Assembly (NCBI RefSeq): GCF_000166135.1
Contig: NC_014666.1
Span: 5,084,001-5,148,000, forward strand
Direction: 5' to 3'
Source: Pseudofrankia inefficax
Lineage (GTDB): Bacteria > Actinomycetota > Actinomycetes > Frankiales > Frankiaceae
Length of the DNA: 64,000 nucleotides
Made by a program: the position numbers and the translations under genes. This document shows, piece after piece, positions 1 through 64,000 of this stretch (position 1 is its first letter; each line of letters opens with the position of its first letter). The notes beneath the pieces were generated by a model that worked only from the letters and a program-made list of their open reading frames with translations, searched no databases and was not told the origin of the DNA.

Positions 1-80
1 GACCGGGTCTAGCACCGCGCGGGCGCCTCGCCCCATTCACCGCGGATACGCGCGGTCATCTCAGACGAGAGGGAAAGTTC

Positions 81-956
81 GTGGAAGACCTCGATGGCAA
101 GATTGCGGTCGTCACCGGCAGCGGCGGCCCGCACGGCATCGGCCGCGCGACCGCGAAGCTGCTCGCCGAGCAGGGCTGCACGGTCGTCCTGTCCGACGTC
201 GACACCGCCGCGCTGGAGGCCACCGTCGGCGACCTCGCCGCGCTCGGTCTCAAGGTCGCCGGCGTGCCTGCCGACGTCGCCAGCCTCAGCTCGGTCCAGA
301 ACCTGGCCGACACCGTCTTCTCCACCTACGGGCGGGTGGACATCGCCTTCCTGAACGCCGGGATCAGCGGCGGCGGAAGCCTGTTCGACGACAAGATCGA
401 CGACTGGCACAAGGTGATCGACGTCAACTTCTACGGCATCCTGCACGGCATCAAGTCCTTCGTGCCGAGGATGGTCGCGCAGGGCACGCCAGGGCACGTG
501 CTCGGCACGTCCTCCGGAGCCGGCGCCGTCGGGGTCATGTACCAGACGCCGGCCTACTCCGCCTCCAAGGCCGCCGTCTGCACCCTGCTCGAAGCGCTGT
601 ACGGGCAGCTGCGGGACATGAACGCGCAGATCAAGGCACACGTCGTGCTGCCACCGCTGACCAGGACGAACCTGGCCGGCGACCCGCAGCTGATGGGTTT
701 CGTCCAGCAGGGCCTCGAGGCCGGCGGCGCGACGGCCGTCCTGGCCGAGCCCCAGGACGTCGCGGTGACCGTCCTGGAGGCGATCCGCTCCGGGAACTTC
801 TGGGCCCACCACGACCACGAGGCCGACAAGCGGCTGAGTGAGGGCAGGTTCGCCGCCGACATCGACTGGCAGGACGAGATCATCCGGGCTCGGGCGACGG
901 CCATCATCGACCGGTCGGCGCCCGACCCGTACCTGTGGGGCATGAAGTCGGGCTGA
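81..956 (+). CDS. SDR family NAD(P)-dependent oxidoreductase
   Basis: A short-chain dehydrogenase of 291 residues, probably oxidising or reducing a hydroxyl/keto group in the cytosol. The N-terminal Rossmann motif is seen at residues 10-23 (VVTGSGGPHGIGRA); it is slightly longer than the classical TGxxxGIG. The LNAG motif follows, and the catalytic Tyr159 and Lys163 lie in YSASK, with the expected serine region just before (TSSGAG). The GTG start is chosen because GAGAGGG lies about eight bases upstream. The gene stands alone on the plus strand and is followed by a strong hairpin terminator. The substrate cannot be read from sequence; the neighbouring CoA-ester genes make a hydroxyacyl or alcohol substrate plausible. 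Confidence 0.93.
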   Translation: MEDLDGKIAVVTGSGGPHGIGRATAKLLAEQGCTVVLSDVDTAALEATVGDLAALGLKVAGVPADVASLSSVQNLADTVFSTYGRVDIAFLNAGISGGGSLFDDKIDDWHKVIDVNFYGILHGIKSFVPRMVAQGTPGHVLGTSSGAGAVGVMYQTPAYSASKAAVCTLLEALYGQLRDMNAQIKAHVVLPPLTRTNLAGDPQLMGFVQQGLEAGGATAVLAEPQDVAVTVLEAIRSGNFWAHHDHEADKRLSEGRFAADIDWQDEIIRARATAIIDRSAPDPYLWGMKSG

Positions 957-1006
957 CCGCCTCCCCCGCACCATGCGGCGCATCGACGCCGCACGGCACG
1001 CACCCT

Positions 1007-1040
1007 GGTGCTGCCCGGCCCTGACCGGCCGGGCAGCACC
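1007..1040 (+). terminator. Strong hairpin after the SDR gene
   Basis: A perfect 14-base-pair stem (arms 1007-1020 and 1027-1040, GGTGCTGCCCGGCC with its reverse complement) encloses a six-base loop. It lies 50 bases after the stop codon. There is no clear T-tract, as is common for GC-rich actinobacterial terminators. Confidence 0.8.
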
Positions 1041-1124
1041 CGCCGCCACGCGGCCGCACAGCTGACCCGGGTCCGGGAGCCTGCCGTCCATCCGACCGGC
1101 AGGTGACCCGAGCCATGCCCATTG

Positions 1125-1154
1125 ATAGTTTCTACTATGTGGCGACTACCATAG
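1125..1154 (+). promoter_or_regulatory. Operator-like palindrome, site 1 of 7
   Basis: ATAGT-TTCT-ACTAT at 1125-1138 is a perfect inverted repeat, followed by GTGGCG and by a further half-site, CATAG, at 1150-1154. It lies about 160 bases before the binding-protein gene at 1300. The same TAG(Y)-N4-(R)CTATGT core recurs at six other places in the window. A TetR-type regulator is the likely ligand by analogy with operators of this size; this is inference. Confidence 0.75.
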
Positions 1155-1299
1155 AGCGATCGTCCCGCCGGCCCTCGCTGGGCCCGCCGCATCGTCGCGG
1201 CCAGCCCAGCGAGGGCCGAAATCGTTGATCTCGCCCTAGCAGCCGCCACGTCGAGAAACCATCCCGACCTCCTTTGGTCGGCAAGAGAAGGAGACAGCT

Positions 1300-2643
1300 A
1301 TGCGGCGACCTCACCGGGTTGCTTTAGTCGTGACGGTGGCCTGCGCCGTAGGCCTCGCCGGTTGCGGCGGCAGCAGTGGCGGCGGCAGCGCCGCCCCGGT
1401 CACGGTGGACCCGGCGCTGACGAAGCTGGGCCCGGATCACGGCTGGAGCCAGACCAACGTCACCGCCGACGCCGCCTCGCTCAAATGCAACACGGCGGCC
1501 TCAGATCCGAACCGCGGCATCACCGCGACGTCCATCAAGATCGGCGGGCTGGTCTCTGTTACCAGCCCCGCCGGCGCCGCGATGGGTGACACGACCGCCG
1601 GCGCCGCGGCGCGGTTCGGCCGCGCCAACGCGGACGGCGGCGTCAACGGCCGAAAGATCGATTTTCTGGACGTGCGTGACGACGGCAGCGACGCGGCCCG
1701 CGACGCCGACCAGGCCAAGGCGATCGTCGAGAAGGACAAGCCCTTCGCGTCGATCGTGGCGACCACCAACGGGAACTACCTCGACTCGTTCTGCTCGGGC
1801 GACATGCCGTTCTTCGGCTGGGGCAACAACACCGGCTTCTGCGGCAACGTGATCGGCTTCGGCATCACGGGCTGCCAGACGCCGGCGACCGGCAGCCAGC
1901 GCGCGGTCGACACCACCGGTGGCCTGCTGGTGGGCAAGTCCGTCCCCGCCGGCGCCGCCAAGACCCTCGCGCTCATCGGGCTGGACAACGACGCGGCTCG
2001 CCAGGGGCTCGTCACCGTACGGCAGAGCTTCGACATCGCCGGGTTCAAGACCGTCTACAACAAGAGCCCGATCCCGGTCTCCGGCCTGACCGATCCGACC
2101 TCGATCGTCAGCGAGGTCATGACCGCCGACGCGGGCAAGCCGCCGGCCGTCGTCTTCTTCATCTCCCAGTTCAACGACGCCATCAAGCTCACCGGCGCGC
2201 TCAAGGCGGCCGGCTACAAGGGCACGATCGTCTCGCCGATCTACGACCCGCGCGTCAGTGGCCTCAAGGAGTTCGACGACACCTACGCGCTGCTGCAGTG
2301 GCAGGGCGGCTTCAACACCGACATCCCCGCCGTCGCCCAGATGGTCGCCGACTTCAAGAAGTACTCCCCCGACGCCGCGCTCAGCCTCACGGCGGTGGCC
2401 GGTTACTGGGCCGCCGACATGCTCGTCACCGGCCTGCAGAAGGCCGGGAAGGACCTCACGGTCGATTCCTTCCTCAAGACGCTCAACACCGACTACTCCA
2501 ACTACGTCCCCGGAGCGCTGCCGGAAACGCGCTGGCCCGTCAACCACGTCGCCCCCGCGCCGTGCGAGACGGTCGCGCACCTGACCAACGGCACGTGGTC
2601 CGCCGGCCCGCTGCAGTGCGGCGCTGTCACCCGGACCAACTGA
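1300..2643 (+). CDS. ABC-type branched-chain-amino-acid-family substrate-binding lipoprotein
   Basis: A 447-residue extracytoplasmic binding protein of the periplasmic type 1 fold (LivK/amide-binding family). The signal peptide is clear: a basic start, a hydrophobic stretch and a lipobox ending LAGC with the lipid-carrying Cys22, followed by a Gly/Ser linker. The typical family segments are present: ITATSIKIGGL, the ARFGRANADGGVNGRKI motif and the paired cysteines near FCGNVIGFGITGCQ. It is a clear paralogue of the protein encoded at 14183-15541. No permease or ATPase gene lies nearby, so its transporter is unknown or it serves as a sensor. An operator-like palindrome precedes it, suggesting co-regulation with the acyl-CoA genes downstream. 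Confidence 0.93.
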   Translation: MRRPHRVALVVTVACAVGLAGCGGSSGGGSAAPVTVDPALTKLGPDHGWSQTNVTADAASLKCNTAASDPNRGITATSIKIGGLVSVTSPAGAAMGDTTAGAAARFGRANADGGVNGRKIDFLDVRDDGSDAARDADQAKAIVEKDKPFASIVATTNGNYLDSFCSGDMPFFGWGNNTGFCGNVIGFGITGCQTPATGSQRAVDTTGGLLVGKSVPAGAAKTLALIGLDNDAARQGLVTVRQSFDIAGFKTVYNKSPIPVSGLTDPTSIVSEVMTADAGKPPAVVFFISQFNDAIKLTGALKAAGYKGTIVSPIYDPRVSGLKEFDDTYALLQWQGGFNTDIPAVAQMVADFKKYSPDAALSLTAVAGYWAADMLVTGLQKAGKDLTVDSFLKTLNTDYSNYVPGALPETRWPVNHVAPAPCETVAHLTNGTWSAGPLQCGAVTRTN

Positions 2644-2657
2644 CCGCACGATCCTGG

Positions 2658-2688
2658 CCGGCCCGGCGACCAACGCGCGCCGGGCCGG
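2658..2688 (+). terminator. Hairpin after binding-protein gene
   Basis: Arms at 2658-2668 (CCGGCCCGGCG) and 2678-2688 form a perfect 11-base-pair stem with a nine-base loop, 15 bases after the stop codon at 2643. It would separate the binding-protein gene from the next operon. Confidence 0.75.
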
Positions 2689-2725
2689 TCAGGTATCGGG
2701 CCGACGCAGAAGTCGCCGCGGCGAC

Positions 2726-2739
2726 ATAGTAAGTGCTAC
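2726..2739 (-). promoter_or_regulatory. Operator-like palindrome, site 2 of 7
   Basis: ATAGT-AAGT-GCTAC; in the opposite reading this is GTAGC-ACTT-ACTATGT. It lies 60 bases before the GTG start of the acyl-CoA dehydrogenase at 2800, where an operator would be expected to cover a promoter. Confidence 0.72.
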
Positions 2740-2799
2740 GTTCCGCACGCCCGCGGGTTACGCGGGGTCTGCTGAACATCTCTAGCGAGGAGAGTCGAC

Positions 2800-3975
2800 G
2801 TGCGGCGAGAACTCTTCGGGCCTGACCACGAGGCGCTGCGGGAGACGGCCCGGACGTTCGTCGAGCGCGAGGTCGTTCCCCACCAGGACACCTGGCTGGA
2901 GAAGGGCCTGGTGGACCGGTCGGCCTGGCTCGCGGCCGGCGCCCAGGGGCTCCTGGGTATCGCCGCGCCGGCCGAGTACGGTGGCGCCGGCGAGGACGAC
3001 TACCGGTACCGGCTGGTGCTCGTCGAGGAGCTGGCCCGGGTGGGCGCGGCGTCCTTCAACGCCGGCACGTCGGCGCAGGACGACCTCGTCGTCCCCTACC
3101 TGCGGGACCTCGGCACCGCCGAGCAGCAGGCGGCCTGGCTGCCGCGGCTGTGCACCGGCGAGGCGATCGGCGCGCTGGCGATGACCGAGCCGGGCGCGGG
3201 CAGCGACCTGCAGGGCATCCGGACCAGCGCCGTTCGCGACGGTGAGGGCTGGCGGCTGTCGGGTAGCAAGACGTTCATCACCAACGGCATCCTGGCCGAC
3301 GTCGTCATCGTCTTCGCCCGGACCGACCCCGAGGCCGGTTCGCGCGGGTACAGCCTGTTCCTGGTCGAGAGCGCGGCGGACGGCTTCCGGCGCGGCCGCA
3401 AGCTGGAGAAGCTCGGCCTGCGCGGCAACGACACCGCCGAGCTGTTCTTCGACGACATCGTGCTGCCCTCGACGGCCCTGCTCGGCACCGAGGGACGCGG
3501 CCTGGCTCACCTGATGGAACGGCTGCCCCTGGAGCGGCTGTCGATCGGGGCCACGTCCTACGCGTTCGCCCGCGCCGCCTACGACTGGACCGTCGAGTAC
3601 TGCTTCGGGCGCCGCGCCTTCGGCCAGCCGATCGGCGACTTCCAGAACACCCGGTTCACCCTGGCCGAGATCGCCACCGAGCTGGATGTCGCGCAGGCCT
3701 ACCACGACCGCGCCGTCCTCGCCCTGGGCGACGGCTCGCTGACGGCGGTCGACGCCGCGAAGGCCAAGTGGTGGCTGACCGACCTGCAGAACCGCGTCGT
3801 CGACCGGTGCGTGCAGCTGCACGGCGGCTACGGCTTCATGTGGGAGTACCCGATCACCCGCGCCTACGCCGACGCCCGGATCCAGCCGATCTTCGGCGGC
3901 ACCAACGAGATCATGAAAGAGATCATCGGCCGCGACATCGCCAAGCGGGCCAACGCGGGCGGCGCGACGGCGTAG
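2800..3975 (+). CDS. Acyl-CoA dehydrogenase, long-chain (ACADL) type
   Basis: A 391-residue FAD enzyme that introduces the alpha-beta double bond in acyl-CoA, the first step of beta-oxidation. The three usual domains fit the family length. Signature segments seen are ALAMTEPGAGSDL (residues ~126-138), the second FAD segment, QLHGGYGFMWEYPI and IFGGTNEIMKEI near the end. The catalytic base is not in the C-terminal position used by short- and medium-chain enzymes (FGGT replaces YEGT); Glu245 in LPLERLSI occupies the long-chain/isovaleryl position instead. The GTG start follows GCGAGGAG. It heads a run of four genes (dehydrogenase, DUF35, thiolase-like, TetR). The chain length of the substrate is not known. 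Confidence 0.95.
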   Translation: MRRELFGPDHEALRETARTFVEREVVPHQDTWLEKGLVDRSAWLAAGAQGLLGIAAPAEYGGAGEDDYRYRLVLVEELARVGAASFNAGTSAQDDLVVPYLRDLGTAEQQAAWLPRLCTGEAIGALAMTEPGAGSDLQGIRTSAVRDGEGWRLSGSKTFITNGILADVVIVFARTDPEAGSRGYSLFLVESAADGFRRGRKLEKLGLRGNDTAELFFDDIVLPSTALLGTEGRGLAHLMERLPLERLSIGATSYAFARAAYDWTVEYCFGRRAFGQPIGDFQNTRFTLAEIATELDVAQAYHDRAVLALGDGSLTAVDAAKAKWWLTDLQNRVVDRCVQLHGGYGFMWEYPITRAYADARIQPIFGGTNEIMKEIIGRDIAKRANAGGATA

Positions 3976-4015
3976 CACGACCGCCCGCGCCGTTTGCGGC
4001 GCGCCAGGTCCGCAG

Positions 4016-4029
4016 ATAGCATCTACTAT
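4016..4029 (+). promoter_or_regulatory. Operator-like palindrome, site 3 of 7, touching the next gene
   Basis: ATAGC-ATCT-ACTAT directly abuts the GTG at 4030, the upstream-most sensible start of the DUF35 gene. It lies inside the apparent operon, 40 bases after the dehydrogenase stop. The following bases GTGGCG...CCATA match those after site 1, suggesting that the extended block is regulatory and that translation may begin further downstream. Confidence 0.72.
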
Positions 4030-4488
4030 GTGGCGGACACCATAACCCCGGTCGACGCGGCCGTGCACCCCGTGCCAGCGATCACCGGGGACAACGAGTT
4101 CTTCTGGACGGCCGCCAGCGAGGGCCGGCTGGTAGCCCAGCGCTGCACGGGCTGCGGCCTGCTGCGCCACCCACCGGCCGTCGCCTGCCCGGCCTGCCAC
4201 TGCCTCGACCACGCGGTCGTGGAGCTCAGCGGGCGCGGCGAGGTGTACAGCTACGCGCTGCTGCATCATCCCCGCAGCCCGCGGTTCCAGTACCCGGTGG
4301 CGGCCGTGCTGGTCGATCTGGAGGAAGGCGTCCGGGTGGCCTCGAACCTCGTGGACGTCGACCCGGCCGCCGTCCGCATCGGCCTTGCGGTCGAGGTCGC
4401 CTTCGAGCGGACGGACGACGACGACCTCGCCGTCCCGGTCTTCCGCCCCCAGGTGGGCACGGCACCGGCGAAGGGAGACGCCCGATGA
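4030..4488 (+). CDS. Zn-ribbon/OB-fold DUF35 protein
   Basis: About 152 residues. The N-terminal rubredoxin-like zinc ribbon shows CTGC...CPAC four-cysteine ligation, followed by the OB-fold DUF35 (ACP-like) domain with GEVYSYALLHHP. Proteins of this family pair with thiolase-like proteins; in steroid degradation the ChsH2 DUF35 domain activates the Ltp2 aldolase, and DUF35 partners also accompany HMG-CoA synthase/thiolase in archaea. The stop codon overlaps the ATG of the thiolase-like gene (ATGA), so the two are translationally coupled and probably form a complex. The start is uncertain: GTG at 4030 abuts an operator, while GTG at 4063 or 4072 would give a protein beginning nearer the conserved core. 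Confidence 0.88.
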   Translation: MADTITPVDAAVHPVPAITGDNEFFWTAASEGRLVAQRCTGCGLLRHPPAVACPACHCLDHAVVELSGRGEVYSYALLHHPRSPRFQYPVAAVLVDLEEGVRVASNLVDVDPAAVRIGLAVEVAFERTDDDDLAVPVFRPQVGTAPAKGDAR

Positions 4489-5654
4489 GCGGCGGCGGGC
4501 TGGGCGGACGGACCGCGATCGTCGGCATAGGGGCGACCGAGTTCTCGCAGGACGCCGGGCGCAGCGAGACGCGGCTCGCGACCGAGGCCATCCTCGCCGC
4601 GCTGGCCGACGCGGGGCTGTCGACCGACGACGTCGACGGCCTGGTCAGCTACACGATCGACCCGGTCGAGGAGACCGAGCTGGTCCGCGCGCTCGGGATC
4701 CCGGAGGTCGGCTGGTCGAGCCGGGTCCCGTATGGCGGCGCCGGCTCGCAGGGTGTGCTCCTGCACGCCGCGGCCGCGGTCGCCTCCGGCGCCGCCGACG
4801 TCGTGGTCGCCTACCGGGCGGTGCGGGCCCGGTCGGGCGCACGACGGTTCGGGGCGGCGAAGGCAGGCGGAGCGACGTCCTCGCACTCCGGCACGACCGC
4901 TGGCCAGTGGTGCGCCCCGTACGGCATCCTCACCCCGGCGTCCTGGATGTCGCTGAACGCCACCCGCTACATGCACGCCTTCGACGTCACCAACGAGGAC
5001 TTCGGGCGGGCGGTGGTCGGCCTGCGGGCCTACGCGGCCACCAACCCGGCCGCGCGCTTCTTCGGCCGGCCGATCACCCTGGACGACCACCAGGCCTCCC
5101 GGTGGATCGCCGAGCCGGCGATCCGGCTGTTCGACTGCTGCCAGGAGACCGACGGCGCGATCGCCCTCGTCATCACGTCGCGCGACCGCGCCCGGGACAC
5201 CCCGTCCCCGGTGACGATCGCCGCGGCGGCCGGCGCGGCGCTCGCCGGCCAGGAGGTCGCCACCGACCACTACTCCCCCGACCTGTCGGCGATGGCCGGA
5301 TCGGCGGCGCTCGCTCGCCGGCTGTTCGACCGGACCGGCATCGACCGCGCCGACCTCGACCTCCTGATGGTCTACGACGCGTTCACCCCGGTCCTGTTCA
5401 TGCAGCTCGAAGGCCTCGGCTTCTGCGCGCCCGGCGAGGCGAAGGACCTCGTCGCCTCGGGCGTGTTCGCGCCCGGCGGGTCGCTGCCCCTGAACACCAA
5501 CGGAGGGCTGATCGGCGAGGGCTACATCCACGGGCTCAACCTCGCCACCGAGGCGGTCCGCCAGCTGCGCGGCACGGCCGCCAACCAGCTCGACCGGGTC
5601 GAGCTCGCCCTCGTCAGCGCCAGCCGTACCGGCGTCGTGCTCGCCAGCGCGTGA
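4485..5654 (+). CDS. Thiolase-like lipid-transfer protein (SCP-x thiolase family)
   Basis: 389 residues with a thiolase fold: the AIVGIGATEFSQ start, a segment with VPYGGAGSQGVLLHAAAAVASG where true thiolases carry the nucleophilic cysteine, and a C-terminal NTNGGLIGEGYIHGLN segment. No canonical nucleophilic Cys (as in QCGSS) is present at the first position, so a classical acetyl-transfer thiolase reaction is unlikely. Members such as Ltp2 work as retro-aldolases on steroid side-chain CoA esters together with a DUF35 partner, and the overlapping DUF35 gene upstream supports that type of role. The precise substrate is unknown. Confidence 0.9.
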   Translation: MSGGGLGGRTAIVGIGATEFSQDAGRSETRLATEAILAALADAGLSTDDVDGLVSYTIDPVEETELVRALGIPEVGWSSRVPYGGAGSQGVLLHAAAAVASGAADVVVAYRAVRARSGARRFGAAKAGGATSSHSGTTAGQWCAPYGILTPASWMSLNATRYMHAFDVTNEDFGRAVVGLRAYAATNPAARFFGRPITLDDHQASRWIAEPAIRLFDCCQETDGAIALVITSRDRARDTPSPVTIAAAAGAALAGQEVATDHYSPDLSAMAGSAALARRLFDRTGIDRADLDLLMVYDAFTPVLFMQLEGLGFCAPGEAKDLVASGVFAPGGSLPLNTNGGLIGEGYIHGLNLATEAVRQLRGTAANQLDRVELALVSASRTGVVLASA

Positions 5655-5737
5655 CGCGTGACCCACCCTTCGCTCCGGCCAGGTACGCCCCAGCATGCGA
5701 GGATCTACTTGCAGGAGGAACGTCCGGGAGGAGAACA

Positions 5738-6400
5738 GTGACGGAGACGGCCGAGAACGGGACGTCCTACGCTCCACGCGACCGCTCGCGGTCGCGTCGG
5801 CAGCCGAAGGACCAGGCCGGGCGGACCCAGATCGTCGACGCCGCCGTCGCCTGCATCCTCGAGCTCGGCTTCTACCGCGCGAGCAGCAACGAGATCGCCC
5901 GGCGGGCGCACCTGAGCTGGGGCGCGATCCAGTACCACTTCGGGACCCGCGAGGCCCTGATGCTCGCCGCGGTCGAGGAGATCAACCGCCGCTTCATCGC
6001 CTCGCTCGCGCAGTGCCACGTCGAGGGCGAGACGCTCGCTGAGCGCGTCGACTCCCTCTACGACCTGCTCGCCCAGCACTACGGCGGCTCGTCGTACCTG
6101 GCGAGCATGCAGATCATGCTGAACTTCCAGCACGACCCGAACACGTCGCCGGCGGCCAACGAGGCGCTCCACGCGCAGCACCAGCGGGTCGGCGACGAGA
6201 TCCGCCGTCTGCTCACCGAGACGTTCGGCCCGGACATCGACCCCGCCCATCGCACCGCGATGTTCCACGCGATCCGCGGCTACGCCATCAGCACCCAGCT
6301 TCGCGACCTCGTCGCGGCCGACCTGGCCGGCCCGCTCCAGCCCGAAGCCCTCAAGTTCTTCCTCGCCGGCCTCGTCGCCGGCGCGGATCCGGCCGGCTGA
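5738..6400 (+). CDS. TetR/AcrR family transcriptional regulator
   Basis: 220 residues with an N-terminal TetR helix-turn-helix (residues ~28-75: RTQIVDAAVACILELGF, then SSNEIARRAHLSWGAIQYHF) and an all-helical ligand domain. The GTG start follows GGGAGGAG. A frame opening further upstream through the thiolase gene is an overlapping shadow. It is the last gene of the dehydrogenase/DUF35/thiolase operon, 83 bases after the thiolase stop, and two operator copies lie within that operon. It is therefore the best candidate in the window for the regulator of the seven-site regulon, though two other TetR genes (13278, 23159) are also possible. Confidence 0.93.
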   Translation: MTETAENGTSYAPRDRSRSRRQPKDQAGRTQIVDAAVACILELGFYRASSNEIARRAHLSWGAIQYHFGTREALMLAAVEEINRRFIASLAQCHVEGETLAERVDSLYDLLAQHYGGSSYLASMQIMLNFQHDPNTSPAANEALHAQHQRVGDEIRRLLTETFGPDIDPAHRTAMFHAIRGYAISTQLRDLVAADLAGPLQPEALKFFLAGLVAGADPAG

Positions 6401-6409
6401 CTAGTGGCC

Positions 6410-6488
6410 TTGATCGCCGTTTGGGCCCTGGGGTAGTCGTGACGAGGACGTTTTAACGACCACCGCGGGGCCCAAACCGCGATCATGA
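6410..6488. repeat. Dispersed ~80-base inverted repeat, copy A
   Basis: Left arm TTGATCGCCGTTTGGGCCC (6410-6428) and right arm GGGCCCAAACCGCGATCATG (6468-6487) are near-complementary, enclosing about 40 bases. It lies between convergent genes, so it could terminate transcription from both sides. Related elements are found at 39482 and 44901. Confidence 0.75.
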
Positions 6489-6591
6489 AGGTGGCGCGGC
6501 TCTCGCTACCGGGACTGCCGCGGGGTGCCGACCGCTCAGGATTGGCCCGGTGGCCAGGCGACCGCGATCCGGACCCGGACAGGGCGGCCGG

Positions 6592-7836
6592 TCAGGTCCC
6601 GAGCCGGGTACCGCACCACTGTTCCTTGCCGTCCGGGGCCTGGTCTATCTCGAACGCCGTCCCCTGCGCGTTGACCGTGAGGAAGGCCAGGCACACCGTC
6701 GGGGATCCCCGGTTGGTGCTCAGGTCAATACCGCCCGGTAGGAATCCCGCGGCGTTGAAGTCGTGGACGGACCGCAGGTTGGTGATGAACGCCTGGCGGG
6801 TCGGGCACGCGCCGGCGACCTCGAGCCCGCGCAGCAGCAGGTCCGCCTGGCCGTAGGAACCGAGCACCACGCTCTGGTCCGGGTCGTCGATCTCCGGCGA
6901 GAAGCGCCGCACCGCGGAGCGGAACGTGGTCACGGCCGGTGCGTTCGACTCGAACGGCAGGTGGGTGATGTAGGCCGTCATGCCCGCGAGGTCGGCTCCG
7001 TAGCGGGCGAGCAGCGTCTTGTCGTACACCGAGCCCGAAAGCACGACCTTGAGGCGGAGACCGGCCTGGTGGGTCGCGGCCACGATCTCGCTGATGCTGT
7101 CGGCACCGAGCTCACCGATCAGGACGTCCGCTCGACTGACCTCGATCTTCGAAGCAGTCTGTACGGCGGAGGTGACACCCGCCGTGTAAGGGATGCGGGC
7201 GACCACCTGAATGCCCGCCGCGGTCAGGCTGGTTATCAGGGTGTTGGTGGCGGCACGGGTCGCGGGCGAGCCCTGGTCCTCGACGATGGCCGCTTTCTTG
7301 CCACCATGCGCCGCGATGAAATCCCCATAGGTGGAGATGGACTTCTGGTCCGAGACGTCGTACGACGTCGAGAACATGTTGTCGTACTGGCTCCAGGACG
7401 GCTCGGTCGCCAGTCCGACCACCGGGACACCGGCCTTCGCCAGGTAGGGAGCGGAGCCCGACGCGACCGTGGTGAGCTCCGCCAGGGCGAAGACCCCGGA
7501 CTTCTGCACGAGGTCCTGGGCGACGGCGAGGTTGCCGCTGAGGGCGCCCGCGTCGTCGCCCCAGACGACCTCGACCCGACGCCCGTGGACACCACCCTGC
7601 TGGTTCGCCAGATCGATGCGAGCCTCGAAACCGCCGCGGGCCGTGGCGAACGCGGCCGCCAGCGCCCCCGTGTCCGGGTAGACCAGTCCGACCTTTATGG
7701 CGCCGGCGCTGACGCCGGGCGAGTGGCAAGGGCCCGCTCGTCCTGCGTCGGCGCTCGAACCGGCGCAGCCCGCGGCGAGGCATAACAACGTGGCCGCGCC
7801 GGCGACGCTGGCCTTCCTCCCCAGTCCAAATGCCAT
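6592..7836 (-). CDS. ABC-type branched-chain-amino-acid-family substrate-binding lipoprotein
   Basis: 414 residues, exported: a basic N-terminus, a hydrophobic stretch and a lipobox around Cys24 (LAAGC). The periplasmic-binding core begins with AIKVGLVYPDTGAL and contains the ARGGFEARIDLANQQGGVHGR segment typical of Liv-type receptors. It is a paralogue of the protein at 25097-26350, even in its translation leader (GAGGACGGAAAT before the ATG). The dehydrogenase gene ends 83 bases upstream on the same strand, so the two are probably co-transcribed. No permease genes accompany it. Ligand unknown. Confidence 0.92.
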   Translation of the reverse strand: MAFGLGRKASVAGAATLLCLAAGCAGSSADAGRAGPCHSPGVSAGAIKVGLVYPDTGALAAAFATARGGFEARIDLANQQGGVHGRRVEVVWGDDAGALSGNLAVAQDLVQKSGVFALAELTTVASGSAPYLAKAGVPVVGLATEPSWSQYDNMFSTSYDVSDQKSISTYGDFIAAHGGKKAAIVEDQGSPATRAATNTLITSLTAAGIQVVARIPYTAGVTSAVQTASKIEVSRADVLIGELGADSISEIVAATHQAGLRLKVVLSGSVYDKTLLARYGADLAGMTAYITHLPFESNAPAVTTFRSAVRRFSPEIDDPDQSVVLGSYGQADLLLRGLEVAGACPTRQAFITNLRSVHDFNAAGFLPGGIDLSTNRGSPTVCLAFLTVNAQGTAFEIDQAPDGKEQWCGTRLGT

Positions 7837-7918
7837 GAATTTCCGTCCTCAGGTGAAGGGAAAGGTGAAGTAGCCACGGTCTGGTGGCCGGCAGGCAGGA
7901 GCCGGCTGGTCTGGGTGG

Positions 7919-9139
7919 TCAGGCGCGGCTGAGGTACGGACGCAGTTCCTGGCGCGCGACGGTGCGGACGTGCACCTCGTCGGGCCCGTCGGCGAGGCGC
8001 AGCGTCCGGGTGTGGGCGTACAGCGAGGCGAGCGGGAAGTCGTCGGAGACGCCGCCACCACCGTGGATCTGGATCGCGCGGTCGAGCACGGCGAGCGCGA
8101 TCCGCGGGGCGATCACCTTGATGGCGGCGATCTCGGTCCGGGCGCCCTTGACGCCGCCGTTGTCGATCAGCCAGGCCGCCTTCAGGGTGAGCAGTCTGGC
8201 CTGTTCGATCTCCATCCGCGACTCGGCGATCTGCTGCTGCACGACCCCCTGCTCGGCCAGCGTCATCCCGAACGCCACCCGTGTGCTGGCCCGCCGGCAC
8301 GCCAGCTCCAGCGCCCGCTCGGCGACCCCGATGCAGCGCATGCAGTGGTGGATCCGGCCGGGGCCGAGCCGGGCCTGCGCGATGACGAAGCCGTCGCCCT
8401 CGCCCGCGATCAGGTTGCGGGCCGGCACCCGGACGTCGGTGAACGTGATCTCGCAGTGCCCGTGCTGGTCCCAGTACCCGAACACCGGCAGTGGCCGGAC
8501 GATCTTCACGCCGGGCGTGTCGACCGGCACGAGGACCTGTGACTGCTGCCGATGGGTCGGCGCCTCGGGGTCGGTGCGACCCATCACGATCATGACTTCG
8601 CAGCGGGGATCCGCGACGCCGCTGATCCACCATTTCCGGCCGTTGATGACGTAGTGGTCGCCGTCGCGGCGGATCGACGTCTGGATGTTGGTCGCGTCCG
8701 AGGAGGCGACGTCGGGCTCGGTCATGGCGAAGGCGGAGCGAATGCGCCCGTCGAGCAGCGGGCGCAGCCACGTCTCCTTCTGCTCGGTGGTGCCGAACAG
8801 GTGCAGGACCTCCATGTTGCCGGTGTCCGGCGCGGAGCAGTTCAACGCCTCCGGCGCGAGGTCGAGGCTGCGGCCGGTGATCTCCGCGAGCTGCGCGTAG
8901 TCGGTGACCGACAGGCCGTGGGCGGGGTCATCCGCGTCCGGCAGGAACAGGTTCCACAGCCCGCGCCGGCGGGCCTCGGCCTTGAGCTCCTCGACCACCG
9001 GCGGCACGGTGTTGTCGGCCCACCCGCGATCCCGCCGGTACGCCTCGTAGCTCGGCTCCGCCGGATAGACGTGCTCCTCCATGAACTCCGTCAGCCGTGC
9101 GCTGTACTCGGCGGCCTTCGGGCTCGGCGCGAAGTCCAC
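7919..9139 (-). CDS. Acyl-CoA dehydrogenase, ACAD10/11-like
   Basis: 406 residues. The start GTG at 9139 is chosen because of GGGAGGAACC just upstream; a longer in-frame reading from an ATG at 9199 would run through an operator-like block. The family motifs are clear: [43 protein letters not shown], and the C-terminal [10 protein letters not shown], which is characteristic of the ACAD10/ACAD11 branch and many actinobacterial FadE proteins. It would oxidise an acyl-CoA with FAD. The operator site 4 lies 58 bases upstream, and the binding-protein gene follows in the same direction. Confidence 0.94.
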
Positions 9140-9197
9140 TCCGGTTCCTCCCTGGATCTGGTCCTGAAGACGGGCCCGAAGGCATGGCGTGCGCCAC

Positions 9198-9211
9198 ATA
9201 GCGAGTACTAC
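9198..9211 (-). promoter_or_regulatory. Operator-like palindrome, site 4 of 7
   Basis: On the minus strand GTAGT-ACTC-GCTATGT followed by GGCG and CCATG, matching sites 1 and 3 beyond the core. It lies in the divergent interval between the dehydrogenase start (9139) and the gene at 9337, so it could serve both directions. Confidence 0.7.
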
Positions 9212-9336
9212 AGTGCTGGAACCTCATCCCGCAAGGGTCCGCGCCAGGCTTCCCGCCGACCGGCCGCCTCGGCGGTCACCTCGGTGGGCTGGCGTACCGA
9301 CGACCCCGAAACACCACTCAGGACGGGCGGAACCAG

Positions 9337-10077
9337 ATGACCGACGACGACGCCGGGCCGGCCGCGCTCGCCGTGGCGACCTGCACCTGGGACGCGGCGG
9401 CACCGGATCGAGTCACCGTGACCTACCTGGTGCCTGGCCAGGCGCACTCCGAGGCGGCCACGCAGACGGCGCTGCTCACCTTCTCCACGGGCGGCCTGGA
9501 CGCGGCCGGGCACCACCAGGCGGCCGCGCGGCTGCCGGACGGCGCGGAGCTCGCCATCGAGCTCGACGTCACCACCCGCGGCACGGCCCTGGTCGACGTC
9601 GAGGCGAAGGTCGGCGAGGCGAAGTTCGGCGAGGCGAAGTTCGGCGAGGCGAAGTTCGGCGGGACGGTGTGGCGCGGCATGGGACTGCGCGACGAGGCGT
9701 CGCCCTCGACGGTCCTCGTGAGCTGCTGGACCGGCGACGCGGCGCCGACGGGAATCGTGCGGTACACCATCCGCGACCCGTACACGATCGACGCCTACTA
9801 CTGCTCGATCATGTCGGCCACATCCGGGCAGCACGAGGCGCTGCGCGGCCGGGCGATCGGTGACACCAGGGACGGGTTCCCGGGGACGTACGCCATCACC
9901 TACGACGGGTACGGCGGGACGACCTGGGGGCCGTTCACCTGGACCATCACGCAGCGAGGGCCAGCCCTCGACCTCACCTGGCACCAGAACGGGCAGCTCT
10001 GGATGACCGGGTTCGGCTTCGTCGACCCGGCCGACCCCCGTTCGATCATCGTCAACTACAGCGGCGCGAAGCGATGA
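9337..10077 (+). CDS. Protein of unknown function with GEAKF tandem repeats
   Basis: 246 residues, not recognised. The predicted composition suggests mostly beta structure: an N-terminal part ending with VTTRGTALVDVEAKV, a repeat block of GEAKF units (residues ~88-107), then an aromatic- and threonine-rich C-terminal half (YTIRDPYTIDAYYCSI, GTTWGPFTWTITQRG) ending in NYSGAKR. There is no signal peptide or membrane segment, so it is probably cytosolic. Its stop overlaps the ATG of the SDR gene (ATGA), so the two are translationally coupled, and a function in the same oxidative pathway is a fair inference. The operator at 9198 lies upstream. Confidence 0.75.
   Translation: MTDDDAGPAALAVATCTWDAAAPDRVTVTYLVPGQAHSEAATQTALLTFSTGGLDAAGHHQAAARLPDGAELAIELDVTTRGTALVDVEAKVGEAKFGEAKFGEAKFGGTVWRGMGLRDEASPSTVLVSCWTGDAAPTGIVRYTIRDPYTIDAYYCSIMSATSGQHEALRGRAIGDTRDGFPGTYAITYDGYGGTTWGPFTWTITQRGPALDLTWHQNGQLWMTGFGFVDPADPRSIIVNYSGAKR
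9598..9657 (+). repeat. Four tandem 15-base repeats inside a coding region
   Basis: A degenerate first unit (VEAKV, 9598-9612) is followed by three identical copies of GGCGAGGCGAAGTTC (9613-9657), each encoding GEAKF. The perfect identity indicates recent slippage expansion, and copy number may vary between strains without shifting the frame. Confidence 0.9.
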
Positions 10078-10832
10078 CCGCCCGGCTCGCGGGCAAGGTC
10101 GCGATCGTGACCGGAGCCGGCCGCGGCATCGGCGCCGCGACCGTGCGCCGTCTCGCCGCCGAGGGCGCGTCGGTGGTCGCCTCGGACATCGACGCCGACG
10201 CCGTGGCCGCCGTGGCCGAGCAGCTCGGCGACGCGGTCGTCGCGCGGCAGGCGGACGTCACCGACGAGGCCGCCGTCGCGGCTCTCGTCGACACGGCGGT
10301 CGAGCGGTTCGGCCGGCTCGACGTCCTGCACAACAACGCCGTCAGCTCGTCGGCGGAGGACACCGACACGGTCCGCACCCCCGACTCGCTGTGGCGGGCG
10401 ACCTTCGACGTGGTGGTGATGGCGGCTGTCTACGGGTGTCGCCACGCCATTCCCGTGATGGTGAAGACCGGGGGCGGCTCGATCATCACCACCAGCTCGG
10501 GCGCGGCCCATGCCGCGACGGCGACCCGGGTCGCCTATGGCACGGCGAAGGCCGCGGTGGAGACCCTGTCCCTGTACACGGCGGCCAACTTCGGCCAGGC
10601 CGGCATTCGCAGCAACGTGGTCGCGCCCGGCTTCGTCCTGACCGAGGGCATCCGCGGGATCTTCGACGACGAGATGATCAACAAGTTCGGCGCAGCGTCC
10701 GCCGCGGGCCGGGTGTGCCTGCCCGAGGACGTCGCCGACGTGGTCGCCTTCCTCGCCTCGGACGACTCCGGGTACGTCAGCGGCCAGGTCCTGACGGTCA
10801 ACGGCGGCGGCGCGCGCGGCGTCTCGTGGTGA
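10074..10832 (+). CDS. SDR family oxidoreductase (FabG-like)
   Basis: 252 residues, a classical short-chain dehydrogenase: TGAGRGIGAA at residues ~13-22, the NNAV motif, a serine in TTSSGAA, and catalytic Tyr155/Lys159 in YGTAK. The C-terminal VNGGGARG resembles the VDGG end of FabG-like enzymes. It probably converts a hydroxyacyl-CoA or alcohol to the ketone with NAD(P). It starts within the stop of the preceding unknown gene and is followed 65 bases later by a small VOC-like gene in the same direction, so the three likely form one transcript. Confidence 0.94.
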   Translation: MTARLAGKVAIVTGAGRGIGAATVRRLAAEGASVVASDIDADAVAAVAEQLGDAVVARQADVTDEAAVAALVDTAVERFGRLDVLHNNAVSSSAEDTDTVRTPDSLWRATFDVVVMAAVYGCRHAIPVMVKTGGGSIITTSSGAAHAATATRVAYGTAKAAVETLSLYTAANFGQAGIRSNVVAPGFVLTEGIRGIFDDEMINKFGAASAAGRVCLPEDVADVVAFLASDDSGYVSGQVLTVNGGGARGVSW

Positions 10833-10897
10833 CCCGGCAGCTCGGGCGCCCGTCTTTCTGAGAAAGCGCAACTCATTTCCGATTGGCAGGAGAAAAC

Positions 10898-11323
10898 ATG
10901 GACCACTTAGGATTCAACCGGGTCGAGCTCGTCGTCCGGGAGGACGAGATCGAGAAGGCCGTCGAGCAGTTCAACGAGGTCTTCGGGCTGGGCCTGCCGA
11001 AGCCGCACCCGATTCAGGGCATGCCGGTGTTGTCGGCGACCGCCTTCGACGGCTTCGTCGAGTTGGTGGCCCCGGTGGGCGGCAAGGGCAGCTTCGCCGC
11101 GAAGCTGGAGCGGGGCCCGGGCCAGATCGGCCCCCTGGTCTGGGAGATCGCCGACATCGACGAGACCCGAGCCTGGCTCGCGGAGCACGGCTACAACATC
11201 GTCTACGAGTACGACAGCCGCAAGGGCAACGCCGACGAGCAGTCCGCGGCCGTCCACCAGCTCATCCTCGACCCGGCCCAGTGGTTCGGGTTCAACGTGA
11301 CCCTGATGCGCCGCTTCCCCTGA
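10898..11323 (+). CDS. VOC/glyoxalase-like small protein
   Basis: 141 residues. The start MDHLGFNRVELVV followed by VEQFNEVFGLGL and a second half with VWEIADIDETRAWLAEHGYNI gives the beta-alpha-beta-beta-beta pattern of the vicinal oxygen chelate fold, as in glyoxalase I and methylmalonyl-CoA epimerase. Metal ligands are not certain from sequence, so a catalytic role is unproven. The ATG at 10898 is chosen for its GGCAGGAG site. It closes the plus-strand operon begun at 9337. Confidence 0.82.
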   Translation: MDHLGFNRVELVVREDEIEKAVEQFNEVFGLGLPKPHPIQGMPVLSATAFDGFVELVAPVGGKGSFAAKLERGPGQIGPLVWEIADIDETRAWLAEHGYNIVYEYDSRKGNADEQSAAVHQLILDPAQWFGFNVTLMRRFP

Positions 11324-11331
11324 CCGCCGCC

Positions 11332-11366
11332 CCCGGCTGCCCGACCGAGCGGGACGGGCAGCCGGG
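11332..11366. terminator. Bidirectional hairpin between convergent genes
   Basis: Arms CCCGGCTGCCCG (11332-11343) and CGGGCAGCCGGG (11355-11366) form a perfect 12-base-pair stem, placed between the VOC gene stop and the stop of the minus-strand enoyl-CoA hydratase at 11375. Confidence 0.82.
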
Positions 11367-11374
11367 CAGGCCGG

Positions 11375-12277
11375 TCACCGTGGCGATCGGGGCGCCCGAT
11401 AGGCCGGGGCGGGCAGGTCACCGAACAGGTCAGGAGTCTGCGTCGACACGCGCTGCGGGAAGACCGCCGGGCGTTTGTCGAGGAAGGCGCTGATGCCCTC
11501 ACGCGCGTCCTCGCTCACCCCGCGAACGTTGATGCCGAGCGTCTCCACCTCGTGCGCGCGCATCGGATGGTTCTCGCCGAGCATCCGCCACAGCAGCTGG
11601 CGGGTCAGCGCCACCGACACCGGCGCGGACTCCGCCGTGAGGGAGACCGCCAGCGCACGCGCGGCCGGGAGCAGGTCGTCGCGCTCGTGGAGGCCGCGCA
11701 GCAGTCCCGCGTCGAGCGCCTCCTCGGAGGTGAAGATCCTCCCGCTGTACATCCAGTCGAGCGCCGTCTGCAGCCCGACCAGGCGTGGCAGGAACCAGCT
11801 GGAGCAGGACTCAGGAACGAGGCCCCGGCGCGAGAAGACGAAACCGATCTTCGCCGCCGGCACCGCCAGGCGGAAGTCGGCGGCCAGGGTCATCGTGATG
11901 CCCACCCCGACGGCGGGACCGTTGATCGCGGCGATGATCGGCTTTCGGGACTCGTACATCCGCAGTGCCACCCGGCCACCGCCGTCGCGGCGTAGCGCGT
12001 CCTCGGGCGACGGCCCGTCGTCGGACGGTGAGCCGCTCGCCGTCCAGGAGTCGAAGACGGCCCCGCCGTCGCTGAGGTCCATCCCGGCGCAGAACGCCCG
12101 CCCGGCGCCGGTCAGGATGACCGCCCGGACGGCGTCGTCGGCGTCCACGAGGTCGTAGGCCGCGACGAGCTCGGCCTCCATCGTGTCCGTGAACGCGTTG
12201 AGCGCGTCCGGCCGGTTCAGCGTGATCGTGGCGATGCCCTCGGCGCTGTCGAGGCGAATCTGCTCGAAGGAAGTCAC
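11375..12277 (-). CDS. Enoyl-CoA hydratase/isomerase family protein
   Basis: 300 residues, crotonase superfamily: the ITLNRPDALNAF start motif, the oxyanion-hole segment AFCAGMDLSDGG and the GPAVGVGITMTLAADFR segment. FVFSRRGLVPESCSSWFLPRLVG carries the position of a catalytic glutamate (PESCSS). The acyl-CoA would be hydrated or isomerised. The GTG start follows GGAGGAG. It lies 63 bases after a second hydratase gene, probably in one transcript. Confidence 0.94.
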   Translation of the reverse strand: MTSFEQIRLDSAEGIATITLNRPDALNAFTDTMEAELVAAYDLVDADDAVRAVILTGAGRAFCAGMDLSDGGAVFDSWTASGSPSDDGPSPEDALRRDGGGRVALRMYESRKPIIAAINGPAVGVGITMTLAADFRLAVPAAKIGFVFSRRGLVPESCSSWFLPRLVGLQTALDWMYSGRIFTSEEALDAGLLRGLHERDDLLPAARALAVSLTAESAPVSVALTRQLLWRMLGENHPMRAHEVETLGINVRGVSEDAREGISAFLDKRPAVFPQRVSTQTPDLFGDLPAPAYRAPRSPR

Positions 12278-12340
12278 GCCTGCTCCTCCTGTTCCCGGTC
12301 CGCGTGCGAACGTCCGTGCCGTTCCGAGTGCCTGGTCCGC

Positions 12341-13147
12341 CTAGCGACGGCGGTAGTGCGCCGGCCGCTTCTCCAGGAACGCCGCCGTGGCCTCCGGCTG
12401 GTCCTCGGTCAGCGCGGTGAAGACCTGCTGCCGGTTCTCGAACTCGATGGACGTCTCCCAGGCCGGCGTCTCCAGCGCCATCCACATGCCCTGCTTCGTC
12501 ATCTCGACGGAGAGCGGCGGGTTGGCCAGTACCGCGTCGGCGCTGAGCCGGGCCCGGTCGAGCAGCTCGCCCGAGGGGACGACGTCGACCAGCAGGCCGT
12601 TGCGCAGCGCCTCGGCGCTGTCGAAGCGGCGGCCGGTGAGCATGAGCTCATGCGCCCGCCCGGCGCCGACGAGGCGCGGCAGCAGCCACGAGACGCCCAG
12701 GTCGCACGCGGAGTAGCCCGCCCTGATGAAGGCCACGGTGAAGATCGCCTCGCTCGCGGCCAGCCGGATGTCGCTGGCGCACACGAGAGCGAGGCCGGCG
12801 CCCGCGGCCGGGCCGTTCACGGCGGCGATGACCACCTGAGGCACGGCCCGGATCCGCTGGCACAGCCCCACGAGCTCACGCTGACGGCTCATCAGGCGCC
12901 CGACGTGGCCCTCGGCGGCGACCAGGTCGTCGTCCCCGAATCCCCGCAGATCGAGACCCGCGCTGAACGCTCGCCCCGCGCCCGTGAGGATGACGACCCG
13001 GACCGAGCGATCACGGGCGATCGTGTCCAGCGCGTCGGCGAGCCGGGTCGACAGGTCGAGGTTGATCGCGTTGAGACGATCCGGCCGGTTGAGGGTCACG
13101 ACGGTCACGCCGTCGGCCGCCGGTTCGACGAGCACGGACGCCTGCAT
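12341..13147 (-). CDS. Enoyl-CoA hydratase/isomerase family protein
   Basis: 268 residues of the crotonase fold. TLNRPDRLNAIN, AFSAGLDLRGFG and NGPAAGAGLALVCASDIRLA give the CoA-binding and oxyanion-hole segments. At the second glutamate position the protein reads YSACDLGVSWLLPRLVG, with Asp where hydratases often have Glu, so isomerase, hydrolase or lyase activity is possible. The ATG follows GGGAGGAACGGCT. First gene of a two-gene minus-strand unit with the hydratase at 11375; a TetR gene lies just upstream. Confidence 0.93.
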   Translation of the reverse strand: MQASVLVEPAADGVTVVTLNRPDRLNAINLDLSTRLADALDTIARDRSVRVVILTGAGRAFSAGLDLRGFGDDDLVAAEGHVGRLMSRQRELVGLCQRIRAVPQVVIAAVNGPAAGAGLALVCASDIRLAASEAIFTVAFIRAGYSACDLGVSWLLPRLVGAGRAHELMLTGRRFDSAEALRNGLLVDVVPSGELLDRARLSADAVLANPPLSVEMTKQGMWMALETPAWETSIEFENRQQVFTALTEDQPEATAAFLEKRPAHYRRR

Positions 13148-13277
13148 AGCCGTTCCTCCCAGGATTCAGGGTCTTGCGACGTCCCGTCCCACCAGCGGCG
13201 ACGTCGTCAACTTACCGAACAGCCGCTCGGTCAGGCGCTGGTGAGCGACGTACCGCACGAACCGCCGCGCGACGGGG

Positions 13278-13949
13278 TCAGCGGGCCACCGGGTGTGGGC
13301 CGCGCACGACGCCCAGCGCGAGCTCGCAGTAGCGGGCGGCCAGCTCCTGCGGCGTCACGCCGGCGCCGACCCGGTACCAGGAGGCGACCGAGTAGCCCAT
13401 GTTGATGATCGCGCGCGCCGCCTCGACCGGGTACCGCGTCGCGAACTCACCGCGCTGGATGCCGTGCTCGACCACGTCGCGGAACATCGCCTCCTGCTCG
13501 TCGCGCAGCGCCACGACGAGGCGGCGGCCCGACGCGTCGAGGTTGCGCAGCTCGCTCGCGCCGATGAGCGCCTCGGCCCGACGGTCCGTGTGGAACAGGA
13601 TCCAGGCGGTCACGAGGGCGGTCAGCTGCTCGGACGGCGATCCGCCCGCGTGGACCAGCGCCCGGCGGGTCGACGCGATGACGTCCCGCATGGTCGAGGC
13701 CATGATCGCCTGAAGGATCTCCTGCTTGGAGGAGAAGTGGTGGTAGATGGTCGCGACCGTCATGCCCGCGTCGCGCGCGATGTCCCGCATCGACGTCGCG
13801 TGGTAGCCGACGCCCGCGAAGTTCGAGACGGCGGCCCGCAGGACAGCGTCGATCCCGCCGCGCGGGGAGACGCGGCGGCCCGACGGCGCGGCCGGCTCCC
13901 GCGATCCCCCGGCGGTCGAGCCGGACCTCTCCGTGACGCCGTCGTCCAC
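13278..13949 (-). CDS. TetR/AcrR family transcriptional regulator
   Basis: 223 residues from a GTG with GAGGGCGG upstream. The helix-turn-helix is at residues ~40-75: VLRAAVSNFAGVGYHATSMRDIA, then AGMTVATIYHHFSSKQEIL, a typical FadR/KstR2-like pattern. The remainder (TRRALVHAGGSPSEQLTALV...) matches the KstR2-type C-terminal ligand domain found in regulators of CoA-ester catabolism, which bind acyl-CoA-type effectors. It lies upstream of the two hydratase genes on the same strand with a 130-base gap, and may control them. It is a second candidate for the regulator of the dispersed operator. Confidence 0.92.
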   Translation of the reverse strand: MDDGVTERSGSTAGGSREPAAPSGRRVSPRGGIDAVLRAAVSNFAGVGYHATSMRDIARDAGMTVATIYHHFSSKQEILQAIMASTMRDVIASTRRALVHAGGSPSEQLTALVTAWILFHTDRRAEALIGASELRNLDASGRRLVVALRDEQEAMFRDVVEHGIQRGEFATRYPVEAARAIINMGYSVASWYRVGAGVTPQELAARYCELALGVVRGPHPVAR

Positions 13950-14136
13950 CCGCCCTCGCTCCCAGCCACCGTGCCGGCAGGACATCGCACCGCCCGGCCG
14001 TCCGGCCGGGCCTGGCGCTCCGCCACCACTCTGCCCGGTGAGCCGGCGACGTCCGCCGCCGGCATCCCGGCGACGGACCGTCCGCGCGAAATGGCCGGAG
14101 CCGAACGGTCGTTCGGGTTCGGTTGGGTGATCACCA

Positions 14137-14171
14137 GACGGGCCCAGGCGCCGCTGGCGTCCGGGCCCGTC
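14137..14171 (-). terminator. Hairpin after the minus-strand binding-protein gene
   Basis: Arms GACGGGCCC (14137-14145) and GGGCCCGTC (14163-14171) pair perfectly, with further pairing inside the loop. It begins 12 bases after the stop of the binding-protein gene at 14183. Confidence 0.75.
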
Positions 14172-14182
14172 ACGGTTCGCGG

Positions 14183-15541
14183 CTACTTCTTGACGAGCAC
14201 CGAGCCACAGCTGAGCGAGCCCACCAGGTGCCAGGCACCGTCCTTGAGCTGCGCGAGCGTGCTGCACGGTGTGGCCACGAAGTGGTTGAGCGGCCACCGG
14301 GTCTGGGGAAGCGCGCCCGGGAGCTCATAGGTGTAGTTGGTGTTGAGGACGGACAGCAGCTTGTCCACCGTCAGATCCCGCCCGGCCTTCTGCGCGGCCG
14401 TGAGGAACATGTCGGCGGCGAAGTAGCCGGCCATGGTCGCGAGACTCGCAGCCTGGCCGGGCGCGTACTTGGCGAGATCCGCGCGCATCTGGCGGATCGC
14501 CGGGTTGGCGTCGTCGAGCGCGGGCAGCCACTGCACGGTGCCATAGGCGCCGTCGAGGTCCTTGAGCGCGGCGAGCCGGGGGTCGAAGGTCGGGCTGATC
14601 TGCTTCCCGGTGTACCCGGCCGCCTTCAACGCGGTCGTCAGCTTCAGCACCGACTGGAAGTCGGACGTGTGGAAGACGACGTCCGGCGGCTGGCCGTTGT
14701 TGGACCGCATCACGGCCTGGACCACCGGCGTCGGGTCGGTCAGGCCGCTCGCCGGGATCGGGTTCTGCGCGTAGACCACGTGCAGGCCGCCGGCCTTCGC
14801 GTACGCGGCGAGGGTCGTGACCCCGGCCCGGGCGGAGTCGTTGTCCACGCCGACGAACGCGATCGTGTGCGAGGCCGGCTGTCCGCCGAAGGCGGCGTTG
14901 ACCGTGTAGGCCAGGCCGTTGTTCGCCAGGTTGCCGGCGGCGAACTGGCAGCCGGTGATGCCGAACCCGATCGTCGTGGCGCAGTAGCCCTGGTTGAAGC
15001 CCCAGCCGAAGAACGGCACCACGTTCTTGCAGAAGGTGTCCAGGTAGCCGGTGTTGCTGGTCATCAGCGGCACGGCCGCGAAGATCTTGTCCTGCTCGAC
15101 GAGCTTGTTGGCGGCCTGCGCGTTGCGGGTGACGTCCTGGCCGTCGTCCAGCACGCCCACGAACTTGATCTTGCGGCCGTTGATGCCGCCCTCGTCGTTC
15201 GCGCGGTCGAACCGGGCCTGTGCGCCGGCGTCGGTTCCGGCCATCGAGCTGCCATTGGGGCTGGTCAGATAGGCGAGCCCGCCGATGGTGATGCTGTCCG
15301 AGGTGACTCCCCTGGTCGGGTCGGCGGCCTTGGAACCGCACTTCAGGTCGGCGTTGTTGACCTGGTAACCGCCGTCGCTCCAGCCCGAGGGCGGTCCGGC
15401 GGTCGGGCCGACCTTGAGGAAGCCCGAGCCGGTCGAGGCCGGCGCCCCGCCGGAGGAGCCGCACGCCGCGAGCCCCAGCGCCAGGACGGTTCCGACGACG
15501 CCCAGCGCGCGGTACCGGGAACTCCTTCTCATGATCGGCAT
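14183..15541 (-). CDS. ABC-type branched-chain-amino-acid-family substrate-binding lipoprotein
   Basis: 452 residues. An N-terminal signal with lipobox LAAC (Cys27) is followed by a Ser/Gly-rich spacer and the Liv-type receptor core: ITIGGLAYLTSPNG, ARFDRANDEGGINGRKIKFVG, and FGITGCQFAAGN. It is closely related along its length to the protein at 1300-2643. The ATG follows GGGAGG. It is transcribed alone, divergent from the enoyl-CoA hydratase at 15875; an operator copy lies between them. No transporter partner is present. Ligand unknown. Confidence 0.93.
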   Translation of the reverse strand: MPIMRRSSRYRALGVVGTVLALGLAACGSSGGAPASTGSGFLKVGPTAGPPSGWSDGGYQVNNADLKCGSKAADPTRGVTSDSITIGGLAYLTSPNGSSMAGTDAGAQARFDRANDEGGINGRKIKFVGVLDDGQDVTRNAQAANKLVEQDKIFAAVPLMTSNTGYLDTFCKNVVPFFGWGFNQGYCATTIGFGITGCQFAAGNLANNGLAYTVNAAFGGQPASHTIAFVGVDNDSARAGVTTLAAYAKAGGLHVVYAQNPIPASGLTDPTPVVQAVMRSNNGQPPDVVFHTSDFQSVLKLTTALKAAGYTGKQISPTFDPRLAALKDLDGAYGTVQWLPALDDANPAIRQMRADLAKYAPGQAASLATMAGYFAADMFLTAAQKAGRDLTVDKLLSVLNTNYTYELPGALPQTRWPLNHFVATPCSTLAQLKDGAWHLVGSLSCGSVLVKK

Positions 15542-15874
15542 AACGGGAGCCTCCCGTTCGTGTGCTGCGCGAGCGGGTGAACCGACCCCGCGGGCCCGGC
15601 CGGCGGCCGGGCCTTATCAGGCCACGAGCCGCGTGGCAGATCGAGCATGATCACTCCTGTGTCGTGGCGGACCGAACGCCCGGCAGCGGGTCGGCGACGC
15701 GAGCGGCAGCCTCCACGGCCGCCGCCAGCCCCTCGGGTCCTCACCTGTGACCGGCCGCCCAGGCAAGCGTGTGAGCTAGGGCACATTAGCATTTACTATG
15801 TGCCCACTGCTACTCATGTGTTTCGCGAGCCCGGAGAGGCGGCCGTCCTGGCCAGAGCCACAGGAGTGATCGCC
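15542..15874. other. Divergent intergenic region, 333 bases
   Basis: No gene is supported here. It contains the leader of the minus-strand binding-protein gene, a GC-rich self-complementary stretch near 15590-15615, operator site 5, and the ribosome binding site (CAGGAG) of the hydratase at 15875. Confidence 0.75.
15786..15799 (+). promoter_or_regulatory. Operator-like palindrome, site 5 of 7
   Basis: TTAGC-ATTT-ACTAT followed by GTG. It lies 75 bases before the enoyl-CoA hydratase start and about 245 bases from the divergent binding-protein start, so either gene could be its target. Confidence 0.72.
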
Positions 15875-16648
15875 ATGGAAGCTGGACCACCTCGCCCGGA
15901 GGTCAGGATCGACCGGGACGGCCCCCTGGCCGTGGTGACCGTCGATCGCCCGGGTACGCGCAACGCCTTCGGGCCCGACACGCTGCATCACGTCGCGGGC
16001 GTGATCCGGCAGGCCGCGGACGACGGCATCCGCGCGCTCGTCCTGACCGGCGACGGCGAGGTGAGCTTCTCGTCGGGAATGGACCTGAAGGCACTCGCCA
16101 GCGCGCCTCGCGAGCAGCTGGCCGCCGCCGTGGAAGCCTTCGACGCCGCGCTGGACGCGGCCGACCGGCCGCCGCTCATCGCCGCCGTCAACGGTGCCGC
16201 GACCGGCGGCGGCTTCGAGATCGCGTTGCGCTGCGACCTCGTCGTGGCGGCGGACCACGCGACCTTCGGGCTGCCGGAGGTCCGGCGCGGGATCGTGCCG
16301 GGCGGCCGCGGCACGCTGCTGCCGGGCCGCATCCCGATCGCCGTCGCGCTCGAGATCGGGATCGTCGGCGAGCCGATCAGCGCGGCGCGGGCCTACGAGC
16401 TCGGCCTGGTGAACCGGGTCGTCTCCGCCCCTGAGCTGCTGGACGTCGCGCGGGGCCTCGGGCGCCGGATCGCCGCGAACGGCCCCCTGGCCGTCGCGCG
16501 CACCCGCGCACTGATGTGGACAGCCGCGACCGAGTCGGCCGCGCTCGCCTGGGAGGAGACGCGGCGCGTGCGAGACGACCCCGACCTGGCCCGGGAGATG
16601 CGGGAGGGCGTCACCGCCTTCCTGGAGAAGCGCGCCCCTCGCTGGTGA
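15875..16648 (+). CDS. Enoyl-CoA hydratase/isomerase family protein
   Basis: 257 residues, crotonase fold. VVTVDRPGTRNAFGP, SFSSGMDLKALAS and NGAATGGGFEIALRCDLVVAA give the CoA and oxyanion-hole segments; FGLPEVRRGIVPGGRGTLLPGR has Glu in the first catalytic region (LPEV) but Gly-Gly at the second, so the exact reaction (hydration, isomerisation or hydrolysis) is open. The C-terminal REGVTAFLEKRAPRW is the usual tail. The ATG at 15875 is chosen for CAGGAG. Operator site 5 precedes it. Confidence 0.93.
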   Translation: MEAGPPRPEVRIDRDGPLAVVTVDRPGTRNAFGPDTLHHVAGVIRQAADDGIRALVLTGDGEVSFSSGMDLKALASAPREQLAAAVEAFDAALDAADRPPLIAAVNGAATGGGFEIALRCDLVVAADHATFGLPEVRRGIVPGGRGTLLPGRIPIAVALEIGIVGEPISAARAYELGLVNRVVSAPELLDVARGLGRRIAANGPLAVARTRALMWTAATESAALAWEETRRVRDDPDLAREMREGVTAFLEKRAPRW

Positions 16649-16741
16649 CCGGTCTCCACCCCGAGCATCCGGCCCCTGTGACGGTCCCCTCACGCCTCAG
16701 CCGGGTCGGTGCCAGGCCTCCCGGCGCGGAATCATGACAAC

Positions 16742-16755
16742 ATAGTAAGTACTAT
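16742..16755 (-). promoter_or_regulatory. Operator-like palindrome, site 6 of 7 (perfect)
   Basis: ATAGT-AAGT-ACTAT, a perfect inverted repeat ending 22 bases before the thiolase ATG. A bound protein here would cover the promoter or block the early transcript, which fits repression. Confidence 0.78.
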
Positions 16756-16777
16756 ATTCATCGACCGAGGGGCGTAC

Positions 16778-17923
16778 ATGCGGGACGCAGTGATCGTGGA
16801 GGCCGTGCGGACGCCGGTCGGCAAGAGGAACGGGTCGCTGTCCGGGGTGCACCCGGTGAGCCTGTCCGCGCACGTCCTGCGGGCGCTGGCCGAGCGCAGC
16901 GGGATCGACCCGGGCGTCGTCGACGACGTGATCTGGGGCTGCGTGTCCCAGGTCGGCCAGCAGACCCTGAACATCGCCCGCAACGCGCCGCTGGCCGCGG
17001 GCTGGCCCGAGTCGGTCACCGGGGTCACGGTGGACCGGCAGTGCGGCTCGTCCCAGCAGGCCGTGCACTTCGCCGCGGCCGGCCTGGTCGCGGGCCAGTA
17101 CGACGTGGTGGTGGCCGGTGGCGTCGAGTCGATGAGCCGGGTACCGATGTTCAGCGCGCTCCTGGACGAGGACCCGCTGGGTTCCGAGTTCCTGGCCCGC
17201 TACGGCGGAGTAGCGCCCAACCAGGGCATCGGCGCGGAGATGATCGCCGAGCGGTGGGGGTTCTCGCGCACCCAGTTGGACGAGTTCTCCCTCGCCTCGC
17301 ACGAGAAGGCCGCCGCGGCGCAGGACGACGGCCGGTTCGACGCGCAGATCGCGCCGGTCACGCTGGACGACGGCACGGTCGTCAGCCGGGACGAGGGGGT
17401 ACGCCGCGGCGGCACGGTGGCGAAGCTGGCCGGGCTGAACCCCGCCTTCAAGCCGGACGGCGTGATCACCGCGGCGAACAGCTCACAGATCTCCGACGGC
17501 TCCGCCGCGCTGCTCATGACGACCAGCGAGAAGGCGCGGGAACTGGGGCTCACCCCCATCGCGCGGGTGCACACGGCGGTGCTCGCCGGCGCCGACCCGG
17601 TGATCATGCTGACGGCGCCGATCCCCGCCACCCAGAAGGTGCTGCGCAGGTCCGGGCTGCGCCTGGACGAGATCGGCGCGTTCGAGGTCAACGAGGCCTT
17701 CGCGCCGGTGCCACTCGCCTGGCTGGCCGACCTCGGCGCCGACCCGAAGGCGCTCAACCCGAACGGCGGCGCGATCGCGTTGGGCCATCCGCTCGGCGGC
17801 TCGGGCGCCCGGATCGCGACCACCCTGGTGCACCACCTGCGCGACAACGGCATCCGCTACGGCCTGCAGACCATGTGCGAGGGCGGTGGCCAGGCGAACG
17901 CCACGATCTTCGAGCTGCTCTGA
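16778..17923 (+). CDS. Acetyl-CoA acetyltransferase (thiolase)
   Basis: 381 residues, with a complete thiolase active site: nucleophilic Cys89 in DRQCGSSQQA, the NEAFA segment, His in GGAIALGHPLGGSGA and the second Cys in MCEGGGQANA. It cleaves 3-ketoacyl-CoA with CoA to acetyl-CoA, the last step of beta-oxidation, or condenses in reverse. The ATG follows GAGGGG and lies just after the best copy of the recurrent operator. The gene is monocistronic, with the next gene converging from the other strand. Confidence 0.96.
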   Translation: MRDAVIVEAVRTPVGKRNGSLSGVHPVSLSAHVLRALAERSGIDPGVVDDVIWGCVSQVGQQTLNIARNAPLAAGWPESVTGVTVDRQCGSSQQAVHFAAAGLVAGQYDVVVAGGVESMSRVPMFSALLDEDPLGSEFLARYGGVAPNQGIGAEMIAERWGFSRTQLDEFSLASHEKAAAAQDDGRFDAQIAPVTLDDGTVVSRDEGVRRGGTVAKLAGLNPAFKPDGVITAANSSQISDGSAALLMTTSEKARELGLTPIARVHTAVLAGADPVIMLTAPIPATQKVLRRSGLRLDEIGAFEVNEAFAPVPLAWLADLGADPKALNPNGGAIALGHPLGGSGARIATTLVHHLRDNGIRYGLQTMCEGGGQANATIFELL

Positions 17924-17971
17924 CGAGCTGCTCTGAGACGAGGCGGCGGGCGCGCGGCGGCGGCGCGACGG

Positions 17972-18874
17972 CTAATGGGCCGGGTGGCTCGCGAGGAGCC
18001 GTTCGGTCTCGTCCCAGAGCCGCTGGGCAAGGCCGAGGTCGGCGGCGACGGGACTGAGCGCCGCCGGCCTCCCCCTGTCGAAGTAGACCCCGGTGGTGCC
18101 CGCCAGCTCCGGGGAGGTCGCGAGGGTGATCGAGGGGGCCGCTCCCCTCGCCGGGCTCATCGGCTCGGGCAGGTTCGCCAGGGCCGCGCTCGACGCGGCC
18201 GGCTCCTTCGGCATCGCCACCGCGCGGGCCAGGTCGGCCTCCCGGGGCTGGCCCAGTTGGGTCGCCACGTAGCCCGGGTTGACGGCGTTGACGGTCACCC
18301 CGGTGCCGGCGAGCTCGCGGGCGAGGACGTGCGTGAAGTAGATGTTGGCGAGCTTGGACTCGGCGTACACCCGCAGCGAGTGGAACTCGTCCCGGTGCTG
18401 CAGGTCGTGGAAGCAGAGGCCGTCCGGCGCCGCGCGGTAGGCGCCGGAGGAGACCACGACCACGCGGGCCGGGCCGCTCTCGACGAGCCGGTCGCGCAGC
18501 AGGCCGGTCAGCAGGTGTGGGCCGACGTGGTTGACGCCGAAGGCAGCCTCGAAGCCCTCCGCGGTCTCCCACCGGTGACCGCCGGGCGCGAGGCCGGCGT
18601 TGTTGACCAGCACGTCGATCCGTGGATACCGGTCGAGCACGGTCGCGGCGAACTCGCGGATCGAGGCGAACGAGGCCAGGTCAAGCCGCACCAGGTCGGC
18701 GGGCCCGCCGGACCGGCGGCGGATCTCGGCCACCGCGTCGGCGCCGCGGCGCTCGTCGCGCGCGCCGACGACGACGTGCCAGCCGCGCTCGGCGAGCCCC
18801 GCCGCCGTCTCGAAGCCGATGCCGGTGTTCCCACCGGTGACGATCGCGACAGGTCGCGGGGCGTCGCCGTCCAT
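17972..18874 (-). CDS. SDR family oxidoreductase, retinol dehydrogenase-like
   Basis: 300 residues with TGGNTGIGFETA near the N-terminus, NNAG, a serine in VVSSGAY and the catalytic YAESK. The length and the VNHVGPHLLTGLL segment resemble the RDH11-14/WW-domain-like SDR group, which reduce or oxidise lipophilic alcohols and aldehydes. The ATG follows GAGGAGGCACC. It is the third gene of a minus-strand run (LLM enzyme, hydratase, SDR), 49 bases after the hydratase stop. Confidence 0.93.
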   Translation of the reverse strand: MDGDAPRPVAIVTGGNTGIGFETAAGLAERGWHVVVGARDERRGADAVAEIRRRSGGPADLVRLDLASFASIREFAATVLDRYPRIDVLVNNAGLAPGGHRWETAEGFEAAFGVNHVGPHLLTGLLRDRLVESGPARVVVVSSGAYRAAPDGLCFHDLQHRDEFHSLRVYAESKLANIYFTHVLARELAGTGVTVNAVNPGYVATQLGQPREADLARAVAMPKEPAASSAALANLPEPMSPARGAAPSITLATSPELAGTTGVYFDRGRPAALSPVAADLGLAQRLWDETERLLASHPAH

Positions 18875-18923
18875 GGTCTGGTGCCTCCTCGTTGTTCGCC
18901 TGACGAGGCGAGGGCCGCGGTTC

Positions 18924-19718
18924 TCAGGTGTCGGACCAGTCGGTGCTGACCTGGCCGTGCCAGTGCGGGGGTCGCCGTTCGAGGAACGCGACGACGCCCT
19001 CCCTGGCGTCGGGCGCGCCCATGGTGTGGTGATGCGCAGCCGTCTCGCGTTCCTCGACGCCCGCAGGGTCCAGCCCCCAGCTGTCCCAGAGCAGGCGCTT
19101 GCTGTACGCGACGGACAGCGGCGCGGTGTTCGCGGCGATGTCGCGGGCCAGTGCGAGAGCGGCGGGCAGGACCTCCTCGTTCGGCAGCACCCGGCTGCAG
19201 ACGCCCAGGCGGTACGCCTCGTCGCCGTCGAACGTCCGGCCGGTCAGCAGGATCTCGGCGGCGGCGGACATCCCGGCGATCCGGGGCAGCGTCCAGTGCG
19301 AGTAGGCGTCGCCGAGCACGCCGCGGCGGACCTGCACGACGCCGTACTTCGCGTCCGCCGCGAAGATCCTGATGTCGCACTGCAGGGTGAGGGTGAAGCC
19401 GATCCCGATCGCGTGGCCGTTGACCGCCGCGATGACGGGCTTGCGGACCCGCCAGGCCGGCATGGACAGCCCCGCCGCGCTGAAGGCCGAGGCGTCTCGG
19501 CTGGCGAACGTGTCCCCGCCCGCGGTCATGTCCGCGCCGGCGCAGAACGCGGGCGGCGTGCCGGTGAGCACGACCGCGCGGACCGCGTCGTCGGCGTCGC
19601 AGTCGCGGTAGGCCTCGGCGAGGTCGCGGGCCATCGCGCCGCCGAACGCGTTGCGGACCTCCGGCCGGTGCAGGGTCAGCGTGGCGACCCCGTCGCTCAC
19701 GTCACGCAGGACGGTCAT
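18924..19718 (-). CDS. Enoyl-CoA hydratase/isomerase family protein
   Basis: 264 residues, crotonase family: TLTLHRPEVRNAFGG, AFCAGADMTAGG, NGHAIGIGFTLTLQCDIRI. At the catalytic positions it reads YGVVQVRRGVLGDAYSHWTLPRI; the usual PE.. glutamate is absent (Asp-Ala instead), so standard hydratase chemistry is uncertain. Its ATG overlaps the stop of the LLM gene upstream (ATGA), so they are translationally coupled and probably act on the same substrate. Confidence 0.92.
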   Translation of the reverse strand: MTVLRDVSDGVATLTLHRPEVRNAFGGAMARDLAEAYRDCDADDAVRAVVLTGTPPAFCAGADMTAGGDTFASRDASAFSAAGLSMPAWRVRKPVIAAVNGHAIGIGFTLTLQCDIRIFAADAKYGVVQVRRGVLGDAYSHWTLPRIAGMSAAAEILLTGRTFDGDEAYRLGVCSRVLPNEEVLPAALALARDIAANTAPLSVAYSKRLLWDSWGLDPAGVEERETAAHHHTMGAPDAREGVVAFLERRPPHWHGQVSTDWSDT

Positions 19719-20800
19719 GACGCGGCCGTCCCCACGGCCGTTCCCGCCGCCGTTCCCGCGGCAGCGGCGCCGGCTTCGGCGGCCGGCGCGGACGCCGCGC
19801 GCAGGGCCCGCGCGAGGTCCGCGAGCAGGTCGTCCCCGACCGGATAGCCGGGGAAGTAGGCGCAGACGCGGTCACAGTGCCCGAACCGGCGGACGATCTC
19901 CGCGGCGACCTGGTCGGGAGTGCCGAACACCCCGAGCGTCCCGAGCATCTCGTCGTCGATCAGCTCGGTCATCCCCGCCCAGTCCCCGCGCTTCGACCGC
20001 GCGTTGAGCTCGGGCTGCAGCTGCCCCCAGCCCTCGACGTCGAGCACCTGCCGGTAGGACGGCGTGGAGCCGTAGAAGCCGAGCACTCCCCGGGCGGCCC
20101 GGGCGGCGGTCAGCTCCTCGTCGGTGCGCCCGACGGCGACGATGACCTCGGCGGTGATCTCGAGATCCGCGCGGGACCGGCCGGACGCCGCCAGGCCGGC
20201 CTCGATGGCGGGCATGGTGCGCTCCCTCATGTGCCGGTCGCTGTTGAACGGCATCACCAGGATCCCGTCCGCCACCTCGGCGGCCATCTGGTTCATCTTC
20301 GGGCCGAGCGCGCCGACCAGCACCTTCGGCAGGCCGTACGGGTTCGGCCCGGGGTTGAAGGCGGGGGTCATCAGGGTGTGGCTCGTGTACTCGCCGCGGA
20401 AGTCGAGGCGGGTGCCGTTCTGCCAGCTGTCGAGGATCGTCTTGGTGGCCAGCACCCACTCCCGCATCTGGGCCACGGGCCGGTCCCACCGGGCGCCGTA
20501 CCGCTTCTCGATGTGCGCCCGGACCTGCGAGCCGAGCCCGAGCCGGAACCTCCCGCGCGACAGCAGCTGCAGGTCGTAGGCCGCGTGCGCGAGATGCAGC
20601 GGGCTGCGCGGGAACGCGATCGCGACGTTCGTCAGCAGGTCGAGCGAGCACACCGGAGCCGCCGCGACCAGCGGGAAGAACAGGTCGTGCGCGTTCTCGA
20701 AGCTGAAGACCCCGTCCACGCCGGCGCGTTCCAGCGCCTGGGCCCGTTCGGCCGCGTCCACGACCGACCCGGATAGCATCACGTCCAGTTTGAGCGGCAT
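19715..20800 (-). CDS. LLM-class F420-dependent oxidoreductase
   Basis: 361 residues of the luciferase-like TIM barrel. Seen are a DVMLSGSVVDAAERAQALERAGVDGVFSFE-type start, RGRFRLGLGSQVRAHIEKRYG and KVLVGALGPKMNQMAAEVADG. Such enzymes in actinomycetes mostly use F420, some FMN, for hydride transfer to or from alcohols and ketones. The C-terminal ~25 residues are a low-complexity Ala/Gly/Thr tail (AAAGTAAGTAVGTAAS), not part of the fold. It is the first gene of the three-gene minus-strand operon (LLM, hydratase, SDR). Confidence 0.92.
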   Translation of the reverse strand: MPLKLDVMLSGSVVDAAERAQALERAGVDGVFSFENAHDLFFPLVAAAPVCSLDLLTNVAIAFPRSPLHLAHAAYDLQLLSRGRFRLGLGSQVRAHIEKRYGARWDRPVAQMREWVLATKTILDSWQNGTRLDFRGEYTSHTLMTPAFNPGPNPYGLPKVLVGALGPKMNQMAAEVADGILVMPFNSDRHMRERTMPAIEAGLAASGRSRADLEITAEVIVAVGRTDEELTAARAARGVLGFYGSTPSYRQVLDVEGWGQLQPELNARSKRGDWAGMTELIDDEMLGTLGVFGTPDQVAAEIVRRFGHCDRVCAYFPGYPVGDDLLADLARALRAASAPAAEAGAAAAGTAAGTAVGTAAS

Positions 20801-20897
20801 CGCCGGTCCCTTTCCTCGTGGCGCGCGTGTCGCCGTCGTCTTCCCGCACTGTGAGACCGCTGGCGTCCGGTGCCGTCGAGAAGGACGGAGAGGCCCG

Positions 20898-21779
20898 ATG
20901 AACGACCGGAACGCAACCGTGGTGTTAGCCGACGGATTCACCTTCCCGGAGGGACTGCGCTGGCGGGACGGCTGGCTGTGGGTCGCCGACCAGACCACCG
21001 GCACGGTCTGGAGGATGACCGAGGAGGGCGTGGCCGAACCCGTCGCCGAGGTTCCCGGCGGCGCGTCCGGCCTCGGCTGGTTGCCGGACGGAGACCTGCT
21101 GGTCGTGTCGATGGCCGACCGCCAGGTGCTGCGCGTCGACCCGCGCACCGGCGCGACCACCCCGCACGCGAGCCTCGCCGGGCTGCCCGGCTACCGGCTC
21201 AACGACATGGTCGTCGACGCCGACGGCCGGGCCTACGTCGGCGACTTCGGCTTCGACCCGCAGGCCTTCGTCGCGCGGTTCGGCGCCGCCGCGCTGACCG
21301 GCGACCAGGCTCCGACGTCGATCCTCGCCCGGGTCGACCCCGACGGCTCGGTCCGCGTCGTCGCGGACGGCCTCCAGTTCCCCAACGGCTGCGTGATCAC
21401 CGCGGATGGCCGGACGCTCATCGTCGCCGAGACCTTCGGGAGCCGGCTGACGGCGTTCGACCGGTCCGAGGCCGGCGACCTGTCCGGGCGGCGGACCTGG
21501 GCGAGCCTCGACGCTCGCCCCGACGGCATCTGCCTGGACGCGGACGGCGCGATCTGGGTCGCGAACGCCGGAGCCCCCGAGTGCCTGCGGGTCGCGCCGC
21601 CCCGGGCCGGAGGGCCGGCGGCGGTGGTCGACCGCGTGACGACGGGCGCCCCGGCCTTCTCGTGTGCCCTCGGCGGCGCCGACGGCCACACCCTGTTCGT
21701 CGCGACCTCCCAGCACTCCCCCGGCGGCGGCGCCGCGGGCCGGGTCGAGGCCACGCGGGTCGCCGTACCCGCCGGCTGA
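20898..21779 (+). CDS. SMP-30/gluconolactonase/LRE family protein
   Basis: 293 residues forming a six-bladed beta-propeller: the blades show repeated WVAD, LLVVSMAD, AYVGDFGFD and IWVANAG segments. GFTFPEGLRW near residue 15 places the first metal-ligand glutamate, and FPNGCVI and RPDGICLDADG the later Asn and Asp ligands. The family hydrolyses lactones or phosphotriesters with a divalent metal ion. The ATG follows GGAGAGG. It is alone on the plus strand, divergent from the LLM operon, and may open a lactone formed in the same catabolism. Confidence 0.9.
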   Translation: MNDRNATVVLADGFTFPEGLRWRDGWLWVADQTTGTVWRMTEEGVAEPVAEVPGGASGLGWLPDGDLLVVSMADRQVLRVDPRTGATTPHASLAGLPGYRLNDMVVDADGRAYVGDFGFDPQAFVARFGAAALTGDQAPTSILARVDPDGSVRVVADGLQFPNGCVITADGRTLIVAETFGSRLTAFDRSEAGDLSGRRTWASLDARPDGICLDADGAIWVANAGAPECLRVAPPRAGGPAAVVDRVTTGAPAFSCALGGADGHTLFVATSQHSPGGGAAGRVEATRVAVPAG

Positions 21780-21796
21780 GCGTCCCATCGGTTCGG

Positions 21797-23134
21797 CTAC
21801 AGCGAGTTGATCGGGTGCTGCGGCCGGTGGTACCCGTCGAACCGCAGCTCGCCGCCGCGCAGTTCCCGGATCGTCAGGAAGTCACCCTTGTAGCCCTTGT
21901 GATCCCAGGGGCCGAACTGGATGTAGGTGGCCGGGCCGCCGTTCGTCGCGGGCATCCAGCGGATCCGCTCGATGCCCTCCTTGACCTCCTCGGGCGTGGC
22001 CATCGCCGCGTTGGCGACCCCGTGGATCGCGACCCGCGCCGTGTCATAGCCGAGGGCGACGACGACGTTCTTCGACACCCGGCCGAACCGCTTGGCGAAG
22101 CGGGCGACCATGGCCTCGTAGTTCGGGTTGGTGCCCTCGACGCCGAGCTGGTCGATGCCGTGCCAGCCCTCCAGGCCCTGCGCCCACCGGTTGGTGTTGG
22201 AGTAGAACATGAACGCGGTGCCCATGACCCGCGGCGGGTCCCAGTCGAGCGCCTTGAACGCCTCGGCGAAATGGAAGGTGGAGTAGCCGTAGCCGCCGTA
22301 GTAGAGGCCGGTGATGCCGTCCTCACGCATGGACCGCAGGTGTTCGGTCAGGCCGCGCGGGTTCGGCCCGAGCTTGATGTCGCGGGCGATCGTCAGGCCG
22401 AGGCTGTTGCACTCGTCGCGGAAGAAGCCGGCGTAGTCACGGCCGGAGCTGCCCTGCTCCCAGAACATGCCCACCTTGCTGTGTCCCTGGGCCTTCAGCC
22501 ACTGCGCGCACATGACCGCCTCGGTGGGGATGTCACCGTTGGCGATGGTGAAGCAGTACTCGCTGGCGAACCGCCAGGCGCCGGTCCACGCGAGGACCGG
22601 GACCTTGCGGCGGTTGACCAGCTCCTGCAGTGACAGCGAGTTGTCGCTGATCTCCGGCCCGATGACGACGACGCAGCCCTGGTCGCACAGCCACTCGTAG
22701 CCGGTGCGGGTCTTCTGGAAGTTCTCCCGGGGCAGGCCGCGGGCGTCGGCGATGACGAGCCGGACCGGCCGGTCGTAGATGCCCTCGTTCAACGCGTCCT
22801 CGAAGGCGAGGATGGTGGCGTTGACCCAGTCGAAGATCAGCTGGCCGTTGTCGATGTCCATCAGCAGCCCGATCTTGACGGGCTCGAACGCGTCGCCCTG
22901 AGTCGCCACGCCACGTGAGGGCGGATAGACGACGATGTCCGCATGGGCCTTCTCGCCGATGCGGCCACCGCCCTCGTACCACCGGGTGGCGTCACCGACC
23001 GTGGGCGAGTCGGTGCCCGAGACGACGTTGCTGACCGCGCGGTCGGGCTCGGTGATCCCGTGGTCCACCGGTGCCGGGAACATCCGCTCCACGAACTCGC
23101 TGTCCGAGTACGAGCTGCTCATCCACCGCTCCAT
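21797..23134 (-). CDS. Substrate-binding-protein-like protein without export signal
   Basis: 445 residues of the type 1 periplasmic binding fold (Liv/amide-receptor family): VKIGLLMDIDNGQ, FEDALNEGIYDRPVRLVIADARGLP, VVVIGPEISDNS, then MFWEQGSSGRDYAGFFRDECNSLGL. There is no signal peptide, lipobox or hydrophobic N-terminus; the first ~85 residues are polar and acidic, so the protein appears cytosolic. Related cytosolic binding-fold proteins (AmiC) sense ligands rather than transport them. Its start lies only 24 bases from a divergent TetR gene, so it may act with that regulator. ATG at 23122 is an alternative start. Confidence 0.88.
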   Translation of the reverse strand: MERWMSSSYSDSEFVERMFPAPVDHGITEPDRAVSNVVSGTDSPTVGDATRWYEGGGRIGEKAHADIVVYPPSRGVATQGDAFEPVKIGLLMDIDNGQLIFDWVNATILAFEDALNEGIYDRPVRLVIADARGLPRENFQKTRTGYEWLCDQGCVVVIGPEISDNSLSLQELVNRRKVPVLAWTGAWRFASEYCFTIANGDIPTEAVMCAQWLKAQGHSKVGMFWEQGSSGRDYAGFFRDECNSLGLTIARDIKLGPNPRGLTEHLRSMREDGITGLYYGGYGYSTFHFAEAFKALDWDPPRVMGTAFMFYSNTNRWAQGLEGWHGIDQLGVEGTNPNYEAMVARFAKRFGRVSKNVVVALGYDTARVAIHGVANAAMATPEEVKEGIERIRWMPATNGGPATYIQFGPWDHKGYKGDFLTIRELRGGELRFDGYHRPQHPINSL

Positions 23135-23158
23135 GATCCGAGAGGCTAGAATTATTAC

Positions 23159-23791
23159 GTGTCACACCCTAATGTAAATGAGAGCCAGCTGGCCACGTAC
23201 GCGGCGGAATCGGCCCGTGGGCGCCCGCGTGACCCTCAGGTCGACGAGCGGGTCCGCCTCGCCACCCTCGACCTGCTCAGCGAGAAGGGCTTCGCCGACA
23301 CCACGATCGCCGCCGTCGCGCGCCGGGCCGGCGTCGGCGCGCCCGCCATCTACCGACGCTGGCCCACCCGGATCGCCCTGATCGAGAACGCGATCTTCCC
23401 CGGCTTCGACCAGGTCGTCGTACGGCCCACCGGCGACCTGCGCCACGACCTCAAGCGCTACGTCGACGCGTTCATCGCGACCTTCGACCAGCCGGCGGCC
23501 CGCGCGGCGCTGCCCGCGCTCCTGAGCGTCTACCAGTCCGACCCCGAGAGCAACGCGCTGATGGGCCTGCGCATCGGCGGCAGCGTCCGCGAACCGTTCC
23601 GCGAGATGCTGGCCGAGGCCGCCTCCGGCGACGGGAACCTCGATCTCAACAGTGACGACGTGCTCGACATGCTGATCGGCTCGGTCGTGTTCCACGTGTT
23701 CATCCGCCGGTTCTCCGGGCGGGACATGACCGGTGACTACATCGTCGAGCTGCTCGCCCGCGCCGTGACCGCCGGCCCGGCCGCCTCCTAG
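23159..23791 (+). CDS. TetR/AcrR family transcriptional regulator
   Basis: 210 residues. The N-terminal helix-turn-helix is VRLATLDLLSEKGFADTTIA followed by RAGVGAPAIYRRWPTRIALI, and the RRWPTR pattern with the TetR_C_16-like C-terminus (DMLIGSVVFHVFIRRF) is common in actinobacterial members. The only usable start is the GTG at 23159, 24 bases from the divergent binding-protein-like gene; there is no strong ribosome binding site, so translation may be leaderless. It probably controls the divergent gene and itself; the P450 gene follows 96 bases downstream. Confidence 0.9.
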   Translation: MSHPNVNESQLATYAAESARGRPRDPQVDERVRLATLDLLSEKGFADTTIAAVARRAGVGAPAIYRRWPTRIALIENAIFPGFDQVVVRPTGDLRHDLKRYVDAFIATFDQPAARAALPALLSVYQSDPESNALMGLRIGGSVREPFREMLAEAASGDGNLDLNSDDVLDMLIGSVVFHVFIRRFSGRDMTGDYIVELLARAVTAGPAAS

Positions 23792-23840
23792 CGGCGACCG
23801 CCGGCCACCGAGACACCGCTGGCCGCCGTTGCATCACTAC

Positions 23841-23854
23841 ATAGTCCTCACTAT
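23841..23854 (-). promoter_or_regulatory. Operator-like palindrome, site 7 of 7
   Basis: ATAGT-CCTC-ACTAT, perfect arms with a non-conserved centre; on the other strand the right arm continues CTATGTAG. It lies 33 bases before the P450 start. Confidence 0.74.
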
Positions 23855-23887
23855 CCTGCGCGTAGCCACCCGTGGGAGAGGACGTCC

Positions 23888-25087
23888 GTGATGACCCGAG
23901 CTGGGCTGACCTATGACCCGTCCTCGTACGAGACCCAGGCCGACCCGTTCCCGGTCTATCGCCGGCTGCAGGACGAGGAGCCGGTCCACCACAACGCCGA
24001 GCTCGGCTTCTGGGCGTTGACCAGGTTCGACGACGTGCAGGCCGGCCTCACCGACCATGAGACGTTCAGCTCCGCCCGCGGCAACCTGATCGAGATGATC
24101 CAGGCTCCGGAGCCGCCGCCGGAAATGATCATCTTTCTGGACCCGCCGCGCCACGACACCCTCCGCAAGCTCGTGAGCAAGGCGTTCACCCCCAGGCGGG
24201 TCGCGCGGCTCGAGGACGACATCCACACCCTCGCCACCGGGTGGCTCGACGAGCTCTCCGACGGCGCGGGAGACGTGGTCGCCGACTTCGCCGGCCTGCT
24301 GCCGATGGCGGTGATCGCCCGCCTGCTGGGCGCGCCGGACGCCGACCAGGCGTGGATCCGGCACAACTCCGACCGGATGATGCACCGCGAGGAGGGCGAC
24401 CTGGCCAGGCCGGCCGACGCGGCGGAGGCCGGCGCCCAGCTGTGGACCTACTTCAGCGACCTGCTCGACTCCCGCCGGAAGTCCCCCCGCGACGACCTCG
24501 CGTCCGCGCTGGTCGAGGCGACGCTCCCGGACGAGGACGGCAGCCCGCGGCGGCTGACCGACGTCGAGAGCGTGTCGTTCTGCATCCTGCTGGGCGTGGC
24601 CGGGAACGAGACGACCACCAAGTTGATCACCAACGGCGTGCTGGCGCTGGCGGACCATCCGGCCGAGCGGGCGCGGCTGGTCGCGGACCCGGGACTGTGG
24701 CCGCGCGCCGTCGAGGAGCTGCTGCGCTACGACCCGCCGTCGCACTACCAGGGCCGGGTCACGACCAGGCCGGTCACCTGTCATGGCCACGAGATCCCGG
24801 CCGGCGGGACCGTGCTGCTGATCAACGGGGCGGCCAACCGGGACCCGCGGGCCTTCGACGAACCCGACGCGTTCCGGCTGGACCGGCCCAGCGACCGTCA
24901 CCTCGCGTTTGGCCTGGGGGTGCACTTCTGCCTCGGCGCCTCGCTCGCCCGCCTGGAGACCAGGATCGCGCTGCGGGAGTTCCTGCGCCGTTTCCCGGAC
25001 TACGACGTCGACCGCGCCGGCATCGAGCGCGCCTACTCGTCCAACGTGCGAGGCCTGTCGAAGCTGCCGTTCACCACGAAAGGCTGA
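23888..25087 (+). CDS. Cytochrome P450
   Basis: 399 residues, a soluble bacterial P450. The I-helix shows LLGVAGNETTTKL (acid-threonine pair as Glu-Thr), the K-helix EELLRYDPPS carries the ExxR motif, and the haem loop is FGLGVHFCLGASLARLE with Cys348 as the iron ligand. It would hydroxylate a hydrophobic substrate with electrons from a ferredoxin and reductase not encoded here. The GTG at 23888 is followed directly by an ATG at 23891; either could start. Operator site 7 upstream links it to the CoA-ester genes, suggesting that it hydroxylates their substrate. Confidence 0.95.
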   Translation: MMTRAGLTYDPSSYETQADPFPVYRRLQDEEPVHHNAELGFWALTRFDDVQAGLTDHETFSSARGNLIEMIQAPEPPPEMIIFLDPPRHDTLRKLVSKAFTPRRVARLEDDIHTLATGWLDELSDGAGDVVADFAGLLPMAVIARLLGAPDADQAWIRHNSDRMMHREEGDLARPADAAEAGAQLWTYFSDLLDSRRKSPRDDLASALVEATLPDEDGSPRRLTDVESVSFCILLGVAGNETTTKLITNGVLALADHPAERARLVADPGLWPRAVEELLRYDPPSHYQGRVTTRPVTCHGHEIPAGGTVLLINGAANRDPRAFDEPDAFRLDRPSDRHLAFGLGVHFCLGASLARLETRIALREFLRRFPDYDVDRAGIERAYSSNVRGLSKLPFTTKG

Positions 25088-25103
25088 CCTGGAGGGTCAG
25101 CCT
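25081..25103. terminator. Compact bidirectional hairpin formed by two stop regions
   Basis: AGGCTGACC (25081-25089) and GGTCAGCCT (25095-25103) form a nine-base-pair stem with a five-base loop. The arms contain the P450 stop codon on one strand and the binding-protein stop codon on the other, so both convergent genes end inside the same hairpin. Confidence 0.7.
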
Positions 25104-26350
25104 TCCAGGCGGGTGCCGCACCATTGCTCGCCGCCGTTCGGGGCCGGCTGAAGCTGGAAGGCGGTTCCCTGCGGATTGACAGTCATGAAGGTGAGGCAGA
25201 GCGCCGGTCGGCCTCTGTTGGTGCTGAAGTCGACGCCACCGGGGATGAGTCCTGACGCGTCGTAGTGGCGGGTGTTCCGCAGGTTCGCGATGAAGGCGGC
25301 GCGGGTGGGGCACGCACCCGCCTCCTTGAGGCCGGTGACCAGCATGTCGGCGACGCCGTAGCCGCCGACCACGACCGTCTGGTCCGGGTTGTCGACCTCG
25401 GGGGCGAAGCGCACGACGGCGTCCCGGAAGCGGGTGAGCGCCGGCGAGGTCGACTCGAACGAGATGTGCGTGACCGACGCGGTCGTACCGGCCAGGTCGC
25501 CGCCGGAGCGGGCGAGCAGCCGCCGGTCGTAGATCGCGCTGGACAACGCGACCTTGAACTTGACGCCCGCCTCACGCGACGCCGCGACGATCTGGCGGAA
25601 GCTCTCCGAGTCGAGCTGCGCGATGAGCACGTCGGCGTGGCTGGCGGCGATCGTCGCGGCCGTCCGTTGGGGGGAGGTCAGGCCGCCCGTGAAGGGGATC
25701 GTGGCGACCGTCGCGACTCCGGCCGCGTGCAGGCTGGCGGTGATGGCGCCGCTGTAGGAAAGGCTCGCGGCCGATCCCGCGTCCATGACGATGGCCGCCT
25801 TCGTCCCGCCGCGCGCCGCGACGAACTTCCCGTCCGTGCTGGTTCCTCCGGTCTCGGCGCCGTCGTAGGCCGTCGAGAACATGTTGGCGTAGTCGTCCCA
25901 CGCCTTCTCCGTGGCGAACCCGACGACCGGGACACCGAGGCCCGCCAGGTAGGCGGCCGAGCCTGACGCGGCGATGCTGAGCTGCCCGAGCGCGAAGGCA
26001 CCCTGCCGGCCGACGAGGTCCTGCGCGGCGGCGAGGTTCCCACTGGTCGTGTCGGCGTCGTCCGCCCACACGACGTCGATCCGGCGGCCGTCGACGCCGC
26101 CCTCCTGGTTCGCCAGCGCGATACGCGCCTCGAAACCGCCGCGCGCCGCCGTGAACGTCGAGGACACGGCTCCCGTGTCGGAATACGCCACACCGACCCG
26201 GATCGAGCCACCCTGCACCCCGGGCGAGCGGCACGTCGACGCGGTCGCCGCGGACCCACCAGCACCACAGCCGGCAAGCGCGACGCATAACATCACGGCG
26301 CTACCGGCTCCCCCGACAGCACGGGACCGCTTTCTAGCGGTATTTCTCAT
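25097..26350 (-). CDS. ABC-type branched-chain-amino-acid-family substrate-binding lipoprotein
   Basis: 417 residues. The signal peptide ends in the lipobox LAGC with Cys28, then GAGGSAATAST. The core is that of Liv-type receptors, with IRVGVAYSDTGAVSSTF, TAARGGFEARIALANQEGGVDGRRI and WADDADTTSGNLAAAQDLVG. It is a clear paralogue of the protein at 6592-7836, and both have a GAGGACGGAAAT leader. It is convergent with the P450 gene and has no transporter partner. Confidence 0.92.
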   Translation of the reverse strand: MRNTARKRSRAVGGAGSAVMLCVALAGCGAGGSAATASTCRSPGVQGGSIRVGVAYSDTGAVSSTFTAARGGFEARIALANQEGGVDGRRIDVVWADDADTTSGNLAAAQDLVGRQGAFALGQLSIAASGSAAYLAGLGVPVVGFATEKAWDDYANMFSTAYDGAETGGTSTDGKFVAARGGTKAAIVMDAGSAASLSYSGAITASLHAAGVATVATIPFTGGLTSPQRTAATIAASHADVLIAQLDSESFRQIVAASREAGVKFKVALSSAIYDRRLLARSGGDLAGTTASVTHISFESTSPALTRFRDAVVRFAPEVDNPDQTVVVGGYGVADMLVTGLKEAGACPTRAAFIANLRNTRHYDASGLIPGGVDFSTNRGRPALCLTFMTVNPQGTAFQLQPAPNGGEQWCGTRLEG

Positions 26351-26669
26351 GGATTTCCGTCCTCGCAGAAGACAGTGCGGAATTGTGGAAGGGCCGGGCG
26401 CCGATCCGCGGGCGAAGCGGCCGCGCGCGTCCGGCGGCCGTGGCGCTGGCACGTCCGCGGGGCGGGACCGACGGTTAGCCGCGGGCGACCCGGTCGAGTC
26501 GCGCGGGGGGCCGTGGGGCGCGGCCCGGAGCCATTTACGATACGCTCTCGACCGTAACTTATCTAGCCAGGCCGAGAGGCCGAAGGAGTCGCGATGACGG
26601 GCCGTCGTCCTGCGTGGAGGCCACCCGGCGGTGCCCGTTCCGGCCCGGGCCGAGCCTTAGGAGCGAATC
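26351..26669. other. Intergenic region, 319 bases, with an inverted repeat
   Basis: No gene is supported between the divergent binding-protein and LLM genes. An AT-richer patch holds the inverted repeat TTACG-N13-CGTAA (26535-26557), a possible operator for the plus-strand operon, with TACGAT inside as a possible -10 element. The LLM ribosome binding site TAGGAG lies at the right end. Confidence 0.6.
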
Positions 26670-27653
26670 GTGTTCGCCCTTAGATTCGACATGCGGGCAC
26701 CCGCCACCGGTGCCGCGGCGACGGAGCTGTACGCCGCCGCCCTGGAGATGAGTTCCTGGGCCGAGGCCCGGGGCTGTGTCAGCGTGCTGGTGTGCGAGCA
26801 CCACATGGCTGCCGACGGCTACCTGCCGGCACCGCTGATCTTCGCCAGCGCCCTCGCGGCGCGCACGAGTACGGTGCCCATCTTCATCGCGGTCGTCATT
26901 CTCCCGCTGCGTGACCCGATCCGGCTCGCCGAGGAGATGGCCGTCCTCGACCTCGTGAGCGGGGGCCGGGTCTCGTACGTGGCGGCACTGGGGTACCGGC
27001 CGGCCGAGTACGAGATGTTCGGCGTCGACTTCCGCCGCCGCGGCGCGATCGCCGAGGAGAAGCTCGACCTCCTGCTGCGCGCGAAGTCCGGGGCGCCCTT
27101 CGAGCACGAGGGACGCCGGATCCACGTCACCCCGGCGCCGGTCACGCCCGGCGGCCCGATGGTCATGTGGGGTGGCGGCAGCCAGGCCGCGGCGCGCCGG
27201 GCCGGGCGCCACGGCGTCGGCTTCTTCGCGCAGAGCGGCGACCCGAAGCTGGGGGTGGCCTACGAGCAGGCGTCCCAGGAGGCCGGCCACGTGCCGGGCC
27301 TGTGCATCCTGCCGCCGCCGGAGCTGCCGATGACGACCTTCGTGGCCGACGACGTGGACCAGGCCTGGGATGAGCTCGGGCCCTACCTGCTGCACGACGC
27401 CGTCAGCTATGCGGCGTGGAACGACCCGGCGTCCGGCACCACGAGCCTGTCGTTCGCCCAGACGGTCGACGAGCTGCGCGCCGAGAACCGCAGCCACCGC
27501 ATCCTGTCGGTCGACGAGGCCGTCGAGCTCGTCCGCTCGGGAACGCCGCTGAGCCTGCATCCACTCGTCGGCGGCCTTCCACCGGACATCGCCTGGCGCT
27601 ACCTGCGGACCGTCACCGACACCGTCCTGCCCGCCGCCGGCGCGACGGCCTAG
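26670..27653 (+). CDS. LLM-class oxidoreductase (F420/FMN dependent)
   Basis: 327 residues, luciferase-like TIM barrel. MSSWAEARGCVSVLVCEHHMAADGYLPAP, PIFIAVVILPLRDPIRLAEEMAVLDLVSGGRVSYV and LGYRPAEYEMFGVDFRRRG are standard segments of this family, the GYRPAEY part binding substrate/cofactor. The GTG start is chosen for GCCTTAGGAG. It starts a plus-strand run with an NTF2-like gene 19 bases later and an SDR gene, suggesting an oxidative catabolic step. Substrate unknown. Confidence 0.92.
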   Translation: MFALRFDMRAPATGAAATELYAAALEMSSWAEARGCVSVLVCEHHMAADGYLPAPLIFASALAARTSTVPIFIAVVILPLRDPIRLAEEMAVLDLVSGGRVSYVAALGYRPAEYEMFGVDFRRRGAIAEEKLDLLLRAKSGAPFEHEGRRIHVTPAPVTPGGPMVMWGGGSQAAARRAGRHGVGFFAQSGDPKLGVAYEQASQEAGHVPGLCILPPPELPMTTFVADDVDQAWDELGPYLLHDAVSYAAWNDPASGTTSLSFAQTVDELRAENRSHRILSVDEAVELVRSGTPLSLHPLVGGLPPDIAWRYLRTVTDTVLPAAGATA

Positions 27654-27672
27654 AACATCCAGGGAGGCTTCC

Positions 27673-28104
27673 ATGTCCGATTACCGCGAAGACCAGGCAA
27701 GCATCAGCGAGGTGCTGATCCGCTACGCGACCGGGATCGACCGGCGGGACTGGTCACTGTTCCGAACCTGCTGGACCCCCGACGTCGAGGCCGACTACGG
27801 CGACATGGGGCGTTTCGGCGGCGCCGACGCGATCACCGAGTTCATGACAGCCGTCCACAAGGACATGGGCAGCACCCGCCACCAGCTCTCCAACTTCGTC
27901 ATCGAGGTCGACGGCGACCGGGCCACCGCGTCCAGCTACGTCCATGCCGTGCTCGCGCTCTCGCCCACCGACCCTGCCCTCTGGATCGACGCCGTCGGAG
28001 GCTACGAGGACGAGCTCGTGCGCACTCCCGAGGGGTGGCGGATCAGCCGGCGCACCTTCCGGCCCACCCGCCTGATCAGCAGCACCGACCTGCCGAAGGC
28101 CTGA
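27673..28104 (+). CDS. SnoaL-like/NTF2-fold protein
   Basis: 143 residues of the cone-shaped NTF2 fold: ISEVLIRYATGIDRRDWSLFRTCWTPD is the typical first helices, followed by HQLSNFVIEVDGDRATASSYVHAV and GWRISRRTFRPT. Members hydrate, isomerise or dehydrate small hydrophobic substrates (steroid isomerase, scytalone dehydratase, SnoaL) or only bind them. It sits between an LLM enzyme and an SDR, so a role on the same substrate is likely. Confidence 0.9.
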   Translation: MSDYREDQASISEVLIRYATGIDRRDWSLFRTCWTPDVEADYGDMGRFGGADAITEFMTAVHKDMGSTRHQLSNFVIEVDGDRATASSYVHAVLALSPTDPALWIDAVGGYEDELVRTPEGWRISRRTFRPTRLISSTDLPKA

Positions 28105-28172
28105 CGACGACGCCCGTCGGCAATCCCTCTCACCCCGGTCGGCGTTTCGACCGACCTGACAGGAGCCAGCTC

Positions 28173-28994
28173 ATGACGTTCGCTGACGACTACGGACCCT
28201 GGGCGCTGGTCGCGGGCGCGTCCGACGGGGTCGGCGCCGCGTTCGCCGAGGCGCTCGCCGAGCGTGGCGTCAACGTGGTGCTGCTTGCCCGCCGGCAGGC
28301 CCTCCTTGACGAGGTGGCCGCGGGAATCGGTGCCCGCACGGGCGTCGAGACCCGGGCCGTCGCCGTGGACCTCGCCGCCCCGAACGCGGCGGCGACGGTC
28401 GCCGCCGCGACCGCCGGACTGGAGATCGGCTTCCTGGTCTACTGCGCGGGTGCCGACCCGAACTACGAGCACTTCCTCGCGAACCCGATCGAGACCGCGG
28501 AGGCGATGGTGCAGCGCAACTGCACCGTGCCGATGCAGCTGTGCCACCACTACACGCCAGGAATGGTCGAGCGCGGCCGCGGTGGGGTCATCCTGCTCGG
28601 ATCGGCGGCCGGCTTCGCGGGTGCGCCGAACATGGTCGCGTATGCGGCCACGAAGGCGTTCGACATGGTCTTCGCCGAGGCGCTGTGGGCGGAACTGCGG
28701 GACAAGGGCGTGGACGTCCTGGGGCTCGTGCTCGGCAAGACCGACACTCCGACCCTGCGCCGGCTGGAACATGCCCGCGGCCAGCTCGCCGGGCTGGACA
28801 CCGCGCCGAGCGACGCCGCCGCCGTCAGCGACGTCATCGCCGAGGGCTTCGACAACCTCCGCAACGGTCCCACCTGGGTCGTGGGCGAGAAGCTGCGGGA
28901 GGCCGTCTCGATGATGGGTTCGCTCCCCCGCAACGACCTGGTCCGGTTCATGGCGCAGGCCGCCGAGGAGGCGATGGCCGGCAACGGCTCATAG
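28173..28994 (+). CDS. SDR family NAD(P)-dependent oxidoreductase
   Basis: 273 residues. WALVAGASDGVGAAFAEALAERG carries the nucleotide-binding glycine pattern (AGASDGVG in place of TGxxxGIG), CAGAD replaces NNAG, a serine is in LGSAAGFAG, and the catalytic tyrosine and lysine lie in YAATK. Such proteins resemble DltE/ketoreductase-like SDRs. The ATG follows CAGGAGCCAGC. Last gene of the LLM/NTF2/SDR operon, followed by a strong terminator. Confidence 0.92.
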   Translation: MTFADDYGPWALVAGASDGVGAAFAEALAERGVNVVLLARRQALLDEVAAGIGARTGVETRAVAVDLAAPNAAATVAAATAGLEIGFLVYCAGADPNYEHFLANPIETAEAMVQRNCTVPMQLCHHYTPGMVERGRGGVILLGSAAGFAGAPNMVAYAATKAFDMVFAEALWAELRDKGVDVLGLVLGKTDTPTLRRLEHARGQLAGLDTAPSDAAAVSDVIAEGFDNLRNGPTWVVGEKLREAVSMMGSLPRNDLVRFMAQAAEEAMAGNGS

Positions 28995-29007
28995 CCCGCG
29001 AAACGTC

Positions 29008-29047
29008 GAGCGGCTCGCGCGTCCCGCTACGGGCGCGCGAGCCGCTC
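29008..29047. terminator. Bidirectional hairpin between convergent genes
   Basis: GAGCGGCTCGCGCG (29008-29021) and its exact complement (29034-29047) form a 14-base-pair stem with a 12-base loop, between the SDR stop (28994) and the binding-protein stop (29078). Confidence 0.83.
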
Positions 29048-29077
29048 GTTCGCCGGTCCCAGCCCGCCGGTGTGGGC

Positions 29078-30325
29078 TCAGGAGACGGTTACGCCGTTGA
29101 CCGCGGTGCCGCAGATGGGGTCGGCGCCGGGGACCAGGTGGAAGGTGGTGCCTTTGAACTGGGTGATCCAGGTGCAGTTGTCGACGCCGCCGATGAGGGT
29201 TTCGCGGTCGTTGATGTCGAGTCTGCGCCCACCGAACAGGCCGAGGGCGTCCCAGTCGTGCACCTTCGACAACGCGGTCGTCAGGGTCGCCGGGTCTGGC
29301 GTTCCGCCGGCATCGGCGAGGCCGCGGACGAGCAGGCCGATCGAGGTATAGGCGTTGTACTCGGCGTAGGTCGGGGCGCCGGTGGTGCCGGTGGCGCGCA
29401 GGTCGGCGGCGAACTGTCTCGTGGCCGCGGTCCCCATCTCGACCGGTTCGTAGCCGAGCGCGAAGTAGACGTCCTGGGCCGCGTTGGCCGCGCCCGGCCC
29501 GGCGTCGAGGAGGTCGCCGCCGTAGCCGTCGGGCAGCAGGGCCGCCTTGAGGCCGACGCCCTGCTGGCGTAGCGCGGTGATGAGAGCGAAGGACGTGTTG
29601 GGCGCCGTCGCCGAGGTCACGCCGTCGACCGCGGCGTCCTTCATCGCCAGCGTGACCGGGCCGACGTCGGTGCTGCCGAGCGGGAACTGCGCGTTGACGT
29701 AGCCGACCTTCAGTCCGGCGGCCCGCGCCGATTCGGCGGAGGCCTTCGCGGAGGCGGCGGACTGCGGCGCGATTCCGTAGCCGAGCGTTCCCAGGCTGGT
29801 GACGCCCTTCGACTTGAAGAACTGGCCAAAGGTGGTGGAAACCTTCGACACGTGCAGGGCGCCCATGACCGCGAACATGTTCGTGGCGGTCTCCCACTCG
29901 GGCCCGTCAGCCGACGAGCCGATGACGGGCACGTGATGGGCGGTCAGATAGGACGCCGCGGCGAAGGTGAGCCCGGACTGGGCGATCACCGCGGTGACGT
30001 GGTCCTGCGTGACCAGCTTCTGTGCGGCGCTCAGCGCGGTCGCGGGAGACGTCTCGGTGTCGGCGAGAACGTATTTGACCGTGTAGCCGTTGCGGGCAGC
30101 GTACTGGGTCCCGGCTTTGACGCCTTCCGTCGTCGTCTTGTTCGCCGACGCGCCTGGACCGGTGGCGTCGTATAACACCCCGATGGTGACGGTATGGCCG
30201 GGGGATTTCTGGCCGCCGGCCGCGGCGGTCGGGCTCGCCGACGAGTTGGCGCCGCACCCGGCGACGGCGGCGGAGACCGCCGCGCCGGCGGCGACCGCCG
30301 TGAGCGTTTTCCGAGTGAAGAACAC
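29078..30325 (-). CDS. ABC-type branched-chain-amino-acid-family substrate-binding lipoprotein
   Basis: 415 residues from a GTG with GAGCGAGG upstream. The lipobox VAGC has Cys24. The receptor core shows VTIGVLYDATGPGASANKTT, YVLADTETSPATALSAAQKLVTQDHV, VPVIGSSADGPEW. It closely resembles the protein at 31950-33191 over its whole length, in the same orientation and separated only by an esterase gene. The C-terminus (NCTWITQFKGTTFHLVPGADPICGTAVNGVTVS) suggests a disulfide between two cysteines. It ends a three-gene minus-strand unit. No permease or ATPase is linked to it. Confidence 0.93.
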   Translation of the reverse strand: MFFTRKTLTAVAAGAAVSAAVAGCGANSSASPTAAAGGQKSPGHTVTIGVLYDATGPGASANKTTTEGVKAGTQYAARNGYTVKYVLADTETSPATALSAAQKLVTQDHVTAVIAQSGLTFAAASYLTAHHVPVIGSSADGPEWETATNMFAVMGALHVSKVSTTFGQFFKSKGVTSLGTLGYGIAPQSAASAKASAESARAAGLKVGYVNAQFPLGSTDVGPVTLAMKDAAVDGVTSATAPNTSFALITALRQQGVGLKAALLPDGYGGDLLDAGPGAANAAQDVYFALGYEPVEMGTAATRQFAADLRATGTTGAPTYAEYNAYTSIGLLVRGLADAGGTPDPATLTTALSKVHDWDALGLFGGRRLDINDRETLIGGVDNCTWITQFKGTTFHLVPGADPICGTAVNGVTVS

Positions 30326-30390
30326 GTGTTTCGCCTCGCTCTGGAGAAAACAGACGATGCTGGGTCGTGGAGGTGGGCGTTGCGGGCAGC

Positions 30391-31914
30391 TCAGGCTGGC
30401 GAGGTCCACGCGCTGGTGACGTCGTCGTCAGGCGGTTCGGTGATTCCGTCGGCGTCGCCGCCGAACTGGCGGGTGTTGGCGCTGGCGGCGGGGTCGTATA
30501 CCGGCCAGCCGGGGTCGCCGGTGGCGGCGAAGAGCGCCCAGGCCCGGGTCAGGTCCTGCTGGACCTCGACGAGTTCGGGCGTGGCTTTCCCGAACCGTTC
30601 CAGGCCGTCGAAAAGGAAAAGGAGGTCGGCGGCGTGGAAGGCGCCGAGTTCGGTGCCGAAGGGTTCCGCCGCGAAGAGATAGGTGTGCGCTCGGCCGCCG
30701 GCGGCCGTCTGGGCGGCGGCCAGTCGGCTGGCGGGCAGCCGGTAGACGGCGTCGGTGAGAAACAGGGTGCGCAGGTCGGCGAGGCTGGCGTTCGGAGCTC
30801 GGTGGCGGTAGCCGGCAAGGAGACGCTCGGGGGCGGCGACACCGGCCCGGCGGATCTCGGCGAGCAGCGCCGCTTCGTCCGCGGGTTGGTAGGCGGCGCC
30901 CTGCATGACCTGGAAGAGGCGGACCTCGTCGCGGTTGGCGCCGACGAGCAGGCCGATGCCGGCGGCGGCGCCGTCGGTCACGGCCTGGTGGGGGTGGCGG
31001 GGGACGACGGCTCCGTCGTGCACGACGCCCCAGGAGCGTCCGCCGGGCAGGTTGCGGCGGCCGATGTCGCTGTCGACGACCGAGCTCTGAACGTCCAGAA
31101 TCCGTTCGACCGGCAGGTCGAGGAGCCCGTCGACCGACTTCAGGTCGAGCGCGGCCAGGAGGTCGGCGGCGATCGCGGTGGCGGTGGCGGTGTCGAAGAT
31201 CCGCGCGGTGCTGCCGCTGCTCAGGATCGCCCGGTCGAAGGTGCCCGCGGCCGCGGGCATCGTGAGCAGCGCGCCGACGCAGAACGCTCCGGCGGACTCG
31301 CCGGCGGCCGTGACGTTGCCCGGGTCGCCGCCGAAGGCCGCGATGCTGTCGCGGACCCACCGCAGCGCCATTGCCTGGTCCTGCAGGCCGAGGTTGCTGC
31401 TGCCCTCCCAGCCGGGGCCACCGAGGTCGGCCAGGTGCAGGAAGCCGAGCGCGCCGAGCCGGTAGTTCGCCGTGACGACCACCGCGCCGGTCAGCCGGGA
31501 CAGCGCCGCGCCGTCGGTCATGGGCGGGGCGGCGGAGCCCACGTCGAAACCGCCGCCGTAGAACCAGACGATCACCGGGCGGCGACCGGTCGGATCAGGG
31601 GTCCAGACGTTGAGGTAGAGGCAGTCCTCGTCGTAGTCGATCTTTGGTGGCCCTGCCGGGCCGGTGAGCGGGGTGGACGTCGCGGCCGTGGCGGTGCCCA
31701 TCAGCGCGGGGGCGCGCTGCGGGGGCGCGGCCCGAAACTCGGTGGCGTCTCGAACGCCCGACCACGGCCGGGCGGGCCGTGGGGGCCGTAGTCGCAGCGG
31801 TCCGACGGGTGGTGCGGCGAACGGGATCCCGGCGAACAACACGCCACCGTCCCGTGGGTTTCCGCGCAGCGTCCCCGTGGGCGTGTGGACCAGGCAGGGG
31901 TCGGTCATCATCAT
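30391..31914 (-). CDS. Type B carboxylesterase (alpha/beta hydrolase)
   Basis: 507 residues. The carboxylesterase/lipase motif is complete: early FAGIPFAAPPVGPLRLRPP, the oxyanion hole YGGGFDVGS, the nucleophile elbow GESAGAFC, then the acid and histidine regions further on. CLYLNVWTPD is the family's second signature. It hydrolyses carboxylic esters or carbamates. There is no signal peptide, so it is probably cytosolic. Three ATG codons stand in a row (31914, 31911, 31908) after GGGAG; the first is given here. It lies between two nearly identical binding-protein genes in the same direction, suggesting that they handle an ester substrate. Confidence 0.93.
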   Translation of the reverse strand: MMMTDPCLVHTPTGTLRGNPRDGGVLFAGIPFAAPPVGPLRLRPPRPARPWSGVRDATEFRAAPPQRAPALMGTATAATSTPLTGPAGPPKIDYDEDCLYLNVWTPDPTGRRPVIVWFYGGGFDVGSAAPPMTDGAALSRLTGAVVVTANYRLGALGFLHLADLGGPGWEGSSNLGLQDQAMALRWVRDSIAAFGGDPGNVTAAGESAGAFCVGALLTMPAAAGTFDRAILSSGSTARIFDTATATAIAADLLAALDLKSVDGLLDLPVERILDVQSSVVDSDIGRRNLPGGRSWGVVHDGAVVPRHPHQAVTDGAAAGIGLLVGANRDEVRLFQVMQGAAYQPADEAALLAEIRRAGVAAPERLLAGYRHRAPNASLADLRTLFLTDAVYRLPASRLAAAQTAAGGRAHTYLFAAEPFGTELGAFHAADLLFLFDGLERFGKATPELVEVQQDLTRAWALFAATGDPGWPVYDPAASANTRQFGGDADGITEPPDDDVTSAWTSPA

Positions 31915-31949
31915 GAGCTCCCGGCAGTTCCTTGATTCGGCGCCGCTGG

Positions 31950-33191
31950 TCAGGAGACGGTCACGCCCTTGAGCACCGTGCCGCAGATCGGGTCGGCGCC
32001 CGCGACCAGCTGGAACGTGCTGCCCTTGAACTGGGTGATCCACAGGCAGTTGTCGGCACCGGCGACGATGTTCTCCCGGTCGTTGATGTCGACCCTGTGA
32101 GTACCGAGCAGGCCGAGGGCGTTCCAGTCGTGGACCTCGGACAGCGCGGTGATCAGTGTCGCGGAGCTGGGCGTGCCGCCTGCGTCGGTGAGGCCGCGGA
32201 CGAGCAGGCCGATGGAGGCGTAGCCGTTGTAGGCCGCGTAGGTCGGGGAGCCGGTGGTTCCCGTCGCGCTCAGGTCGGCCGCGAACTGCTTCGTGGCCGC
32301 GGTCTGCATCTCGACCGGTTCATAGGCCGTCGAGAAGTACACGTCCTGGGCCGCGCCGGTCGCGCCCGGCCCTGCTGCCAACAGGTCACCGCCGTAGCCG
32401 ACCGGCAGCAGCGCGGCCTTCAGCGCGACGCCCTGCTCGCGCAGCCCGGTGATCAGCGCGAAGGATGTGTTGGCCGCGGTCGAGGCGGTCACGCCGTCGA
32501 CTCCGGCGGCCTTCATCGCGATGGTGGCCGGGCCGACATCGGTGCCGCCGAGCGGGAACTGCGCGTTGACGTAGCCGACCTTCAGGCCGGCGGCCTTGGC
32601 CGACTCCGCCGCGGACTTGGTGGCGACCGCGGACTGCGGCAGGTTGTAGCCGATCGTTCCTACGGTGGTGACACCTCGCGCCTTGAAGAACTGCCCCAGG
32701 GTCGAGGCAACCTTGTTCTGGTGGATCGCGCCGAGCACCGGGAACATGGTCGGGGTCGTGGCCCACTCCGTGCCGTCTCCGGAGCCACCGATCACGGGAA
32801 TGTTATGGGCCGCCAGGTAGGGTGCCGCGGCGAACGTCAGCGCGGACTGGGCGAAGACCGCCGTCACGTGGTCCTGCGTCACCAGCTTCTGGGCGGCGGT
32901 CAGCGCCGTCGCCGGAGACGTCTGGGTGTCGGCGAGAACGTATTTGACCGTGTAGCCGTTCCGCGAGGCGTACCGGACCCCGGCTTTCACGCCGTTCACG
33001 GCCGACTTGTTCCCCGCGGCCGCCGGGCCGGTGACATCCACTAAAACGCCGATTGTCACGGTTCTCGTGAGGGGACTCTGGCTGCCGCCAGAAGCGGCCG
33101 GCCCCGCCGACGATCCCCCGCATCCGGCGACAGTGGCCGCCACAGCCGCTGTCGCGACCACCGACGCCAGTACTTTCCGACCGGGAAACAT
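31950..33191 (-). CDS. ABC-type branched-chain-amino-acid-family substrate-binding lipoprotein
   Basis: 413 residues: MFPGRKVLASVVATAAVAATVAGC with Cys24 as lipid anchor, then RTVTIGVLVDVTGPAAAGNKS, YVLADTQTSPATALTAAQKLVTQDHV, and the C-terminal NCLWITQFKGSTFQLVAGADPICGTVLKGVTVS. It matches the protein at 29078-30325 nearly position by position; these are recent duplicates. The ATG follows GAGCGAGG. First gene of the unit with esterase and second copy. Confidence 0.93.
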   Translation of the reverse strand: MFPGRKVLASVVATAAVAATVAGCGGSSAGPAASGGSQSPLTRTVTIGVLVDVTGPAAAGNKSAVNGVKAGVRYASRNGYTVKYVLADTQTSPATALTAAQKLVTQDHVTAVFAQSALTFAAAPYLAAHNIPVIGGSGDGTEWATTPTMFPVLGAIHQNKVASTLGQFFKARGVTTVGTIGYNLPQSAVATKSAAESAKAAGLKVGYVNAQFPLGGTDVGPATIAMKAAGVDGVTASTAANTSFALITGLREQGVALKAALLPVGYGGDLLAAGPGATGAAQDVYFSTAYEPVEMQTAATKQFAADLSATGTTGSPTYAAYNGYASIGLLVRGLTDAGGTPSSATLITALSEVHDWNALGLLGTHRVDINDRENIVAGADNCLWITQFKGSTFQLVAGADPICGTVLKGVTVS

Positions 33192-33231
33192 CTATTGCCT
33201 CGCTCTCGGAGATACGAAATTGGTCGAGATA

Positions 33232-33543
33232 TCAGTTCGGGGCGGGCAGGTCGAGTTCGAGCATCCAGAAGCTGAGCGTCTTGCCGTGGCTGTCGAGGGC
33301 GAGTGATCGCGTCACGCCGCCGTCGAGTGCGTCGTGCAGGACGAACTTGAGCGCCGCGAGCCGCGGGAGCTCATAACGCACGATGGCGCCGCGAACGCTC
33401 TCGCCGAAATGGGCGCGCACGCGTTCGGTGGTCACGTGCCGGCGGATGTGCTCGAAATCCGCGATCCGGTAGGCGATCACGGAGATGTCGGAGATGTTGC
33501 CCTTGTCGCCCGCGCGGGCGTGGGCGAGTTCGTAGAGCCTCAT
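33232..33543 (-). CDS. AtuA-like C-terminal ferredoxin-fold protein
   Basis: 103 residues. MRLYELAHARAGDKGNISDISVIAY with the GDKGN motif and the compact alpha/beta sequence match the small domain that in AtuA proteins of acyclic terpene utilisation is fused to the C-terminus, and is often a separate protein in actinobacteria. The start overlaps the stop of the large gene upstream (ATGA), so both are translated together and probably form one enzyme. The exact reaction is not established. Confidence 0.88.
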   Translation of the reverse strand: MRLYELAHARAGDKGNISDISVIAYRIADFEHIRRHVTTERVRAHFGESVRGAIVRYELPRLAALKFVLHDALDGGVTRSLALDSHGKTLSFWMLELDLPAPN

Positions 33544-34877
33544 TCGCCAGTCCCGATCAGCGTCGTCCGGGCCGTCACGTCCACGCGGAGCAGGAAGACC
33601 GAGGCGATGCCGACGTCCTCCGTGGCCGTGCGGGTCACGCCGCCGCCCCCGGCCGGACCGTTCAGCCACAGCGCCGCGACCTCCTGCCCGACCCGGCGGG
33701 CGCTGCGCAGGTCCGGAGTCCGCGCCGCGACGCGAGCCCGGACCTCCCCCGGCTGGCCGCCAGAGCCAGAGCCGGGAAACACGGAGTCGACCCCGATCAG
33801 CTCGTACCTGGCCTCCCGTACGGGAATGGCGTCCCGGGTCAGCCGCTCCCGCACGAGGTCGAGGGCGAGCCGGCCCCGGGCCACCGCGTTGGGGCCGGCG
33901 TAGGAGATCTGCCCTTCGCCGATGAAGCCGTCGAGGTAACCCACCGAGACCTTGAGCGTCTCGGGCCGAGCCGTGCCCCGGACACCGGACACGGCCACCC
34001 GGTCGGCCCCGACCTGCGTGAGCTCGGTCGCGACGAAGTCCGCGACGACGTCCGGGGTGACGTAGCGCGCGGGATCGTGGATCTCGTAGAGCAGCTGCTC
34101 GGTCACCGTCGCGACCGACACCTCGCCACCGGTGCCCGCCAGCTTCGTCACCACGAACGAGCCGTCCGCGCGCACCTCGGCGAGCGGGAACCCGAGCCCT
34201 GCCAGGTCGTGGACGTCCTTGACGCCGGGATCGACGAAATAGCCGCCCGTCAGCTGGCCGGCGCACTCCAACAGGTGGCCGACCGCGGTTCCCGCCGCGA
34301 GCCGGGTCCAGTCGTCGTGCGCCCAGCCGAACTCGTGCACGAGCGGGGCGAGGAACAGCGACGGGTCCGCGACCCGACCGGCGACGATCACGTCGGCGCC
34401 CTGGTCGAGGGCGCCCAGCAGCGCGTCCATCCCCAGGTAGGCGTTCGCGGAGATGACCTCGCGGAGCGACGACACCCGCCCCGGGCGCTCCAGCAGGGGA
34501 GGGTCGGCGCTCCGGACGGCCGGGAGGACGTCGTCGCCCGTGATCGCCGCGATCCGCAGGCCGTGCAGCCCCAACACGGCGGCCCGCGCCGCGACGCGGT
34601 GGGCCGCGCCGAGCGGGTTCGCGGCGCCCATGTTCGTGATGATCGTGGTGCCGTTTCGCACCGCCGGTTCGAGGACCGCGTCCATCCGCTCGTCGAGCCA
34701 CTCGTTCCAGCCACCGTCGGGATCCCTGCGCCGCTCCAGCTGCGCGAGCGCGATGCTGCGTTCGGCGAGGCACTCGAAGACGAGGTAGTCCAGCTCCCCG
34801 CGGTCCGCCAGGTCCACGGCCGGAGCGATCCGATCGTCGGCGAAGCCCGCGCCGGCGCCGATCCGGATCGTCCTCAC
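33540..34877 (-). CDS. DUF1446/AtuA-family protein
   Basis: 445 residues of the DUF1446 family, the large domain of AtuA of acyclic terpene (citronellol/geranyl-CoA) utilisation. IRIGAGAGFADDR at the start, NGTTIITNMGAANP, GADVIVAGRVADPSLFLAPLVHEFGW and EGQISYAGPNAVARGRLA are the conserved segments. Of the two adjacent GTG starts (34880, 34877) the second has better spacing from GGAGG. It pairs with the small AtuA-like protein downstream and is divergent from a LysR regulator that probably controls it. The function in vivo is unknown; breakdown of a branched or terpenoid acid is likely by family. Confidence 0.9.
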   Translation of the reverse strand: MRTIRIGAGAGFADDRIAPAVDLADRGELDYLVFECLAERSIALAQLERRRDPDGGWNEWLDERMDAVLEPAVRNGTTIITNMGAANPLGAAHRVAARAAVLGLHGLRIAAITGDDVLPAVRSADPPLLERPGRVSSLREVISANAYLGMDALLGALDQGADVIVAGRVADPSLFLAPLVHEFGWAHDDWTRLAAGTAVGHLLECAGQLTGGYFVDPGVKDVHDLAGLGFPLAEVRADGSFVVTKLAGTGGEVSVATVTEQLLYEIHDPARYVTPDVVADFVATELTQVGADRVAVSGVRGTARPETLKVSVGYLDGFIGEGQISYAGPNAVARGRLALDLVRERLTRDAIPVREARYELIGVDSVFPGSGSGGQPGEVRARVAARTPDLRSARRVGQEVAALWLNGPAGGGGVTRTATEDVGIASVFLLRVDVTARTTLIGTGE

Positions 34878-34939
34878 CACACCACCTCCGGCGCCGATCC
34901 TGGCCCGGGCGATGCATGCGACGCAAAGACCAAAAGTGT

Positions 34940-34953
34940 ATGCTTTCATGCAT
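34940..34953. promoter_or_regulatory. Possible LysR binding site
   Basis: ATGC-N6-GCAT is an inverted repeat within the 83-base divergent interval between the DUF1446 gene and the LysR gene; further TGCATG-type half-sites lie at 34912-34918 and 34948-34953. Its position is where a LysR-type regulator would be expected to bind for divergent control. Confidence 0.5.
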
Positions 34954-34960
34954 CACAGAC

Positions 34961-35896
34961 ATGGATCGCGCACGCACGACAGACCTCACGGTCGCGAGGG
35001 ACCTCACGATCGCTCAGCTGCGATCTGTGCTCGCTGTCGCCGAGACCGGATCTTTCACCGCGGCGGCGGCACGGACGCTGCTCAGCCAGCCGGCGCTCAG
35101 CCGGACCGTGCAGGACGTCGAGCGCACCGTCGGGACGCGCCTGTTCGACCGCACGACGCGCTCGGTCACCCCCACCACCCAGGGGCGCGAGTTCCTCGCC
35201 GTCGCCCGCGACATCGTCGGCGGCTTCGACGACGGCCTCGGCCGTTTCGCCGCCTACGTCGACGGCCGCAGCGGCACCCTGCACGTCACCGCCCTGCCGT
35301 CGCTCGCGGCGACCGTCCTGCCCGACGTCGCCGCGGCCTTCGCCGCCGAACGGCCCCAGGTGGGCGTCCGCGTCCTGGAAGGCAACGCCTCCCAGGTCCT
35401 ACGGCAGCTTCACGACGGCCGCGCGGACCTCGCGCTCACCGAGGACCCCGGCCAGGTCCGCGGCCTGCGCGTTCAGGCCGTCGGCGAGGACGAGATGATC
35501 GCCATCGTGCCGCCCGGCCACGAGCTGCAGGCCGCCGGCCGCACCACCTGGAAACAGCTCGCGCGTTATCCGTTCATCGCGATCGAGTCGGGCACCAGCC
35601 TGCGCCGCCTCGCCGACGACGCGTTCGCCCGCGCCGGAGCCGCGCCCACGCACCGCATCGAGACGACGTCCGTCGCGACAGCTGGCGGCCTCGTCGCCTC
35701 CGGCTTCGGCGTCTCGGCCGTCACCCGCGCCGTGCTGCCCCTGGTCGCCTTCGCCCAGACAGCAGTCGTCCCCATCGACGAGCCGGCCATCGCGCGATCG
35801 ATCGCGCTCGTCCACCCGGAAGTCCCCCAGCCGTCGGCCCTCACCATGGCCTTCGCCGCCGCGGTAACCGCCGCCCTACGGCGCCGGTCCGGCTAG
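34961..35896 (+). CDS. LysR family transcriptional regulator
   Basis: 311 residues from the ATG at 34961 (ATGs at 34940 and other upstream starts would overlap the putative operator). The winged helix-turn-helix is LTIAQLRSVLAVAETGSFTAAAARTLLSQPALSRTVQDVERTVGTRLFDR in effect, with the linker helix and then the periplasmic-binding-like effector domain from about residue 90 (GTLHVTALPSLAATVLP). It is divergent from the AtuA-type pair and probably controls it in response to the pathway substrate. Confidence 0.94.
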   Translation: MDRARTTDLTVARDLTIAQLRSVLAVAETGSFTAAAARTLLSQPALSRTVQDVERTVGTRLFDRTTRSVTPTTQGREFLAVARDIVGGFDDGLGRFAAYVDGRSGTLHVTALPSLAATVLPDVAAAFAAERPQVGVRVLEGNASQVLRQLHDGRADLALTEDPGQVRGLRVQAVGEDEMIAIVPPGHELQAAGRTTWKQLARYPFIAIESGTSLRRLADDAFARAGAAPTHRIETTSVATAGGLVASGFGVSAVTRAVLPLVAFAQTAVVPIDEPAIARSIALVHPEVPQPSALTMAFAAAVTAALRRRSG

Positions 35897-35924
35897 CCTC
35901 CGCGCGGGGCTGGTTCGGCTAGCC
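35891..35924. terminator. Repeat joining two convergent stop codons
   Basis: Two copies of the self-complementary octamer GGCTAGCC (35891-35898 and 35917-35924) can pair, with 18 bases between. They contain the LysR stop codon and the FluC stop codon on opposite strands. Confidence 0.55.
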
Positions 35925-36293
35925 CCACAGCGCCTGGGAGAACGCGACGCCGAGGACGGCGGCCCCGAGGGCGGCGAGCGCGCTCCCGAGGATGTTCGCG
36001 GCGGCGAGAGCCCGGGAGCCGGTCTCGGCCAGCCGCAACGTCTCGTACGAGAACGTCGAGTAGGTGCTCAGCGCCCCGCACAGCCCGGTCCCGACCAGGG
36101 CCGCCACCCGCGGGGAGGCCGCGCCGGCGGTGACCGCGCCGGTGATGAATCCGAGCAGCAGGCTCGCGGTGACGTTGACGGCGAACGTGCCCCAGGGAAA
36201 GACCGTGTCGTGGCGTGCCTGCACGGCCCGGTCGGTCAGGTAGCGCAGCGGCGCGCCGACGGCGGCGCCCGCGATGACGAGCAGCCAGTTCAC
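35919..36293 (-). CDS. fluC: Fluoride exporter, CrcB/FluC subunit
   Basis: 124 residues with four predicted membrane helices. The family signature is complete: APLRY near the first helix, [14 protein letters not shown] with the pore asparagine, and [17 protein letters not shown] with the phenylalanine-box and the central sodium-binding turn. FluC is a dual-topology dimeric fluoride channel that keeps cytoplasmic fluoride low. With the second homologue upstream it may form a heterodimer of opposite topology. The GTG start overlaps the stop of the DUF190 gene (GTGA). Confidence 0.93.
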
Positions 36294-36658
36294 CGGTCGC
36301 CCTTCCGGCCGGCATGGTCGCTCTTCCGGCCGACATAGCGGATGACCTCGACCTCGTCGAGGATGACGAGCCCCTCGCCGACCAACTCGTCGAGCTCGGG
36401 CAGGAAGCCGCGGATCCGGGCCTCGTCGTCGACGATGACGACGGCGACCGGCAGGTCCTCGCTCAGCGACAGCAGCCGACTGGTGTGCACGATCGAGGAC
36501 GCGCCGAACCCCTCGACGCCGTGGAAGACACTGGCTCCGGCGAGGCCGGCGTGATGCGCCCGGTGCACGATCTCCGTGGACAGCGGCCGGTGGTGCCAGA
36601 GGTCGCTTTCCCCGACGAACACCGTCAGCCGCAGCGCCCGGCCGGTCAGTCGTGTCAC
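36290..36658 (-). CDS. DUF190 family protein
   Basis: 122 residues. [44 protein letters not shown] is the unmistakable DUF190 start, followed by [18 protein letters not shown]. The fold is PII/NIF3-like (GlnB-type ferredoxin-like). It is soluble and found next to CrcB/FluC genes, presumably regulating or supporting fluoride export; no activity is established. Both its start and its stop overlap those of flanking FluC genes by four bases, so the three are made in a coupled way. Confidence 0.92.
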
Positions 36659-37131
36659 GCCCGCCCCCTCGCCAGTCGCCGCGTCGCCGCCGCCGCGAGC
36701 CACACGGCACCGAGCGCGCCGGCCATCGTCGCGGCCAGATAGCCGAGCGCCAGGCCGGCCCGACCGGCGTCCAGCAGCCGTTGTGTGTCGACCGCGTAGG
36801 TGGAGAACGTCGTGAACCCGCCGAGGATCCCGGTGCCAAGGAAGGGGCGGACCAGGGGGTGCGCGGTCCGCACCTCGGCGATCAGGACCATCAGCACGCC
36901 GATCGCGGCGCAGCCGGACACGTTCACCGCCCACGTCGTCCACGGGAACGCGCCAGCCGGGGTCGGCCACGCCAACGCCGCCCCGTAGCGGGCGCAGGCA
37001 CCCAGCACCCCGCCGGCGGAGATCACCAGCAGCAGCGCGACCGGCGCCCGGCGCAGCTCACCGCGCTGCGCCGGAACATGCAGATCGACGTCAGGGTCGG
37101 TGGGCTCGGGTGCCGGCTCGACCTTGGTCAC
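36655..37131 (-). CDS. fluC: Fluoride exporter, CrcB/FluC subunit
   Basis: 158 residues, longer than usual because of an N-terminal ~40-residue polar extension ([17 protein letters not shown]...). The membrane part shows [25 protein letters not shown] with the pore Asn and [17 protein letters not shown] with the Phe-box. The GTG start has an AGGAGG eight bases before. It begins the fluoride operon (FluC, DUF190, FluC). No fluoride riboswitch was recognised in the leader. Confidence 0.92.
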
Positions 37132-37175
37132 AGCCAACCTCCTACCTGCGCGGCGCCCAGAGCTCGATCTCGGGC

Positions 37176-37187
37176 GTGACTCGTCAC
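37176..37187. promoter_or_regulatory. Palindrome in the leader of the fluoride operon
   Basis: GTGAC-TC-GTCAC, perfect arms of five, 45 bases upstream of the first FluC start. It could be an operator; no second copy was found in this window. Confidence 0.4.
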
Positions 37188-37346
37188 AAGTAGGGACCGT
37201 TGGCGGCACGAACACCGCGGTTCGGGTACGGCGGGCCCCACCGCCGCGGCGGCCCGCAGGCTGCCTGACCCCACACTATCGCCCGCGGGCCGCCAGCCGC
37301 CCGCCAGCCTCCGTCTCGATCCGAAGCCGGCGGATTTCCGCGCCGA

Positions 37347-38423
37347 TCAGGGCGGCTCGGGCAGGCCGATCGGGCCCGGCCCCCAGCCCCAGGGCGGGTC
37401 GGGAAGCTCCCGGCGCAGCACGGGCGCGATGTCGGACTGGAAGAGCTCCAGGCTGGCCCGGTGCTGGGCGGCGGTGAGACCGCTGGCCTCGGCGTGCAGG
37501 TGCAGGACGCTGTGCCCGAACCGCTCGTGGTAGCGGTGCACCTTCTCGACGATCTGGGCCGGGCTGCCGATCAGGGCCGAGCTGCGCTCGACGAAGTCCT
37601 CCAGGGTCGAGAAGACCGGCTGCATCCCGAGGCTCTTCTGGAAGGCGAGCTGCCCCTCGAAGACGGGCCGGTAGGCGTCGAGCGCGTCCTGCGAGTTGCG
37701 GGCGGCGTAGTAGCCCGCCGTGCCCGCGCCGACGGCGATCGCGGCCGGGTCGTGGCCGTAGTGGGCCCAGCGCTCCCGGTAGTAGCGGACAAGCTCGGCG
37801 TAGGGCTCGATCGGGTTGGTGACATTGGCCGAGAACAACGGGTCGCCGTAACGGGCGGCGAGGTCCACCGACTCCCTGCTGGTGGCGCTGCCGTGCCAGA
37901 TCCGGATCGGTCGCTGCAGCGGCCGGGGCCAGACCTCGGCCTCGCGCAGCGGCGGACGGAACCTGGTGTCATAGGTGATCTTGTTGTCGCGCCAGAGCCG
38001 GCGGAAGACCTCGTACGACTCCGCGTTGCGGTCCCACTGGTCCTCGGGCGTGACGTGGAACAGGTCCCGCTGGGCCGCGCCGTTGCCCTTGCCGATGATC
38101 AGCTCCAGCCGGCCGCCGGCCAGGTGGTCGAGCGTCGCGTAGTCCTCGAAGGCGCGGACCGGGTCGAGCAGGCTCAGCGTGGTCACGGCGGTGAACAGCC
38201 GGATCCGCCGGGTCAGCGCGGCGACGTGGCTCAGCACCACGGTCGGCGACGAGGAGATGAACGGGCGCTCGTGCCGCTCCCCCACCCCGAACCCGTCGAA
38301 GCCGAGCTCCTCCGCCAACAACGCGCTGTCGAGCACCGCGCGGAACCGGTCCGCGGTGCTCGGCACCGCGCCGGTGATCGGATCCGGCGCATGGACGATC
38401 AGCGTGATCGTGATGAACCTCAT
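37347..38423 (-). CDS. LLM-class flavin/F420-dependent oxidoreductase
   Basis: 358 residues, luciferase-like. LDSALLAEELGFDGFGVGERHERPFISSSPTVVLSHVAALTRRIRLFTAVTTLSLLDPVRAFEDYATLDHLAGGRLEL is divided here into recognised parts: the GERH segment, the TTLSLLDP strand and the AGGRLELIIGKG turn. It would oxidise with FMNH2/O2 or transfer hydride with F420. It is the last gene of the minus-strand unit with two NTF2-like genes, overlapping the stop/start ATGA of the nearer one. Confidence 0.92.
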   Translation of the reverse strand: MRFITITLIVHAPDPITGAVPSTADRFRAVLDSALLAEELGFDGFGVGERHERPFISSSPTVVLSHVAALTRRIRLFTAVTTLSLLDPVRAFEDYATLDHLAGGRLELIIGKGNGAAQRDLFHVTPEDQWDRNAESYEVFRRLWRDNKITYDTRFRPPLREAEVWPRPLQRPIRIWHGSATSRESVDLAARYGDPLFSANVTNPIEPYAELVRYYRERWAHYGHDPAAIAVGAGTAGYYAARNSQDALDAYRPVFEGQLAFQKSLGMQPVFSTLEDFVERSSALIGSPAQIVEKVHRYHERFGHSVLHLHAEASGLTAAQHRASLELFQSDIAPVLRRELPDPPWGWGPGPIGLPEPP

Positions 38424-38896
38424 GACGCCGCCCGGACCGGCGCAGCCTCGCCGGCCGGCCGCGGTGCCAGCCAGGTGGCCGTGGACAGGCTCCGGGCCGA
38501 GGGGCCGTCGGGGTCGTCGTCCGGCCGGTTGCCGCGCGTGACCTGCCGCTCGGCGATCCGCCAGCCCAGCGGGGTGCGCACCACGGTGTCCTGGTAGTCA
38601 CCGGACCCGGCCGTGCCATCGCCGCGGATCACGAAGTACTTCGCCCAGACCCGCAGCGTGTCCTCGTCGACCCGGTGGACGGCCACGTCCGTGGTGTGGT
38701 GCGGGAACATCACCCGCCCGAACGGCAGCCCACCGACGACCCGGGCCAGCGGCGCCTCACCCATCACCGCGTCGGCGGTGTACGCCCCGGGCACGGCGGC
38801 CAGGGCGAGGTTGTCGAACTGGTGCGGATGCCGGGCGAGCAGGTCGCAGACCTCGGCGTAGGTGGCCGCGTCGACCGGCACCACCGTCACGCCCAT
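38420..38896 (-). CDS. SnoaL-like/NTF2-fold protein
   Basis: 158 residues. HHTTDVAVHRVDEDTLRVWAKYFVIRGDG and SGDYQDTVVRTPLGWRIAERQVTRGN give the antiparallel sheet of an NTF2-fold protein; the first helices are short. Catalytic residues cannot be assigned. The start overlaps the preceding gene by ten bases and the stop overlaps the LLM gene by four, so this trio is expressed as one unit. It may form a heterodimer with the protein encoded at 38887. Confidence 0.85.
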   Translation of the reverse strand: MGVTVVPVDAATYAEVCDLLARHPHQFDNLALAAVPGAYTADAVMGEAPLARVVGGLPFGRVMFPHHTTDVAVHRVDEDTLRVWAKYFVIRGDGTAGSGDYQDTVVRTPLGWRIAERQVTRGNRPDDDPDGPSARSLSTATWLAPRPAGEAAPVRAAS

Positions 38897-39378
38897 GGCG
38901 CCTCCCCGTCGCCGTCCCCGATGACGGCCGGGCCGCCGTGGCGTGGGTGGACGGTGCGCCGGGCCACCCGCCAGCCGGCTGGCGTCTCGGCCAGGACGTC
39001 GAGGACGTCGGCGCTGGCCACGCTCCCGTCGCCCGCGATTGTCACCAGCCGGCTCCAGGCGGCCAGCCCGGCGGGGACGCGCTTCACCTCGGTGTTGACG
39101 ACGTGGTGGGACGGCGACGTCGCCGGTTCCAGGGCTGGCGGGTCGACGAAGACCTGGGCGAGCAGCTCCTGGTCGGCGTTGTCGATCGCGTGGCCGAAGC
39201 GCGCGAGGACCTGCGCCACCGCCGCCGTCTCGTCGGCGGTCGCCGCGGGCAGCGCGGCGAACGCGGCGTAGGTGGCCGGCAGGCGGTGCTGCTCCACCCT
39301 CACCCCGGCGCTGTCGCGCACGCCACCGGGTGGGGAACCGCCGGGCCGCAGGTGCCCCGCGATGTGGTCTGTCGTCAC
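38887..39378 (-). CDS. SnoaL-like/NTF2-fold protein
   Basis: 163 residues. DETAAVAQVLARFGHAIDNADQELLAQVFVD has the NTF2 opening helices, then PSHHVVNTEV and WRVARRTVHPRHGG. It is related in fold to the product of the next gene, which it overlaps. A paired arrangement suggests a hetero-oligomer. First gene of the unit that ends with the LLM enzyme; copy B of the dispersed inverted repeat lies upstream. Confidence 0.85.
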   Translation of the reverse strand: MTTDHIAGHLRPGGSPPGGVRDSAGVRVEQHRLPATYAAFAALPAATADETAAVAQVLARFGHAIDNADQELLAQVFVDPPALEPATSPSHHVVNTEVKRVPAGLAAWSRLVTIAGDGSVASADVLDVLAETPAGWRVARRTVHPRHGGPAVIGDGDGEAPWA

Positions 39379-39481
39379 GTCGGCACGCTAACCCCAATCC
39401 CCGCCACTCCCGCCGTTTTGTAACGCGACTGAAGCGTCCGGCGCTGACCCCGGCAGCGGGGCCGGGCCGGGGGCCGGCCGG

Positions 39482-39560
39482 GTGATCGCCGATTTCGCCT
39501 TCAAGTGGTCGTGAGTCGGGTCGTCTCGCAACCGGCTCAGGGCCAAAACGACGATCATGC
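39482..39560. repeat. Dispersed ~80-base inverted repeat, copy B
   Basis: Left arm GTGATCGCCGATTTCGCCTT (39482-39501) is degenerate; the right arm AGGGCCAAAACGACGATCAT (39539-39558) matches copies A and C well. It lies in the 234-base gap between the SsuD-like gene and the NTF2-like pair. Confidence 0.65.
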
Positions 39561-39612
39561 TCGGGGTTCGGCACGGATAGCCGTTGCCGGGGGCGGCTCG
39601 AGGAGCCGCGGA

Positions 39613-40749
39613 TCACGGCCCCGAGACCGGGACGGGCGGCTGGACTTCCTTGACGATGCCGCGGCGGCGGAGTAGCCGGCCGGCGCCCTCGGCGAACCAG
39701 TAGGCCTCCTCCAGGTGTGGCTGGCCGGACAGAATCGCGTGGTCGATGCCCAGCGCGTGGTATTCCTCGAGCCGTTCGGCGACCTGTTCGTGGCTGCCGA
39801 CCAGCGCGGTCCCGGCGCCGCCGCGGACCAGGCCGTACCCGGCCCACAGGTTCGGGTAGATCTCCAGGTCCTCGCGGCGGCCCCCGTGCAGGTCCTGCAT
39901 GCGCCGCTGCCCGACCGAGTCCATCTTCGCCAGGTCGGCCTGCGCCGACGCGATGCGTTCCGGGCTGAGGTTCTCGATCATCCGGTTGGCCTCGTCCCAG
40001 GCCTGGCTCGCGGTGTCGCGGCCCAGGACGTGCAGCCGGATGCCGAACCGCAGTCCGGGGTTCCCGGCGGCCGCCGCCTTCTCGCGCATCCGGTCGAGCC
40101 GCTCCTTCAGCTGCGGCGGCGTCTCACCCCAGGCGAGGTAGACGTCGGCGTGCGCGGCCGCGACGTCCTCGGCGGCCGGGCTCGCGCCGCCGAAGAACAC
40201 CGGCGGTGTCCCCCACCGGCTCGGCCGGGACGTCGCCCCCTGGACCTGGAAGTACTTGCCAGTGAAGTCGAACGGCGTCCCGCCGGACGCGCCCCGCAGC
40301 ACCTGGAGGAACTCGGCGGTGCGCGCGTAACGCTCGTCGTGGGAGAGGTAGTCACCGAACCGGCGCTGCTCGACCGGGTCGCCGCCCGTCACGACGTTCA
40401 GGTACAGCCGTCCCGCCGAGATGCGCTGGAACGTCTGGGCCTGCTGGGCGGCGAGCGTCGGGCTGAGGAACCCCGGGCGGAACGCGACCAGGAACCGCAG
40501 CCGTGAGGTGACCTGCGACAGCGCGGCGGTGGTGAGCCAGGCGTCCTCGCACCAGCTGCCGGTCGGGGTCAGCATCGCCTCGAACCCGAGCTGTTCGGCC
40601 GAGCGGGCGATCTGGCCGAGGTAGTCGATGTCCGGCGGACGCTCGACGGCCTCGGAGTCGCCGATGCCGCTCGAACCCGCGCGGCCGGAGCCGACGATCC
40701 CCCGGCCGTCGCCGTTCGTGGGCAGGTACCAGTGCAGGTGCAGGGACAT
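39613..40749 (-). CDS. LLM-class FMN-dependent alkanesulfonate monooxygenase-like (SsuD-like)
   Basis: 378 residues, close to the 381 of E. coli SsuD. LHWYLPTNGDGRG near the N-terminus, LRFLVAFRPGFLSPTLAAQQAQTFQRIS, GRLYLNVVTGGDPVEQRRFGD and PPVFFGGASPAAEDVAAAHADVYL are the segments typical of SsuD, which cleaves alkanesulfonates to aldehyde and sulfite with FMNH2 and O2. It follows the permease gene by 47 bases and belongs to the sulfonate-type ABC operon. The FMN reductase SsuE is not in the window. Confidence 0.92.
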   Translation of the reverse strand: MSLHLHWYLPTNGDGRGIVGSGRAGSSGIGDSEAVERPPDIDYLGQIARSAEQLGFEAMLTPTGSWCEDAWLTTAALSQVTSRLRFLVAFRPGFLSPTLAAQQAQTFQRISAGRLYLNVVTGGDPVEQRRFGDYLSHDERYARTAEFLQVLRGASGGTPFDFTGKYFQVQGATSRPSRWGTPPVFFGGASPAAEDVAAAHADVYLAWGETPPQLKERLDRMREKAAAAGNPGLRFGIRLHVLGRDTASQAWDEANRMIENLSPERIASAQADLAKMDSVGQRRMQDLHGGRREDLEIYPNLWAGYGLVRGGAGTALVGSHEQVAERLEEYHALGIDHAILSGQPHLEEAYWFAEGAGRLLRRRGIVKEVQPPVPVSGP

Positions 40750-40796
40750 CAGCGGCCCTTCCGGTCAGCGGCTCGTGAACGTAGCGGCTCTTGGGA

Positions 40797-41702
40797 TCAG
40801 CGGGTCGTGGGGTCGGCGAAACGGTGCAGGAGGCGCAGCAGGCCGTCGAAGGCGATGCCGAGCACCGAGATGGCGAGGATGCCGGACAGGACGAGCGGCG
40901 TCTGCAGGTTCACGCCGGCATTGTTGATCAGGTAGCCGAGGCCGCTCGTCGCCGCGATCAGCTCCACCGCCACGATGCTCGTCCACGCGCCACCCATCGC
41001 CAGCCGCATGCCGGTGATGATGGCCGGCAGCGCGCTACGCAGCCGGACGGTCAGCAGCGCCCACAGCGGCGACGCGCCGAGGCTCCGGCTCGCCTGCACC
41101 AGCTCCTTGGGGACCGCGTCGAGCGCCGACACCGTCGCGATGATCATCACGGGCACCACCCCGATGAGGATCAGGATGAACTTCGGCGTCTCACCGATGC
41201 CGAACCACACGATGAACAGCGGGATGAACGCCAGCGGCGGCAACGGCCGGGTGATCTCGATGATCGGGTCGAGCAGGTGCCGGATGACCCGTACCGAGGC
41301 CATGACCCCGCCCATGGCGACGCCCAGGACGACGCCTGCCGCCCAGCCGGCGAGGATGCGCGCGGCGCTGACGAGCGCGTGCTGCCACAGCGTCTTGCCC
41401 TGCACCGCCGGGTACTTCTGGAAGAGGTAGTGCCAGAAGGTGCTCACCGTCTTCTGCACCGTCGGCAGGATCACCGGGTCGTCCTTCAAGTAGGACCCGA
41501 CCTCCCAGATCGCGGCAGCCAGAATCAGGCCGATCACGCCATACGCCAGCCTGGACCAGGAGATCACCCTGGCCGGGGCTCGCTCCCCGGCCAGGGTGAT
41601 CGTGGCCTCGGCCATCGCCCGCGCCGAGAGCTGCGCATCGACTCCCGGCAGGCCGCGCATGGCGCCAGCGGCCTGGGAACTGGGTGACACCTCAGTGCTC
41701 AT
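40797..41702 (-). CDS. ABC transporter permease, sulfonate/nitrate/taurine type (SsuC-like)
   Basis: 301 residues. After a ~40-residue polar N-terminus there are about six membrane helices. The cytoplasmic EAA loop is seen as ELVQASRSLGASPLWALLTVRL, the site that contacts the ATPase. Together with the binding protein and ATPase upstream it would form the importer. It overlaps the ATPase gene by 11 bases. Confidence 0.94.
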   Translation of the reverse strand: MSTEVSPSSQAAGAMRGLPGVDAQLSARAMAEATITLAGERAPARVISWSRLAYGVIGLILAAAIWEVGSYLKDDPVILPTVQKTVSTFWHYLFQKYPAVQGKTLWQHALVSAARILAGWAAGVVLGVAMGGVMASVRVIRHLLDPIIEITRPLPPLAFIPLFIVWFGIGETPKFILILIGVVPVMIIATVSALDAVPKELVQASRSLGASPLWALLTVRLRSALPAIITGMRLAMGGAWTSIVAVELIAATSGLGYLINNAGVNLQTPLVLSGILAISVLGIAFDGLLRLLHRFADPTTR

Positions 41703-42498
41703 TGTCGAGCGCCTCCCTTATCTGGCGCTTGAGCCGCACGAACTCCAGGGTCTCCGTGTCGGCGATGCCGCGGGGCCTGGGCAGGTCGATGTCGATGACC
41801 GCCCGGGTCCGGCCAGGACTTCCGGACATGACGCAGACCCGGTCGCCCAGCAGAGCCGCCTCCTCGACGTCGTGGGTGACGAACACGATCGTGATCCGGT
41901 CCCGTTGCCACAGGTCGAGCAGGAACCGCTGCATCGCGACCCGGGTGATCGCGTCGAGCGCGCCGAACGGCTCGTCCATCAGCAGCAGCCTCGGGCGGTT
42001 CACCAGGACCCTGGCGAAGGCCGCCCGGTGCCGCATGCCGCCGGAGAGCTCGTGCGGGTAGGCGTCCCGGGCGTCGCCGAGGCCGACCGTCTCCAGCAGC
42101 TCGACGGCCCGGCCGCGTGTCTCGGCGTCGAGCTCGTGGCGGGCCCGCGGCCCGTAGAGCACATTGTCGAGCACGCTGAGCCACGGGAACAGCATCGGCG
42201 TCTGGAACAGCACGCCACGGTCGGGCCCGGGCCCGGTGACCGGCCGCTCGTCGACGAGCACCTCCCCGCCGTCCGGGTGGGAGAAGCCGGCGAGCATGTT
42301 CAGCAACGTCGACTTGCCACAGCCGGACGGTCCCAGCAGGCACAGGAACTCGCCGGGCGCGACCGTCAGGTCGAACCCGTCGAGCGCGAGGCGCGCGGGT
42401 GCCCGGCGCGAGCGCCCGGCGAACTGCTTGCGCACACCGATGATCTCGACGGCGGGTCTGGTGCCGGCGCCCGCCCGCGCCTGCTGGGTGGTGGTCAC
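41692..42498 (-). CDS. ABC transporter ATP-binding protein, sulfonate/nitrate/taurine type (SsuB-like)
   Basis: 268 residues. Walker A GPSGCGKST, Q-loop region VLFQTPMLFPWLSV, the ABC signature LSGGMRHRAAFAR, Walker B LLLMDEPFGALD and the H-loop VFVTHD are all present. MDEPFGALD with FPWL is typical of the nitrate/sulfonate/taurine ATPases. It powers import by the adjacent permease. It overlaps the binding-protein gene by four bases. Confidence 0.96.
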   Translation of the reverse strand: MTTTQQARAGAGTRPAVEIIGVRKQFAGRSRRAPARLALDGFDLTVAPGEFLCLLGPSGCGKSTLLNMLAGFSHPDGGEVLVDERPVTGPGPDRGVLFQTPMLFPWLSVLDNVLYGPRARHELDAETRGRAVELLETVGLGDARDAYPHELSGGMRHRAAFARVLVNRPRLLLMDEPFGALDAITRVAMQRFLLDLWQRDRITIVFVTHDVEEAALLGDRVCVMSGSPGRTRAVIDIDLPRPRGIADTETLEFVRLKRQIREALDNEH

Positions 42499-43574
42499 GA
42501 CGCGCAGTTGTCCTTCAGGGCCTGCTCGACGTAGCTGGAGTCGAGGTGGGCGGTGATCTGCGCGGCCGTCGGGACCGTGGTCACGCGGCCCTGGTCCTTG
42601 AGGAACTGCCCGGTCAGCGCGTAGGCCTTGGCGATCTCACCGTCGGCCAGCGTGCCGCCGGGCTTCTTGAACCAGGACAGCTCCTCGCTGGCCGGCACGA
42701 AGGGGATGATCTTCGTGGCGGGGATGGCCTGCGAGGCGGGCGAACCGGTCAGCCCGGAGGCCTTGGTGATGTACGTGTCCGCCTGCGGGCCGGTGCTGAT
42801 CGCCTGGGCGTGCATGATCTGGCAGACGAACTGCTGCACGACCGGGCGGTTCTTGGCCGCGAAGTCGTCGGTCACGCCCAGCACGTTGAGCGAGGGGAAG
42901 CCGAGCTTCGCGATCTCCTCGGCGGTGACGACCTGCCGGCCCGAGTTGTTGGCCTTCAGGTCGAGGGCCTGGGCGATCTCGACGTAGGCACCGTCGATCC
43001 GGCCGGCCTTGAACGCGGCCGCGACCGCCGCCTCACTCGGGAAGCCGACGACCTTGGTCTTGTCGGTGAGCCCCTGCTTGGACAGCCAGCCGCGGATCTC
43101 GAAGTCCTCCGAGGAGCCCTGGAGGTCACCGACGGTCTTGCCGGCGAGGTCGCCGTTGGCCTTGATGTCGGGGCCGACGATCAGCTGCGCGGCGTCGAAG
43201 TACTCCGCGTAGATGACCTTGAACTTGGTGTCGTTGGCGATCGCTCCGACCACCGGCGGGTTGCCGACGCCCGAGACGAACGGGAACGCGCCACCCCGCA
43301 GCTCGGCGAGGCCCGCGACGCCGGAGTCGATGGGCGTGAGCTTGATCTTCCCGTCGATCTTGCCAGCCAGGTCGGGGTTCCCCGCGACCAGCACCTCGGG
43401 ACCGACCGTGGCGCTCTGGAAGTACCCGACGCCGAGAGTCGTGCTCGCTCCGGACGAACCGGCTGAGGCCGACGACCCGGCCGAGCCGGACGAGCCCGAG
43501 GAGTCGGAGCCACACGCGGCGAGCGCCACCGCTCCGGCGGTGAGCAGGGAGATGCCAAGAAGGGTCTTGCGCAT
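42495..43574 (-). CDS. Sulfonate/nitrate/taurine-type ABC substrate-binding lipoprotein (SsuA/TauA-like)
   Basis: 359 residues. The signal peptide ends in LAAC with Cys21, then a Ser/Gly-rich linker of ~25 residues (SDSSGSSGSAGSS). The mature part is the NMT1/TauA fold: LGVGYFQSATVGPEVLVAG, LRGGAFPFVSGVGNPPVV, IYAEYFDAAQLIVGPDI, and LAGKTVGDLQGSS. The likely ligand is a sulfonate or similar anion, inferred from the neighbours. First gene of the binding protein/ATPase/permease/SsuD-like operon; a strong hairpin lies in its leader. Confidence 0.93.
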   Translation of the reverse strand: MRKTLLGISLLTAGAVALAACGSDSSGSSGSAGSSASAGSSGASTTLGVGYFQSATVGPEVLVAGNPDLAGKIDGKIKLTPIDSGVAGLAELRGGAFPFVSGVGNPPVVGAIANDTKFKVIYAEYFDAAQLIVGPDIKANGDLAGKTVGDLQGSSEDFEIRGWLSKQGLTDKTKVVGFPSEAAVAAAFKAGRIDGAYVEIAQALDLKANNSGRQVVTAEEIAKLGFPSLNVLGVTDDFAAKNRPVVQQFVCQIMHAQAISTGPQADTYITKASGLTGSPASQAIPATKIIPFVPASEELSWFKKPGGTLADGEIAKAYALTGQFLKDQGRVTTVPTAAQITAHLDSSYVEQALKDNCAS

Positions 43575-43919
43575 GAAGGGGTATCTCCAGGGTGAGGGAA
43601 GCTGAGGCCGCGCACGCGGGCCCGCACGCGCCGACAGGGGCGGCGCGTGCGGGCGGCGAACGATGGGCGTGCGGCGGACGATGTGGGGGCGATCGGCACT
43701 CGATCTGCCGGATCGGGCGCAGCTCGGCCGGCGGCTCAGCCGCCGGCCATCAACACATCGTGACGGGACAGCTGGCGCTCGTGACGTGACCGAGATCGAC
43801 GTGACGCCGACGCGTCCCCCTGAACTCAATCATCACCTTGCACACAATCCAGATCGGAATAGTGGATGTCAACCGCGCTGTTGCGGAGGAACCGGACCGC
43901 GCCGACCGAGGAGAGCGAC
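43575..43919. other. Divergent intergenic region, 345 bases
   Basis: No gene is supported between the binding-protein start and the dioxygenase start. It contains the hairpin at 43620-43654 close to the binding-protein gene, then a low-structure stretch with several GTGAC words (43775-43803), and at the right end GAGGAG for the dioxygenase. An ATG at 43866 in frame with the dioxygenase lacks a ribosome binding site. Confidence 0.7.
43620..43654 (-). promoter_or_regulatory. Hairpin in the leader of the sulfonate-type operon
   Basis: GCCCGCACGCGCC (43620-43632) pairs perfectly with 43642-43654, a 13-base-pair stem with a nine-base loop, 46-80 bases upstream of the binding-protein ATG on the same strand. 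It is not between convergent genes, so an attenuator or a barrier against upstream reading is more likely than a simple gene-end terminator. Confidence 0.6.
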
Positions 43920-44894
43920 ATGCCGAGCGTCACCGACGACCGCCGTTCACCCGCCACGGCCCAGCCAGCGGCCGCGCGAGCCTCGCGGAACGGCGCCGGC
44001 ATCCGCGGTACCACGGACAGCGCGGCCTGGCGGGTGGAGCGGCTCACCCCTCGGATCGGCGCGCGCCTCGACGGCCTGGACCTGCGGACGCTGCCGCGTT
44101 CCGGCCGGGCCGAGGAGCTGCGCACGGCCCTCGTCGCCCACAAGGTGCTGTTCGTCCCGGGTCAGGATCTCGACGCTGACGACCACGTCGCGCTGGGCCG
44201 GGCGCTGGGCGACGTGACGACCTCGCATCCGGTCGTCCCGGGAGCCGACGAGCGGCACCCCGAGATCTACGAGCTGGACAGCCACGACGGCGGAACATCC
44301 GACGTCTGGCACACCGACGTCACGTTCATGCCCCGACCGCCCATGGCGTCGATCCTGCGGGCGGTGCGGCTGCCCGACCTCGGCGGCGCCACGAACTGGG
44401 TGGACCTGGAACAGGCCTACGAGTCGCTCTCACCGGCGGTGCGCGCGCTCGCGGACGGGCTGGAGGCCATCCACGACGGGAACCGGGAGTTCGGCGAGTA
44501 CCTCGCCCACCGCCGCGGCGGCGAGGGCAACGACTGGGACGGAACCCGGGTGCGGGCCCTGGTCCCCGTCCGGCACCCCGTCGTACGGGTGCACCCCGAG
44601 ACCGGCCGGCGCTCGCTCTTCGTGAACCCGGGCTTCACCGTGCGGATCGCCGGGGTGAGCGACGCCGAGAGCCGGGGACTCCTGGATATCTTCTTCGCGC
44701 ACCTCACCCGGCCCGAGCACCTGGTTCGTCACCACTGGCGGCCGGGCGACGTCGTCCTCTGGGACAACCGGAGCACCGCCCACTACGCCGACCACGACTA
44801 CGGCGACTTCCAACGGATCATGCACCGCATCACCCTCCGCGGCGACATCCCAGTCGGCCCGGACCCCGCGGCGCGACCTTCCGCTCGAACCTGA
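43920..44894 (+). CDS. TauD/TfdA-family alpha-ketoglutarate-dependent dioxygenase
   Basis: 324 residues from the ATG that follows GACCGAGGAGAGCGAC. The iron ligands are WHTDVTF (HxD) and the distal His in TAHYADHDYG, with the 2-oxoglutarate-binding arginine in MHRITLRGD. IGARLDGLDLRTL and the SHDGGTSDVWHTD segment are TauD-like. These enzymes release sulfite from taurine or other sulfonates, or hydroxylate other compounds. Being divergent from a sulfonate-type ABC operon supports sulfur scavenging. Copy C of the dispersed repeat follows. Confidence 0.93.
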   Translation: MPSVTDDRRSPATAQPAAARASRNGAGIRGTTDSAAWRVERLTPRIGARLDGLDLRTLPRSGRAEELRTALVAHKVLFVPGQDLDADDHVALGRALGDVTTSHPVVPGADERHPEIYELDSHDGGTSDVWHTDVTFMPRPPMASILRAVRLPDLGGATNWVDLEQAYESLSPAVRALADGLEAIHDGNREFGEYLAHRRGGEGNDWDGTRVRALVPVRHPVVRVHPETGRRSLFVNPGFTVRIAGVSDAESRGLLDIFFAHLTRPEHLVRHHWRPGDVVLWDNRSTAHYADHDYGDFQRIMHRITLRGDIPVGPDPAARPSART

Positions 44895-44900
44895 CCGGGC

Positions 44901-44978
44901 TTGATCGCCGTCTTGGCCCTCGCATGGTCACAAATCCGCAGCGGTTACAGCCACGCGAGGGCCAAAACAGCGATCTTG
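44901..44978. repeat. Dispersed ~80-base inverted repeat, copy C
   Basis: Left arm TTGATCGCCGTCTTGGCCCT (44901-44920, continuing CGC) and right arm GAGGGCCAAAACAGCGATCT (44957-44976) are near-complementary with about 30 bases between. It lies between the convergent dioxygenase and acyl-CoA ligase genes. Confidence 0.8.
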
Positions 44979-44982
44979 CGTA

Positions 44983-46557
44983 TCACCGGGTGGCGGGCGA
45001 GGACGCCGCTTCGGCGCGTTGCTCGGCCCACTGGCGCAGGACGCCCTTCGAGATCTTGTCGAGGGTGGCGCGGGGCAGCTCGTCCACGAGGTAGACGTCG
45101 TGGGGGACCTTGAAGTCGGCGAGCTGGGCGCGGCACGCGGCCAGGATCTGGTCGGTCAGGTCGGTGGGCGAGGCGACGTCGGGCGCGGTGATGAACGCGA
45201 CGGGGACCTCGCCGCGGAAACGGTCCGGGCGCCCGACGACCGCGGCCGCGGTGACGCCCGCCACCGCGGCGATGACCCGTTCGATCTCGGCCGCGGCGAC
45301 GTTCTCGCCGCTGACCTTCAGCATGTCCTTGGCCCGGCCGGCGAACTTCAGCCCGCCGGTAGGCATCAGCGTGACCAGGTCACCCGTACGGAAGTAGCCG
45401 TCGAGAAACGCTTCCGCGGTGGCCTTCGGGTCGCCGAGGTACTCGGCGAACAGCGACAGTCCGCGGACGCCACGGACGAGGAGCTCCCCCGTCTCGCCCG
45501 GCGCGACGGGAACGCCGGTGGGGTCGGCGATCCGGAGCTCGTAGGCCGGGGCGGCGCGCCCCATCTCGAGCGGCTGGCCCGGGTTGTCCAGGTCGCCGGC
45601 TATCGGCGTGGTGACGACCTCGGTCATTCCCCAGGCGCTGAGGACCCGTAACCCGTAACGAGCATCGACCTGCGGGTACTCGAAGCCGAAGATCCAGCTG
45701 CGGTAGCTGTGGGCCGGCACGGGCTGCTCGGCCAGCAGCGTGAAAGGAAGCCCCAACAGGCCGGTATGGGTGCAGCCGTTGCGGACGGAGACCTCCCAGA
45801 ACCGGCTCGCCGAGAACTTCGCTACCAGCACCGTCGTCCCGCCGGCCCACAGGGTCGGGAGGAACTGCCAGCACAGCGCATGGGTGTGGAACAGCGGGGC
45901 GTAGACGAACTGGACGGCGTCCGAGGACAGCCGCCAGGTCGTCGCTCCCAGCTGCCCGGCCCACAACGCGTTCGCGTGGGTGTACAGCACCGCCTTGGGA
46001 CGGGACGTCGTGCCGGAGGTGAGCTGGACGCACAGTGGTGCTCCCGGGTCGGGGGCCCGGGTGGGCGCGTCGGCCGGATCGCCGAACAGGTCCGGCACGG
46101 TGCCCGTGGCCGGGTCTAGCGTCGCGATCCAGCCCAGCCGGGCCGCCGTCGAGCTGCCGGCGAGGCCCAGCCGTGGGTCGGTCACGATGCCGACCGCGCC
46201 GGTGATCTCGACCGCGTGGGCGAGCTCGTCCTGCGCGTACCGGGTGTTGACGTCGATCGCGACGGCGCCGAGTCGAGCGCACGCGAACCAGACCTGCAGG
46301 AAGCCGGGGCTGTTGTCCAGATGGATGATGACCGCGTCGCCCGGTCCGACGCCGCGACCGGCCAGGCCGGCGGCGGTGGCGGCGACGTCGTGGGCGAACT
46401 CGGCGTAGGTCCAGGTACGCGGCGCGCCGTCGGCCGGCTCCCAGATCAGCATCGGGTGGTCGGGGTGGCGGCGGACGCGCTCGGCGAGCACCGTCGTCAG
46501 GTCCATGCCGACGAACGGGTGCACCGGTGGCAGGGGGGATCCCGCGATTCTTGGCAT
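44983..46557 (-). CDS. AMP-dependent acyl-CoA synthetase/ligase
   Basis: 524 residues of the ANL superfamily. The phosphate loop is QLTSGTTSRPKAV, followed by the WGMTEVVTTP aromatic-TE motif, YFRTGDLV, the hinge GRAKDMLKVSGENVAAAEIE and the catalytic lysine region ATLDKISKGVLR. It adenylates a carboxylic acid and attaches CoA. It follows the nitronate monooxygenase gene by 13 bases in the same direction, so the pair is probably one transcript. The acid is not known. Confidence 0.95.
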   Translation of the reverse strand: MPRIAGSPLPPVHPFVGMDLTTVLAERVRRHPDHPMLIWEPADGAPRTWTYAEFAHDVAATAAGLAGRGVGPGDAVIIHLDNSPGFLQVWFACARLGAVAIDVNTRYAQDELAHAVEITGAVGIVTDPRLGLAGSSTAARLGWIATLDPATGTVPDLFGDPADAPTRAPDPGAPLCVQLTSGTTSRPKAVLYTHANALWAGQLGATTWRLSSDAVQFVYAPLFHTHALCWQFLPTLWAGGTTVLVAKFSASRFWEVSVRNGCTHTGLLGLPFTLLAEQPVPAHSYRSWIFGFEYPQVDARYGLRVLSAWGMTEVVTTPIAGDLDNPGQPLEMGRAAPAYELRIADPTGVPVAPGETGELLVRGVRGLSLFAEYLGDPKATAEAFLDGYFRTGDLVTLMPTGGLKFAGRAKDMLKVSGENVAAAEIERVIAAVAGVTAAAVVGRPDRFRGEVPVAFITAPDVASPTDLTDQILAACRAQLADFKVPHDVYLVDELPRATLDKISKGVLRQWAEQRAEAASSPATR

Positions 46558-46570
46558 CGTGAGTACCTCG

Positions 46571-47446
46571 CTAGGCAGGGCGCTGGGCGGGCGGGGTCGC
46601 CGGCTGGGTGAGTGCCCGCGACGTTCGGGCGCGGGCGTCGTCCCATTCGCGTTCGGTCTGGTCGACCACCTGGCTGACGGTCGTCACGGCGTCGACTCCT
46701 GAGACGGTGTGGCCGGCGCTCCCGTGCGCGGGGAGCAGGCTGGCCTTGACCCCGGTGGGCGACATGCCGACGGTGATGTCGTCGAGCCGCGCGTCGACGA
46801 CCGCCTGCCGCCACGCCGGCGACGCCCCGCCCTCAGCGGTCGCGATGAACCTGGTTCCCATGTATCCGACGTCGTAGCCGAGGGTGATCGCCGCCCACAG
46901 CGCGGCTCCGTCGCTGACACCTCCGGCCAGCACGAGCAGGCCGTCGTAGAAGCGCCGGACGGCCCGCGCGAAGGCGAACGGGTTGGCCCAGCCGGTGTGG
47001 CCGCCCGCGCCGGCGCTGAGCAGGACGAGCCCGTCGGCGCCGGCGGCCAGCGCCTTCTCGGCGTGCGCCAGCGACGCGACGTCCGCGACCACGGCGATCC
47101 CGGCCTCGCGCAGGTCGGCTACCACCCGGACCGGGCTGCCGACGCTGGTGATGACGAAGTCGACCTGGCGGCGCGCGACGAGGGCGAGGTCGTCGTCCAG
47201 TCGCCGGTTCGAGCCGTGCACGATGAGGTTCGCGGCCAACGGCCCGACCGGCCCGCTGGAAAGCGCCGACGTGGTGGCGTCGATCTCGTCGAACCAGTCG
47301 TCGAGCTCCGCGGACGTGCGGCAGTTGCTGGTCGGAAACGCACCGGCGACGCCCGCCGCCCGCGCGGCGGCGACCAGCGCGGGCGTCGAGACCTGCGTCA
47401 TCGGCGCCGCCACCAACGGCAACCGCATCCCGCTCAGGCAGCGCAC
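46571..47446 (-). CDS. Nitronate monooxygenase / 2-nitropropane dioxygenase-like FMN protein
   Basis: 291 residues, TIM barrel. LPLVAAPMTQVSTPALVAAARAAGVAGAFPTSNC starts the barrel; LSAGAGGHTGWANPF contains the catalytic-type histidine and FMN-binding glycines; VLAGGVSDGAALWAAITLGYDVGYMGTRF is the phosphate-binding end. It may oxidise nitronates or act as an enoyl reductase-like enzyme. The GTG start follows AGGAGGAGCCCA. First gene of an operon with the acyl-CoA ligase; an inverted repeat lies upstream. Confidence 0.92.
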   Translation of the reverse strand: MRCLSGMRLPLVAAPMTQVSTPALVAAARAAGVAGAFPTSNCRTSAELDDWFDEIDATTSALSSGPVGPLAANLIVHGSNRRLDDDLALVARRQVDFVITSVGSPVRVVADLREAGIAVVADVASLAHAEKALAAGADGLVLLSAGAGGHTGWANPFAFARAVRRFYDGLLVLAGGVSDGAALWAAITLGYDVGYMGTRFIATAEGGASPAWRQAVVDARLDDITVGMSPTGVKASLLPAHGSAGHTVSGVDAVTTVSQVVDQTEREWDDARARTSRALTQPATPPAQRPA

Positions 47447-47497
47447 TGGGCTCCTCCTACCGGCAGACCTCGTCTGGCGCGGTTAGAATAGCGTTTC

Positions 47498-47527
47498 AGT
47501 CTCTGAGTCGACAGCGAAACAGAGACT
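47498..47527. promoter_or_regulatory. Inverted repeat upstream of the nitronate monooxygenase operon
   Basis: AGTCTCTG (47498-47505) and CAGAGACT (47520-47527) are exact complements separated by 14 bases that include GTCGAC; each is next to a GTTTC/GAAAC word. It lies 52 bases upstream of the GTG start and may be an operator. Confidence 0.5.
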
Positions 47528-47648
47528 CCCCCTACATGCGGTGGGCGAGAGTCGGGCGCACTCCCTGGCCTGGAACGATGTTCTTACCATCGCGCGGATC
47601 AGCAGCCGGTCGCGCTCGCGGCGGCGCCGGTCATCCCGACGGCGACCA

Positions 47649-48398
47649 CTACGGAGCGTGGATCACCCGCACGTCCAGGGCGCGCACGGTCGGGTTGTCC
47701 GGGCTCGCGTCGGTGATGATCCCGGCGACGTCGGCCAGGGGCAGCACGGCGAACCGGGACGCCGCGCCGATCTTCTCGGAGCTCGCCAGCACATAGGTGT
47801 CCGCGGCCTGGCGGGCCAGCGCGCGCTTCATCGCGGCCTCGTCCGCGTCACCGGTGGTCAGCCCGACCTCGGGGTGCACGCCGGTCACGCCGAGCAGGAA
47901 CAGGTCGGCGTGCAGGCCGCGCGCGGCCTCCACGGCGGCGGCACCGCAGGCGACCATCGAGTGCTTGAACAGTCGACCGCCGATCAGATAGACCTCGACG
48001 TCCTGGTGGCCGACCAGCGCGCTCGCCACGGTCGGGCTGTGCGTCACGACCGTCGCCCGCAGGTCGAGGGGCAGCGCGCGCACCACGGCCAACGCCGTCG
48101 TGCCACCGTCGAGAATGGCCGTGCTGCCCGGTTCGATCAGCGCCGCCGCCGCGACGGCCACGCGCTGCTTGCCGGAGACCTCGACCTCCTGGCGCCCGAC
48201 GTAGTCGACGATCGCGGCGGAGACGGGCAGCGCACCGCCGTAGACCCGCTGACACAGTCCGGCCGCCGCGAGGTCACGCAGGTCGCGGCGGATGCTGTCC
48301 TCCGACAGGCCGAGCTCGGCGGCCAGGTCCTTGGCGACGATCCGGCCGTCCGTGCGCAGGCGCCCGAGGAGAAGATCGCGGCGTTGAGCAGCAAGCAT
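47649..48398 (-). CDS. DeoR/GlpR family transcriptional regulator
   Basis: 249 residues from the ATG of MLAAQRRDLLLGRL. The N-terminal winged helix-turn-helix is RIVAKDLAAELGLSEDSIRRDLRDLAAAGL, followed by RVYGGALP, the DeoR hallmark. The C-terminal effector domain (DeoRC) contains LDGGTTALAVVRALP and YLIGGRLFKHSMVACG, which binds sugar phosphates in characterised members. It is divergent from a small deoxyribosyltransferase-like gene with 49 bases between, so it probably controls that gene and itself. Confidence 0.95.
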   Translation of the reverse strand: MLAAQRRDLLLGRLRTDGRIVAKDLAAELGLSEDSIRRDLRDLAAAGLCQRVYGGALPVSAAIVDYVGRQEVEVSGKQRVAVAAAALIEPGSTAILDGGTTALAVVRALPLDLRATVVTHSPTVASALVGHQDVEVYLIGGRLFKHSMVACGAAAVEAARGLHADLFLLGVTGVHPEVGLTTGDADEAAMKRALARQAADTYVLASSEKIGAASRFAVLPLADVAGIITDASPDNPTVRALDVRVIHAP

Positions 48399-48406
48399 GC
48401 ACGTTT

Positions 48407-48432
48407 TCCCTTGTTCTTGCCGAGTTCTGCAC
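48407..48432. promoter_or_regulatory. Possible DeoR binding repeats
   Basis: On the minus strand GCAGAAC and GCAAGAAC occur as direct repeats about ten bases apart in the 49-base divergent interval. DeoR-family operators are often direct repeats of this kind. Confidence 0.4.
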
Positions 48433-48447
48433 GATACTGTCGGCACC

Positions 48448-48810
48448 ATGCTGATTCTTATCGCAGGGCCCTACCGCTCCGGCACCGGCGACGATCCCGA
48501 GGCGATGGCCCGCAACCTGGCTCGCCTGGAGGAGGCCGCCTGGCCGATCTTCCGCAGCGGCCACGTCCCGATGATCGGAGAGTGGGTCGCGCTGCCCGTG
48601 CTGCGCGGCGCGGGCGCCACCGGCCCGACCGACCCGGTCGCCGAACAGGTCATGTACCCCACCGCGCAACGTCTGCTCCAGCACTGCGGCGCCGTGCTGC
48701 GCCTGCCCGGCGAGTCCACCGGCGCCGATCAGGACGTCCGGATCGCCCAGGACCGAGGCCTGCCCGTCTACCGCCGCGTCGAGGACATCCCCGGCTACGA
48801 GGCCGCCTAG
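48448..48810 (+). CDS. Nucleoside 2-deoxyribosyltransferase-like (DUF4406) protein
   Basis: 120 residues. MLILIAGPYRSGTGDDPEAMARN is the P-loop-like start of the nucleoside 2-deoxyribosyltransferase/DUF4406 fold, and GESTGADQDVRIAQDRGLPVYRRVEDIP fits the substrate-binding glutamate/ADQDVR segment. Such proteins transfer or hydrolyse deoxyribose from nucleosides or nucleotides, but this branch is uncharacterised. The divergent DeoR regulator, which classically senses deoxyribose or sugar phosphates, supports a nucleoside or sugar role. Confidence 0.85.
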   Translation: MLILIAGPYRSGTGDDPEAMARNLARLEEAAWPIFRSGHVPMIGEWVALPVLRGAGATGPTDPVAEQVMYPTAQRLLQHCGAVLRLPGESTGADQDVRIAQDRGLPVYRRVEDIPGYEAA

Positions 48811-48875
48811 GAGTTCGCCAGTTGACGAGATCGGCCTCGCCCCAGCGGGCCGCCTCGCCGGACCCGGCCGACCGC

Positions 48876-48897
48876 CGACCTGTCCGCGGACAGGTCG
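48876..48897. terminator. Perfect 22-base palindrome between convergent genes
   Basis: CGACCTGTCCG and its exact reverse complement adjoin at the centre, with further pairing outside (GCCG.../...CGGC). It lies between the DUF4406 stop (48810) and the TetR stop (48984) and probably terminates both. Confidence 0.7.
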
Positions 48898-48983
48898 CGG
48901 CGTCGGCCGGCGTCGGAGCGGGGGTGTCGGGCCCGCCGTTCCCGTCGGCTCGGTGCCTCCGCTCCGACCGCGGCCGGGACCGG

Positions 48984-49727
48984 CTACGCGGACGGCGGCG
49001 CGTCGCCGCGGAAGCCGACCAGGCGCGCCATGGCCCGGGTGGTCTGTTCGAAGACGGCGTCGGGATCGTTGATGGCGTTGGCCATCTGGCCGAACGACTC
49101 AAGGCTGATGAACCCGAACAGCTGCGACCAGGCGGCCACCGCCCGCAGCAGCACCTCGACAGGAAGGTCGCCGAGATCGAGAGTCCCGGCGAGACGACGA
49201 AGGTCGTCCTCGGCCCGGCCGGCGCGCCGGAGCGACCAGTCGGGAGACGTCTGCTCGTCCCGCGGCCGGACGACCTGGCCGGCACGCCAGCCGGCGCCGA
49301 CGATGAGGGCCAGGCGGGTGACCACGCGCGCGGCGGGGCCCGTCGTGTCCCGCGGCGCGCGGTAACCCGGTACGGGCGAGCCGTACAGCAGTGCGTACTC
49401 GTGCGGATGCTCGGCGGCCCACTCGCGTACCGCGCCGCACACGGCGTGCCATCGCGAAAGGAACGCGCTCGGCGGCACCGCGTCGTCGGCCTGCTCCGCG
49501 CGGGCGCCGAGCGCGTCGTACGCCTCGATGATCAGAACGGTAAGCAGCTCATCGCGACTCGGGAAGTACCGGTAGACGGCGGACGAGGTCATGCCAAGCT
49601 CGCGTGCCACTGCGCGCAATGACAGTGCCGCCGCCCCGCTGGTGGCGAGGTGGCGCCGCGCCGTCTCCTTGATCTGCCTCGTCAGCTCGGCTCGCGCGAG
49701 CTCGCGGGCGGTCTGGGTCGCCGTCAT
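48984..49727 (-). CDS. TetR/AcrR family transcriptional regulator
   Basis: 247 residues from MTATQTARELARAELTRQIKETARR. The helix-turn-helix is AAALSLRAVARELGMTSSAVYRYFPSRDELLT, and the C-terminal half matches the WHG (TetR_C_13-like) ligand domain: FLSRWHAVCGAVREWAAEHPHEYALLYGSPVPGY. It is divergent from a deazaflavin nitroreductase gene; three copies of a GAGCA-N-TGCTC type palindrome lie in the interval, so it very likely represses that gene and itself. Confidence 0.94.
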   Translation of the reverse strand: MTATQTARELARAELTRQIKETARRHLATSGAAALSLRAVARELGMTSSAVYRYFPSRDELLTVLIIEAYDALGARAEQADDAVPPSAFLSRWHAVCGAVREWAAEHPHEYALLYGSPVPGYRAPRDTTGPAARVVTRLALIVGAGWRAGQVVRPRDEQTSPDWSLRRAGRAEDDLRRLAGTLDLGDLPVEVLLRAVAAWSQLFGFISLESFGQMANAINDPDAVFEQTTRAMARLVGFRGDAPPSA

Positions 49728-49769
49728 CTCAGCAGTGTGACACGTCCCGAGATCAGTGCACCGATAGGT

Positions 49770-49845
49770 GAGCACTGCTCTTGACTCGGCGGCCGCGCGC
49801 AGCCAGACTTCAAGAGAGCACTGCTCACATATCAGAGCAGCGCTC
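49770..49845. promoter_or_regulatory. Three copies of a TetR-type operator
   Basis: GAGCACTGCTC at 49770-49780 and 49816-49826, and GAGCAGCGCTC at 49835-49845, each flanked by TGA/TCA (TGAGC...GCTCA). The second and third copies are 19 bases apart, centre to centre, the first 46 bases from the second. They occupy the 158-base divergent interval between the TetR and nitroreductase genes. Confidence 0.82.
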
Positions 49846-49885
49846 ACAGTACTGGCTCGCCACCGAACGCGTGGACAGGAGAATC

Positions 49886-50380
49886 ATGATCGACATGAAC
49901 GCGCCGAGCGGCAGCGTGCCCACGGCCGGTCCGGAGCGCTATCTGCGTCCCGACTGGTTCGCCCGTCACGTCCTCAACCCGCTCGTGGCGGGGCTGACCC
50001 GGCTGGGCCTGAGCGTGTGGGGATCGAGGATCCTGGCCGTGCGCGGTCGAACCACCGGCCAGTGGCGGACGACGCCGGTCAACGTGCTGTCCGTCGCGGG
50101 AGGCGACCGCTATCTGGTCGCGCCCCGAGGACAGACCCACTGGGTCAGGAATCTTCGCGCCGCCGGCACCGGCGAGCTCAGGCTCGGTCGACGGGCGTGG
50201 ACGTTCACGGCCACCGAGGTGTCCGACGCCGACAAGCCGGCACTGCTGCGCGCCTATCTGACGCGTTGGAGGCTCGAGGTGGGGATGTTCTTCGGCGGCG
50301 TGGGTCCTGACGCCCCGGACGACGAGCTGCGCCGCATCGCGGGCGACCACCCCGTCTTCCACATCGAGTTCTTCCATTGA
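49886..50380 (+). CDS. Deazaflavin (F420)-dependent nitroreductase-family protein (DUF385)
   Basis: 164 residues. RILAVRGRTTGQWRTTPVNVL is the strong signature of the Ddn/DUF385 family (G-R-x-SG..R-x-x-P), followed by YLVAPRGQTHWVRNLRAAGTGELRLG. These split-barrel proteins use F420H2 to reduce quinones, nitroaromatics or other acceptors. The ATG follows ACAGGAGAATC. Divergent TetR control suggests induction by a toxic or xenobiotic compound. Confidence 0.93.
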   Translation: MIDMNAPSGSVPTAGPERYLRPDWFARHVLNPLVAGLTRLGLSVWGSRILAVRGRTTGQWRTTPVNVLSVAGGDRYLVAPRGQTHWVRNLRAAGTGELRLGRRAWTFTATEVSDADKPALLRAYLTRWRLEVGMFFGGVGPDAPDDELRRIAGDHPVFHIEFFH

Positions 50381-50952
50381 GGGTCCTCGCGCACCCAGGG
50401 TCCAGTATGTCTCATTCATCGACCCCTGGCCGCAGGAGTGGGAGATGCGTCCGAAGCCGTCGTCGGGGTGGATCGGAATTATTCCGACACGGGCGCCGCC
50501 ACCGCGATTGACCTGGCAAACAAGCTCCGCACAACAGCTCCACCATGCAGATTATCAATCGCCGGGCCGCGGAGCCGTTCGAACCGAACAGGAAATCCGC
50601 ATTCCGGCAGACGCCAGGGCGGCCGCCGAGACAGCCACGGACATCCCGCGCCGCAAAGACACGGGGACCTGCCCGATCGGCCGGCCATTGTCAGCGTAGG
50701 AGTCCCGCGCAGCGTTCTCACCCGTGAAAGACCCGATGCCGTTTGACGGCGCCGGCTGAAGCCACGCGGGTTCCAGGTAAACCCGCCTCGGCCGCATCGG
50801 TGATCATTATTACTCTGGGTGCATGAACTCACCTCTGTGTTCGACGCAGGGTTTTTTCGGGCCGGAGCCGCGAGACGAGCTTGGCCCTCCCGGCGGGACC
50901 GAAACAGTGGCACGGCGGCCAATGACCGAAGGTTTCGTGCCACGATGACGAG
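50381..50952. other. Gene-free region of 572 bases
   Basis: Reading frames here have no recognisable protein or codon pattern, and the G+C content is lower than in the neighbouring genes. A perfect 13-base palindrome CGGAATTATTCCG lies at 50474-50486. The right end is the leader of the AraC-type regulator, with GATGACGAG before its GTG. Nothing else is supported. Confidence 0.6.
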
Positions 50953-51927
50953 GTGAGCGCTTTCCGCCGTGTGGTCGCCTACGCACCCCAGGGCGTGACC
51001 GGGCTGAGTATTGGCCTGGTGACCGGAGTCTTCGCCCCCAGCGGGGTCTTTGACCTGCGTCCTGGCCTGCCCGTTTTCGACATGACCATCTGCGCCCGTC
51101 AGCCCGGGATCCTGCGGACCGACAGCGGCCTGGCCCTCCAGGTCGACCACGGCCTCGACGCGCTCACCGCGGCAGAACTGATCATGGTGCTGCCGGGGAC
51201 GGGGTTCCGCGAGGACCGGACCGACCACGTGGTGGAGGCGCTGCGCGCCGCCCACCGGCGCGGGGCGATCGTGGCCGGCCACTGCGTCGGCTCGTTCCTG
51301 CTGGCCGCCGCCGGCCTGCTCGACGGGCTGGACGCGACCACCCACTGGCAGTACGCGGACGAGATGGCCGCCACCTACCCCAAGGTCACGATCCGCCGAG
51401 ACGCGCTGTACATCGACCACGGCCAGGTCTCCACCGGGGCCGGGGCGACGGCCGGGATGGACCTGAGCCTGCACCTGCTGCGGGCCCACCACGGCGCCGC
51501 GGTAGCCAACCGGATCGCCCGCGACCTGGTCACCCCGCCGCACCGGGCCGGCGGCCAGGCCCAGTACCTCGACGCCCCGGTGCCTTCCGGTGAGGGCGAC
51601 GACCGCCTGGACGAGGTGCTTGCCTGGGCCCGGGACAACCTGGGCCAGCGCCCCACGGTGGACCAGCTCGCCGCCCGCGCCATGACGAGCCGCCGGACCT
51701 TCCTGCGCCGGTTCAGGCAGGCGACCGGCACGTCACCGAACGCCTGGCTGACCAACCAACGCCTCAACCAGGCCGAGGAACTCCTCGAGACCACCGACCT
51801 GCCCATCGAGCACATCGCTCACCACGTCGGCTACACCAGCAGCGCCGCCCTGCGCGACCAGTTCGTCCAGCGCCGTGGGGTGCCACCCCGGGAGTATCGC
51901 CGCACCTTCCTCGGACGTCAGCCGTAG
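50953..51927 (+). CDS. GlxA-type AraC family transcriptional regulator
   Basis: 324 residues. The N-terminal half is a DJ-1/PfpI-like domain, with VAGHCVGSFLLAAAGLLDG containing the nucleophile-elbow cysteine and THWQYADEMAATYP. The C-terminal half is the double helix-turn-helix AraC domain: RPTVDQLAARAMTSRRTFLRRFRQATGTSPNAWL, then LPIEHIAHHVGYTSSAALRDQFVQRRGVPPREYRRTF. These regulators often activate aldehyde or amine metabolism. No partner gene is obvious next to it. Confidence 0.94.
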   Translation: MSAFRRVVAYAPQGVTGLSIGLVTGVFAPSGVFDLRPGLPVFDMTICARQPGILRTDSGLALQVDHGLDALTAAELIMVLPGTGFREDRTDHVVEALRAAHRRGAIVAGHCVGSFLLAAAGLLDGLDATTHWQYADEMAATYPKVTIRRDALYIDHGQVSTGAGATAGMDLSLHLLRAHHGAAVANRIARDLVTPPHRAGGQAQYLDAPVPSGEGDDRLDEVLAWARDNLGQRPTVDQLAARAMTSRRTFLRRFRQATGTSPNAWLTNQRLNQAEELLETTDLPIEHIAHHVGYTSSAALRDQFVQRRGVPPREYRRTFLGRQP

Positions 51928-52054
51928 GACGCGGAGAAACAACAACCGGCGCCGCGCCGGATCAATAGCCGAAATGTCCCCAATAACATTGGGTGGCCGG
52001 GCTTCAAGGGCGCAAGGAAGGGAGTGTGAGGATGCTCACGCGACCTGGAACAAA

Positions 52055-52071
52055 CTGGACATATAGTCCAG
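52055..52071. promoter_or_regulatory. Inverted repeat CTGGAC-N5-GTCCAG
   Basis: A perfect six-base inverted repeat around ATATA, 165 bases upstream of the SARP start. It may be an operator or overlap a -10 element (CATATAG). Confidence 0.45.
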
Positions 52072-52081
52072 ACATCTGTGA

Positions 52082-52108
52082 CAACCCGTGGCAACCCGAC
52101 CCCCAACC
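52082..52108 (+). promoter_or_regulatory. CAACC direct repeats, possible SARP boxes
   Basis: CAACCC starts at 52082 and 52092, and CAACC at 52104, so the units recur every 10-12 bases. SARP regulators are known to bind heptameric direct repeats spaced by about one helical turn, so autoregulation is possible. Confidence 0.4.
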
Positions 52109-52236
52109 GTCGTAGGCTCCGGACATCGGTCGCCTTTGTTATACGCACCGTTTCTCCCGCCTTGCAGCGTCAAGGTCGGTCGGCTGTGTGTCGAATGCGC
52201 AGGCCACAGCTCCACTACGAGCCCCTGGGGGTATTG

Positions 52237-53013
52237 ATGCGCTACCAGGTGCTAGGGCCAATCAGGGTAGTCAGCCACGACCGCGAATTCCTTGCGAACG
52301 CACGTAAAATTGAGCTTCTACTCGCCGTTCTCGTTGCACGCGCAAACGAAGTGGTGAGTGTCGGGCAGCTCATCGCGGAACTCTGGGACGAGGATCCACC
52401 GCGGCGAGCGAAGGCGGCGCTGCATGTCTACGTCTCGCAACTGCGAAAACTCCTGGTCAGCTCCAGGAATTCCGGTGCCGGGATCGTCACGCGAGCACCG
52501 GGCTACCTGCTGGTGCAGGGGGGCGACGAGATCGACGTCCAGGACTTCCAGCGGTTCGTCGGGCTCGGCCGCCACTTCCTCGACCGGGCCGAGGCGCACG
52601 CGGCCGAGCGGGAGCTCAGCGCGGCGCTGTCGCTGTGGCGTGGCCCCGTCTTCGGCGACGTCGTGGGCGACGGGCCGATCGTCCGCGGGTTCGCCGCCTG
52701 GGCGGAGGAAGCCCGGCACGAGTGCCTGGAGCTGCATCTCGAGGCGCTGCTGGCGCTCGGCCAGCACCGGCAGGTCGTCGGCCCGCTTTACCAGCTGATC
52801 TCCCAGCACCCGCTGCGGGAGTCGTTCTACTGGCAGCTCATGCTCGCTCTCTACCGGTCCGACCGCCAGGCCGACGCGCTCGCCGTCTTCCAGGCGGCGC
52901 AGCGGGCCCTGGACACCGAGCTCGGCGTGCAGCCGTGCCGGGCGCTGCAGGAGCTGCACCGCACCATCCTGCTCGGCGAGCAGCTGACCGGCCAGCGGGT
53001 GCAGCGCGTATGA
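52237..53013 (+). CDS. SARP-family transcriptional activator (BTAD domain)
   Basis: 258 residues, the length of a short SARP such as ActII-ORF4 or DnrI. The N-terminal OmpR-like winged helix (RYQVLGPIRVV ... KIELLLAVLVARANEVVSVGQLIAELWDEDPPRRAKAALHVYVSQLRKLL) is followed by the bacterial transcriptional activation domain (RFVGLGRHFL...LFQAAQRALDTELGVQPC). SARPs activate secondary-metabolite clusters. Its stop overlaps the ATG of the phosphopantetheinyl transferase gene (ATGA). The polyketide synthase begins 5 kb downstream and is a probable target. The longer upstream reading frame is rejected because the fold begins at this ATG. Confidence 0.93.
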   Translation: MRYQVLGPIRVVSHDREFLANARKIELLLAVLVARANEVVSVGQLIAELWDEDPPRRAKAALHVYVSQLRKLLVSSRNSGAGIVTRAPGYLLVQGGDEIDVQDFQRFVGLGRHFLDRAEAHAAERELSAALSLWRGPVFGDVVGDGPIVRGFAAWAEEARHECLELHLEALLALGQHRQVVGPLYQLISQHPLRESFYWQLMLALYRSDRQADALAVFQAAQRALDTELGVQPCRALQELHRTILLGEQLTGQRVQRV

Positions 53014-53735
53014 CGGCCCGATCCGCGGGAGCCGGCCTGCTCGCCGGCCGGCTCCCGCCGCAGGTCGCTCTCGTGGAGTCCTTCGGGGACGAGGATCCGC
53101 CCGAGCTGTTTCCCGAGGAGGCCGCGATCGTCAGCCAGGCCGTCGAACGGCGACGGCGCGAGTTCGCCGCCGTGCGCGCCTGCGCACGGGCGGCGCTCGC
53201 CACGTTCGGGATCGCGCCGGCACCGATACTGCCGTCCGGTGCCGGGCCTGGCTGGGCCAGCCGGGCGCCTCGGTGGCCGGCCGGCATCGTGGGAAGCATG
53301 ACGCACTGTGACGGCTACCGGGCGGCGGCGGTCGTCCGCGCCTCCGCGGTCTCGTCGCTCGGGATCGACGCCGAGCCCGGCGGCCCGCTTCCCGCCGGCG
53401 TGGCCGAGACGGTCACCCGGCCCGAGGAACGTCGCCACCTGGCCGGGCTGGCCGCGAGCCATCCCGGTGTCTGCTGGGACCGGCTGCTGTTCAGCGCGAA
53501 GGAAAGCGTCTTCAAGGCCTGGTTCCCGCTGACCGGCCGCTGGCTCGACTTCGACGAGTGCGTCATCCGCGTCGACCCGGACCGACGCACCTTCGTCGGT
53601 GACCTACAGGTTCCCGGGCCGGTCGTCGCGGGCGCGGCGGTCAGCCGTTTCACCGGCATCTGGAACACCCTCGACGCGGACGGGCAGGCCTACGTCGCGA
53701 CCGCCGTTCTCGTCACCTCGCCGGACCGGCCGTAG
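53010..53735 (+). CDS. 4'-phosphopantetheinyl transferase
   Basis: 241 residues of the EntD/PptT type. VGSMTHCDGYRAAAV, SLGIDAEP (magnesium-binding GIDxE) and LLFSAKESVFKAWFP (xxKESxxKAW) are the three signatures. It transfers phosphopantetheine from CoA to a serine in acyl or peptidyl carrier domains, and so is likely to activate the polyketide synthase beginning at 58247. It is translationally coupled to the SARP gene. Its 3' end overlaps the convergent dehydrogenase gene by 23 bases. Confidence 0.94.
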   Translation: MTARSAGAGLLAGRLPPQVALVESFGDEDPPELFPEEAAIVSQAVERRRREFAAVRACARAALATFGIAPAPILPSGAGPGWASRAPRWPAGIVGSMTHCDGYRAAAVVRASAVSSLGIDAEPGGPLPAGVAETVTRPEERRHLAGLAASHPGVCWDRLLFSAKESVFKAWFPLTGRWLDFDECVIRVDPDRRTFVGDLQVPGPVVAGAAVSRFTGIWNTLDADGQAYVATAVLVTSPDRP

Positions 53736-55533
53736 CGAGATCCCGCCTCTCGTGTACCCGGTACCCCCGGCCGGTCTTGCGCCCGAGACAGCCGGCGGCG
53801 ACCAGCTCCGTCAGGTGCGCGGCGGGCACGAGCTCGGGCCCGCCGAAGGTCTCGTGCAGCCGCTCCAGGATCGCGTGCGAGATGTCGAGGCCGACGACGT
53901 CGAGCAGCTGGAACGGTCCCATCGGAAACCCGTAGCCGGCCGCCATGACCGTGTCGACCTGGTCCGGGCTGACGTACCGCCGCGCGATCATGGAGGCCGC
54001 CTGGTTCAGGTAGGGAAAGAGCAGCGCGTTGACGATGAACCCGGTGCGGTCGGGACAGCTGACCGCGTGCTTGCCGAGCGCCGAGGCCGCCGCCAGCGCC
54101 GTCGCGTGGGCCTCGTCCGAGGTGAGGACGCTACGGCTGACCTCGACGAGCCGCATCGCCGGCGCCGGGTTGAAGAAGTGCATGCCGACGACGTCCTGCG
54201 GCCGGCTGGTGGCGGTGGCGCACCCCAGCACCGAGAGGCTGGACGTGGAGGTCGCGAGCACGGTGCCGGGACGGGTCACCTTGTCGATCGTGGCGAACAC
54301 GCCGCGCTTCACGTCGAGATCCTCGGCGACCGCCTCGACGACGAGGTCGCACTCGGCCAGCGCGGCGACGTCGGCGGTGGCGGTCAGCCGCCCGGTCGCC
54401 GCCCGCACGTCGTCGCGGGTGAGCCGGCCCCGCACCACCGCCCGCTCCAGCGACGCCTCGACCACGGCCACGGCCTCCTTGGCACGGATCGCGCTGCGGG
54501 CGACCAGCGTCGTGGGGAGGCCGGCGCGCACCGCGACCTCGGCGATGCCGCCGGCCATGGTGCCCGACCCGACGATGCCGACCGTCGCCACCGGTCGCCC
54601 GGCGTCCGCTCCGGGCCGCGGCGCCGCCGTGTTCGGTCGCGCGTCGACGGGGCCGGCACCGTCCGGGGAATAGGCGCCGTCCGGGGAATAGCGGTAGAAG
54701 CCGCGGCCGCTCCTGCGTCCCAGCAGACCGGCCGTGGCCATCCGCGACAGCAGCCCGGCGGGCTCGTAACGCCGGTCACCGAACCGTTCGGCCAGCGCCG
54801 ACAGGCCGTCGAGCACGACGTCCACGCCGAGGGCGTCGACGTGGGCCAGCGGGCCCGTCGGTAGGCCGCAGCCCAGCCGCATGGCCGCGTCGATGTCGTC
54901 TCGGGAGGCGTATCCCTGCTCGTACAGCGCCACCGCGTCGTTGAGGTAGGGAAGCAGCAGGCAGGCGCCGAGCGCCCCGTGATGGTCGACCGTCGCCACG
55001 CCGGCCAGCCCGAGGTCGGCGACGAGCAAACCGACGTCGCCTCGGACCGCCAGGTCGGTGACCGGCGTCTCCAGGATCTCCACCGCCGAGCCTCCCGCGG
55101 CGGCGACCCCGTCGTGGCACGGGTGCAGTCCGATCGTCCGGGTCATGCGTCCCGCCCGCGACGCGATCACCGCGATCGGGAACGCGGACGCGGTGGAGGC
55201 GAACACCGCGTCCGGGCGGCAGACCGCGTGGGCGCGCCGCAGCACCTCGATCTTGAGGTCGAGACGCTCGGGAACGGCCTCGATGACCAGGTCGGCCGGC
55301 GCGCAGGCGTCGGCGTCGGCGCTGTAGCGCACCGGCGGGAACTCGGCCTCGCCCCACTCGTCGGACCTGGTGAGCTCCGCGAGAACGGTTTCGACGCGTC
55401 GCCTGCCCCGGTCGAGCGCGGCGGCGTCGGGCTCGACCGCGATGACCTGGCGACCGGTGCGGGCGATTCGCGCGGCGAGGGCGGCGCCCGTCACACCGAG
55501 CCCGATCACGCACACCGTAGGAAAGGGCAGCAT
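53713..55533 (-). CDS. Tandem 3-hydroxyacyl-CoA dehydrogenase, two fused units
   Basis: 606 residues: two copies of the 3-hydroxybutyryl/hydroxyacyl-CoA dehydrogenase fold. The first (1-~285) begins TVCVIGLGVTGAALAARIARTGR; the second (~310-600) begins TVGIVGSGTMAGGIAEVA. The second has the full active site (TSTSSLSV, GMHFFNPAPAMRLVEV, TGFIVNALLFPYLNQA). The first retains a His (GLHPCHDG) but has lost FFNP and the N in TGFxxN, so it is probably inactive or structural. A linker of Ala/Pro and two copies of SPDGAY joins them. NAD-dependent oxidation of 3-hydroxyacyl-CoA is expected. It is convergent with the PPTase gene. Confidence 0.92.
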   Translation of the reverse strand: MLPFPTVCVIGLGVTGAALAARIARTGRQVIAVEPDAAALDRGRRRVETVLAELTRSDEWGEAEFPPVRYSADADACAPADLVIEAVPERLDLKIEVLRRAHAVCRPDAVFASTASAFPIAVIASRAGRMTRTIGLHPCHDGVAAAGGSAVEILETPVTDLAVRGDVGLLVADLGLAGVATVDHHGALGACLLLPYLNDAVALYEQGYASRDDIDAAMRLGCGLPTGPLAHVDALGVDVVLDGLSALAERFGDRRYEPAGLLSRMATAGLLGRRSGRGFYRYSPDGAYSPDGAGPVDARPNTAAPRPGADAGRPVATVGIVGSGTMAGGIAEVAVRAGLPTTLVARSAIRAKEAVAVVEASLERAVVRGRLTRDDVRAATGRLTATADVAALAECDLVVEAVAEDLDVKRGVFATIDKVTRPGTVLATSTSSLSVLGCATATSRPQDVVGMHFFNPAPAMRLVEVSRSVLTSDEAHATALAAASALGKHAVSCPDRTGFIVNALLFPYLNQAASMIARRYVSPDQVDTVMAAGYGFPMGPFQLLDVVGLDISHAILERLHETFGGPELVPAAHLTELVAAGCLGRKTGRGYRVHERRDLATAGPAR

Positions 55534-55611
55534 CTGGAGGTCCTTCCACGATCAGGGAGTTCCGGATCAGGGGCGTTCCGGATCAGGGCGTTGGGGCGTC
55601 CGTGCGCCGTC

Positions 55612-56064
55612 CTAGGCCGCGTCGCCGGGCGGGTCCTTCCACCCCTCGGTCTCGGGCTCGGGGTCCGCGCCGGCGTCGCCCGGCGGCGCGCCGCTCGTCT
55701 CGGTCTCTGCGGCCTCCAGCGCCCGCGCCCAGTCGACATCGCGCAGTTGTTGCCACAGCAGGAACTCGGCCCAGGTCGTCGGCCGCTCGGAGCCGGCGCG
55801 CTCGGGGTGACCGGCCGAGAGCGAGACCCGTCCCGACGGGCGGAATCCCGCCGGAGGGCGCGGTCGGGGTGGGGGCGGCGCCGGGTCCCCGTCGGCTCCC
55901 TCGGGACGGCCCACAGTCTCTGGACGGGCCACAGTCTCTGGACGGGCCTCGGTCCCGGTCCTGAGCAGCCCGACCGGCGTGCCGCCCATCAGAATCCAGC
56001 CGGTCCGGCCGAACTCCACGGCGAGGCGATGCAGCACCGACAGGACGCAGCGCCACCGCGTCAC
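55612..56064 (-). CDS. Hypothetical proline/acidic-rich protein
   Basis: About 150 residues from a GTG; not recognised. The N-terminal ~35 residues (VTRWRCVLSVLHRLAVEFGRTGWILMGG) are moderately hydrophobic and aromatic, then a low-complexity repeat region (PETVARPETVGRPE, PAPPPPRPRPP) and a C-terminus with WAEFLLWQQLRDVDWARALEAAETE. No known domain or signal peptide is certain. An 18-base tandem duplication encodes the PETV repeat. The next gene, 225 bases away, is divergent. Coding status is moderately supported by codon bias. Confidence 0.5.
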   Translation of the reverse strand: MTRWRCVLSVLHRLAVEFGRTGWILMGGTPVGLLRTGTEARPETVARPETVGRPEGADGDPAPPPPRPRPPAGFRPSGRVSLSAGHPERAGSERPTTWAEFLLWQQLRDVDWARALEAAETETSGAPPGDAGADPEPETEGWKDPPGDAA

Positions 56065-56289
56065 CGCGCTCCCACCGCCGGGTCCCGTAGACACGGGCCG
56101 AGAGTCGTGGCGGAGGCTGAAGCCCGGGTGAAGCCCGGCCAAAGCCGTCCCGGCGCCGGATTCGACCTGCGGAGACCGACGGCCACCACCTGCGGATTTA
56201 GAGCGGTCCAAGGATGAGCATAGGCGGCCAACCGAGGCTCTGCAGACTGCGCGCACGTCGTTGCCAGCCAGCGAAAGCGAGGACGAGAA

Positions 56290-56718
56290 ATGGCGTCTAT
56301 TTCCGCGACGAAGGTCTACGCGGCCCCGGTCGACAAGGTGTGGACCACGCTGACCGACCTCTCCAGAATGCCGGACTGGAACACCTCCCACCTGGCATTC
56401 CCCGAGGCTCCCCCGGCCGTTCTCGAGCCGTCGATGAAATTCACCCAGAAGATCTCCAACATGGGCATGCCCTCGGAGGTCCGCTGGACCATCGTGAAGG
56501 TCGAGGCGCCGAACCTGTTGGAGTTCAAGGGACAGGGGCCGATGAACGTCACCGTCAAGATGCGGTACGAGGTGGAGGCCGTCGACGGCGGGACCCAGGT
56601 CACCATCGCCAACGAGTTCACCGGCGCCATGGTGCGGATGGCGGGCAAGCGCCTCACCCAGTCCGGCCAGGCCGACCTCGAGGCGTCACTCGTCAAGTTC
56701 GCCGAGGTCGTAGAGTAA
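56290..56718 (+). CDS. SRPBCC-family (polyketide cyclase/dehydrase-like) protein
   Basis: 142 residues of the START/Bet v1-like fold: MASISATKVYAAPVDKVWTTLTDLSRMPDWNTSHLAF is the classical opening (VWxxLTDxxRMPxW), then MRYEVEAVDGGTQVTIANEFTG and the C-terminal helix LEASLVKFAEVVE. Such proteins bind hydrophobic ligands or cyclise polyketides. The ATG follows GCGAGGACGAGAA. It lies 1.5 kb before the polyketide synthase and may belong to it, which is not shown. Confidence 0.9.
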   Translation: MASISATKVYAAPVDKVWTTLTDLSRMPDWNTSHLAFPEAPPAVLEPSMKFTQKISNMGMPSEVRWTIVKVEAPNLLEFKGQGPMNVTVKMRYEVEAVDGGTQVTIANEFTGAMVRMAGKRLTQSGQADLEASLVKFAEVVE

Positions 56719-56829
56719 ACACGTAACCACGTAGGGCAGGTGCTGGGAGCAGGGTGTCGAGCGCGAGCGAGCGCCGGCGCGTCCGGCACCCATCCCGTCC
56801 GGTTCTCGGCCCACCGGAAGGACGCTCAG

Positions 56830-57288
56830 GTGACCGCGCAGTCCCCCTCGCCCGCGCTGGACAGTCCACACGCCGTCTTCGACCGCTATGTCCGGGCCGG
56901 GCTGTCCGGCGACCGGGCCACTCAGGTCGGCCTGTTCGCCGTCGACGGCGTGCTGGAGTTCCCCTTCGCGCCGCCGGGCTCGCCCCGGCGGGTGGAGGGG
57001 CGCGAGCAGATCCGCCGGGTGGTCGGCGGCAACATCTCGCCGGCCGGGCTGCGGGTCGACGAGGAGGGCTCGACGCTCGTCGTGCACGAGACGACCGACC
57101 CCGAGGTGATCGTCGTCGAGGCCGAGGTGCACTCGGAGGTCGTCAGCACCGGAGCGCGCTTCATGGTGCCCTACGTGCAGGTCTACCAGGTGCGGTCCGG
57201 CGAGATCCTGCTGCTGCGCGACTACTGGCCGGCCTGGGCCGGGCCGGCCGTCAGCTCGGCGCTCGCGACAGGCGGCCCGCCGGCCTGA
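56830..57288 (+). CDS. SnoaL-like/NTF2-fold protein
   Basis: 152 residues. FDRYVRAGLSGDRATQVGLFAVDGVLEFPFAPPGSPRRVEGREQIRRVVGGN is the NTF2 N-terminal half, with FPFAPP and VEGREQIR typical of SnoaL-like cyclase/isomerase relatives; FMVPYVQVYQVRSGEILLLRDYWPAW closes the sheet. The GTG start follows AAGGACGCTCAG. Its 3' end overlaps the convergent TetR gene by 38 bases. It could process a polyketide or catabolic substrate. Confidence 0.88.
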   Translation: MTAQSPSPALDSPHAVFDRYVRAGLSGDRATQVGLFAVDGVLEFPFAPPGSPRRVEGREQIRRVVGGNISPAGLRVDEEGSTLVVHETTDPEVIVVEAEVHSEVVSTGARFMVPYVQVYQVRSGEILLLRDYWPAWAGPAVSSALATGGPPA

Positions 57289-57892
57289 GGCCGTCGAAGA
57301 CGACGTCGAGGGTGTGCGACAACGCGTCGGGGCGCCACGCCGCCTGCTCGGCGATCCGGCAGGCACCGAACAGCAGGGCGCTCACCTCCGCGACGGTGAC
57401 GTCCTCCCGGACGGCGCTCGCCTGCTGCGCCCGGGCCAGCAGCGCGCCGAGCGCCCGCGGCAGCTCGTCGCGGCCCTCGGTCAGGGTGTCCTGCGCCGCG
57501 CCGGCCGGCTCTGCCGTCCCGAGGGTGGCGAGCGCGTCGGCGTAGGTGGCCTTGGTGGCCGCCACGTCGACGACCCGGTGCAGGAAGGTGAAGAACGCGT
57601 CCCCCGGGTCGGCGGCCGTCACCAGCTCCTGGGCCTCCTCGGCGAAGCGCCGCATCCGGGCGACGAACACCGCCTCGAGCAGGGCCTCCTTGGTCGGGAA
57701 GTGCCGGAAGACTGTCCCGACGCCGACGCCCGCCGAGCGGGCGACCTCCTCGGTGGAGACCGACGTTCCGCGCGCGGAGAAGACCGACTCCGCGGCCGCG
57801 AGGACCCGCAGCCGGTTGCGGCGGGCGTCCGGGCGGGTCCGTCGTCCCGGTTCGCTGGCCGCCGGCTCGACCGCCGGCTTGGAACTCGTCAC
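57251..57892 (-). CDS. TetR/AcrR family transcriptional regulator
   Basis: 213 residues from a GTG. The helix-turn-helix is VLAAAESVFSARGTSVSTEEVARSAGVGVGTVFRHFPTKEALLEAVF, a strongly conserved pattern. The C-terminal ligand domain contains FFTFLHRVVDVAATKATYADAL. It is divergent from the polyketide synthase (354 bases between) and may repress it or respond to its product. Confidence 0.94.
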   Translation of the reverse strand: MTSSKPAVEPAASEPGRRTRPDARRNRLRVLAAAESVFSARGTSVSTEEVARSAGVGVGTVFRHFPTKEALLEAVFVARMRRFAEEAQELVTAADPGDAFFTFLHRVVDVAATKATYADALATLGTAEPAGAAQDTLTEGRDELPRALGALLARAQQASAVREDVTVAEVSALLFGACRIAEQAAWRPDALSHTLDVVFDGLRPAGRLSRAPS

Positions 57893-58246
57893 GGCTGCCG
57901 TCCGATCCCCGCATGAGCGCGCGCCGACGCGCCGTGGGCCGCGGCACCCCGACACGCCCGGAAGCCGGCTGCGGGTGCGCGCGACAGCCGGACCGCCCTT
58001 GATCTTACCCCGATCACCGCGAACCCGCGCCAGGTCCGAGCACCGGAGCCGACCGGCCACCCGCCGCGCACTGACGACGCCGAATCTCGGCCCCTCATTT
58101 CCCGCTTCCGGGCACAAAGACCCATGTCCAGCGTCAGCTCGCCCCGAATCGCGCCACAACCGCTTTAGAGCGAGAGAAGCCTCGGCTTAGACCGCGTTCC
58201 TAGCGTCTCCTCCGACCGGTCCTGACGTCGGTGGGGGTGCGAGTCC
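57893..58246. other. Intergenic region between TetR and polyketide synthase, 354 bases
   Basis: No gene is supported. No strong palindrome or CAACC-type SARP repeat was recognised. The right end has GGTGGGGGTGCGA before the GTG of the synthase. Confidence 0.6.

Positions 58247-64000
<5,754 letters not shown>

Follow-up and report, generated by a model that had tools for sequence, protein, structure and literature searches.

The tetR-reductase interval and its surroundings

The stretch of DNA analysed here, hereafter the window, comprises 64,000 nt of Pseudofrankia inefficax (NC_014666.1, 5,084,001-5,148,000, forward strand), and includes two divergent genes whose start codons are separated by 158 bp (49728-49885; Table 1). 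The leftward gene encodes a protein with the N-terminal TetR_N helix-turn-helix (PF00440, E 4.2e-11) and the helical C-terminal domain (PF13305, E 2.1e-25) of TetR-family regulators, and its AF2 model is almost all-helical (pLDDT 87.8, 12 sequences). The closest solved structures in Foldseek alignments are Rv1816 (5d1r; best match, E 2.2e-13, 39% identity), which phmmer aligns over residues 8-236, and SCO4313 (2oi8; 33% identity). A longer open reading frame for this protein from GTG 49847 was rejected in favor of ATG 49727, because ortholog alignments begin at the latter. By sequence score the product of the rightward gene is a member of an F420-type family, exceeding the curated cut-offs of both PF04075 (E 1.9e-9; 38.2 bits against 22) and TIGR00026 (50.1 bits against 46.35). 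Its match in the PDB, an F420-H2 dependent reductase (3h96), is weak (E 0.0044), and its F420 dependence is putative.

As the preliminary description of this DNA had stated, the interval contains three near-identical GAGCA-N-TGCTC palindromes (O1-O3), two of which are 19 bp apart; start to start, O1 and O2 are separated by 46 bp and O2 and O3 by 19 bp. They take up the middle of the interval rather than filling it, as had been claimed. No other site within one mismatch of GAGCANTGCTC occurs in the 64-kb window, and of 300 windows simulated with a first-order Markov model, averaging 2.44 sites each, none contained a triple within 76 bp or a pair at 19 bp; the arrangement is beyond chance. Two weaker copies, absent from the preliminary description, prolong the series toward tetR: a phased site with two mismatches, and a degraded copy that, judged by eye against the alignment, stands in the place of a GCACACTGCTC site in many Streptomyces orthologs.

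Table 1. Genes, candidate operators and predicted promoter elements (window positions).
Feature	Position	Strand	Remarks
TetR-family repressor, 247 aa	48984..49727	-	ATG at 49727; PF00440 and PF13305 (TetR_C_33)
Degraded site	49730-49740	.	read by eye; overlaps predicted tetR -10
tetR -10, CACACT	49734-49739	-	predicted; 6 nt before ATG
Weak phased site	49751-49761	.	GATCAGTGCAC, 2 mismatches; exactly 19 bp from O1, tetR side
O1	49770-49780	.	GAGCACTGCTC; abuts predicted -35 of reductase promoter
Reductase -35, TTGACT	49781-49786	+	predicted; touches O1
Reductase -10, CAGACT	49804-49809	+	predicted; 17-nt spacer
O2	49816-49826	.	GAGCACTGCTC; sits at predicted transcription start of reductase gene
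O3	49835-49845	.	GAGCAGCGCTC; one mismatch to GAGCANTGCTC; 19 bp after O2
F420H2-dependent quinone reductase / nitroreductase-family gene, 164 aa	49886..50380	+	PF04075, TIGR00026

Flanking genes include a DeoR-family regulator (PF00455; 47649-48449, minus strand) in head-to-head overlap with a short open reading frame (48397-48807, plus strand) for which no Pfam or NCBIfam match was found; one of these two starts probably lies further in. Downstream of the reductase gene, 50953-51927 encodes an FtrA-like AraC regulator with a DJ-1/PfpI domain (NF006902 at E 1e-92, short of its cut-off).

Conservation of the sites and the promoter layout

Related loci were collected in two sets: 63 loci from a scan of genome contigs, nearly all of them Streptomyces, and a more diverse set of 29 loci from a class-wide search plus 40 more, picked for diversity. 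Within the window's own family the only match at E 1e-45 among 35 genomes is its own, and because the 34 other family genomes lack one, either acquisition of the tetR-reductase pair by transfer or its widespread loss is probable; the position of the window's TetR in the tree is unsupported. Three of seven other genomes in the genus contain a relative of 34-37% identity at E 1e-30, the upstream regions of which lack the sites. None stand upstream of the more distant paralogs L010, L011, L012 and L072. Across the class sample, a match at E 1e-42 is present in at least 112 of 393 genomes (43 of 137 genera), a lower bound with up to seven candidates scored per genome.

Absence of the palindromes from relatives was named by the preliminary description as fatal to its reading, and is not what we find. 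After L071-L075 (weak or partial matches) and one identical upstream end were dropped, 127 non-redundant upstream regions remained, the window included; a site with at most one mismatch is present in 123 of these and at least two such sites in 112, as opposed to none of 127 in-gene controls. Allowing two mismatches, all 127 regions contain at least one site, 122 at least two and 77 at least three, with 10 of 127 controls positive. The four regions devoid of a GAGCA-type site at one mismatch are L044, L100, L133 and L149, three of which carry a GAACA-type variant instead.

A simple sigma-70 scan of the interval found no promoter, and the boxes in Table 1 were identified by comparison with relatives. 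In 120 of the 127 regions TTG comes immediately after a site (up to two mismatches), read on the target strand, a somewhat favorable count in that any site with TTG after it qualified. A NAnnnT box lies downstream of this TTG in 115 of the 120, at 17 nt in 67 and 18 nt in 48 and most commonly as CACACT (46), a count also somewhat favorable since offsets of 16-19 were allowed. A -10-like box occurs within 22 nt of the tetR start in 83 of 127 regions; a more distant upstream stretch of equal size contains one in two of the 127. The window's tetR -10 is so near the ATG that a leaderless transcript is predicted; the corresponding -35, GGTGCA, is weak. For the reductase gene the expected transcription start is the first base of O2, and this comparison supports a layout in which O1-O3 frame its predicted promoter.

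In many relatives (L085-L110) in which the strong sites are separated by 34/35 bp, the second operator overlaps the predicted target -10, often as GAGCAATGCTC on the tetR strand, and the -10 reads GAGCAT in 27 regions. An operator placed over the -10 in this way is a different means by which the same predicted promoter would be blocked.

Recognition helix, target genes and possible inducer

The preliminary description proposed a search for the motif elsewhere, and in the whole 8.8-Mb genome a degenerate 19-bp double-site pattern at one mismatch or fewer is confined to the tetR-reductase interval. A wider regulon was sought among the perfect GAGCANTGCTC sites listed in the genome and none was found: the others listed (1783080, 4213962, 6366645, 6559521) stand alone, except that 6559521 has a partner 36 bp away at 6559485. 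Lattice pairs with two or three mismatches are numerous (64 matches forward and 59 reverse in all; a reversed control gave 34 and 32) and are taken as mostly chance. If the palindromes were read by some regulator other than the adjacent TetR, it would be difficult to see why the pattern is unique in the genome at one mismatch, why it accompanies this tetR beside different target genes and why it covaries with the TetR recognition helix; we consider such a regulator very improbable.

The covariation concerns residue 48, which in the AF2 model opens helix 48-54, the second (recognition) helix of the helix-turn-helix; the matching positions of Tn10 TetR contact operator bases. We classed 153 proteins by operator, after dropping L071 as well as L156 and L166, which duplicate L133 and L149. 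All 137 proteins with GAGCA-type operators have Ser48, whereas the 13 with GAACA-type operators have Pro48 (seven), Ala48 (five) or, in L044, Ser48 combined with Thr50, residue 50 being alanine everywhere else. Three proteins with tied operator class (L119 and L150, Ser48; L158, Ala48) were left out of the operator counts. The GAACA cases are not independent draws, because most were obtained by searching the very genus and family in which we had first noticed the variant. On a quick tree of 108 of the 153 rows (45 thinned, helix columns excluded), operator class changes three times on the best topology and at least twice on supported branches, that is, in some two to three evolutionary events. 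When residues 48 and 50 are both considered, the helix follows operator class in each of the two supported pairs; with residue 48 by itself it does so in one, and with such numbers a sign test has no power and cannot reach significance. Several other columns track class as well, as clades would; judged by mutual information, position 97 does so slightly better than 48. The covariation thus supports, from few evolutionary events, binding of the palindromes by the adjacent TetR. Together with conservation among orthologs, it makes a good case for the operator role assigned to the palindromes in the preliminary description.

The gene divergent from tetR is not always a reductase. Using tblastn with the window's reductase and two epimerase-like proteins, we classed the divergent gene in the fetched flanks of 152 orthologous loci as F420-type in 64, NAD-dependent-epimerase-like in 80 (as in L086; PF01370, E 3.4e-18) and neither in eight, with divergent orientation in 64 of 64 and 80 of 80, respectively. 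In some of the 80 epimerase-like loci (e.g. L102) a DUF2568 gene is nearest. Classing by longest open reading frame was abandoned, wrong frames being long in GC-rich DNA. The regulator and its operators are therefore not tied to the reductase, and with this division of the loci the identity of the target enzyme says little about the inducer.

This bears on the earlier suggestion of a nitro or quinone sensor, and on the idea that the compound sensed might also be a substrate of the reductase. The gene does belong to an F420H2-dependent quinone reductase family, and in divergent TetR-target pairs the ligand of the regulator and the substrate of the enzyme are often the same. However, more than half of the orthologs lie beside an epimerase-like gene instead, and fatty acids are said to bind Rv1816: a review, as far as it is drawn on here, describes binding of lauric and palmitic acid, loss of DNA binding with palmitic acid, and binding of the protein to mmpL regions (PMC6463170). 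The suggestion is unsupported by these observations, and a nitro or quinone inducer seems unlikely.

Site spacing, proposed repression and known systems

When sites with up to two mismatches are counted, two of them lie 19 bp apart in 32 of 58 first-scan regions, 30 of 82 diverse GAGCA regions and 10 of 13 GAACA-type regions (L044 is counted in both the first-scan and GAACA sets); position shuffles of 60 regions over 200 rounds yielded no pair at 19 bp, against 57 observed. Strong pairs (at most one mismatch) are 52/53 bp apart in 51 of the 58 first-scan regions (26 and 25), and outside that set often 34/35, 48/49 or 52/53 bp. The window's 46 bp between O1 and O2 is rare, being found elsewhere only in L173 (at most one mismatch) and L148 (at most two); by our reading of the alignment the 6-bp shortfall from 52 lies between the -10 and O2. 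At 19 bp to the tetR side of the -35-proximal site, mainly a single half-site, TGCTC, is retained, with a mean match of 4.53 of 5 positions in 43 first-scan and window regions and 4.06 of 5 in 51 from the diverse set. Measured from the -35-proximal site, the start of tetR in 57 first-scan regions lies at 52-54 in 43, 71 in three and 90 or 92 in six, the remaining five being 94, 95, 113, 143 and 150. These distances are largely steps of one 19-bp unit, and some annotated starts may be off.

The longest ladders before tetR are found in L048 and L049, with six or seven sites (up to two mismatches), and in L070, where half-sites are repeated with the same TCGTTTCG linker.

We hypothesize, with considerable confidence, that O1-O3 are operators of the adjacent TetR and that a single autorepressor silences both genes until it is released by a ligand. 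The operator role and autorepression are very likely; cooperative binding, read from the recurrence of the 19-bp step, is likely; release by a ligand is presumed. On the reductase side, dimers at O1, O2 and O3 would occupy the start site together with the upstream margin of the -35 and the first part of the transcribed region, while the weaker phased site next to O1 would place the same protein over the tetR promoter; both genes would thus be repressed together, and a ligand would free both promoters from TetR. With its three strong sites the interval has more than one dimer-sized site, as in a multi-dimer operator, and the two TetR dimers of the preliminary description give way to three strong sites and weaker ones besides. 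Its proposal that TetR controls a deazaflavin nitroreductase holds insofar as the sites frame the predicted promoter of that gene; repression itself is what we infer from this layout.

Neighboring dimers 19 bp apart would be separated by about 1.8 helical turns, probably near enough for contact, and binding at a strong site should therefore help to fill an adjacent weak half-site. Alternatively, the same repressor may bind each operator independently, the 19-bp step being inherited promoter geometry or the product of slippage of a repeat unit. The distance between strong sites does vary among relatives, the number of strong sites is just two in many members (separated by 52/53 or 34/35 bp), and 52 of the 82 diverse GAGCA regions lack a 19-bp pair at two mismatches. 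The step nonetheless recurs between differing linkers and in GAACA-type arrays of changed site sequence, which retain steps of 19 and 33/34 bp, and the site-to-tetR-start distances move in the same increment in all but five of 57 regions. We regard independent binding as somewhat unlikely.

Cooperative occupancy can be extended to a more speculative proposal, which we find possible, although short of probable: that this subfamily, which is widespread in actinobacteria, forms a short repressor filament, nucleating on the strong palindromes that adjoin the -35 or lie close to the -10 or start and spreading in fixed 19-bp steps over degenerate half-sites. Species would then tune repression by gain or loss of whole units, and a change at residue 48 (or 50) would switch the operator from GAGCA to GAACA with the step kept. 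The locus looks like a mostly ordinary gene switch, and its interest lies in the stepped arrangement of several sites. Natural operator arrays in the subfamily range from two to about seven sites on a recurrent step and combine two classes of operator and two main targets with one promoter layout; as such they form a natural series in which to study repressor cooperativity against site number and phase, and the evolution of TetR operator specificity. The window itself gains a testable assignment of regulator, operators and promoter for an F420-type enzyme.

Among the open-access papers listed by the literature searches, none described in its title or abstract this operator, this gene pair or a fixed-step array with varying unit number, which speaks only weakly for their absence; PMC4482099 presents the motifs of mycobacterial TetR proteins as logos in image form. 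Triple operators for a divergent TetR, and binding of multiple dimers, are already known, and the window adds a further case. One close system is SCO7222/SCO7223 of Streptomyces, in which a TetR-family protein and its divergent target are likewise separated by three near-identical palindromes (TGGAACGNCGTTCCA) that yield three EMSA complexes (PMC3511530); its operator sequence is different, however, and the portion of that report used here mentions neither a fixed 19-bp ladder nor variation in unit number. EthR of M. tuberculosis is also a TetR-family repressor bound as multiple dimers, an octamer cooperative across a 55-bp operator according to the passages of PMC9210681 cited here, but it recognizes other direct and inverted repeats, whereas the present sites are discrete 11-bp palindromes on a 19-bp step for which we infer cooperativity. 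In the compound operators of QacR, CgmR and RolR, as outlined in the same passages (PMC9210681), two TetR-type dimers share a single element of 28-32 bp; here, by contrast, separate phased sites extend across the promoter region.
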